DNA of 33,197 bases. Origin: Lutibacter sp. Lineage in GTDB: Bacteria; Bacteroidota; Bacteroidia; Flavobacteriales; Flavobacteriaceae. The notes under the pieces were generated by a model. That model was not told where the DNA came from. It ran no database searches and saw nothing but the letters and a program-made list of their open reading frames with translations. Positions 1 to 33,197 of the stretch are shown piece by piece. How positions within the stretch are numbered: the first letter of the stretch is position 1; the number at the start of each line of letters is the position of its first letter. The position numbers and the translations under genes are program-made. The stretch is taken from contig JAQVGD010000012.1 of NCBI GenBank assembly GCA_028696945.1, positions 1-33,197 on the forward strand. Direction: 5' to 3'.

Positions 1-315
1 AATTTAGCTTTAAATAAAATCAATAAAAAGCAGGGGCTTACTTTTCAGTTTTCAAGATAAAACAACCTATTTATTGGGATTGAAGCACTATTTTTCTTAT
101 TTTTAAGTTTTATCGGACAACAATAAAATTCTATATAAAAACCATTCAAATCTACAAAAAATTCTGTAACTTTATCCCTAAGTATTCTGAGTGTTTTTGT
201 TCTGCTAATATACTGATAATCAGTTAGTAATATTAATAAAAAACACTCTTTTTCTTATCTATAATTCAAGTTGATTAAATAATCTATTAAAAATTAAATT
301 AAATAAATTAAAATA

Positions 316-696
316 ATGAACATTCCAGCAGAATTAAAATACACAAAAGACCACGAATGGGTTAAAGTTGAAGGCAATACCGCAACAGTTGGCATTACGC
401 ATTTTGCGCAAAGTGAATTGGGAGATATTGTTTATGTTGATGTTGATACCTTAAATGAAACGATTGAGAAAGAAGAAGTCTTTGGCTCGGTGGAAGCCGT
501 AAAAACTGTTTCAGATTTATTTATGCCTATAACTGGTGAAATCATTGAATTTAATGAAGCTTTAGGTGATGAACCTGAAAAGGTTAATAAAGATCCTTAT
601 GGAGAAGGGTGGATGATAAAAATAGCCATTTCAGATGCCTCCCAAATCAAAGAATTATTATCGGCAGCAGCATACGGAAAATTGATTGGGGCGTAA
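316..696 (+). CDS. gcvH: Glycine cleavage system H protein
   Basis: 126 aa; lipoyl-domain pattern (KYTKDHEWV...[17 protein letters not shown]...[21 protein letters not shown]...[13 protein letters not shown]). Confidence 0.97.
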
Positions 697-1054
697 TTAT
701 ATTTTTTACGTTTCCGTTCTTTTAACAGTTGCAATTGCAGTTGGAAGTTTAATTTCACTCAAAACCGGGTTGAAAATAGGCGTGCAGGTTTCAGATAAAA
801 TTTTGCATGCTTTTGGCTATTGTCTTTTAACAATTAGCTGGTTATTAGCTTTTAGACCAAAAACTTATTTGTGGAAATCAATTGTTATAGTAATATTAGC
901 AGTTTTTATTTATGGCATAATTATTGAGATTTTACAAGATGTATTTACCTATAACAGGGAAGCAGACATCTTTGATGTTTTTGCTAATTTAGCAGGCATA
1001 ACAATTGCAATATTATTTTTTGCTTTTGTTTTTAAAAAAAATGACTCGCAATGA
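686..1054 (+). CDS. VanZ-like family membrane protein
   Basis: 122 aa, hydrophobic, '[17 protein letters not shown]...[25 protein letters not shown]' VanZ-like pattern; overlaps gcvH by 11 bp with a TTG start in the ORF track, so the start is uncertain. Confidence 0.8.
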
Positions 1055-1206
1055 GCATAACGGAAACACGACATACAGACTGATGAAAATATGCAAATTA
1101 CAGATGACCTATAAAAAAACAATGAAAATTACGTAATGAATTAAAGATTATACTTGTATAATATATTTAAATTATTAAATTAGCAACCTATAAAAAAAAT
1201 TTACAG

Positions 1207-1926
1207 ATGCAAGTTAAAAAAAATCCAAAAGCAAATTTAGAGACCTACACCAAATTATTTATGCAGTTAGGTTTGGTTTTAGCCCTTTTAGTGGTGTATT
1301 TAGCCATTGAAAAGAAAACGTACGATAGGGTAATTGCGGAACTTGGTCCAGCAAATTATAATGTACAAGAAGAAGAGCAAACTATAGAAATAGAACAAGT
1401 AAAACCACCAGAGCCAAAGACTCCACCGCCACCTACACCCGATAAGATAGAAATTGTTGAGGATGAGGCTGTAGTTGAGGAAACTATTATTAAATCTACA
1501 GAGACCAATGAAGATGAGGCTGTAGTCGTTAAGAAAATCGTTGAAGTAAATTTGGATGAAGACATTATGGAAGATGTTCCTTTCGCGATTATTGAAGACG
1601 TGCCTGTATATCCAGGTTGTAAAGGAACAAAAGCAGAATTAAAAGAATGTTTGCAAGATAAAATAGCCAAACATGTGAACTCTAAATTTAATGCAGATTT
1701 GGCATCGGATTTAGGATTAACGCCAGGTGTTAAAAAAATATTTGTTATGTTTAAAATTGACAAAACAGGAAATATTACAGATGTGCAAGCAAGAGCACCT
1801 CACAAAAGATTAGAAGCTGAAGCCATTAGAGTTGTAGAATCACTGCCAAAAATGATTCCTGGAAAACAACGTGGACGTGCGGTAGGCGTAAAATACAGTT
1901 TACCTATTGCATTTAAAGTAGAATAA
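1207..1926 (+). CDS. Energy transducer TonB family protein
   Basis: N-terminal TM helix, Pro/Glu-rich linker (EIEQVKPPEPKTPPPPTPDK), C-terminal TonB_C-like domain (GVKKIFVMFKIDKTGNITDVQARAPHKRLEAEAIRVVESLPKMIPGKQRGRAVGVKYSLPIAFKV). Confidence 0.92.
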   Translation: MQVKKNPKANLETYTKLFMQLGLVLALLVVYLAIEKKTYDRVIAELGPANYNVQEEEQTIEIEQVKPPEPKTPPPPTPDKIEIVEDEAVVEETIIKSTETNEDEAVVVKKIVEVNLDEDIMEDVPFAIIEDVPVYPGCKGTKAELKECLQDKIAKHVNSKFNADLASDLGLTPGVKKIFVMFKIDKTGNITDVQARAPHKRLEAEAIRVVESLPKMIPGKQRGRAVGVKYSLPIAFKVE

Positions 1927-1948
1927 CAAATTCGTTAAATCGTATCAG

Positions 1949-1982
1949 AATACTGTCTTCTTTTAGAGGCAGTATTTTTTTT
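1949..1982 (+). terminator. Rho-independent terminator after tonB
   Basis: Inverted repeat AATACTG...CAGTATT followed by T-run. Confidence 0.7.
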
Positions 1983-2046
1983 GCTTCAATTTTAGAAGTT
2001 TATTTTCTTATTAAAAATCGGTAAATTTACCCTAAATATTCAATAA

Positions 2047-2499
2047 ATGGAATTTAACTACCTTCTTTTAAGAAAAGGATATGCCAAAATAAAACTCAAA
2101 AAGATAAATACCAATCACTTTGAAGTTAAAGCGAAATTAAATAATGTAAAAGGCAGATTTATACTAGATACTGGAGCTTCAAATTCTTGCATCGACCTAA
2201 ATTTAGCCGAGAAATTTAAATTAGAAGTGAAAGATTCTGAAACCAAAGCTGCTGGTGCAGGTGCTATTGGTATGGAAACAAGAATTTCTTCAAAAAATAC
2301 TATTGAAATTAATCAGTGGAAATATCAAAATTTCACTGTGGTATTGCTTGATTTAACTCATGTTAACACAGCACTCACTGAACACCATGCCGAAGCTGTT
2401 GACGGTATTATTGGGGCAGATATTTTAGAAAAAGGAAACGCCATAATTAACTACGAAAAGAAATGTTTGTATTTAAAAAAGTTGGTTTATAAGTTTTAG
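2047..2499 (+). CDS. Retropepsin-like aspartic protease (clan AA)
   Basis: 150 aa with 'FILDTGASNSCIDL' catalytic-type motif and 'VDGIIGADIL'. Confidence 0.85.
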   Translation: MEFNYLLLRKGYAKIKLKKINTNHFEVKAKLNNVKGRFILDTGASNSCIDLNLAEKFKLEVKDSETKAAGAGAIGMETRISSKNTIEINQWKYQNFTVVLLDLTHVNTALTEHHAEAVDGIIGADILEKGNAIINYEKKCLYLKKLVYKF

Positions 2500-3308
2500 A
2501 GTCGGAAGTCGGAAGTCGGGAGCCGGAAGTCGGAAGTCAGAAGTCGGAAGTCAGAAGTCGGAAGTCGAGAGCCGGAAGCCGGAAGTTGGAAGTCAGAAGT
2601 TGGAAGTCAGAAGTCGGAAGCCGGAAGTCAGAAGTCGGAAGTTGGAAGTCAGAAGTCGGAAGCCGGAAGCCGGAAGTCAGAAGTCGGAAGTCCGAAGTCG
2701 GAACCGCAATTAATTCCCCTCTCGAGAAGCCTGTCCCGCTTTTCCAGCGGGAGGGTTAGGGGTGTGTAAAAAACATGAAATTATTTGAAAAATTCCGCTC
2801 GCGCTCGCGTTCGGAAGTCAGAAGTCAGAAGTTCACAGCAATTAATTCCCCTCTTGAGAAGCCTGTCCCGCTTTTCCAGCGGGAGGGTTAGGGGTGTGTA
2901 AAAAACATGAAATTATTTGAAAATCTCTGCTAGAGCTAGTGTTGGGAAGCAGGAAGTCAGAAGTCGGAAGTCGGGAGCCGGAAGTCAGAAGTCGGAAGTC
3001 AGAAGTCGGGAGCCGGAAGTCAGAAGTCGGAAGTCGGAAGTTAGAAGTTAGAAGTCGGGAGCCGGAAGTCGGAAGTTCACAGCAATTAATTCCCCTCTCG
3101 AGAAGCCTGTCCCGCTTTTCCAGCGGGAGGGTTAGGGGGGTGTAAAAAACATGAAATTATTTGAAAATCTCTGCTAGAGCTAGAGCTAGTGATTGGAAGT
3201 CAGAAGTCGGAAGTCGGAAGTCAGAAGTCAGAAGTCAGAAGTCAGAAGTCAGAAGTCGGAAGTTCACAGCAATTAATTCCCCTCTCGAGAAGCCTGTCCC
3301 CCGCTTTT
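2500..3308. repeat. Composite intergenic repeat array: degenerate 7-bp tandem repeat (GAAGTCR) alternating with about 85-bp hairpin-bearing units
   Basis: GAAGTCG/GAAGTCA runs (2500-2702, 2814-2832, 2953-3076, 3196-3264) and near-identical blocks 'GCAATTAATTCCCCTCTCGAGAAGCCTGTCCCGCTTTTCCAGCGGGAGGGTTAGGGGTGTGTAAAAAACATGAAATTATTTGAAAA' near 2705, 2837, 3081 and a truncated copy near 3268. Confidence 0.95.
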
Positions 3309-3344
3309 TATGAATTTTTATCGGACAATAATAATTAAAAAATC

Positions 3345-3373
3345 AAAAAACCGAACAAATTGCTCGGTTTTTT
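3345..3373. terminator. Bidirectional-type intrinsic terminator downstream of odhB
   Basis: AAAAAACCGAACAAATTGCTCGGTTTTTT: stem flanked by A6/T6. Confidence 0.8.
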
Positions 3374-3395
3374 GACGATTAATATTTTTTGAATC

Positions 3396-4643
3396 TTATA
3401 GTTCCAATGCTCTTTTCGGGTTGTTATCCATCAAAATTTCCACCGGATTTTCTAAAGCCTCTTTAACGGCAACCAAAAAGCCAACAGATTCTCGTCCGTC
3501 AATAACCCTATGGTCATAAGACAGGGCTACAAACATAATTGGTCTAATTACTACTTGGCCGTTAACCACAACAGGTCTTTCAACAATATTATGCATTCCT
3601 AAAATTCCACTTTGGGGTGGATTGATAATTGGCGTTGATAACATAGAGCCAAATACACCACCGTTTGTAATGGTAAAGGTGCCGCCAGTCATTTCATCAA
3701 CAGTTATTTGTCCGTCCCTTGCCCTTAATGCCAAACGTTTCACTTCATTTTCCACACCTCTAAAAGTTAGATTTTCAGCATTTCTAATTACTGGAACCAC
3801 TAAACCTCTTGGACCCGAAACCGCTATAGAAATATCCTGAAAATCATAGAATATTTTATAATCGCCATCCATCATTGAATTGACATCTGGATAGAGTTTT
3901 AAAGCTCTTACAACGGCTAAGGTAAAGAAACTCATAAATCCTAACCCAACGTTGTGTTTTTCTTTAAAGGCATCTTTATATTCATTTCTCAAGTCGAATA
4001 TAGGTTTCATATCCACCTCATTAAAAGTGGTAAGCATAGCAGTTTCATTTTTTACCGCAACCAGTCGTTCGCCAACTTTTCTGCGAAGCATAGAAAGTTT
4101 TATGCGCTCACTACTTCGCGAACCTCCAGCAGGAGTTCCCATACTTGGTACTGCTTTTACGGCATCATCTTTTGTGATTCGACCATCTCTACCAGTTCCA
4201 ATTACTTCAGAAGAGGAAATCTCTTTTTCGGTTAATATTTTTTTTGCCGCTGGAGATGCGGTGCCACTTGCATAAGTTTTTTCAGATGCAATTGGAGTGA
4301 TCGCTTTTTCAGATGTAATTGGAGCGACCGCTTTTTCTGCGGGTTTCTCACTGCTTACTGCTGACGGTTTACTGTCAACTGCTTTTTCACTGCCTTCTGG
4401 TTTTTTTCCGTCTAAATCGATTAAGCAAACTACCGAACCAACAAGTACGGTATCTCCTTCTTCAGCCTTTAACGTAATAATGCCGCTTTCTTCCGCAGGC
4501 AACTCAAGGGTTGCTTTATCGGAATCCACTTCGGCAATGGGTTGGTCTTTTTCTACATAATCGCCATTTTTAACAAGCCAGGAAGCAATTTCAACTTCTG
4601 TGATAGATTCTCCCGGAGAGGGAACTTTCATTTCTAAAATCAT
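3396..4643 (-). CDS. odhB: Dihydrolipoyllysine-residue succinyltransferase, 2-oxoglutarate dehydrogenase E2
   Basis: Lipoyl domain ([16 protein letters not shown]), E3-binding-like region, catalytic domain ending '[28 protein letters not shown]'; adjacent to sucA. Confidence 0.96.
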
Positions 4644-4710
4644 CTTTTTAATTTTTTTATTTATCTTTTTACCTTAAATATTTTCCGAAGAAAGGCATTT
4701 TAAGGATATT

Positions 4711-7461
4711 TTATTTGTTGGTATCAAACACTTTATCAATTACGCGTTGGTGTCTTCGTTTAAACCTTGCTGAAGAACCTGCGGCAGGAACTGCATAGAA
4801 AGGTTGTGATGCCACTTCAAGATTTACCAATCTGAAACGTTGCAGCATAAAACTCCAAGCACCCATATTTTCAGGTTCTTCCTGTGCCCAAACGTATTTT
4901 TTAACATTTGGATAACTGTCGATTACCTGTTGTAAGTTTTCTAAATGCAACGGAAACAATTGTTCAATTCTCACTAGCGCCACATCCTTTCTTTCCAAAG
5001 TGGTGCGCTCGGCCAACAAATCGTAATAAAATTTACCGGTGCAAAAAACCAATTTAGTAATGTTTTTTTTATCGATGTTATCGTCGATTACCTCTTGAAA
5101 ACTTCCTTTGGAAAACTCGTCCAATGAAGAGGTGGCAGCTGGAAGGCGAAGCAAACTTTTTGGGGTAAACACGATAAGCGGTTTTCGGTAATCGCGTTTC
5201 ATTTGACGACGCAGTAAATGGAAAAAATTTGCCGGCGTTGTACAATCGGCTAAAATCATATTGTCTATGGCGCACAATTGCAGAAACCTTTCCATGCGCG
5301 CAGAAGAATGTTCAGATCCTTGGCCTTCATAACCGTGCGGCAACAACACCACAATTCCGTTTTGTAATTTCCATTTATCTTCTGCGGCCGACATATATTG
5401 GTCGAAAATAATTTGTGCTCCGTTACTAAAATCACCAAACTGGGCTTCCCAAATGGTTAAGGTATTTGGGTTCGCCATGGCATAGCCATAATCAAATCCA
5501 AGCACGCCGTATTCCGACAATAGGGAATTATAAATGCTCATTTTTCCTTGGTTATCGCTAATCATATTCAGTAGATTAATGCGTTCTTCGGAAATTTCAT
5601 CACGTAAAATGGCATGGCGATGGCTAAAAGTTCCGCGCTCCACATCCTGTCCGGAAATACGGATATCATATCCTTCTTGCAGCAAGGTTCCATAGGCTAA
5701 AGTTTCACCCATTCCCCAGTCGATTCTGTCATTTTCAAAAACCATCTGATGCCTGTCTAATAAAATTTTCTCAGCTTTCCTCAAAAATTTAATTCCTGTT
5801 GGAACGGTTGAAACAATTTTTGCGATGTCTTTCAGTTTCGATTTCGGATAAGCGGTTTTCTCGGTAATTAACATTGCTTCCACACCTCTTCGAGAGAAGC
5901 TTGCCCAGGTTTCTTGCATAAATTCCCGAACTATTGAAGTTTCATCATCTTTTGCGTGCAGGTATTCTTCTTCTAACAGGTCTTTAAATTCGGTAATTAA
6001 ATTATTCAAATAAGCATTATCAATAACCCCTTCCGAAATAAGTTTTTGCGCGTAAATATCTCTTGGATTTGGGTGTTTTGCAATGGCTTTATATAGTTTT
6101 GGTTGGGTAAAACGGGGCTCATCACCTTCATTATGCCCGTATTTTCTGTAACCGAGCAAGTCAATAAAAATATCCCTTTTAAATTGCATCCTAAAATTCA
6201 TGGCAATTTCAATGGCGTGCGTTACCGCTTCCACATCGTCGGCATTTACGTGTAACACGGGCGATAAGGTTATTTTTGCTACATCAGTACAATAGGTGCT
6301 TGATCGACCATCCAAATAATTTGTGGTAAATCCGATTTGGTTGTTCACCACAATATGAATGGTTCCGCCAGTTGAATAACCTGGCAATCGGCTCATTTGT
6401 ATTACTTCATAAACAACGCCTTGTGCTGCAATTGCCGCATCACCGTGAACAATAATGGGAAGTAATTTTGAATTGTCCCCGTTGTAGTCATTATCTATTT
6501 TTGCGCGGGAAATCCCTTGCACTATAGGCCCGACAGTTTCCAAATGCGAAGGGTTCGGAACCAAATTCATAATAAGTTCCTTGCCGGTTTTTAGTGTCTT
6601 TCTGGTAGTTAAACCCATATGATATTTAACATCGCCATCAATATCTTCATCTTCAAAATCTTTCCCTTCAAATTCGCTGAATAATTCACGGATTGGTTTT
6701 CTAAATATATTTATAAGGGTATTTAAACGGCCTCTGTGCGCCATTCCCAAGACAAATTCTTTAACGCCAAAATTTTCAGCAGCAAGACGGATAACAGCGC
6801 CTAAAGCAGGGATTAAAGTTTCGCCACCTTCTAATGAAAAACGTTTTTGGCCTACATATTTGGTTTGTAAAAAGCTTTCAAAAGTCACCGCCTGATTCAA
6901 CTTTTGCAGTACATACTTTTTAGTTTCAGTGGTGTAGTTTGGGTGATTTGCGTTTTTGGTTAGCTGTTTTTGAATCCATTTAACTTCTTCAGGGTTTCGA
7001 ATATACATATATTCAACACCAATTGAATCACAATATATATCTTCTAAATGCTTAATGATGTTGCGTAAAGTTGCTTTTCCGGTGCCAATAATTTGTCCGG
7101 CATCAAAAATGATATCCAAATCTTTTTCAGAAAGTCCAAAATTTTCGAGAGCCAGCGTAGGCAAGTATTTTCGGCGTTCGCGAACGGGATTTGTTTTTGT
7201 GAATAGATGCCCGCGCGATCGATATCCATTAATTAAATCCAGAACTTTAAATTCCTTCAAAACATTTTCGGGAACTTCATAGGCTTCGTTTTCTTGGCTT
7301 TCTTCCCTACCATTAAAAGAATATTTTTCGTTGGCAAAGTCGAAGCCTTGAAAAAAACTTCTCCAACTGGGTTCTATTGTATCAGGATTTATCAAATACT
7401 GATCATATAGGTCGGCTATAAAGCCAGTGTGAACCGTATTTAAGAATGAAAATTTGTCCAT
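4711..7461 (-). CDS. sucA: 2-oxoglutarate dehydrogenase E1 component
   Basis: About 916 aa; 'VLGMAHRGRLNTL', 'HGDAAIAAQGVVYE', 'GYRKYGHNEGDEPRFTQP', 'LLPHGYEGQGSEHSSARMERFLQ'. The tracked ORF begins at 7515; MDKFSFLNTVHTGFIADLYDQY (start at 7461) is the more likely N-terminus. Confidence 0.96.
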   Translation of the reverse strand: MDKFSFLNTVHTGFIADLYDQYLINPDTIEPSWRSFFQGFDFANEKYSFNGREESQENEAYEVPENVLKEFKVLDLINGYRSRGHLFTKTNPVRERRKYLPTLALENFGLSEKDLDIIFDAGQIIGTGKATLRNIIKHLEDIYCDSIGVEYMYIRNPEEVKWIQKQLTKNANHPNYTTETKKYVLQKLNQAVTFESFLQTKYVGQKRFSLEGGETLIPALGAVIRLAAENFGVKEFVLGMAHRGRLNTLINIFRKPIRELFSEFEGKDFEDEDIDGDVKYHMGLTTRKTLKTGKELIMNLVPNPSHLETVGPIVQGISRAKIDNDYNGDNSKLLPIIVHGDAAIAAQGVVYEVIQMSRLPGYSTGGTIHIVVNNQIGFTTNYLDGRSSTYCTDVAKITLSPVLHVNADDVEAVTHAIEIAMNFRMQFKRDIFIDLLGYRKYGHNEGDEPRFTQPKLYKAIAKHPNPRDIYAQKLISEGVIDNAYLNNLITEFKDLLEEEYLHAKDDETSIVREFMQETWASFSRRGVEAMLITEKTAYPKSKLKDIAKIVSTVPTGIKFLRKAEKILLDRHQMVFENDRIDWGMGETLAYGTLLQEGYDIRISGQDVERGTFSHRHAILRDEISEERINLLNMISDNQGKMSIYNSLLSEYGVLGFDYGYAMANPNTLTIWEAQFGDFSNGAQIIFDQYMSAAEDKWKLQNGIVVLLPHGYEGQGSEHSSARMERFLQLCAIDNMILADCTTPANFFHLLRRQMKRDYRKPLIVFTPKSLLRLPAATSSLDEFSKGSFQEVIDDNIDKKNITKLVFCTGKFYYDLLAERTTLERKDVALVRIEQLFPLHLENLQQVIDSYPNVKKYVWAQEEPENMGAWSFMLQRFRLVNLEVASQPFYAVPAAGSSARFKRRHQRVIDKVFDTNK

Positions 7462-7739
7462 AGTATTGTTAGTAGTCAATGTTTTATTTAAATAGGTAAA
7501 AATACAACATTTCACAAAACTAACATCTTAATTGTGGTTATATTGCAATTATTATACTTTTAATAATGTTTAAACAATCTTGTTAAAAATATGGCTTTTT
7601 TAGTGCTTTTATTTGGAATTTTATGAGAAACCCTTAAAATAAATGTGAATTCTAGCTGCTTAGTTTAAGTTGATTTACAATGAGTTACTTTTAATTAAGA
7701 GTAAAGAATTTAAAAAGAAGAAGTTTTTTTGAAAATCTC

Positions 7740-7769
7740 TTGCAAAAAGAAGAAAACCTTGTATATTTG
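7740..7769 (+). promoter_or_regulatory. Bacteroidota sigma-A-type promoter of tRNA-Asn (TTG-N19-TATATTTG)
   Basis: TTG at 7740-7742, exactly 19 nt, TATATTTG at 7762-7769, about 21 nt before the tRNA gene. Confidence 0.8.
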
Positions 7770-7790
7770 CACTCGCAAAAGCGGATAAAT

Positions 7791-7864
7791 TCCTCCTTAG
7801 CTCAGTTGGTTAGAGCATCTGACTGTTAATCAGAGGGTCCTTGGTTCGAGCCCAAGAGGAGGAG
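7791..7864 (+). tRNA. tRNA-Asn(GTT)
   Basis: Cloverleaf by eye: acceptor TCCTCCT/AGGAGGA, anticodon arm TCTGA-CTGTTAA-TCAGA (anticodon GTT), T-arm CTTGG-TTCGAGC-CCAAG. Confidence 0.97.
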
Positions 7865-7874
7865 CAAAACGAGT

Positions 7875-7902
7875 CTTAACATTAAGTTGTTAAGGCTTTT
7901 TT
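7875..7902 (+). terminator. Intrinsic terminator after tRNA-Asn
   Basis: CTTAACA-TTAAGT-TGTTAAG-GCTTTTTT. Confidence 0.8.
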
Positions 7903-8091
7903 GTTTTATACAGATTAAACCCTTCATTCATTTTTGATTCAAGAAAAAAAGAGGTGTTACAATATTCCCTAAAAGGTCATTTGGTAGCTAAATACGTGTC
8001 AGTTGCGGAAGCTTCAAGGCAAACAGGATTGAGTAAAACATACCCAACTTCTTTAATTAGTGGTTGGGGTTTTTTTGAATTAAAATTTTAA
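7894..8091 (+). pseudogene. Possible remnant of a homing-endonuclease-type DNA-binding module (NUMOD1-like)
   Basis: Open frame without ATG reading ...KKEVLQYSLKGHLVAKYVSVAEASRQTGLSKTYPTSLISGWGFFELKF*; 'LQYSLKGxxVAxYxSVAEASRQTGLSKT' resembles NUMOD1 repeats. Confidence 0.5.
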
Positions 8092-8169
8092 TAATGCCTT
8101 TTCTAATCTTCTTAATTAAAATTAGTATTTTTAACATTCAAAAAAATTGCAAATAATTAAACCCTACAA

Positions 8170-9681
8170 ATGGCAAAAAAAACCAATGGAGGCACATTTG
8201 AACAACAATTGTTTAAAGCTGCCGATAAATTACGGAAAAACATAGATGCGGCTGAGTACAAGTATGTAGTGCTAGGCTTGGTTTTCATCAAATATATTTC
8301 TGAAAGTTTTGATGAATTATACCAAAAATTAAAAGATGATGAGTATTCAGACCCAGAGGACAGGGATGAATATATTGCCGAAAATGTATTTTTTGTGCCG
8401 CCGACAGCACGTTGGTCACACCTGCATAACAATGCCAAACTGGCTACCATTGGGCAAACCATTGATGAAGCAATGGAAGCTATTGAAAAAGAAAATCCAG
8501 AGCTTAAAAATGTGTTGCCAAAAGTATATGGAAAAGCCAATTTGGACAAAGCATCCTTGGGGCAGTTAATAGATTTGATTTCAAATACCGAGTTACAGGC
8601 TGAAAATGAAAAATCCAAAGACCTTTTTGGCAGAGTGTATGAATACTTTTTAGGGGAATTTGCCAATGCCGAAGGTAAAAAAGGTGGACAATTCTACACA
8701 CCTAAAGCCATTGTAAAATTAATGGTTGATATGATTGAACCATACAAAGGGCGCGTGTATGATCCCGCTTGCGGTTCTGGCGGTATGTTTGTGATGAGTG
8801 AAAAATTTGTAACTGAACACCAGGGAAATATTAATGACATTACCATTTATGGGCAAGAAAGCAACCAAACCACTTGGAAACTGTCTAAAATGAACCTTGC
8901 CATACGTAATGTAAATTCACAGTTTGTAAATTGGAATACAGAAGGCTCTTTTTTAAAAGATGCACACCCTGATTTAAAAGCCGATTTTATTTTAGCCAAC
9001 CCGCCATTTAACCAAAGTGATTGGGGTATAGAACTTTTACAGGATGATGCGCGGTGGAAATATGGCATCCCACCAAGTGGCAATGCCAATTTTGGCTGGA
9101 TGCAGCATATGTTGTACCATTTGGCGCCAAAAGGGGTAATGGCAACCGTATTGGCCAATGGCTCGTTAAGTTCAAATACTTCTGGTGAAGGTGAGATTAG
9201 AAAAAACTTGGTTGAAAATGATTTGGTGGAATGTATTGTAGCCTTGCCAAAACAACTGTTTTACAATACTGGCATCCCAGCGTGTATTTGGTTTTTACGA
9301 CGTGAAAAAAGCAATCACAGCAAAGAAGTATTGTTTATAGATGCTTCTGAAATGGGCTATATGAAAGATAGAAGTCATAAGGATTTATCTGAAGAAGATG
9401 TAAAACGAATTGCTGATACCTACCACAATTGGCGTAAAAGAGAAAATTATGAAGATATAAAAGGTTTCTGTAAAGCTGCAAAAATTGAAGAAGTTATTAA
9501 ACACAACCACGTTTTAACTCCTGGTCGTTATGTAGGCATTGAAGATGAAGAAGACGATGGTATTTCATTTGAAACAAAAATGACTGAACTAACAACTGTT
9601 TTAAATGAACAAATGGCTAAAGAAGAAGCCTTGAATGAGGAGATAAAACAACAACTTTCTAATATTGGGTTTCAATTATGA
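8170..9681 (+). CDS. hsdM: Type I restriction-modification system, adenine-specific methyltransferase subunit
   Basis: 503 aa; '[13 protein letters not shown]' and '[12 protein letters not shown]' (NPPF catalytic motif), HsdM N-terminal domain. Confidence 0.97.
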
Positions 9682-10895
9682 GTGATATAAATGTTATGCA
9701 AAAAGGTTGGGCTGAATGTAATATTGGTGAATTAGTTGAATTAGCACAAGGTGTGGCAATCAATGCTAAGACAAATTATGTACTTTCTGATAAAAAGAAT
9801 GGTATTCCATTGTTAAAAATCAATAATTTATTAAATAACACTGTTGACCAATATGCTAATCCTGATTTAGTTCCAAAACAAAGTATAATCAATAAAAATG
9901 ATGTGATTTTTACAAGAACAGGGCAAGTTGGAGAAGTTCTAACAAATAAATATGGAATATTGCATAATAATAGCTTTAAGGTTATTCCTAATGAAAAGTT
10001 ATATTGGAATTATCTATATTGGTATTTGAAGAGTAGAAAAGTCTATAATTATGTACAAAAAGTCGCGGCAGGTTCAGTTCAAAAAGATTTAAATCATAGT
10101 GCTTTTAAAACTATTCTATTTAAATATCCTGAAAATATAGATGAACAAAAATCCATTGCCAATATACTCACAGCTTTTGATGATAAAATAGAGTTACTCC
10201 AACAACAAAACCAAACATTAGAAGCTCTAGCACAAACTATTTTTAAAGAATGGTTTGGTAAATACCAAGTTGGTGATGAATTGCCTGATGGTTGGAGAAT
10301 TGGTAAGTTGGGGAAAATGGCAAATTTAAAATCAGGTTATGCGTTTAAAAGTAATGATTTTGTAGAATTGAATAGTAAAAAGGCTTTAAAAATAAAAGAT
10401 TTAAAGGGAAATGGCAGAGTTGATTTGAGTGATATTTCAAGTGTTTCAGATGAAATTACAGCAATTAGTAGAGTTAAATATTTTAAGTTAAATGCAGGTG
10501 ATATTGTAATAGCTATGTCAGGAAATACAACAGGTAAAATTGGTGTAGTTCCACCTCATTCAAATGAAGTTTATTTGAACCAGAGAGTGGGGAAGTTTTT
10601 TATGGTAGATGATAAATTAAATAGCTTTTTATATTCTTTTTTAATGTCAGGTAATTATGAAGAAAAAATATTATCAATGGGATATGGGAGTGCCCAACCA
10701 AATATAAGTCCATCACAAATTGAAGATATTGATATTATATACCCTGATAATGAAACGATTAAGAAATTCAGTGATATTTCTAATCCAATATTTCAGAAAG
10801 TATTAGATAATAATGCTCTAATCCAATCCCTTACCAAAACACGTGATGCTTTGTTGCCAAAATTAATGAGCGGGCAGGTTAGGGTTAAAATGTAA
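9678..10895 (+). CDS. hsdS: Type I restriction-modification specificity subunit
   Basis: Two target-recognition-domain halves separated by helical '[39 protein letters not shown]', C-terminal '[16 protein letters not shown]'; 4-bp ATGA overlap with hsdM. Confidence 0.95.
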
Positions 10896-10952
10896 CAATA
10901 AGCAATAAAATTATTTTATAAGAACTTAAAATTACATTTTTGTAAAAATAGA

Positions 10953-10982
10953 TTGTTTTTTAAATACTTATTTGTACATTTG
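10953..10982 (+). promoter_or_regulatory. Bacteroidota promoter (TTG-N19-TACATTTG) upstream of the ATPase gene
   Basis: TTG 10953-10955, exactly 19 nt, TACATTTG 10975-10982; 19 nt before the 11002 start codon. Confidence 0.7.
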
Positions 10983-11001
10983 AGTTAAAATAAGAAATAG
11001 T

Positions 11002-12450
11002 ATGAGTTTTGATACAGTTATTCCAACGGCAAAAAGAATAGAACGTTTACAATATGAAAACCCTTGGTGGACAACAGGCAATGTGCAACAAACCTACCGA
11101 GAAATGTCTAAACGCTTGTATTTTAATTTGTTCTATCCTTTTGTAAAAGAAACTGATATTAAGCGTGCTGTGGTGCTTATGGGCCCCAGAAGAGTTGGTA
11201 AAACAGTTATGATGTATCATACCATTCAAGAGTTAATTAAAGAAAATATTTCGCCACAAAAAATCTTTTTTATAGGTATAGACAATCCTATATATTTGCA
11301 CTTAAGTTTGGAAGATATTTTGTTGTTGGCAAAAGAAGCAGTACAAGCAGCTATCTTAGAAGATTGTTTTGTTTTTTTCGATGAAATTCAGTATTTAAAA
11401 GATTGGGAGCGCCATCTTAAAGTGTTGGTTGATAGGTATCCCAAAACAAAATTTGTAGTATCGGGTTCTGCTGCTGCTGCTTTGCGTTTACAAAGTACAG
11501 AAAGTGGTGCTGGCAGGTTTACAGATTTTATGTTACCACCGCTTACCTTTCACGAATACATTCATTTAAAGGGTTTAAATCATTTGATACAAGCTAAAAG
11601 CATCGTTTACAACGGTAAAGAAATTCCTTTTTTTACCACCCACGATAACAAAGCTTTTAACAAAGAATTTTTTCATTACCTCAATTTTGGTGGATATCCA
11701 GAAGTGGTTTTGTCCGAAAAAATACAATCGGATATGGGGCGATACATAAAAAATGATATTGTAGATAAAGTGTTGCTTAGAGATTTACCCAGTTTATATG
11801 GCATTAAAGACGTGCAAGAATTAAATAGCTTTTTTACCTATTTGGCATACAACACAGGGAATGAATTTTCATTTGAGAAATTGTCTAAAGACAGTGGTAT
11901 TCAAAAAGAAATCATAAAAAAATATTTAGAATATCTTGAAGCCGCATTTTTATTAAAGGTAATACACAAGGTTAATGATAACGCCAAAAAGTTTAAAAGA
12001 ATAACGAGCTTTAAAGTGTATTTAACCAATCCTTCTTTACGAACAGCCTTATTTTCTCCCATTGTAGAAACAGATAATGAAATGGGCAATATGGTAGAAA
12101 CTGCTATTTTTTCTCAATGGATGCATCGTGAAAATCTCGATTTAAAATATGCTCGTTGGAAAATGGGACGTGCTGAAGGTGAAGTTGATATTGTACTGCT
12201 GGATAACAAATTATTTAAACCACAATGGTGTGTGGAAATAAAATGGAGCAATCGCTATGTTGACAAACCACAAGAATTAAAAAGCCTAATCTATTTCTGT
12301 AAACAAAATAATTTTAAGGCAAGTTTGGTAACAACTATTGATGTTTTAGCTAATAAAACGATAGAGGATATAAATCTAACCTATGTTCCTGCGGCTGTTT
12401 ATGCGTATAACATTGGTGTGAATACACTAGAAATAAAAACAAATTGGTAA
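11002..12450 (+). CDS. ATP-binding protein, AAA_14/DUF4143-type
   Basis: 482 aa; Walker A 'MGPRRVGKTVMMY', Walker B 'CFVFFDEIQYLKDWERHLKVLVD', 'VVSGSAAAALR', C-terminal DUF4143-like 'EVDIVLLDNKLFKPQWCVEIKWSNR'. Confidence 0.9.
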   Translation: MSFDTVIPTAKRIERLQYENPWWTTGNVQQTYREMSKRLYFNLFYPFVKETDIKRAVVLMGPRRVGKTVMMYHTIQELIKENISPQKIFFIGIDNPIYLHLSLEDILLLAKEAVQAAILEDCFVFFDEIQYLKDWERHLKVLVDRYPKTKFVVSGSAAAALRLQSTESGAGRFTDFMLPPLTFHEYIHLKGLNHLIQAKSIVYNGKEIPFFTTHDNKAFNKEFFHYLNFGGYPEVVLSEKIQSDMGRYIKNDIVDKVLLRDLPSLYGIKDVQELNSFFTYLAYNTGNEFSFEKLSKDSGIQKEIIKKYLEYLEAAFLLKVIHKVNDNAKKFKRITSFKVYLTNPSLRTALFSPIVETDNEMGNMVETAIFSQWMHRENLDLKYARWKMGRAEGEVDIVLLDNKLFKPQWCVEIKWSNRYVDKPQELKSLIYFCKQNNFKASLVTTIDVLANKTIEDINLTYVPAAVYAYNIGVNTLEIKTNW

Positions 12451-12453
12451 AAA

Positions 12454-12645
12454 ATGCTCAATGAAAACTCCATAGAACTTGCTTTTGCAAACCAATTGGT
12501 TGGCCAAAAGTACTTGTATCAGTATGGTCAGATATTGCCCGATACAATCGCAATCCACACCGAGAATGTTTTTAAGAGTTTTTATGAAACTAAATATAAA
12601 ATTGTTGATGTTATAGAAAATGGACCTAATGATTTGCCATTTTAA
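12454..12645 (+). pseudogene. Truncated hsdR 5'-end duplicate (63-aa ORF)
   Basis: MLNENSIELAFANQLVGQKYLYQYGQI matches the start of full hsdR (MPNLNENSIELAFVNQLVGQGYTYFYGPEI); DNA 12461-12508 is nearly identical to the same stretch of hsdR near 14929-14976. Confidence 0.8.
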
Positions 12646-12650
12646 AAAAA

Positions 12651-14903
12651 ATGAATTTTATGAAAAACGTACAAAAACCAGAAAAAATACATCTTGGAAA
12701 ACTTATAGAAGAAATAAAAAAAGGAAGGTTTGTAATACCAGATTTTCAGCGTGAATTTGATTGGCAGCCTTGGGATGTAAGAGATTTAGTGAAATCCATT
12801 TTTATGGATTATTATATTGGCACGCTTCTATTATGGGAGGGAAATAAAGAAAATTACAGAAAACTTGGTTGTGCGAACTTATATGCATTTAATGAAACTT
12901 CAGACCCAGAATTTATAGTTTTAGATGGTCAGCAAAGATTATCAGCACTTCACTATGCTTTTTTTCAACCAGATATAAAGTTTAGAAATAGGAAAAACCC
13001 CATTTATTTTTTCATCAGGCTTAAGGAATTGCTAGACGAAAACTATGAAGAAGCTTTTTTTTATTATAGTAGAACCAAATATTATGATGACTTGGTAGCC
13101 GATGTTAATATACAATATGAAAATCATATTTTTCCTCTAGGAATTATGCAGCAGGGGTCTTGGGGTATTGATGATTGGATTAAAGGCTATAGAGACTACT
13201 GGAATGAGCAAGCTGAATTAGAAGTTGACAATGAAAAGAAAACAGAATTAGAAGCACTTTCTGCTGCTGCAATTGAAATAAGACACGTATTTTCAGACCT
13301 CTTAAATAACTACCAGGTTAGTTATATATCACTCGCTAAAGAGTTGCCACTTAATAAAGTATGCGACATTTTTACACATATCAACTCTAAAGGTAAGCCA
13401 TTAGATACGTTTGATTTAATAAATTCCATTACTCGAAAAGAAGATGTTTACCTTAAAGAAATGTATAGGGAGGCATCAAAATTAATTGATGATATTAGCT
13501 ATCCAGGCTTTGAAATGAAAACTCATATTTTGATGGTGATGTCCATCATAAAACAAAATTATTGTAGTGCCAAGTATTTATATTATTTAGTTCCTGGAGA
13601 AAAGAAAAAAATAAAAAATAAAGAAGGGCAAAACGAAGAAATTATTTTAATAAATAATAAAGAAGAGTTTATAGATTTATGGAATTTGGCAGTTGGAGCT
13701 ATTGATAAAACTTTAAATAGTTTAAAAAATCAACGAGAATTTGGAGCAATCACAGCTAAGTTTTTACCCTATCCTTCAATTATTCCTTGTTTATCAGCCA
13801 TAAAATATTATGTAAAGACCTCTGAATTAAAAAACAAAGTTGACATCCATTCTAAAATTAAAAAATGGTATTGGGCTTCCATTTTCTTAAACAGATATTC
13901 CAGTTCTGTGGAAAGTACATCTACAAAGGATTTTATGGATTTAAAAAAGTGGTTTGATAATGATGACCTAGAGCTAGATGCAGTATCAGAATTTATAGGA
14001 GTCTACAAAAATATTGATTTACATAAAGAAAACAGAAACGGTTCTGCAATTTATAAGGCTATTTTCAACTTGTTTATTTTAAATGAAGCACGTGATTGGG
14101 AGACATTTGAATTACCTGAATATGACGATTTAGATGACCATCATATTGTTCCTAAAAGTTGGGGAAAGGAAATAGGTTTAGGTCAGGATATCAATACTAT
14201 TCTTAATAAAACACCACTTTCAGGAGATACAAACCGGAAGGTTATTAGAAATTCACTGCCAAATGTTTACATTAAAAATATGTTTACTAATAATGATGAA
14301 GAAAAGGTTTTTAAAGTATTAAAATCACATTTAATTAGTAAAAAAGCAGTCGAGATATTATTAAGAGAAGACTTTAGTGTTGTTGATTATAAGGAGTTTA
14401 TTGCAGAAAGGAAGAGTACGATTATTAATGCCATTTATAATATGGTTATTAATGAAACGGTGGAGCTTCCAGAGGATTTATTTAAAATTAATAATGATAT
14501 AGAGGCTCTTGAATTAAAATTTAGAGAGATTATAATCACTAATTTATTTTTGTATAATAGATCCAGTTTAAAGGAAAACTTATCGCCTGATATTTATGAT
14601 AAGTTAAATCAAAAAATTAATCGTGAAAGAAAGCGTAATCCAAATTTGGTTGAAATAAATATTGAAGATGTTGATTATTGGCTGCAGTTTTCAGATCTAC
14701 AGGAATTACAAAGTTTAATAACTTCAAAACTGCACTGGCATAAATTTGAAGGAATGTTTGTTAATAAAGAGCGATTAACTTCTGAATTTAATGATGTGGC
14801 TAACCTTAGAAATGCATTAAGACATTCACGAGAAGTTGATACTATTACAAGGATGAAAGGAGAAGCATCTATTTTATGGTTTAAACAACAATTATCTATT
14901 TAA
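12651..14903 (+). CDS. DUF262/DUF1524 (GmrSD-like) protein with probable C-terminal Swt1-type HEPN domain
   Basis: N-term 'IHLGKLIEEIKKGRFVIPDFQREFDWQPWDVRDLVKSIFMDYYIGTLLLWEG...FIVLDGQQRLSALHYAFF' (DUF262); 'DDHHIVPKSW...NTILNKTPLSGDTNRKVIRNSLPN' (DUF1524 HNH); C-term 'LQFSDLQELQSLI..KLHWHKFEGMF..KERLTSEFNDVANLRNALRHSRE' (RNxxxH). Confidence 0.85.
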   Translation: MNFMKNVQKPEKIHLGKLIEEIKKGRFVIPDFQREFDWQPWDVRDLVKSIFMDYYIGTLLLWEGNKENYRKLGCANLYAFNETSDPEFIVLDGQQRLSALHYAFFQPDIKFRNRKNPIYFFIRLKELLDENYEEAFFYYSRTKYYDDLVADVNIQYENHIFPLGIMQQGSWGIDDWIKGYRDYWNEQAELEVDNEKKTELEALSAAAIEIRHVFSDLLNNYQVSYISLAKELPLNKVCDIFTHINSKGKPLDTFDLINSITRKEDVYLKEMYREASKLIDDISYPGFEMKTHILMVMSIIKQNYCSAKYLYYLVPGEKKKIKNKEGQNEEIILINNKEEFIDLWNLAVGAIDKTLNSLKNQREFGAITAKFLPYPSIIPCLSAIKYYVKTSELKNKVDIHSKIKKWYWASIFLNRYSSSVESTSTKDFMDLKKWFDNDDLELDAVSEFIGVYKNIDLHKENRNGSAIYKAIFNLFILNEARDWETFELPEYDDLDDHHIVPKSWGKEIGLGQDINTILNKTPLSGDTNRKVIRNSLPNVYIKNMFTNNDEEKVFKVLKSHLISKKAVEILLREDFSVVDYKEFIAERKSTIINAIYNMVINETVELPEDLFKINNDIEALELKFREIIITNLFLYNRSSLKENLSPDIYDKLNQKINRERKRNPNLVEINIEDVDYWLQFSDLQELQSLITSKLHWHKFEGMFVNKERLTSEFNDVANLRNALRHSREVDTITRMKGEASILWFKQQLSI

Positions 14904-14915
14904 CTATTAGAATTT

Positions 14916-17900
14916 ATGCCTAATCTCAACGAAAACTCCATAGAACTTGCTTTTGTAAACCAATTGGTTGGTCAAGGATACACGTATTTTTATGGTCCTG
15001 AAATTGCACCATATAGCAGTAATTTACAACGTGAAAGTTTTGAGAGTATTATTTTAGAAAAGCAGTTTAAAGAAGCATTGGTAAAGCTAAATCCAACTTT
15101 ACCAGAAGGTGCATTAATAGAAGCGTATCAAAAAGTTATCAATTTAGGCACACAGGATGTGATGGAAAACAATGAGCGTTTCCATACAATGCTAACCAAT
15201 GGGGTTCCTGTTGAATATGCAAAAGGAGAAGGTGTAAAAGGTGTTAATGTTCAGTTAGTAGATTTTGAAAAAGCTTTTAAAAATGAGTTTTGGGTAGTCA
15301 ATCAATTGGTTACAAAAGAAAACAATATTGAAAAAAGATTAGATGTAGTAATCTATATCAATGGGTTGCCATTAGTAGTTGTAGAACTCAAAAATGCTAC
15401 AGATGAGAAGGCTACAGTTCGCAAAGCATTTACCCAAATACAAAACTATAAAAAAGCAGTTCCTAGCATATTTTACTACAATGCGCTATGTATTATTTCT
15501 GATGGTATTGATGCTAAAACTTCTAGTTTATCTGCTCCTTTCACACGTTTTTTATCTTGGAAAGCACCTAAAGAAAGTAATAATCTTTCAATAAATGTAA
15601 TAAATAAGTTACCCTTAGCTGCTGAACCAACTGTTGAGTATGACAAAACTGAATTACAAATTTTAACTGAACAGATGCTTCAAAAAGAGGTATTGTTAAA
15701 ATTAATTAGGTATTGTACTGTGTTTGAAAGTGAGGAGAAAAAAGATGAAAATACAGGCTTAATTTCAATAGTAAAAATTAAAAAAGTAGCTGCATATCAT
15801 CAATATTATGCAGTTCAAAAAGCAGTTGAACAAACATTAAGAGCCACTCATAAATCTGATGGAGATAGAAAAGTTGGTGTAGTTTGGCATACACAAGGAA
15901 GTGGAAAATCCTTATCAATGGTGTTTTTTAGTGGACAAATTATCACACATCCACTAATGAAAAATCCAACATTGGTAATTTTAACTGATAGGAATGACCT
16001 AGATGACCAATTGTTTGGCACTTTTGGAAATTGCGTTGGGTTATTAAGGCAAACGCCTGTACAAGCTGCGAATAGAGAACATTTGAAAGAACTATTAAAA
16101 GTGTCTGGTGGCGGTGTGGTTTTTACTACCATTCAAAAGTTTTCCCCGGAAGAAGGCAATGTGTATGATACCTTATCTGAAAGAATAAATATTGTGGTAG
16201 TAGCGGATGAAGCACATCGCAGTCAATATGGTTTTACAGGAAAAGTGGTTGAATTAGAGGAAGGTTCAGAAATACGTTACGGAAATGCTAAGTATTTACG
16301 TGATGCCTTACCAAATGCCTCATTTATTGGTTTCACAGGAACACCTATAGAAAAAGCAGACAAATCTACACCTGCTGTTTTTGGAGATTATATAGATGTA
16401 TATGACATTAAACAAGCAGTGGATGATGGTGCTACGGTACCAATTAGTTATGAGTCACGCTTGGTTAAGATTAAATTAAATTCTCAGGTAGGTAGTGAAA
16501 TTGACTCATTAGTAGATGCTATTAGCAATGCAAGTGAAGAGCAATTAGAAAAAGCAAAGAAGAAAACAGCTACAATAAATGCAGTTGTTGGGCATCCAGA
16601 CAGGTTAAAAGATGTTGCACTTGATATTGTAACACATTTTGAAGCACGCCAATCTATATTTGAAGGCAAAGCGATGATAGTATGTATGACACGTCAAATA
16701 TGTGTTGATTTATTTGCTCAAATTATTAAATTAAGACCTGAATGGGATGAAGCAGATAAAGATAAAGGAGTCATAAAAGTAATAATGACCAGCTCTTCTG
16801 ATGACCCAGAAGGTTTCCAACCACACCATACCACAAAGCAACAAAGAAAAGAACTTGCAATAAGAATGAAAGATCCAAATGATGGGTTAAAATTGGTAAT
16901 TGTACGTGATATGTGGCTTACAGGTTTTGATGCTCCAAGTATGAATACAATGTATGTTGACAAGAAAATGCAGGGTGCTAATTTAATGCAAGCAATAGCA
17001 AGGGTAAATCGAGTTTATAAGGATAAACCAGGAGGACTTATTGTAGATTATATTGGAATAGGGCAAGAATTACGAGGTGCAATGGCAACCTATTTACAAA
17101 GTGGAGGAGAAGGAACTGCTTTTGTAGATATTAGAGAAGCTATAGCAGGAATGCTAGAAAAGTTTGAAATAGTAGAACAACAATTTAATGGCTATGATTA
17201 TAAGGCTTATTTTAAAGTTGAAACCAATAAAAAATTACAAGTTTTATTGGGTGCTCAAAACTTTATTTTAGCAAGTGAAAATTTAAAAGACAGGTTTTTA
17301 CGTGAGGTAACAGCTTTATCAAAGTTGTTTGCTATGTCAGTACCAAGTTTGCAAGCTGACAGAATTAAAGACGATGTCGCATTTTTTCAAGCAGTAAAAG
17401 CAAGAATAAATAAGTTTATACCTTCAGGAACAAAATCTGATTATGAAGTTGAGACAGCCATAAAGCAAATTGTAGATGATGCATTAAGTAGTGATGGTGT
17501 AATTGATATTTTTGAAGCAGCAGGAATAAAAGCACCTTCAATAGGAATTTTATCAGACGAATTTTTGTTGGAAGTAAAGAATATGAAGCAAAAAAATGTA
17601 GCCTTTGAACTATTAAAAAAATTGCTAGGTGATGAAGTAAGACTTCGTAAGACAAAGAATATATCACAATCAAAAAAGTTTTCTGAAATGTTAGAGCGTG
17701 TGGTAAAAAGATACCACAACAATCAAATCGATTCAGCACAGGTATTAGAAGAATTATCTACTATTGCACGAGAAATGAGGTTAGAAGACCATAGGGCAGA
17801 AGAACTTGGTTTAACTTCTGAAGAATACGCATTTTACAGTGTGTTAAACCAGAATGATTCTACTAAAATGTTGGATGACCATAAAATGAAAGAACTTATT

Positions 17901-18095
17901 CATCACATTGTAGAAATCATCAGTAAAAATGCCACTGTAGATTGGAGTAAAAGAAGTGATGTCAGAGCTAAATTAAGATTGACAGTTCGTAAAATTTTAA
18001 TACGCTATGGTTATCCACCAGATTTAGCGCGTTTAGAAGCTGATAGAGTTCTAGAGCAAAGTGAGTTATTGGCTGAAGAGTTGAGTAGGGCGTAG
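14916..18095 (+). CDS. hsdR: Type I restriction-modification system endonuclease/translocase subunit
   Basis: 1059 aa; nuclease motif 'LDVVIYINGLPLVVVELKNA', Walker A 'VVWHTQGSGKSLSM', 'VVADEAHRSQYG', 'FIGFTGTPIE', 'MQAIARVNRVYKDKPGGLIVDYIG'. Confidence 0.97.
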   Translation: MPNLNENSIELAFVNQLVGQGYTYFYGPEIAPYSSNLQRESFESIILEKQFKEALVKLNPTLPEGALIEAYQKVINLGTQDVMENNERFHTMLTNGVPVEYAKGEGVKGVNVQLVDFEKAFKNEFWVVNQLVTKENNIEKRLDVVIYINGLPLVVVELKNATDEKATVRKAFTQIQNYKKAVPSIFYYNALCIISDGIDAKTSSLSAPFTRFLSWKAPKESNNLSINVINKLPLAAEPTVEYDKTELQILTEQMLQKEVLLKLIRYCTVFESEEKKDENTGLISIVKIKKVAAYHQYYAVQKAVEQTLRATHKSDGDRKVGVVWHTQGSGKSLSMVFFSGQIITHPLMKNPTLVILTDRNDLDDQLFGTFGNCVGLLRQTPVQAANREHLKELLKVSGGGVVFTTIQKFSPEEGNVYDTLSERINIVVVADEAHRSQYGFTGKVVELEEGSEIRYGNAKYLRDALPNASFIGFTGTPIEKADKSTPAVFGDYIDVYDIKQAVDDGATVPISYESRLVKIKLNSQVGSEIDSLVDAISNASEEQLEKAKKKTATINAVVGHPDRLKDVALDIVTHFEARQSIFEGKAMIVCMTRQICVDLFAQIIKLRPEWDEADKDKGVIKVIMTSSSDDPEGFQPHHTTKQQRKELAIRMKDPNDGLKLVIVRDMWLTGFDAPSMNTMYVDKKMQGANLMQAIARVNRVYKDKPGGLIVDYIGIGQELRGAMATYLQSGGEGTAFVDIREAIAGMLEKFEIVEQQFNGYDYKAYFKVETNKKLQVLLGAQNFILASENLKDRFLREVTALSKLFAMSVPSLQADRIKDDVAFFQAVKARINKFIPSGTKSDYEVETAIKQIVDDALSSDGVIDIFEAAGIKAPSIGILSDEFLLEVKNMKQKNVAFELLKKLLGDEVRLRKTKNISQSKKFSEMLERVVKRYHNNQIDSAQVLEELSTIAREMRLEDHRAEELGLTSEEYAFYSVLNQNDSTKMLDDHKMKELIHHIVEIISKNATVDWSKRSDVRAKLRLTVRKILIRYGYPPDLARLEADRVLEQSELLAEELSRA

Positions 18096-18190
18096 GGGTG
18101 GGTTTCGCAATTATAAGATGATATTGTGTATTACGAATATGATTTTTGGTAATTAGAAGAAACTTTTTTATACTGCTTTGTTGGACAATT

Positions 18191-18811
18191 TTAACGGATA
18201 ACTCCACTAACTCTGTCAACGTTATCTTTTATTCTTGTAAAATGTATTGAGAGCTTGAATATAAATAAATATGCACCGTAATCACTTAAAGTAAATAATC
18301 GCTCATCCTTTAAGTCTTTTGATTGTAAAAGATTAATTGGACAATTATTTAGTCTATCTAAAAAGATTATTGAATCTTCAATTTGCCCTTTTATTTTTGG
18401 AAGAAAAAATATTTGTGTTAATTTCTGTTTTTTTATAGTAGCTATATGCTCTTCAATTTGTTTCTTGTTTTTTTTTGAATCTTTTAAAAGAGTTTCTTTA
18501 TATTTTTTTAAATTGAGTATAGGAGCATAAACAATTTGAGCAGGAAAACTTCTTAGATTTTTAGGGTCAATATCACAAGTATTTGAAAGAATTATACTAT
18601 TTGCTTCTTTTACGGTTGATTCGGGTAAATTAACAATTAGCATATTTTTTATTCCATCACCCTGAAAAATATTAGTTGAATTTTTAAGTGCTGAAGTATA
18701 TAACCTTGAATCAAGATTGTTAGGAAAATCTTTAAGTCCATCAAAAAGCTCTTTTTCAGATTTACTTGATAGAAATTTTGGAAGATATAATTTTATTTCG
18801 TCAAAATTCAT
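18191..18811 (-). CDS. Conserved hypothetical protein, third gene of a TIGR04255-like operon
   Basis: 206 aa; 'IILSNTCDIDPKNLRSFPAQIVYAPIL' and 'LSDYGAYLFIFKLSIHFTRIKDNVDR'; 10-bp gap from the upstream gene, same strand. Confidence 0.75.
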   Translation of the reverse strand: MNFDEIKLYLPKFLSSKSEKELFDGLKDFPNNLDSRLYTSALKNSTNIFQGDGIKNMLIVNLPESTVKEANSIILSNTCDIDPKNLRSFPAQIVYAPILNLKKYKETLLKDSKKNKKQIEEHIATIKKQKLTQIFFLPKIKGQIEDSIIFLDRLNNCPINLLQSKDLKDERLFTLSDYGAYLFIFKLSIHFTRIKDNVDRVSGVIR

Positions 18812-18821
18812 AAAACTTATA

Positions 18822-19127
18822 TTATAACAAATCCCAAAAATTCTTATTTACAATTTCTGCAAATTCTGAGTCTAATTCTTGTGAATTTTGTGTCAGCTCT
18901 TTTGAAAATTTTATTATAATATTTAATTTTTCAGAATCTTCTCTTTGATTTGTATCATAGCTTGTGATATTAGAATTATAACCCCAATGTGAGTCAGAAT
19001 TTTGAAAATTATATTTAGCTTCAAGAGAAGGAGTTATTTTATCATAATCCTCATATTTTAAGGGTAAGACTGTAGAACTAATGGCAGTCATTAATACTAA
19101 ACTCGTTAAATTAGTGCTTGTTCCCAT
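18822..19127 (-). CDS. Small hypothetical protein, second gene of a TIGR04255-like operon
   Basis: 101 aa, N-terminal hydrophobic stretch (NLTSLVLMTAISSTVLPL); starts 3 bp after the stop of the 19131-19844 gene. Confidence 0.7.
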   Translation of the reverse strand: MGTSTNLTSLVLMTAISSTVLPLKYEDYDKITPSLEAKYNFQNSDSHWGYNSNITSYDTNQREDSEKLNIIIKFSKELTQNSQELDSEFAEIVNKNFWDLL

Positions 19128-19130
19128 GTT

Positions 19131-19844
19131 TTAATATTTTGGATTTAATTTTTTTAAATATTCATCACTAATTAACTCAAAAAATAATTTTTTTTCTATT
19201 AGATGACCTTCGTTAATTAGTGTTTCTTTATTGTTGAAAAAATCTTGAAGTCCCTTTGTCTTATGACAATCAATGTCAATAATTGAACCAAAAATATCAT
19301 TTGATTTTGCGTCATTTGATATTTGTAAAGTGCTGACAAATTTACCATTACTAAATTCAGTTCTAATTACACTTTTTTGACTTTTTAATTTTTTATTATC
19401 TAAAATAATTTCTAATTTAATATTATTAAAAATATCCTCATTGAAGAAGTTAATGTATCTTATTCCAAGTCTTTCAACTTCATTGATAATTTTTAATTCT
19501 TCTACTTTATTTAAAATTTCAAATATTTTAGATGAAAATTTTTTCCACCCTACGTATTTAGGATATGAACCAATAGCTAAAACATCTGGTCCGATTTGAA
19601 TAACAAACTCATCATTTGAAATACGATATAATGGTTTGTATTTAAAATTTGGGTCAGACATTCTAATTGGTTCTGGAATTTGTAAAATTGGTAGGTCTTC
19701 AATTTTACTAAAGTCAGATTTTAAAGCATTATAAATGATTCCAAAGATCGCGTTTTGATGAATTTTAGATGTAAACCTAATTTCTATCAAAGCATCTATT
19801 ATAGGGCAATTCTCAATGCTTTTAGGTAAGGTATTAGTTATCAT
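19131..19844 (-). CDS. TIGR04255-like family protein
   Basis: 237 aa; 'PIIDALIEIRF...', 'PLYRISNDEFVIQIGPDVLAIGSYPKYVGWKKFSSKIFEIL' pattern resembling the TIGR04255 family. Confidence 0.7.
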   Translation of the reverse strand: MITNTLPKSIENCPIIDALIEIRFTSKIHQNAIFGIIYNALKSDFSKIEDLPILQIPEPIRMSDPNFKYKPLYRISNDEFVIQIGPDVLAIGSYPKYVGWKKFSSKIFEILNKVEELKIINEVERLGIRYINFFNEDIFNNIKLEIILDNKKLKSQKSVIRTEFSNGKFVSTLQISNDAKSNDIFGSIIDIDCHKTKGLQDFFNNKETLINEGHLIEKKLFFELISDEYLKKLNPKY

Positions 19845-20098
19845 ATTTAAATATATTCACAAAGATATATTTTTTGAATTAGTAAAATGTTATATTTTTA
19901 CTAAAAGTTATTTCAAAATATTGAACAACTTGTTATTTTCGATTATATATGACTTCTTAATATTAATGATTTTTTTGTAACTATATATTTTTGTGATATT
20001 ATTAATGGGTTGGCTAGTTTTATTTATAAAAAGGCACACAATTCGGTATCATTAAAAAACAGAAATAGTATTAGATATTGATTTCTCTGGGTTTTTTA

Positions 20099-20127
20099 GT
20101 CCTTAATTCGAGCCCAAGAGGAGGAGC
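20099..20127 (+). repeat. att-like direct repeat: partial copy of the tRNA-Asn 3' end
   Basis: GTCCTTAATTCGAGCCCAAGAGGAGGAGC matches 7837-7865 at 27/29 positions; followed by a terminator-like hairpin (ACCATTCAA...TTGAGTGGTTTTTTT). Confidence 0.9.
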
Positions 20128-20301
20128 TTTTTAGATAAAACCATTCAAGAAATTGAGTGGTTTTTTTCGTTTTACTTGATTTTATTGCATTGTGGCATTC
20201 AGGAATCAAGCCTAAAAGTTGTGTAATTTTAGGTTTTTACAAAAATATTGGCTGGTCTAAATAGAAATAAATCCACATTTTTAACGCCGTTTGGTAAGGT
20301 A

Positions 20302-20503
20302 GTAAATACCTATTCGTTATGTGTTTTATGATTCATTATTGTTAGTAAATACCAACGTTATAAGTTTATTTCGACATTATTGCCGGTAAATACAAACATT
20401 TTGGTTATTTTATTTTGTTTGTGCATAATTATTTTATATTTTTGTTGGGAAATACTAGCGTTGTAATTTAAAAAGATGATTAATGATGGTAAATACTAAC
20501 AAT
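20302..20503. promoter_or_regulatory. Iterated operator-like repeats (consensus about GTAAATACYAACGTT, five copies) upstream of and overlapping the start of hipB
   Basis: Copies begin near 20302 (GTAAATACCTATTCGTT), 20345 (GTAAATACCAACGTT), 20386 (GTAAATACAAACATT), 20448 (GGAAATACTAGCGTT), 20489 (GTAAATACTAACAAT). Confidence 0.8.
20415..20444 (+). promoter_or_regulatory. Bacteroidota promoter for hipBA (TTG-N19-TATTTTTG)
   Basis: TTG 20415-20417, exactly 19 nt, TATTTTTG 20437-20444; lies between operator copies 3 and 4. Confidence 0.75.
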
Positions 20504-20830
20504 AATTGGGCTGCTATGAGTAATACTGCAATTATAGCAGTAATAGGAAATTATATAAAGGAGCAGCGTTTGCTTCAAAATAAATCACAGGCTAAATTAG
20601 CTGAGGAAGCAGGTGTAAACCGTTGGACAATTGGGCAGATTGAAAACGGTGAGGCAATTACCATAATTTCACTAATACAAATACTTAGAGCCTTGGACTT
20701 GTTGCACGTTTTTGATATATTTAAAATTGAACAACAAGTAAGTCCCATTGAATTGGCTAAACTGGAAAAACGAAAAAGACAACGTGCTAGCGGTAAAGAT
20801 AATGAAGAACAACCTAGAACAGATTGGTAA
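20483..20830 (+). CDS. hipB: HipB-like XRE-family transcriptional regulator/antitoxin
   Basis: 115 aa; HTH 'IKEQRLLQNKSQAKLAEEAGVNRWTIGQIENGEAITIISLIQILRAL'; ATG at 20516 is an alternative start because the fifth operator copy overlaps the first codons. Confidence 0.85.
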   Translation: MMVNTNNNWAAMSNTAIIAVIGNYIKEQRLLQNKSQAKLAEEAGVNRWTIGQIENGEAITIISLIQILRALDLLHVFDIFKIEQQVSPIELAKLEKRKRQRASGKDNEEQPRTDW

Positions 20831-22137
20831 TGATTACAACAGCATTTGTTAAGATTTGGGGAGAAACTGTTGGAGCAGTAGCTTGGGACGAAACAACAGG
20901 AATTGCCAGTTTTGAGTTTGATCCAAAAATAGCACAATTGGGTTGGGATCTTGCACCTATCAAAATGCCTATTTCTCAAACCAATAGAATATTTTCTTTT
21001 CCCGAACTTCGTAGGGCAATAAATAGCGAATTTGACACCTTTAAAGGATTACCAGGTTTATTGGCTGATGTATTACCTGATAAGTATGGTAATCAGTTAA
21101 TAAATGTGTGGTTGGCTCAGAGCGGACGTCCCATAAATAGTATGAATCCTGTAGAACAACTATGCTTTATAGGAACAAGAGGAATAGGAGCTTTGGAATT
21201 TGAACCAACCACGTTAGAATCTAATAAGCAAGCATTTTCAATTGAGATAAATAATTTGGTAAATATTGCCCAAAAAATGCTTTCAAAAAGAGACGCTTTT
21301 GGAGCCAACCTTCGGGAAGATGAGCACAAAGCAATGATGGAAATTCTCAAAATTGGAACATCTGCGGGTGGAGCAAGACCTAAAGCTGTAATTGCCTACA
21401 ATAAAGTAACAGGAGAGGTAAGATCGGGACAAACAAACGCACCAAAAGGTTTCGAACATTGGTTAATAAAACTTGATGGTGTAAGCGATGCGCAATTTGG
21501 AGAAAGTAAAGGTTATGGAAGGGTTGAAATGGCTTATTACTTAATGGCGAAAGATTGTGGAATAAATATGATGGAATCTCAACTCTTAGAAGAAAATAAT
21601 CGGGCCCACTTTATGACCAAACGTTTTGATAGGGAAGGAAACAATACAAAGCATCATGTACAAACATTTTGTGCGATGCAGCATTTCGATTTTAATGAGG
21701 TAACAAGTTTTAGTTATGAACAGTTGTTTCAGACAATGCGAATATTAAGATTGCCCTATCCACAAGCAGAACAAATGTTTCGAAGAATGGTGTTTAATGT
21801 ATTGGCAAAAAACTGTGATGATCATACCAAAAATTTTGCATTCCAGCTTAAAAGAAATCAGAAATGGGAAATTACCCCAGCTTATGATGTCTGCCATGCC
21901 TATCAACCAAACCATCGTTGGGTAAGTCAACATGCGTTAAGTATCAATGGAAAAAGAATAAACATAACAAAGGAAGACTTACTAACTGTTGCAAAGTCAA
22001 TGAATATTAAAAAGGCAGAAAACATTATTGTCGAGATAAGCCATAAAGTAGCTTCATGGAATGACTATGCCGATGAGGTTAAAGTTCAGGAAATCCTAAG
22101 AGATGCTATAAAAAATACTTTAATTAAAATGCATTAG
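20830..22137 (+). CDS. hipA: HipA-family serine/threonine kinase toxin
   Basis: HipA N- and C-terminal patterns ('GLPGLLADVLPDKYGNQLINVWLAQSGR', 'TSAGGARPKAVIAYN', 'HWLIKLDGV', 'MTKRFDREGN', 'MVFNVLAKNCDDHTKNFAF'); TAATG stop/start overlap with hipB. Confidence 0.93.
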   Translation: MITTAFVKIWGETVGAVAWDETTGIASFEFDPKIAQLGWDLAPIKMPISQTNRIFSFPELRRAINSEFDTFKGLPGLLADVLPDKYGNQLINVWLAQSGRPINSMNPVEQLCFIGTRGIGALEFEPTTLESNKQAFSIEINNLVNIAQKMLSKRDAFGANLREDEHKAMMEILKIGTSAGGARPKAVIAYNKVTGEVRSGQTNAPKGFEHWLIKLDGVSDAQFGESKGYGRVEMAYYLMAKDCGINMMESQLLEENNRAHFMTKRFDREGNNTKHHVQTFCAMQHFDFNEVTSFSYEQLFQTMRILRLPYPQAEQMFRRMVFNVLAKNCDDHTKNFAFQLKRNQKWEITPAYDVCHAYQPNHRWVSQHALSINGKRINITKEDLLTVAKSMNIKKAENIIVEISHKVASWNDYADEVKVQEILRDAIKNTLIKMH

Positions 22138-22326
22138 ACAAGTTACAAACAAATAAAAATAAGGGATTGAATGCCAGCAAAAAGAATTTATTAAGAAGTC
22201 GTTTTTTTATTTGTAATAGAAACGATGTGGTTTTAGCAACGTTTATAGTACCATATCTTAAAAATACGCAACACCATAACACACTCTAAAATGATGTAAC
22301 CCTTGCTTTCCGCAAGGTTATAAAAC

Positions 22327-22354
22327 ATCAGAGAGTCCTTGGTTCGAGCCCAAG
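22327..22354 (+). repeat. att-like direct repeat: second partial copy of tRNA-Asn
   Basis: ATCAGAGAGTCCTTGGTTCGAGCCCAAG matches tRNA 7829-7856 at 27/28 positions. Confidence 0.9.
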
Positions 22355-22575
22355 CGAATAAAGCTTTTACAGAAATATAAAGTTTTTTTTGTTTTTATGA
22401 AACAATAAAACAAGTTCCAAGAAATTATTAAAACAAGTCTGCTTTTTGAGGTCGATTTACATTTGAATTATCAAAATAGTAATGAAAAAACTGGTGATTG
22501 GGCAATAATGATTTTTTTTACTAAATATATTCATTTGAATATTTATATTTATAGCATTAGTTTAAAATTTATTTT

Positions 22576-25410
22576 ATGAAAACATTTTTATCGATTTTAT
22601 TATTATTTATTTCATTAACAATTTCAGCACAAAAAAAAATATTGGACCATACCGATGTTGAACTTTGGAATACTATCAAGAACAAAACTATTTCTTCTGA
22701 CGGAAATTTTATGATGTATTCTTTGGAAAAAGGAGAGCAGGATCAATTTTTAAAAATTAAAGATGCCAATGCCAACCTAATTTTTGATTATCATAGAGGC
22801 GAAGAAGGTAAATTTACTTACAATTCCAAGTTTGCAACTTTTACTGTTAAGCCTTTTAAAGATAGTATCAGGGCATTGCAACGCAAAAAAATTGATAAAG
22901 ACAAACTTCCAAAAGATAGCTTGGGTATTTTTAATTTAACAGATAAATCCTTAGTTAAAATCGCCAATGTAAAATCGTACAAACTTCCTGAAAAATGGGA
23001 GGGTTATGTGGCTTATTTGTTAGATGAGGTAAAGGTTGATAAAACGAAAAAAGACGAAAATAAAGAAACAGATAGCATCAAATCAAAATCCACGAAAAAA
23101 ATAAAAAAAGTAGGGAAAGATACAGGTTATCATTTGGTCGTTAGAGATCTTAATTCAGGCAAGCAAGACACTGTTAAATTCGTGAAAGATTTCATTTTTG
23201 CCAAAGAAGGAAAGCGATTGGCATACATCACTTCTGGTGTTGATTCAACTTCAGGCGAAGGGGTTTATATAATCGATTTAACGAACAACAAAACCAATAA
23301 TATTTTTAAAGGCGAAAAGGCAAAATATGCGCAGTTAAGTTTTAGTGATTCAGGTAAAAATTTAAGCTTTATTGTTGATGCAGATACAACAAAAATACAA
23401 GTACGACCGAATGAATTGTACCTTTGGCGCGAAGGGAATAAACTTGCTAAAAAGCTGGTTGACAATACTACTTCTCCAAAAAATTACCTAGTTTCTTCCG
23501 ATGGAAAAATCACTTTTTCAAAAGATGAAACCAAACTTTATTTTGGCTTGGCAAAACCTCCAATTGTTAAAGATACGATGTTGTTAGACGAAGAAATTGT
23601 AAATGTTGAAGTGTGGACTTATAATGAACCTCAATTATATACCGTACAAGAAATGCAGCTTAAAAATGATTTAAAGAAATCTTTTGAAACAGTAATTCAT
23701 TTAAATAATAACAAATTATTTCAGTTGGCTACCCTTGAATTTCCTGATGCTGAAATTGGCAATGAAGGAAATGCACTATTTGCTTTGGTAAATACATCAC
23801 TGCCTTATGAATTGGAAAGTCAGTGGACTGGCCAAAATGCAAAAAATTACGCAATTGTTAATGTCAATACAGGTGAAACTATTGAAATATTAAAAAATAT
23901 AGTTGGACGAGTTATGTTGAGTCCTAATGGAAAGTATGCCTATGGATACAATTCTGTAGAGCGCACTTGGTTTACGGTAAATTTAGCGTCAAAAAAGCTA
24001 AATAACTTGACTTCTGGTAAAGTTTTTTATGATGAATTAAATGATTCCCCCGATGATCCCAATTCTTATGGAATGGCAGGTTGGACTACCAATGATACAG
24101 CGATTATCATCTACGACAGGTATGATATTTGGGAATTTAATCCAGATAATGACCAAAGCAGAAAATTAACCAATGGTCGTGACCCTAAAATTGTTTTCAG
24201 GTATGCAAAAATTGATGCTGAAGAACGATCTATTCCAGCAGATAAAGATTGGTTGTTAACCAATTTCAATGAAATTAATAAGTATTCGGGTTATTCTAAA
24301 TTGAATCCTAAAACATTAAATGAAGCGCAACTTATCATGGAACCTTACAGTTATTCAACGCCTGTAAAAGCTAGAGAAAGTGACAAAGTGATTTTTACAC
24401 GGGAATCCTTTATTGAATTTCCAAATATTCGTTATTCAGATTTAAATTTTAAAAAACCTATTGTAATCAGTAATGCAAATCCGCAGCAAAGTGACTATAA
24501 TTGGGGAACTGCCGAGTTGATAAATTGGACCTCTTTAGATGGGATTGAGCTTACAGGAATGCTTATTAAGCCCGAAAATTTTGATGCAAATAAAAAATAC
24601 CCATTATTGGTAAATTTTTATGAAAAAAGTTCAAATGATTTGAATAATCATAAACAACCTGCTTATGGGAGATCTTCCATTAATTACAGCTTTTACGCAA
24701 GTCGTGGTTATTTGATTTTTAATCCTGATATTCAATATCGTACTGGTTACCCTGGCGAGAGTGCTTACAATTGTGTTATTCCCGGAGTCACTTCATTAAT
24801 AGAAAAAGGATTTATAGACAAAGATAATATTGGGGTTCAAGGACATAGTTGGGGCGGCTATCAAATTGCTTATTTGGTTACAAGAACTGATATTTTTAAA
24901 GCTGCTGAATCTGGCGCACCTGTTCCAAATATGATAAGTGCTTATGGAGGAATTCGTTGGGCGACAGGCTTAAGTCGGCAGTTTCAATACGAACATACGC
25001 AAAGTAGAATTGGAGGAACTCCTTGGGAATATCCTGCCCGTTATATAGAAAATTCTCCCATTTTTACTGTTGATAAAATAAATACACCATTGTTAATCAT
25101 GCACAATGATGCTGATGGTCATGTGCCTTGGTATCAGGGAATTGAATTTTTTACCGCGTTGCGAAGGTTGGGAAAACCTTCATGGTTTTTAAACTATAAT
25201 GATGAACCACACTGGCCTGTAAAATATCAAAACCGTAAAGATTTCAATATAAGAATGGCACAGTTTTTTGATTACTATCTAAAAGGCGATTTAAAACCTG
25301 TGTGGATGGAGCGTGGTGTGCCCGCTATAGAAAAAGGTATCAATCAAGGCCTAGAACTAATTCAAGTCGAAACAAACATAACAAATTCTGATACACAAAG
25401 GAATAATTAA
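22576..25410 (+). CDS. S9 family (prolyl oligopeptidase) serine peptidase, secreted
   Basis: 944 aa; signal peptide; 'GVQGHSWGGYQIAYL' nucleophile elbow; 'MHNDADGHVPWYQGIEFFTALRRLGKPSWFLNYNDEPHW' catalytic Asp/His region. Confidence 0.93.
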   Translation: MKTFLSILLLFISLTISAQKKILDHTDVELWNTIKNKTISSDGNFMMYSLEKGEQDQFLKIKDANANLIFDYHRGEEGKFTYNSKFATFTVKPFKDSIRALQRKKIDKDKLPKDSLGIFNLTDKSLVKIANVKSYKLPEKWEGYVAYLLDEVKVDKTKKDENKETDSIKSKSTKKIKKVGKDTGYHLVVRDLNSGKQDTVKFVKDFIFAKEGKRLAYITSGVDSTSGEGVYIIDLTNNKTNNIFKGEKAKYAQLSFSDSGKNLSFIVDADTTKIQVRPNELYLWREGNKLAKKLVDNTTSPKNYLVSSDGKITFSKDETKLYFGLAKPPIVKDTMLLDEEIVNVEVWTYNEPQLYTVQEMQLKNDLKKSFETVIHLNNNKLFQLATLEFPDAEIGNEGNALFALVNTSLPYELESQWTGQNAKNYAIVNVNTGETIEILKNIVGRVMLSPNGKYAYGYNSVERTWFTVNLASKKLNNLTSGKVFYDELNDSPDDPNSYGMAGWTTNDTAIIIYDRYDIWEFNPDNDQSRKLTNGRDPKIVFRYAKIDAEERSIPADKDWLLTNFNEINKYSGYSKLNPKTLNEAQLIMEPYSYSTPVKARESDKVIFTRESFIEFPNIRYSDLNFKKPIVISNANPQQSDYNWGTAELINWTSLDGIELTGMLIKPENFDANKKYPLLVNFYEKSSNDLNNHKQPAYGRSSINYSFYASRGYLIFNPDIQYRTGYPGESAYNCVIPGVTSLIEKGFIDKDNIGVQGHSWGGYQIAYLVTRTDIFKAAESGAPVPNMISAYGGIRWATGLSRQFQYEHTQSRIGGTPWEYPARYIENSPIFTVDKINTPLLIMHNDADGHVPWYQGIEFFTALRRLGKPSWFLNYNDEPHWPVKYQNRKDFNIRMAQFFDYYLKGDLKPVWMERGVPAIEKGINQGLELIQVETNITNSDTQRNN

Positions 25411-25495
25411 TGGCGAATTTACCTATCGGTAGGCAGCAGCTATTACCATTAAAAAATAAAATTTAAACAAATGAAATTATAAAACTATTATATCC

Positions 25496-26065
25496 ATGTA
25501 CTTATTCTTCGACACAGAAACAACTGGATTGCCCAAAAACTACAAAGCACCAGCTTCAGATTTAAACAACTGGCCGAGGTTGGTTCAGTTAGCTTATGTG
25601 TTTTACGACTATGATGGAGCCATAATAACACAAGGCGATTATATTGTAAAGCCAAACGGTTTTACAATTCCTGAAGAAGCTTCAAACATTCATCGCATTA
25701 CCAACAAAATGGCAATTAGTGAAGGCTTACCACTTTCGTTGGTGTTAAATGAGTTTTACAAGCTTGTAGAGAAAACAACCAACTTGGTTGCACACAACAT
25801 GGCGTTCGATGAAAAAATATTGGGTGCCGAATTTCTTCGATCTGGATACAGCAACCCTTTACCTTTTAAAAATCGTATTTGTACGATGCATAGCACTACC
25901 GATTTTTGTAAAATTAAAAACCGTTATGGGTACAAATGGCCTAAGTTGTCGGAATTGCATATCAAACTTTTTGGTTTTGACTTTGAAGAAGCACACAATG
26001 CCGCTGCCGATATTCATGCTACCGCAAAATGCTTTTGGGAATTGAAAAGGCTGGGGATTTTATAA
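25496..26065 (+). CDS. 3'-5' exonuclease, DnaQ/DEDDh-like
   Basis: 189 aa; 'FFDTETTGLP' ExoI, 'LVAHNMAFDEKILGAEF' ExoII, 'EAHNAAADIHATAKCFWEL' ExoIII. Confidence 0.92.
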   Translation: MYLFFDTETTGLPKNYKAPASDLNNWPRLVQLAYVFYDYDGAIITQGDYIVKPNGFTIPEEASNIHRITNKMAISEGLPLSLVLNEFYKLVEKTTNLVAHNMAFDEKILGAEFLRSGYSNPLPFKNRICTMHSTTDFCKIKNRYGYKWPKLSELHIKLFGFDFEEAHNAAADIHATAKCFWELKRLGIL

Positions 26066-26366
26066 TGTATTATTAAATAGAAGGTAATATATAAGGAAAA
26101 GAAAACACAATAAACAACTGATTATCAATATAATAATGTTTTATCTTTTGTTTATTTTCTTTCAATCGGTTTGTAATCTGGATGGCGCGGATTTGTAATT
26201 GTGTTTACGAAATACCTTCATTATTGTTTTGTTATATTCGTTTAGTTTGAAGAAGGAATTGGTATTTTTAATCTAAAAATTCTCAGATGGTTCATACCTT
26301 GGGTTTCCTAAGAATATTTATAGGTTCTCAATTTCTTCAACAGTTGAGAAATACAGAAAATATTAT

Positions 26367-26396
26367 AAAAAAAGCCACCGAATTGGTGGCTTTTTT
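26367..26396. terminator. Bidirectional intrinsic terminator
   Basis: AAAAAAAGCCACC-GAATT-GGTGGCTTTTTT. Confidence 0.9.
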
Positions 26397-26480
26397 AAAG
26401 GGTTGATTTAAATATGTTCAAAAATTGCATTCAGTTTCTTTTCTGATTCATTAAAAACTTCACAAAATCCTGTTTTTTAT

Positions 26481-27536
26481 TTAATCACAATGTTTTTCAA
26501 GTTTGAATTTATTGTCTTCAAAACGCAAATCAATTTCATCATCATCTTCTATTTCATGAAGCTTCCAATCAAAGGAAAAATCGGCTAAAGTTTCAAAATT
26601 TATTTTTAATAAGATGTCGGTATCAGATGAGTCAACTTCCCAGGTTCCAAAAATTTCATTTCCATTATTAATCGCTTTTAAAACTCCTTCACTCAAAAAG
26701 AAGAAGGTATAATTTTCATATTGCTCTGTTTGCTCAACATCATTAATTTTAAGTTTATCAACTTTCCAAGAACATGTTTTTAACAATTGGGTTAATTGTT
26801 CTTGAGAACAATCGTCGCAATCATCATCATCGTAATCATTGTCGTCATCTTCATCGCACATATCTTTAACCTGTTCAATTTCATTTTCTAACATATCCAT
26901 ATTTTCAATGTTTCTTTCTGTACCATCAAAAAGGATTATTGAAATTGGAAAATTAATGACTACTATATCGTTATCATCTATATCGTCAATCAATTTATAA
27001 AACTGCTCATCATTTACAACACTCACAGTTTTAGTTAATTGATTTTCTGAATTATACATAGACAAGCTTATTGGATATACAAAATCTAAACATTCAATAT
27101 CGTCATCTATTTCGTTTTCATCTCCACAATCCTCAATTAAAGCTTCTAGTTCATCTTGCGTATTGATGGTTATTTTGGAATAATCATTTAAAATAACTAC
27201 AATTGGGAAAAATATTTCTAAGTGATCTGAATCATCATCAAATTCATCAAAAATAGCTTCTATTACTTCAAAATCATCTTCTGAATCTACGTAAATCTCT
27301 AATCCGTTTACACTTACTGTTATTGGAAGTTGAACTTGCAAACAACTCGAATTGTCGATAATATTATCTTTTGAACCATCTTTTGTAACTGTGCGTTGTA
27401 CTAAATTGGTTACATTAGCGTTCACTTTTAAAGCTTCGCCTTGGGCTGGTTCTGTAATTTGTGATATTTCATCCTGACAAGAAATAAACGCCACAAAAAA
27501 TAAACTTAGAAAAAATAAATTGTAGAAATGTTTCAT
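26481..27536 (-). CDS. Acidic lipoprotein with four internal beta-type repeats, Asp-rich linker and lipocalin-like C-terminus
   Basis: 351 aa; lipobox-type signal (FLSLFFVAFISCQDE); four 'xPIxxxx...' modules; D-rich 'DEDDDNDYDDDDCDDC'; C-term 'LKTCSWKVDKLKIN...EGVLKAINNGNEIFGTWEVD'. Confidence 0.8.
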   Translation of the reverse strand: MKHFYNLFFLSLFFVAFISCQDEISQITEPAQGEALKVNANVTNLVQRTVTKDGSKDNIIDNSSCLQVQLPITVSVNGLEIYVDSEDDFEVIEAIFDEFDDDSDHLEIFFPIVVILNDYSKITINTQDELEALIEDCGDENEIDDDIECLDFVYPISLSMYNSENQLTKTVSVVNDEQFYKLIDDIDDNDIVVINFPISIILFDGTERNIENMDMLENEIEQVKDMCDEDDDNDYDDDDCDDCSQEQLTQLLKTCSWKVDKLKINDVEQTEQYENYTFFFLSEGVLKAINNGNEIFGTWEVDSSDTDILLKINFETLADFSFDWKLHEIEDDDEIDLRFEDNKFKLEKHCD

Positions 27537-27567
27537 GAGTTACAAATTTAAAATTAATTGTAAATAA

Positions 27568-27631
27568 CCAAGAGGTTTTGGGGTTTTTTGGCATTAAACT
27601 TTTTAGTTTTAATAATATGCAAACCTCTTGG
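27568..27631. promoter_or_regulatory. Perfect 11-bp inverted repeat in the divergent intergenic region
   Basis: CCAAGAGGTTT (27568-27578) and AAACCTCTTGG (27621-27631), 42 bp apart. Confidence 0.6.
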
Positions 27632-27740
27632 AATTTTTTACACAATCATGTATATAACAGTTTATTTTGAAAAAACCCTACTTATTTTTTAAAATAATTA
27701 TATTTAAACCTAAAATTAATCTGAAATTTTCATAAAATTT

Positions 27741-28256
27741 ATGAATCATAATATTGATGAAGCGTATTGTAATGAAAAAAAATTCAGTGATTTTTTTTTA
27801 AATAATTCAGCATTATTGCGCAATTATATGTACTACAAATGTGGAGATGCAGAATTGGCAAATGACATTGTTCAAGATGCTTTTTTAAAATTTTGGGATA
27901 ATTGTAAAAAAGTAATTCCGGGAAAAGCAAAATCTTTTTTATTTGCCATTGCAAATAATTTATTTTTAAATGAATATGCTAAAAGCAAGGTAGCATTAAC
28001 TTTTAAAAGTATCCCACAAAAGAAATACACCCATGAAACTCCAGAGTTTTTATTGGAAGAAAAAGAGTTTGGCGAAAAATTACAAAAAGCACTTTCAAAC
28101 TTAACTGAAACACAACGAACAACTTTTTTAATGAATAGAATTGATGGTAAGAAATACAAGGAAATTGCTGAAATTTTGGGAATTTCGGTAAAAGCGGTTG
28201 AGAAAAGAATACACAACGCTTTGTTAAGTTTGAGAAAAGAAATTGAAAATATTTAG
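27741..28256 (+). CDS. RNA polymerase ECF sigma factor
   Basis: 171 aa; sigma region 2 (YMYYKCGDAELANDIVQDAFLKFWDN) and region 4 (LTETQRTTFLMNRIDGKKYKEIAEILGISVKAVEKRIHNALLSLR). Confidence 0.95.
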   Translation: MNHNIDEAYCNEKKFSDFFLNNSALLRNYMYYKCGDAELANDIVQDAFLKFWDNCKKVIPGKAKSFLFAIANNLFLNEYAKSKVALTFKSIPQKKYTHETPEFLLEEKEFGEKLQKALSNLTETQRTTFLMNRIDGKKYKEIAEILGISVKAVEKRIHNALLSLRKEIENI

Positions 28257-28316
28257 CAAATAAAGTAGGGAAAACCTGTATTTAATTGTTATATAACTGT
28301 TATATGAATTTTACAG

Positions 28317-29222
28317 ATGGAAAAAAACTATTTTTTAGCAAAATGGCTTAATGGCGAAATAACCGAAGAAACACTTAAGGAACATGTAAGTGAGGAAGAA
28401 ATACGCGCGTATAAAAAAATAATTTCAGCCACAAACCAACTTGAAGCACCAAGTTATAATGCGCAGGAATCTTTAGAAAAAATAAAGAAAACGCATGCTA
28501 AAACCGCCGTAAAGAAACTGAAATTTACCAAATATTTTTACAGAATTGCAGCCGTGTTTGCGGTGTTAATTACTTCGTATTATTTTATTTCAACAAAAGA
28601 CACAAGTTACACAACAAATTTAGCCGAGAAAATTACTTTTGAACTACCAGACCAGTCTGAAGTGCATTTAAATGCCGATTCAAAAATTACTTTTAATGCC
28701 AAAAATTGGAAAAAAAACAGAACCTTAAATTTAAAAGGCGAAGCTTATTTCAGGGTAAAAAAAGGGAATAAATTTACTGTAAATTCAGATTTGGGTTCCG
28801 TTCAAGTTCTAGGCACAAAATTTAATGTTATTGAAAGAGACCAATATTTTGAAGTGAATTGTTATGAAGGTTTGGTAAGTGTAACTTCTAAAATTGAGAC
28901 CGTTAAGGTTCCTGCAGGAAGTTCCTATAAAATACTCAATAAAGTTTCTCAATTTTCAAAAAATACGAGTGAAATAATGCCTGCTTGGCTTCAAAACAGC
29001 AGTTCATTTAAAAGTATGCCGTATAAATATGTTGTGAAAGAATTGGAAAGACAATATAATATTTCCATTGAATATGATGTTAAGTATGAAAATAATTTAT
29101 TTACAGGAAGTTTTATTCATTCAAATTTAGAATTGGCTTTACAGGCAATCAGCATTCCCTTAAACCTAAAATACGAAATTATCAGCGATAAAAAAGTGTA
29201 TTTAAAATTAGATGAAAATTAA
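28317..29222 (+). CDS. FecR family anti-sigma factor
   Basis: 301 aa; TM segment, 'ITFELPDQSEVHLNADSKITFNAKNW..NRTLNLKGEAYFRVKKGNKFTVNSDLGSVQVLGTKFNV'. Confidence 0.95.
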   Translation: MEKNYFLAKWLNGEITEETLKEHVSEEEIRAYKKIISATNQLEAPSYNAQESLEKIKKTHAKTAVKKLKFTKYFYRIAAVFAVLITSYYFISTKDTSYTTNLAEKITFELPDQSEVHLNADSKITFNAKNWKKNRTLNLKGEAYFRVKKGNKFTVNSDLGSVQVLGTKFNVIERDQYFEVNCYEGLVSVTSKIETVKVPAGSSYKILNKVSQFSKNTSEIMPAWLQNSSSFKSMPYKYVVKELERQYNISIEYDVKYENNLFTGSFIHSNLELALQAISIPLNLKYEIISDKKVYLKLDEN

Positions 29223-31767
29223 CAAACTAAAGCCTTTATTAATTTTTACTTGTCTTCTTTATTCAATTTTTAGTTTTTCACAAAATTTAACTGAGGAAAG
29301 CAAATTGCTTTCTAAAATTTTAGTTGAAATAGAAAAAGAATATGAGGTTACCTTTACCTATGCCAACAAAGTAATTGAAACCATTAAAATTACACCACCT
29401 TTAAAAAAAATAACGCTTCCAGAAATCATTGAATATTTAAAAGAAAAGACCGGCTTGGTATTTACCTTTTCAACTTCAACAAATATTTTAATAAGCAAAA
29501 AATCGGGTATTGAAATTATTTGTGGCTATTTGGTTGATTTTAATTCCAACCAATACCTTAAAGGAGCTCATATTTCTGTCTTAAAATCCAATATTCATAC
29601 CACCTCAAATAGTGTGGGCTATTTTAGCATTCCAAAAATTAGTGAAAATCAGGTAATTCAAATTAGTTATATCGGTTATCCAACCTTGTCTTTAAATTCT
29701 ACCGATTTTTTGACTAATAAATGTTTGACAATCACATTAACTGAAAAATTTGAAGAACTGAGCGAAGTTATTTTGCAAAATTATTTAACCTCGGGAATTA
29801 CCATAAAAACCGATAACTCATTTGTAATTTCCCCACAGGAATTTGGTATTTTACCAGGACTGGTTGAGCCTGATGTTTTGCATCAAATACAAGCTTTACC
29901 GGGTATAAGCAGTGTGGATGAAACTGTTTCTGACATTAACATTAGAGGAGGAACAAACGACCAAAACCTATTGCTTTGGGACGGTATAAAAATGTATCAT
30001 TCAGGGCATTTTTTTGGATTAATTTCTGCGTTTAATCCGTATCTAACAGAAAGTGTTACCGTAATTAAAAACGGCACCGATTCCCAATATAATGATGGTG
30101 TTTCTGGAACTATTTCTATTGAATCAATTGATGAAATAAAAGAGAAACCATTTGGTGGAGCCGGAATTAATTTACTGAGTGCCGATGCTTATGGACAAAT
30201 ACCAATTTCAAAAAAACTGGCAATTCAAGTATCTGGAAGACGGGCTTTTACTGATTTATGGAACTCGTTAACTTTCGAACAATATTTTAATCGTGCATTT
30301 CAAAATTCTAAAGTTTCTGCTTATTCAAATGCAGACAACGAGCAAGTTGAATCTGGTTCAAACTTTTATTTTTATGATTATAGCATTAAATTATTATATA
30401 ATATTAATGAAAAACACCAATTTAGATTTAGCTTTTTAGATGTTAAAAATGAACTTGATTATAAAGAAGCAATCGATTTAGAAAAGGAAGCTGACGAGGA
30501 ATACAAAGAAAGTAGTTTGGAACAAAAAAACAAGGGTTTTGGATTTCAATTAACCGACAATTGGAACTCAAAATTTAAAACAGTTTTTAATGCTTATTAT
30601 ACAAAATACAACCTAAATTCTTCAAATCAGGAGCTTTTTACGGAGCAGCTTTTACAACAGCGCAATGAAGTTTTGGAAACAGGCTTAAAATTAAATACGC
30701 ACTATTCAATTTCAAAGAAAATTCAACTGTTAAATGGTTATCATTATTATGAATTGGGAATTACAAATACAGAGGTTGTAAATGTTCCAGATTACAGTCG
30801 GATTATTAAAAATGTGCTGAGAAATCATTCGCTTTTTAGTGAAGTTAATTACACTTCAAGTGACAAAGAAACGTTTGTGAATGCTGGATTGCGATTGAAT
30901 TATATTGAAAATTTTAACACATTTATTATTGAACCCAGATTACAGGCATTGCATAAGCTAAATAAACATTTTTCGTTTAAAATTGCTGGTGAATTTAAAA
31001 GCCAGAATGCCACTCAAATTATAGATTTACAAGAAGATTTTTTAGGAGTTGAAAAAAGACGATGGATTTTAGCTGACAATACAACCACCCCAATCATAAA
31101 AAGCCAACAAGCTTCTGCTGGATTTAATTTCCACAAACAACATATTTTTATTGATATAGAGGGCTTTTACAAATATGTAGATGGTATTACAACTGCAAAT
31201 CAAGGATTTCAAAATCAAAATCAGTACATAAAAACTTCTGGAAGTTATACTGTAAAAGGAATTGAATTTTTAATTAATAGAAAAACCGATACTTTTAGTA
31301 CATGGTTAGGCTATACTTATAATCACAATACCTATAATTTTCCAGAGTTAACACCTAGTGAATTTCCGAATAATTTGGATATTAGACACAGCATTTCGTT
31401 TGGAAACACCTACACTTATAAGAAATTTAATTTTGCTATCGGACTTTTATGGCGAAATGGAAAACCTTATACTACACCTCAAGAGGCAAATCCAATTACT
31501 GTTGACGGCATTAATTCTTATATAAATTACAACTCCCCAAATAGCGATAATTTACCAAATTACTATAGGGTCGATTTTTCATCAACCTATAAATTTAATC
31601 TAAACAAAAAAGTTGACGCAATGGCTGGCATTTCAATTTTAAACATTTTAAACACTAAAAATATTTTAAATACTTACTACAAAATAACTCCTGAAAGTAC
31701 CATAAACACTATTAATAGTGTTGCTTTAGCCACAACTCCCAATTTCACTTTTAGAATTTCTTTTTAA
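29212..31767 (+). CDS. TonB-dependent receptor with N-terminal STN and carboxypeptidase-regulatory-like domains
   Basis: 851 aa; STN-like N-terminus, 'GAHISVLKSNIHTTSNSVGYFSIP', plug 'VLHQIQALPGISSVDETVSDINIRGGTNDQNLLLWDGIKMYHSGHFFGLISAFNP', beta-barrel. Confidence 0.93.
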   Translation: MKINKLKPLLIFTCLLYSIFSFSQNLTEESKLLSKILVEIEKEYEVTFTYANKVIETIKITPPLKKITLPEIIEYLKEKTGLVFTFSTSTNILISKKSGIEIICGYLVDFNSNQYLKGAHISVLKSNIHTTSNSVGYFSIPKISENQVIQISYIGYPTLSLNSTDFLTNKCLTITLTEKFEELSEVILQNYLTSGITIKTDNSFVISPQEFGILPGLVEPDVLHQIQALPGISSVDETVSDINIRGGTNDQNLLLWDGIKMYHSGHFFGLISAFNPYLTESVTVIKNGTDSQYNDGVSGTISIESIDEIKEKPFGGAGINLLSADAYGQIPISKKLAIQVSGRRAFTDLWNSLTFEQYFNRAFQNSKVSAYSNADNEQVESGSNFYFYDYSIKLLYNINEKHQFRFSFLDVKNELDYKEAIDLEKEADEEYKESSLEQKNKGFGFQLTDNWNSKFKTVFNAYYTKYNLNSSNQELFTEQLLQQRNEVLETGLKLNTHYSISKKIQLLNGYHYYELGITNTEVVNVPDYSRIIKNVLRNHSLFSEVNYTSSDKETFVNAGLRLNYIENFNTFIIEPRLQALHKLNKHFSFKIAGEFKSQNATQIIDLQEDFLGVEKRRWILADNTTTPIIKSQQASAGFNFHKQHIFIDIEGFYKYVDGITTANQGFQNQNQYIKTSGSYTVKGIEFLINRKTDTFSTWLGYTYNHNTYNFPELTPSEFPNNLDIRHSISFGNTYTYKKFNFAIGLLWRNGKPYTTPQEANPITVDGINSYINYNSPNSDNLPNYYRVDFSSTYKFNLNKKVDAMAGISILNILNTKNILNTYYKITPESTINTINSVALATTPNFTFRISF

Positions 31768-32034
31768 AAATTAAAATTATTAATGGGCCATTATTATTTA
31801 TAAAAATAGCCTGTTGCCATACAAATTGAAATTTTTATTTAAAACTATTGATTTAATGGTAGGGTTTTCTCCCTGCTGTTTGTTATAAAATAGGTATGGT
31901 AACTGCTCACACATAAATGGATTATAAACTATTAAATAGATTTTATGTTTGAAAAGATATGATGCTTATTAATAGCATCCATCTTATGAAGAGGGTTGAT
32001 CTTTTAACTAGAATTTAATTAAAAAATTAAAAAA

Positions 32035-33197
32035 ATGAAATTATTAAAAAATTTATTGACAACTTTTGCGATAGCGGCGGTTGTTTTAGTGACTAGTTGT
32101 TCAAGTGATGAAGGCATCACAACAAGTCAGTCAGATGTAAATCTTGCAGAAGCAGGTCTTAAAGAAACATTTCCTGCAAATCTTGCTGAAACCGTGGCTG
32201 TTAATCCTCTAATAGTCGTAAATTTTAAAAGTACCGCCAATCCGTCAGAAGTAGCAGCATCTGTCTTAACCTTAAAAAAAGGGACAACGCCAATTTCTGG
32301 CACAGTAACCTTTTCAGGGACTACAGCTGTTTTTAGACCAGATACTTATTTGGCAACTAATTCCCAGTTTACTGCAACAATAAAAACCAATTTAAAGGAT
32401 GGATCTTCCAATGATAACGAAAAGGAACATTCTTGGACATTTAGAACTGATGATCACCACCATGAGAAATCGTTTTCAGTTGTTTCGGTTACTCCCAAAA
32501 ATAAAGATATTGATGTAGCGTTTGACGTTCATCCCACTATTAAATTCAGCAGGGAAATGAAATCAGAAATGACAAAATTGGTAACTTTTACCTTAAAACA
32601 AGGAACAACAGTTGTTGAGGGTTCATTAACCTATTCCAATAAAACTGCTACATTTATTCCAACAAGTAATTTAAAAGCCAATACTTTATACACAGGAGCA
32701 ATTATAATAAATAACAGCAATAGTAATGAAGATGATGATGACGATGATGACAATCATTATTATGAAGATGATGATGACGACGATGATGATGATGATGATG
32801 ATGATGACGATGATGACGATGATGACGATGATGACAACGATGATGATGACGATGATCATCATTCAACGAACACCTATATATGGGGTTTTACAACACTTGC
32901 ACCTGTTGTAGGAGACACAACTGCGCCAACAGTGCTTTCTGTAGTTCCAGCAAATAATGCAACTTCAATAGCTGTCAACAGTAATGTTACCGCAACTTTC
33001 AGCGAAGCTATGGATGCATCAACCATTTCAACTGCTACTTTTACCTTAAAACAAGGAACAACAAATATAATAGGATCGGTTTCTTATTCGGGTACAACGG
33101 CTACTTTTAACCCAACCAACGACCTTGATGCTGGATTGGTTTATACGGCAACAATTACCACAGGAGCTAAAGATGTTGCTGGAAATGCAATTACCAC
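32035..33197 (+). CDS. Ig-like (SbsA/Big_5-type) domain lipoprotein with poly-Asp segment; 3' end beyond the window
   Basis: MKLLKNLLTTFAIAAVVLVTSCSSDEG lipoprotein signal; three Ig-like modules with 'LKxGTTxxxGxxxxSxxTAxFxPxxxLxxxxxYTAxI'; no stop codon before 33197; missing from the ORF track. Confidence 0.88.
   Translation, partial: MKLLKNLLTTFAIAAVVLVTSCSSDEGITTSQSDVNLAEAGLKETFPANLAETVAVNPLIVVNFKSTANPSEVAASVLTLKKGTTPISGTVTFSGTTAVFRPDTYLATNSQFTATIKTNLKDGSSNDNEKEHSWTFRTDDHHHEKSFSVVSVTPKNKDIDVAFDVHPTIKFSREMKSEMTKLVTFTLKQGTTVVEGSLTYSNKTATFIPTSNLKANTLYTGAIIINNSNSNEDDDDDDDNHYYEDDDDDDDDDDDDDDDDDDDDDDDNDDDDDDHHSTNTYIWGFTTLAPVVGDTTAPTVLSVVPANNATSIAVNSNVTATFSEAMDASTISTATFTLKQGTTNIIGSVSYSGTTATFNPTNDLDAGLVYTATITTGAKDVAGNAIT
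32731..32856 (+). repeat. GAT/GAC trinucleotide repeat encoding poly-aspartate
   Basis: Runs of 7, 23 and 6 consecutive Asp codons in the frame of the 32035 CDS, interrupted by NHYYE and N. Confidence 0.93.

Follow-up and report, generated by a model that had tools for sequence, protein, structure and literature searches.

The gene at positions 12651–14903 of the window, by which we mean the whole 33,197-nt stretch of Lutibacter sp. analysed here (GCA_028696945.1, contig JAQVGD010000012.1, forward strand), encodes a three-domain fusion of the VNG7073 type, in which a DUF262 domain, a helical linker, an HNH domain and a HEPN domain follow one another in a single chain with the motifs of all three domains intact. 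We favor, with some reserve, the reading of this protein as a GmrSD/BrxU-class anti-phage enzyme that is encoded by a single mobile gene, would carry two effector activities in one chain and would complement HsdMSR without depending on it. The features of the protein are as follows.

12651–14903, + strand: GmrSD/BrxU-type DUF262-HNH-HEPN protein of 750 aa; open reading frame with the likely true start at ATG 12660
12693–13430, + strand: DUF262 domain (GmrSD_N, ParB/Srx fold), PF03235 over residues 15–260 with E 7e-32; DGQQR (residues 92–96) at 12924–12938
14040–14405, + strand: HNH / His-Me finger (DUF1524-like) domain, D-H...N...N conserved, model matches to BrxU and Cas9 HNH; HH of DDHHIVPKSW (residues 497–498) at 14139–14144
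14463–14900, + strand: Swt1/Abi2-type HEPN domain, from conservation, profile comparison and fold matches
14808–14825, + strand: HEPN motif RNALRH, R720-N721-A-L-R-H725 (R-x4-H), invariant in 7 members

The second ATG, at 12660, is probably the true start of the gene, because a 90% identical copy on another Flavobacteriaceae scaffold (L001) and the relative L030 both begin with MK(N/D)VQKP, and because the DNA homology to L001, which covers 12660–14894 of the window and nowhere else, starts exactly at that codon. The dN/dS values against L001 are 0.04 for DUF262, 0.05 for the linker and HNH, and 0.11 for HEPN, values that point to purifying selection on each part of the protein.

Judged by profile and by model, residues 1–600 are a GmrSD/BrxU-type enzyme. 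The FQR, DGQQR and FxxxN motifs of DUF262 are invariant in the six members aligned, and the HNH signature DDHH...N519...N528 is kept in full-length relatives, the E/D-H-N-N residues of the GmrSD HNH being those defined by Machnicka et al. A family profile built from 21 relatives matches BrxU (7p9k) with an E value of 9e-43 over 558 positions. In the AlphaFold2 model (pLDDT 85), for which the input sequences were those of the window, L001 and viral contigs, residues 5–600 align to BrxU with Z scores of 17.3 and 16.8 over about 490 residues at about 17% identity, SspE and DndI align to the same model at Z 8–9, and Cas9 HNH domains match its residues 461–582. By analogy with the GmrSD family, cleavage of modified DNA with stimulation by NTP is predicted for this protein. 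The specificity for modified DNA is unreadable from the sequence, the signal recognised by close DUF262 relatives being glc-hmC for GmrSD, several cytosine modifications for BrxU and phosphorothioate for SspE.

The C-terminal domain of about 145 aa (residues 605–750), of a kind that ordinary GmrSDs lack, is well supported as a Swt1/Abi2-type HEPN by three lines of evidence, namely the conserved R-N-x3-H, a profile link and fold matches. The seven tails compared (that of the window and six relatives) have a mean pairwise identity of 34% and a minimum of 24%, and share 12 invariant columns; E621 and R625 in the first long helix, and R720, N721 and H725, are invariant in all seven. The invariance of R, N and H spans bacteria and a haloarchaeon, and an invariant R-x4-H arises in 1.3% of trials when the invariant residues are placed at random. 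Such conservation of the catalytic residues fits the RNase activity predicted for the tail.

As regards the profiles, neither Pfam, PF18731 included, nor NCBIfam makes a direct HEPN call on the window tail, and the tails of the relatives match PF18731 below the cut-off (1e-4 to 0.09). The link is a transitive one: the tail family profile draws stand-alone proteins, all five of those scanned being HEPN_Swt1 members above the Pfam cut-off, and hhalign of the tail family against the stand-alone HEPN_Swt1 set gives a probability of 98.4% and an E value of 1e-14 over the motif region. The PADLOC profile PDC-M34B matches 7/7 tails as well, at best with 9e-16. A model of the tail (pLDDT 83), built from two sequences, those of the window and of L001, has HEPN structures as six of its first seven fold matches (AbiF with Z 8.5, Csm6' 8.3, a HEPN toxin 6.9, and others 5.8, 5.7 and 5.5); we take these matches as supporting evidence, not decisive alone, because the Z scores are moderate for a helical domain. 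Foldseek on its own returned nothing significant for the tail model, and a search of solved-structure sequences with the tail profile brought up no relevant entry. PF18731 has 0 matches in the window's own genome and likewise 0 in the control genomes, so that its absence carries no weight.

The initial annotation had described a GmrSD-like DUF262 domain with the motif DGQQRLSAL, a DUF1524 HNH-type motif, and a Swt1-like C-terminal HEPN with RNxxxH. The first agrees with the PF03235 match; the second is borne out by the conserved residues and by the profile and fold matches to BrxU, Pfam itself making no DUF1524 call (PF07510) on the 750-aa protein. The third stands as well, HEPN structures being the top fold matches and RN...H being conserved in homologues, with the correction that the protein does not end at LRNALRHSRE and runs 25 residues past RNALRH.

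The missing Pfam and NCBIfam calls could be taken to mean that the fusion is a product of chance or annotation and that the C-terminal 145 aa are an ordinary GmrSD tail. We regard this as highly improbable; it is contradicted by four full-length relatives besides L001 in which the same tail continues in frame, namely L025 (G301), L030 (G780), L024 (G464) and L010 (on a Persicobacter plasmid), and by the structure and profile evidence given above. A split Halobacterium plasmid gene also carries the HEPN tail. We also checked 29 DUF262-HNH relatives from viral contigs, and they too speak against a chance fusion: wherever the 3' end is complete, the protein terminates at about profile position 600, except for one with an unrelated tail. 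Scans of the viral contigs with the full family recovered DUF262-HNH relatives, none of those checked having the HEPN tail, and scans with the HEPN part alone recovered no relatives; in the closest viral relative (L035, 44%) the contig ends before the gene does. DUF262-HNH-HEPN genes are uncommon: two samples, each of some 400 genomes, one drawn from the phylum and one from the family, yielded the full-length fusion in 4 distinct genomes, counting that of the window. It should be mentioned that the Halobacterium gene is annotated in pieces on pNRC100, pNRC200 and PHS1 (L009, L032 and L114), with a small ORF, WP_000124630, between them, and is apparently interrupted.

We have also considered a plain GmrSD-type enzyme whose HEPN domain would be only structural or nucleic-acid-binding, its motif being kept for dimer packing. 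Some HEPN families, such as eukaryotic Swt1, are indeed inactive binders (PMC3710099), ordinary GmrSDs function without the tail, and the tail has diverged more quickly than the remainder of the protein (84% vs 91% identity to L001). However, R, N and H are invariant at a minimum pairwise identity of 24%, while most other positions have changed, and we judge this explanation rather unlikely, although it carries some weight.

The gene lies within a Type I restriction-modification (R-M) operon, with the order hsdM, hsdS, DUF4143 ATPase, GmrSD-HEPN, hsdR.

8170–9681, + strand: hsdM, Type I methyltransferase (PF02384, PF12161)
9678–10895, + strand: hsdS, Type I specificity subunit (PF01420, two stretches)
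11002–12450, + strand: AAA_14 / DUF4143 ATPase, neighbouring cargo gene (PF13173, PF13635)
12454–12645, + strand: 63-codon ORF, hsdR 5' relic; first 73 bases 85% identical to the resident hsdR start at 14925–14997
14916–18095, + strand: hsdR, Type I restriction subunit (PF04313, PF18766, PF11867); begins 12 bases past the GmrSD-HEPN stop

The ORF at 12454–12645 looks like the relic of a second hsdR allele, in the manner of a recombination scar, and its position upstream of the gene suggests that an hsdR start either accompanied the cassette on its arrival or was the place through which it recombined. It is probable that the GmrSD-HEPN gene and hsdR are co-transcribed, because a Bacteroidota-type promoter-like site (10975, TTG-N19-TACATTTG) precedes the DUF4143 gene, with no such site visible immediately upstream of GmrSD-HEPN or of hsdR. 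The DUF4143 ATPase gene is itself the candidate PDC-S01 in PADLOC. In five related Type I systems (L122–L126) the cargo between hsdS and hsdR differs, comprising a PD-(D/E)XK gene, a RhuM-like gene (a name read from sequence), an ordinary GmrSD (twice), and a deaminase with other genes. The location looks like cargo capture rather than a conserved partnership, although a second Type I embedding is seen in L030, and the hsdS-hsdR interval acts as an exchangeable cargo slot.

Such an arrangement could also be that of a PrrC-like latent toxin, the HEPN domain being silenced by HsdMSR and freed when a phage protein inhibits or evades the complex. PrrC provides the model, and Anantharaman et al. 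extend the PrrC idea to R-M-linked HEPNs (PMC3710099); the gene is part of the hsdMSR operon and stops 12 bases short of hsdR, and L030 lies between the end of hsdM and hsdS, with start and stop overlapping. However, the 90% identical L001 is adjoined by a different R-M system, consisting of an Eco57I-type methylase and a T5orf172-ResIII helicase, with no hsdMSR recognised in the 22 kb examined, and L024 and L025 have no adjoining R-M genes, so that in these genomes an obligate HsdMSR antidote would have to come from some other locus. The consistent pairing with Type I R-M that would mark a PrrC-type system is thus not seen, L001, L024 and L025 having no Type I genes nearby. We consider the latent toxin improbable, and dependence on HsdMSR is unlikely.

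The contexts of L001, L030, L024 and L025 instead identify the gene, at the level of sequence, as a mobile one-gene cassette that has moved between unrelated R-M loci and is often found beside R-M genes without being tied to Type I. The initial annotation was right to embed the gene in a Type I operon, between hsdS and hsdR, but overlooked the DUF4143 gene and the hsdR relic. Its proposal of a layered design together with HsdR agrees with the Type I embedding here and in L030, whereas the presence of L001 in an unrelated R-M locus, the stand-alone relatives and the variable cargo of the slot speak against it. Its functional proposal, cleavage of modified DNA joined to an abortive RNase, is plausible and resembles the one made by Anantharaman et al. 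2013. Type I embedding as a conserved feature of the gene was likewise dropped after L001, L024 and L025.

On a larger scale, repeats of the 3' end of a tRNA-Asn gene flank the R-M locus.

7791–7865, + strand: tRNA-Asn, island integration site, 3' end attL-like, from repeat comparison
20099–20127, + strand: attR-like repeat of the tRNA-Asn 3' end, 27/29
22327–22354: second downstream repeat of the tRNA-Asn 3' end, 27/28

The best match to this repeat in shuffled sequence was 18/29. The tRNA and the first repeat enclose the R-M locus, and the first and second repeats enclose hipBA. In the congener G852 the tRNA-Asn is followed directly by a homologue of the window ORF 26481–27536, an empty site, and in the congener G843 the tRNA-Asn and a perfect 28-base copy of the repeat bracket a Type IIG enzyme. 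The repeats, the empty site and the Type IIG insertion place the R-M locus, by comparison of these genomes, in a tandem tRNA-Asn defence island, a hotspot in which no integrase is visible. Several further observations concern this region. In the congener G845 a 650-aa ORF without a PADLOC match (L144, 1336–3288) lies just after the same tRNA-Asn and is possible island cargo. Three island ORFs occupy 18191–19844 of the window on the minus strand, one belonging to the TIGR04255 family (E 1e-41) and the others without a family match. Positions 2500–3263 of the window hold intergenic arrays of a 7-base repeat (AGTCGGA / GGAAGTC).

In the mechanism that we propose for the single-gene enzyme, DUF262 would sense foreign or modified DNA with NTP and HNH would then cut the sensed DNA. 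The HEPN domain would be held inactive in cis, and a change of assembly of the BrxU type would alter the pairing of HEPN domains and lead to RNA cleavage as an abortive backup. The place of the gene in the hsdS-hsdR slot would probably allow it to share expression and mobility with its neighbours. HEPN RNases are as a rule active in dimeric form. The assembly switch of BrxU is a nucleotide-driven monomerisation of dimers (PMC12409352), and together these two properties make it a natural hypothesis that assembly state and RNase control are linked; the switch might either activate or silence the RNase. That DUF262 sensing controls both HNH and HEPN through an NTP-driven assembly switch, with restriction first and suicide second, in a one-gene cassette that recombines between R-M operons, is a possibility that we put forward only tentatively.

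Among the known systems, BrxU (7p9k) and Eco94GmrSD share with the window protein the DUF262 and DUF1524/HNH domains, all signature residues and the fold over residues 5–600, but have no HEPN tail, and the identity to BrxU in the structural alignment is about 17%. SspE and DndI are phosphorothioate-sensing relatives with the DUF262 fold (Z about 8–9) that work with Ssp or Dnd modification genes, whereas none of these was recognised among the window neighbours scanned. Type I operons that harbour a GmrSD gene are already on record with RloF (Machnicka 2015) and TgvAB, where, as in the window, the GmrSD-type gene lies between hsdS and hsdR or within the operon. TgvAB restricts phages with modified DNA but needs two proteins where the window has one, and the parts of the sources available to us describe a HEPN domain for neither TgvAB nor RloF. 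PrrC is a HEPN RNase linked to Type I R-M, and in RloC an NTPase fused to the HEPN domain keeps it in check in cis; their sensor is, however, an ABC-type NTPase and they lack an HNH nuclease, whereas the window protein has DUF262 and HNH. HEPN domains adjoining or fused to other R-M or Type IV systems are also known, as in the DUF499 systems and CoCoNuTs.

The closest precedent is VNG7073, which has the same domain order and HEPN family as the window protein. In Table 1 of Anantharaman et al. 2013 it appears under the Abi2/Swt1 family as "ParB (DUF262) with HNH (DUF2081) (VNG7073), active"; the authors suggest that release of a HEPN domain fused to a restriction nuclease provides a second layer of defence (PMC3710099). 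The architecture and the idea of an RNase backup have thus been known since 2013, and the window protein is a well-supported further member. The Halobacterium pNRC100/pNRC200 protein WP_010890508, which from its plasmid and position we infer to be VNG7073, aligns over HNH and HEPN and keeps RN-x3-H. In the literature examined we found no test of the 2013 prediction of a HEPN backup for the DUF262-HNH-HEPN architecture. Unlike the haloarchaeal gene, which is split in these records and has no R-M operon around it on its plasmid, the gene of the window is unbroken and lies within hsdMSR; this intact bacterial copy and the 90% identical L001, in its other R-M context, form a convenient pair for testing the DNA and RNA effectors and for asking whether the surrounding R-M system matters.

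What the first reader, a model, noticed from the sequence alone, without database searches (positions are those of the whole stretch)
18191..19844. Three-gene opposite-strand operon (TIGR04255-like + 101 aa + 206 aa) inside a defence island: candidate undescribed system
Three genes on the minus strand are packed with gaps of 3 and 10 bp, implying co-translation. They sit between hsdR and an att-like repeat. The first product resembles the sporadically distributed TIGR04255 family. The third carries a distinctive 'IILSNTCDI' motif and a conserved-looking C-terminus (LSDYGAYLFIFKLSIHFTRIKDNVDR). I do not recognise the set as a named anti-phage or toxin-antitoxin system. Placement beside Type I R-M and hipBA suggests a defence or selfish role.
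Basis: partly seen in the sequence, partly recalled or inferred. Interest (0 to 1): 0.75.

Follow-up and report, generated by a model that had tools for sequence, protein, structure and literature searches.

The report
Three-gene prophage module with toxin-like third gene
A bacterial genome and many bacterial viruses carry the same compact three-gene unit, whose third protein is predicted to fold like a known self-poisoning toxin (MazF), so it is probably an undescribed toxin-antitoxin-type defence against other viruses; nobody seems to have named or tested it.

Summary
Three genes (237, 101, 206 aa) are packed on the minus strand with gaps of 3 and 10 bp, inside a 12.3-kb island integrated at tRNA-Asn. 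They form a real, mobile unit: all 27 distinct loci with complete flanks (28 clusters at 90% identity) keep the order TIGR04255 - about 100 aa - about 200 aa. Most are in prophages of Pseudomonas, E. coli and other bacteria. One form is in 92 of 5,426 complete E. coli genomes, annotated only as TIGR04255 plus two hypotheticals. No named system matches in Pfam, NCBIfam or PADLOC-DB.
New here: TIGR04255 heads three-gene units whose third gene is exchanged. At the same place other genomes carry a PemK/MazF toxin or a HEPN protein. The AlphaFold model of the 206-aa protein matches MazF/Kid toxins as its top hits among solved structures, but MazF's catalytic Arg and Thr are not conserved; another invariant set (QGD, SNxCD, NxR) is.
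Best reading: a tripartite toxin-antitoxin-type module, probably anti-phage; third protein the toxin, second the probable antitoxin, TIGR04255 the probable stabiliser or sensor. Fold and operon are well supported; toxicity, roles and defence are inferred.

The parts
19131..19844 (-). gene 1: TIGR04255 family protein, 237 aa; predicted duplicated TBP-like (helix-grip) fold; proposed stabiliser/sensor
   Evidence: NCBIfam TIGR04255 143.3 bits, cut-off 30; AlphaFold mean pLDDT 92.7; Foldseek best hits TBP/AdoMetDC prozyme at E about 1e-4 with TM only 0.24-0.31
18822..19127 (-). gene 2: 101 aa; hydrophobic N-terminal segment, variable linker, conserved C-terminal motif F..L....L..E.......NFWDLL; proposed antitoxin
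   Evidence: no family over a cut-off in Pfam, PADLOC, NCBIfam or PHROGs
18825..18914 (-). gene 2 C-terminal 30 residues (IKFSKELTQNSQELDSEFAEIVNKNFWDLL), the only conserved part; proposed toxin-binding segment
   Evidence: alignment A6
18191..18811 (-). gene 3: 206 aa; predicted MazF/Kid-fold protein (phrog_4575, unknown function); proposed toxin
   Evidence: AlphaFold mean pLDDT 88.7; Foldseek PDB top hits all MazF/Kid family, best E 1.7e-4, target-normalised TM 0.67-0.75 for the first 17; PHROG match
18656..18664 (-). gene 3 invariant QGD (residues 50-52) just before predicted strand 1
   Evidence: 25/25 sequences
   Evidence: 25/25 sequences
18239..18259 (-). gene 3 C-terminal helix FKLSIHF (residues 185-191)
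7791..7865 (+). tRNA-Asn (GTT), integration site of the island that carries the module
   Evidence: ARAGORN
20099..20127 (+). att-like copy of the tRNA-Asn 3' end (27/29), right end of the 12.3-kb island
   Evidence: in sister genome G048 the tRNA is followed directly by the sequence found here after 20127

Best explanation
The three genes are a tripartite toxin-antitoxin-type module carried by prophages and genomic islands, probably for defence against other phages. Gene 3 is a MazF-fold toxin; gene 2 is its antitoxin, holding it through its conserved C-terminal motif; gene 1 (TIGR04255) is a dedicated partner that stabilises gene 2 or senses infection. In an uninfected cell the complex is silent. 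When a phage product engages gene 1 or 2, gene 2 is lost and gene 3 is freed to arrest the cell, most likely by attacking RNA. Shown here: the conserved operon, its mobility, the exchange of the third gene for PemK/MazF or HEPN, and (by prediction) the MazF fold. Inferred: toxicity, the gene 2-gene 3 contact, the role of gene 1, the trigger and the target.
For: Order g1-g2-g3 in 27/27 distinct loci with complete flanks; g3 down to 24% pairwise identity with 11 residues invariant in 25/25. TIGR04255 units in Bacteroidota, a Thermus plasmid and phages: 21 of 22 have two tightly coupled downstream genes (-4 overlaps common), with the third gene exchanged. Third genes include PemK_toxin (E 4e-13 and 1e-14) and HEPN (E 4e-6), both established RNase-toxin families. 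Foldseek of the g3 model: the top 43 PDB hits are all MazF/Kid family, probability 1.00 for most; viral library best hits PemK-like. The weak g3-MazF profile alignment has the same register as the fold (QGD-RGD, ILS..N-VvS..N, API-APlT, SIIFLDRL-GQIVLDQI). Moron positions: between Q and holin on the opposite strand in E. coli, downstream of a repressor, next to integrases, next to a P2-like portal. Lesions in g3 alone, g1 and g2 intact, in two unrelated loci.
Against: No experiment. MazF's catalytic Arg and Thr are not conserved in g3, so RNase activity may be absent or use another site. Profile-profile similarity to MazF is weak (probability 3.6%, P 0.012), so homology rests on the predicted fold. 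Gene 2 has no recognisable antitoxin domain and is poorly conserved outside its C-terminus. The gene 2 N-terminus could instead be a membrane anchor. The g1 fold match is weak (TM about 0.3). The lesion count is two, plus one locus (L043) with both g1 and g3 broken.
Confidence: 0.55

Rival explanations
1. An ordinary addiction module: the same toxin and antitoxin, but serving only to keep prophages and islands in the population, with gene 1 as transcriptional regulator and no anti-phage role.
For: Mobile-element setting throughout; MazF-fold third protein; gene 1 fold is nearest, weakly, to TBP-like folds.
Against: Prophage moron sites and defence islands are typical of defence genes; gene 1 carries no recognised DNA-binding domain.
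Confidence: 0.2
2. A sensor plus membrane effector in the style of RexAB: gene 2, with its hydrophobic N-terminus, is the membrane-acting effector, and genes 1 and 3 sense infection and release it.
For: Hydrophobic peak at residues 6-18 of gene 2 in 24 of 25 sequences; position downstream of the CI-type repressor in two Pseudomonas-type prophages, as rexAB in lambda.
Against: The segment is only moderately hydrophobic and single, while RexB has four transmembrane helices; gene 2 of PemK and HEPN units lacks it; third genes of sister units are RNase-toxin families; RexA is not among the 50 best fold matches of gene 1.
Confidence: 0.13
3. Gene 3 poisons a protein, as CcdB does with gyrase, rather than cutting RNA: the MazF/CcdB fold is kept but the RNase site is lost. 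(This is a variant of the best explanation that differs in the target only.)
For: Catalytic Arg/Thr positions of MazF not conserved; CcdB and MazF share a fold (established knowledge).
Against: Invariant polar cluster Q50, D52, S76, N77, C79, D80, N85, R87 looks like an active site; the place is exchangeable with PemK and HEPN; CcdB is not among the 50 best hits.
Confidence: 0.2

Closest known systems
Type II toxin-antitoxin MazEF / PemIK (Kid)
   Same: Third protein has the predicted MazF/Kid fold; small gene directly upstream; in sister TIGR04255 units the third gene is a true PemK_toxin family member.
   Different: Not recognised by the PemK_toxin profile; MazF catalytic Arg and Thr not conserved; extra helices; a third partner (TIGR04255); gene 2 has no recognised antitoxin DNA-binding domain.
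Toxin-antitoxin-chaperone systems (TAC; CmdTAC, PMC11618068)
   Same: Three co-directional genes; exchangeable toxins including RNases; small partly unstructured middle protein; a third protein that may stabilise it and sense infection.
   Different: The third partner of TAC is SecB-like; TIGR04255 is not SecB by profile, nor is SecB among its best fold matches. Gene order here is partner-antitoxin-toxin.
RexAB-type exclusion systems (lambda; P. putida, PMC12894663)
   Same: Prophage gene unit, in two prophage types directly downstream of the CI-type repressor.
   Different: Three genes; no multi-pass membrane protein; no RexA match; third protein MazF-like.
TIGR04255 (sporadTIGR04255, NCBIfam; phrog_5464)
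   Same: Gene 1 is a member.
   Different: The family model describes a single protein of unknown function; the recurring three-gene unit with exchanged third genes is not part of any description found.

Membership tests
TIGR04255 family (gene 1) | score over the curated cut-off of 30 bits | tested here: met
   143.3 bits over residues 10-234; all 26 aligned members match the model
MazF/PemK toxin family (gene 3) | match to the PemK_toxin profile | tested here: not met
   none of 25 members matches PemK_toxin at E <= 1; profile-profile probability 3.6%
MazF/PemK toxin family (gene 3) | MazF/Kid SH3-like barrel fold | tested here: met
   predicted model, pLDDT 88.7; top PDB hits all MazF/Kid family
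MazF/PemK toxin family (gene 3) | catalytic Arg at start of strand 2 and Thr at end of strand 3 | tested here: not met
   in the register the corresponding columns are variable (K/R/V/E/G and V/I/L/F)
MazF/PemK toxin family (gene 3) | ribonuclease activity and toxicity | not testable with these tools
   needs expression and RNA cleavage assay
TAC systems | SecB-like chaperone | tested here: not met
   no SecB family match for TIGR04255 members; no SecB among the 50 best structural matches
TAC systems | antitoxin with chaperone-addiction segment | tested here: inconclusive
   gene 2 has a hydrophobic N-terminal segment and variable linker, but gene 2 of PemK and HEPN units differs
TAC systems | three-gene operon with toxin and antitoxin | tested here: inconclusive
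   three-gene operon met; toxin and antitoxin activity untested
RexAB | RexB with four transmembrane helices | tested here: not met
   gene 2 has a single hydrophobic segment; genes 1 and 3 are predicted soluble folds
Known anti-phage systems in PADLOC-DB 2.0.0 | match of any component | tested here: not met
   no match for the window proteins at E <= 1; one isolated weak match each among 25 gene 3 and 26 gene 1 proteins

The most novel reading that the evidence does not exclude
TIGR04255 is the shared core of a whole undescribed class of three-gene immune modules in which the same kind of partner protein controls several unrelated third proteins (MazF-fold SNxCD, its LSQACDI relative, PemK, HEPN and several unknown families): a plug-in sensor or stabiliser for interchangeable toxins, equivalent but unrelated to SecB in toxin-antitoxin-chaperone systems.
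Probability: 0.4. Interest if true: 0.8.

Novelty: new variant of a known kind. Interest (0 to 1): 0.64.

Why it matters
It gives a function to a family known only as 'sporadically distributed', and predicts that a large set of hypothetical genes downstream of TIGR04255 are toxins or effectors. The form in 92 complete E. coli genomes can be tested directly in K-12 with standard phage panels. If the partner protein senses infection, it would be a second, SecB-independent design for third-party control of toxins in phage defence.

Tried and rejected
Pfam near-hits at E 0.002-0.07 for genes 2 and 3 (RGI1, Bul1_C, NagA_C, CspB_prodomain): below curated cut-offs, rejected as chance. AbiEii match to one gene 1 protein (E 0.0027, 1 of 26): rejected. 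RexA homology: not among the 50 best fold hits. Search for the PemK-unit gene 2 C-terminus in plasmids, to link it to known antitoxins: no meaningful hit. Three viral-contig scans with gene 1 of PemK, HEPN and 'MFLARK' units found nothing, and a census could not be centred on other phyla, so exchanged third genes were surveyed in Bacteroidota, plasmids and phage records only. Sequence search of solved structures gave only chance hits. Literature: no PMC full text held contains TIGR04255, the two PHROG numbers or the E. coli accessions; supplements, most subscription papers and preprints were not searchable. One weak gene 3 match in G051 (E 8e-4, two stops) was not counted.

Full report
What is in the sequence. 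Gene 1 is TIGR04255 (143.3 bits, cut-off 30). Genes 2 and 3 match no Pfam, NCBIfam or PADLOC family over a cut-off; gene 3 matches phrog_4575 and gene 1 phrog_5464, both of unknown function.

Setting. The unit is the last one in a 12.3-kb island at tRNA-Asn (7791-7865). The 3' 29 bp of the tRNA recur 27/29 at 20099-20127, and the core 21-mer occurs nowhere else in the genome. In the sister genome G048, tRNA-Asn is followed directly by the sequence that lies here after 20127, then by a tyrosine integrase and a different element. So the Type I R-M genes, the AAA-DUF4143 and GmrSD-type genes and this module arrived as an insertion (inferred from the att repeats plus the sister genome). hipBA lies outside the repeat; a third, partial copy follows it at about 22335-22354. 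The module region has lower GC (23-27% in 1-kb windows) than most of the island (28-36%). No integrase was seen among the island's ORFs.

A conserved unit. Gene 3 was used alone to find relatives. One relative was found in genome contigs, one in a 15-kb circular Phocaeicola element, 41 loci in viral contigs, and one further hit among 396 Bacteroidota genomes; two Pseudomonas phages came in through gene 1 and carry gene 3 as well. These fall into 28 clusters at 90% identity. In 27 of 28 the order TIGR04255 - about 100 aa - about 200 aa is intact; the exception, L013, is cut by the contig end. In L022 the middle gene was accepted by position, length and C-terminus, not by profile score. Gaps run from -16 to +26 bp. 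Gene 3 pairs go down to 24% identity, yet Q50, G51, D52, S76, N77, C79, D80, N85, R87, R193 and R200 are the same in all 25 aligned. The E. coli form is in 92 of 5,426 complete genomes at 99% identity or more, annotated as 'TIGR04255 family protein' and two hypothetical proteins.

Where it sits elsewhere. In E. coli strain PU-1 the unit lies between antiterminator Q and the holin of a lambdoid prophage, against the direction of the late genes. In Pseudomonas phage VW-6S and in L019 it is downstream of the CI-type repressor. In phage Dobby it is beside the portal gene of a P2-like phage. In L003, L014, L018 and L022 it is beside an integrase. These are cargo (moron) sites, and the opposite-strand placement in the window fits the same pattern.

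The third gene is exchanged. TIGR04255 was found in 24 of 396 Bacteroidota genomes, and also in a Thermus plasmid and in Sulfurimonas and Campylobacter phages. In 21 of 22 such loci examined, two more genes follow, often overlapping by 4 bp. The third gene is a PemK/MazF toxin in five loci (Pfam PemK_toxin for the two tested, E 4e-13 and 1e-14; the others are near-identical in sequence), a HEPN protein in the Thermus plasmid (PF05168, E 4e-6) with two similar proteins in L079 and L008 (L079 below cut-off; L008 by eye only), a relative of gene 3 with LSQACDI in L085, or one of several unknown families. In Thermus the unit is near vapC and cas6. PemK and HEPN are established RNase-toxin families, so the third position looks like an effector position.

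Fold of gene 3. The exchange suggested that gene 3 might itself be MazF-like. The AlphaFold model built from 23 family members has mean pLDDT 88.7. Foldseek against the PDB gives MazF/Kid-family proteins as all of the top 43 hits (best: B. subtilis MazF with RNA, E 1.7e-4, probability 1.00; target-normalised TM 0.67-0.75 for the first 17). In the viral library the best hits are an endoribonuclease and PemK-like proteins, at E 0.002-0.01. A profile alignment with 34 MazF proteins is weak (probability 3.6%, P 0.012) but falls in the same register: QGD on RGD, ILSNTCDID..N on VvSpd..N, API on APlT, SIIFLDRL on GQIVLDQI. In that register the MazF catalytic Arg and Thr are not conserved. The invariant QGD, SNxCD and NxR residues may form a different active site; this is an inference.

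Gene 2 and gene 1. Gene 2 has a hydrophobic peak at residues 6-18 in 24 of 25 sequences, moderate in strength (median 17-residue Kyte-Doolittle mean 1.55), then a variable linker, and a conserved C-terminal motif ending in NFWDLL or similar. A flexible small protein with a conserved end, directly upstream of a toxin-fold protein, is what an antitoxin would look like, but no antitoxin domain is recognised. Gene 1 is modelled with high confidence (pLDDT 92.7) as a duplicated helix-grip fold; its best PDB matches are TBP and AdoMetDC prozyme at low TM (about 0.3), which gives no function. SecB is not among the 50 best matches.

Mechanism. I propose that genes 1 and 2 keep gene 3 silent, and that infection breaks this hold. 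In CmdTAC, capsid protein takes the chaperone away, the antitoxin is degraded, and the toxin is freed (PMC11618068); the unit here could work like that with TIGR04255 in place of the SecB-like chaperone. It is not a member of TAC, because the SecB feature was tested and not met. It is not filed as MazEF either, because the family profile and catalytic residues are not met; only the fold is. Two unrelated copies (L002, E. coli RM8082) have a broken gene 3 with genes 1 and 2 whole, which fits gene 3 as the costly part, but two cases prove little, and one of them is from a metagenome assembly; L043 has both gene 1 and gene 3 broken.

Verdict. The new points are the exchangeable third gene and the MazF fold of gene 3. 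Function remains to be tested; the E. coli form makes that straightforward in K-12.

Noticed in passing
window 7791-7865, 20099-20127, about 22335-22354: tRNA-Asn with two full and one partial att-like copy of its 3' end: a 12.3-kb R-M island and, behind it, a hipBA block, possibly two elements in tandem; no integrase inside. Sister genome G048 carries a different integrase-bearing element at the same tRNA.
   Followed up: partly
window 12454-12645 and 14925-14997: A 63-aa ORF starts with a near copy of the HsdR N-terminus (73-bp direct repeat, 85%), suggesting that the GmrSD-type gene was inserted at, or duplicated, the start of hsdR.
   Followed up: no
window 11002-12450 and 12651-14903: AAA_14-DUF4143 ATPase (PADLOC PDC-S01) and a GmrSD_N-domain protein (PDC-M55C/HEC-05) embedded between hsdS and hsdR of a Type I R-M operon.
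   Followed up: no
L084, L086, L090, L096; L082, L091, L092; L089, L094; L093; L098: Further TIGR04255 three-gene units in Bacteroidota whose third genes (for example 'MFLARKITRAKW' 171 aa, 'HFAP..VK..AFLP' 120-155 aa) match no Pfam family where tested and could be further effectors.
   Followed up: partly
L103 (E. coli RM8082): The module lies in a prophage that also carries a gene annotated 'enterotoxin A family protein' and an IS4 transposase between the lysis genes and the module; gene 3 is truncated there.
   Followed up: no
L085:5392-5946: A 184-aa third gene with 'ITQGD..VIVLSQACDI', a distant relative of gene 3; hints at a wider LSQxCDI family.
   Followed up: partly
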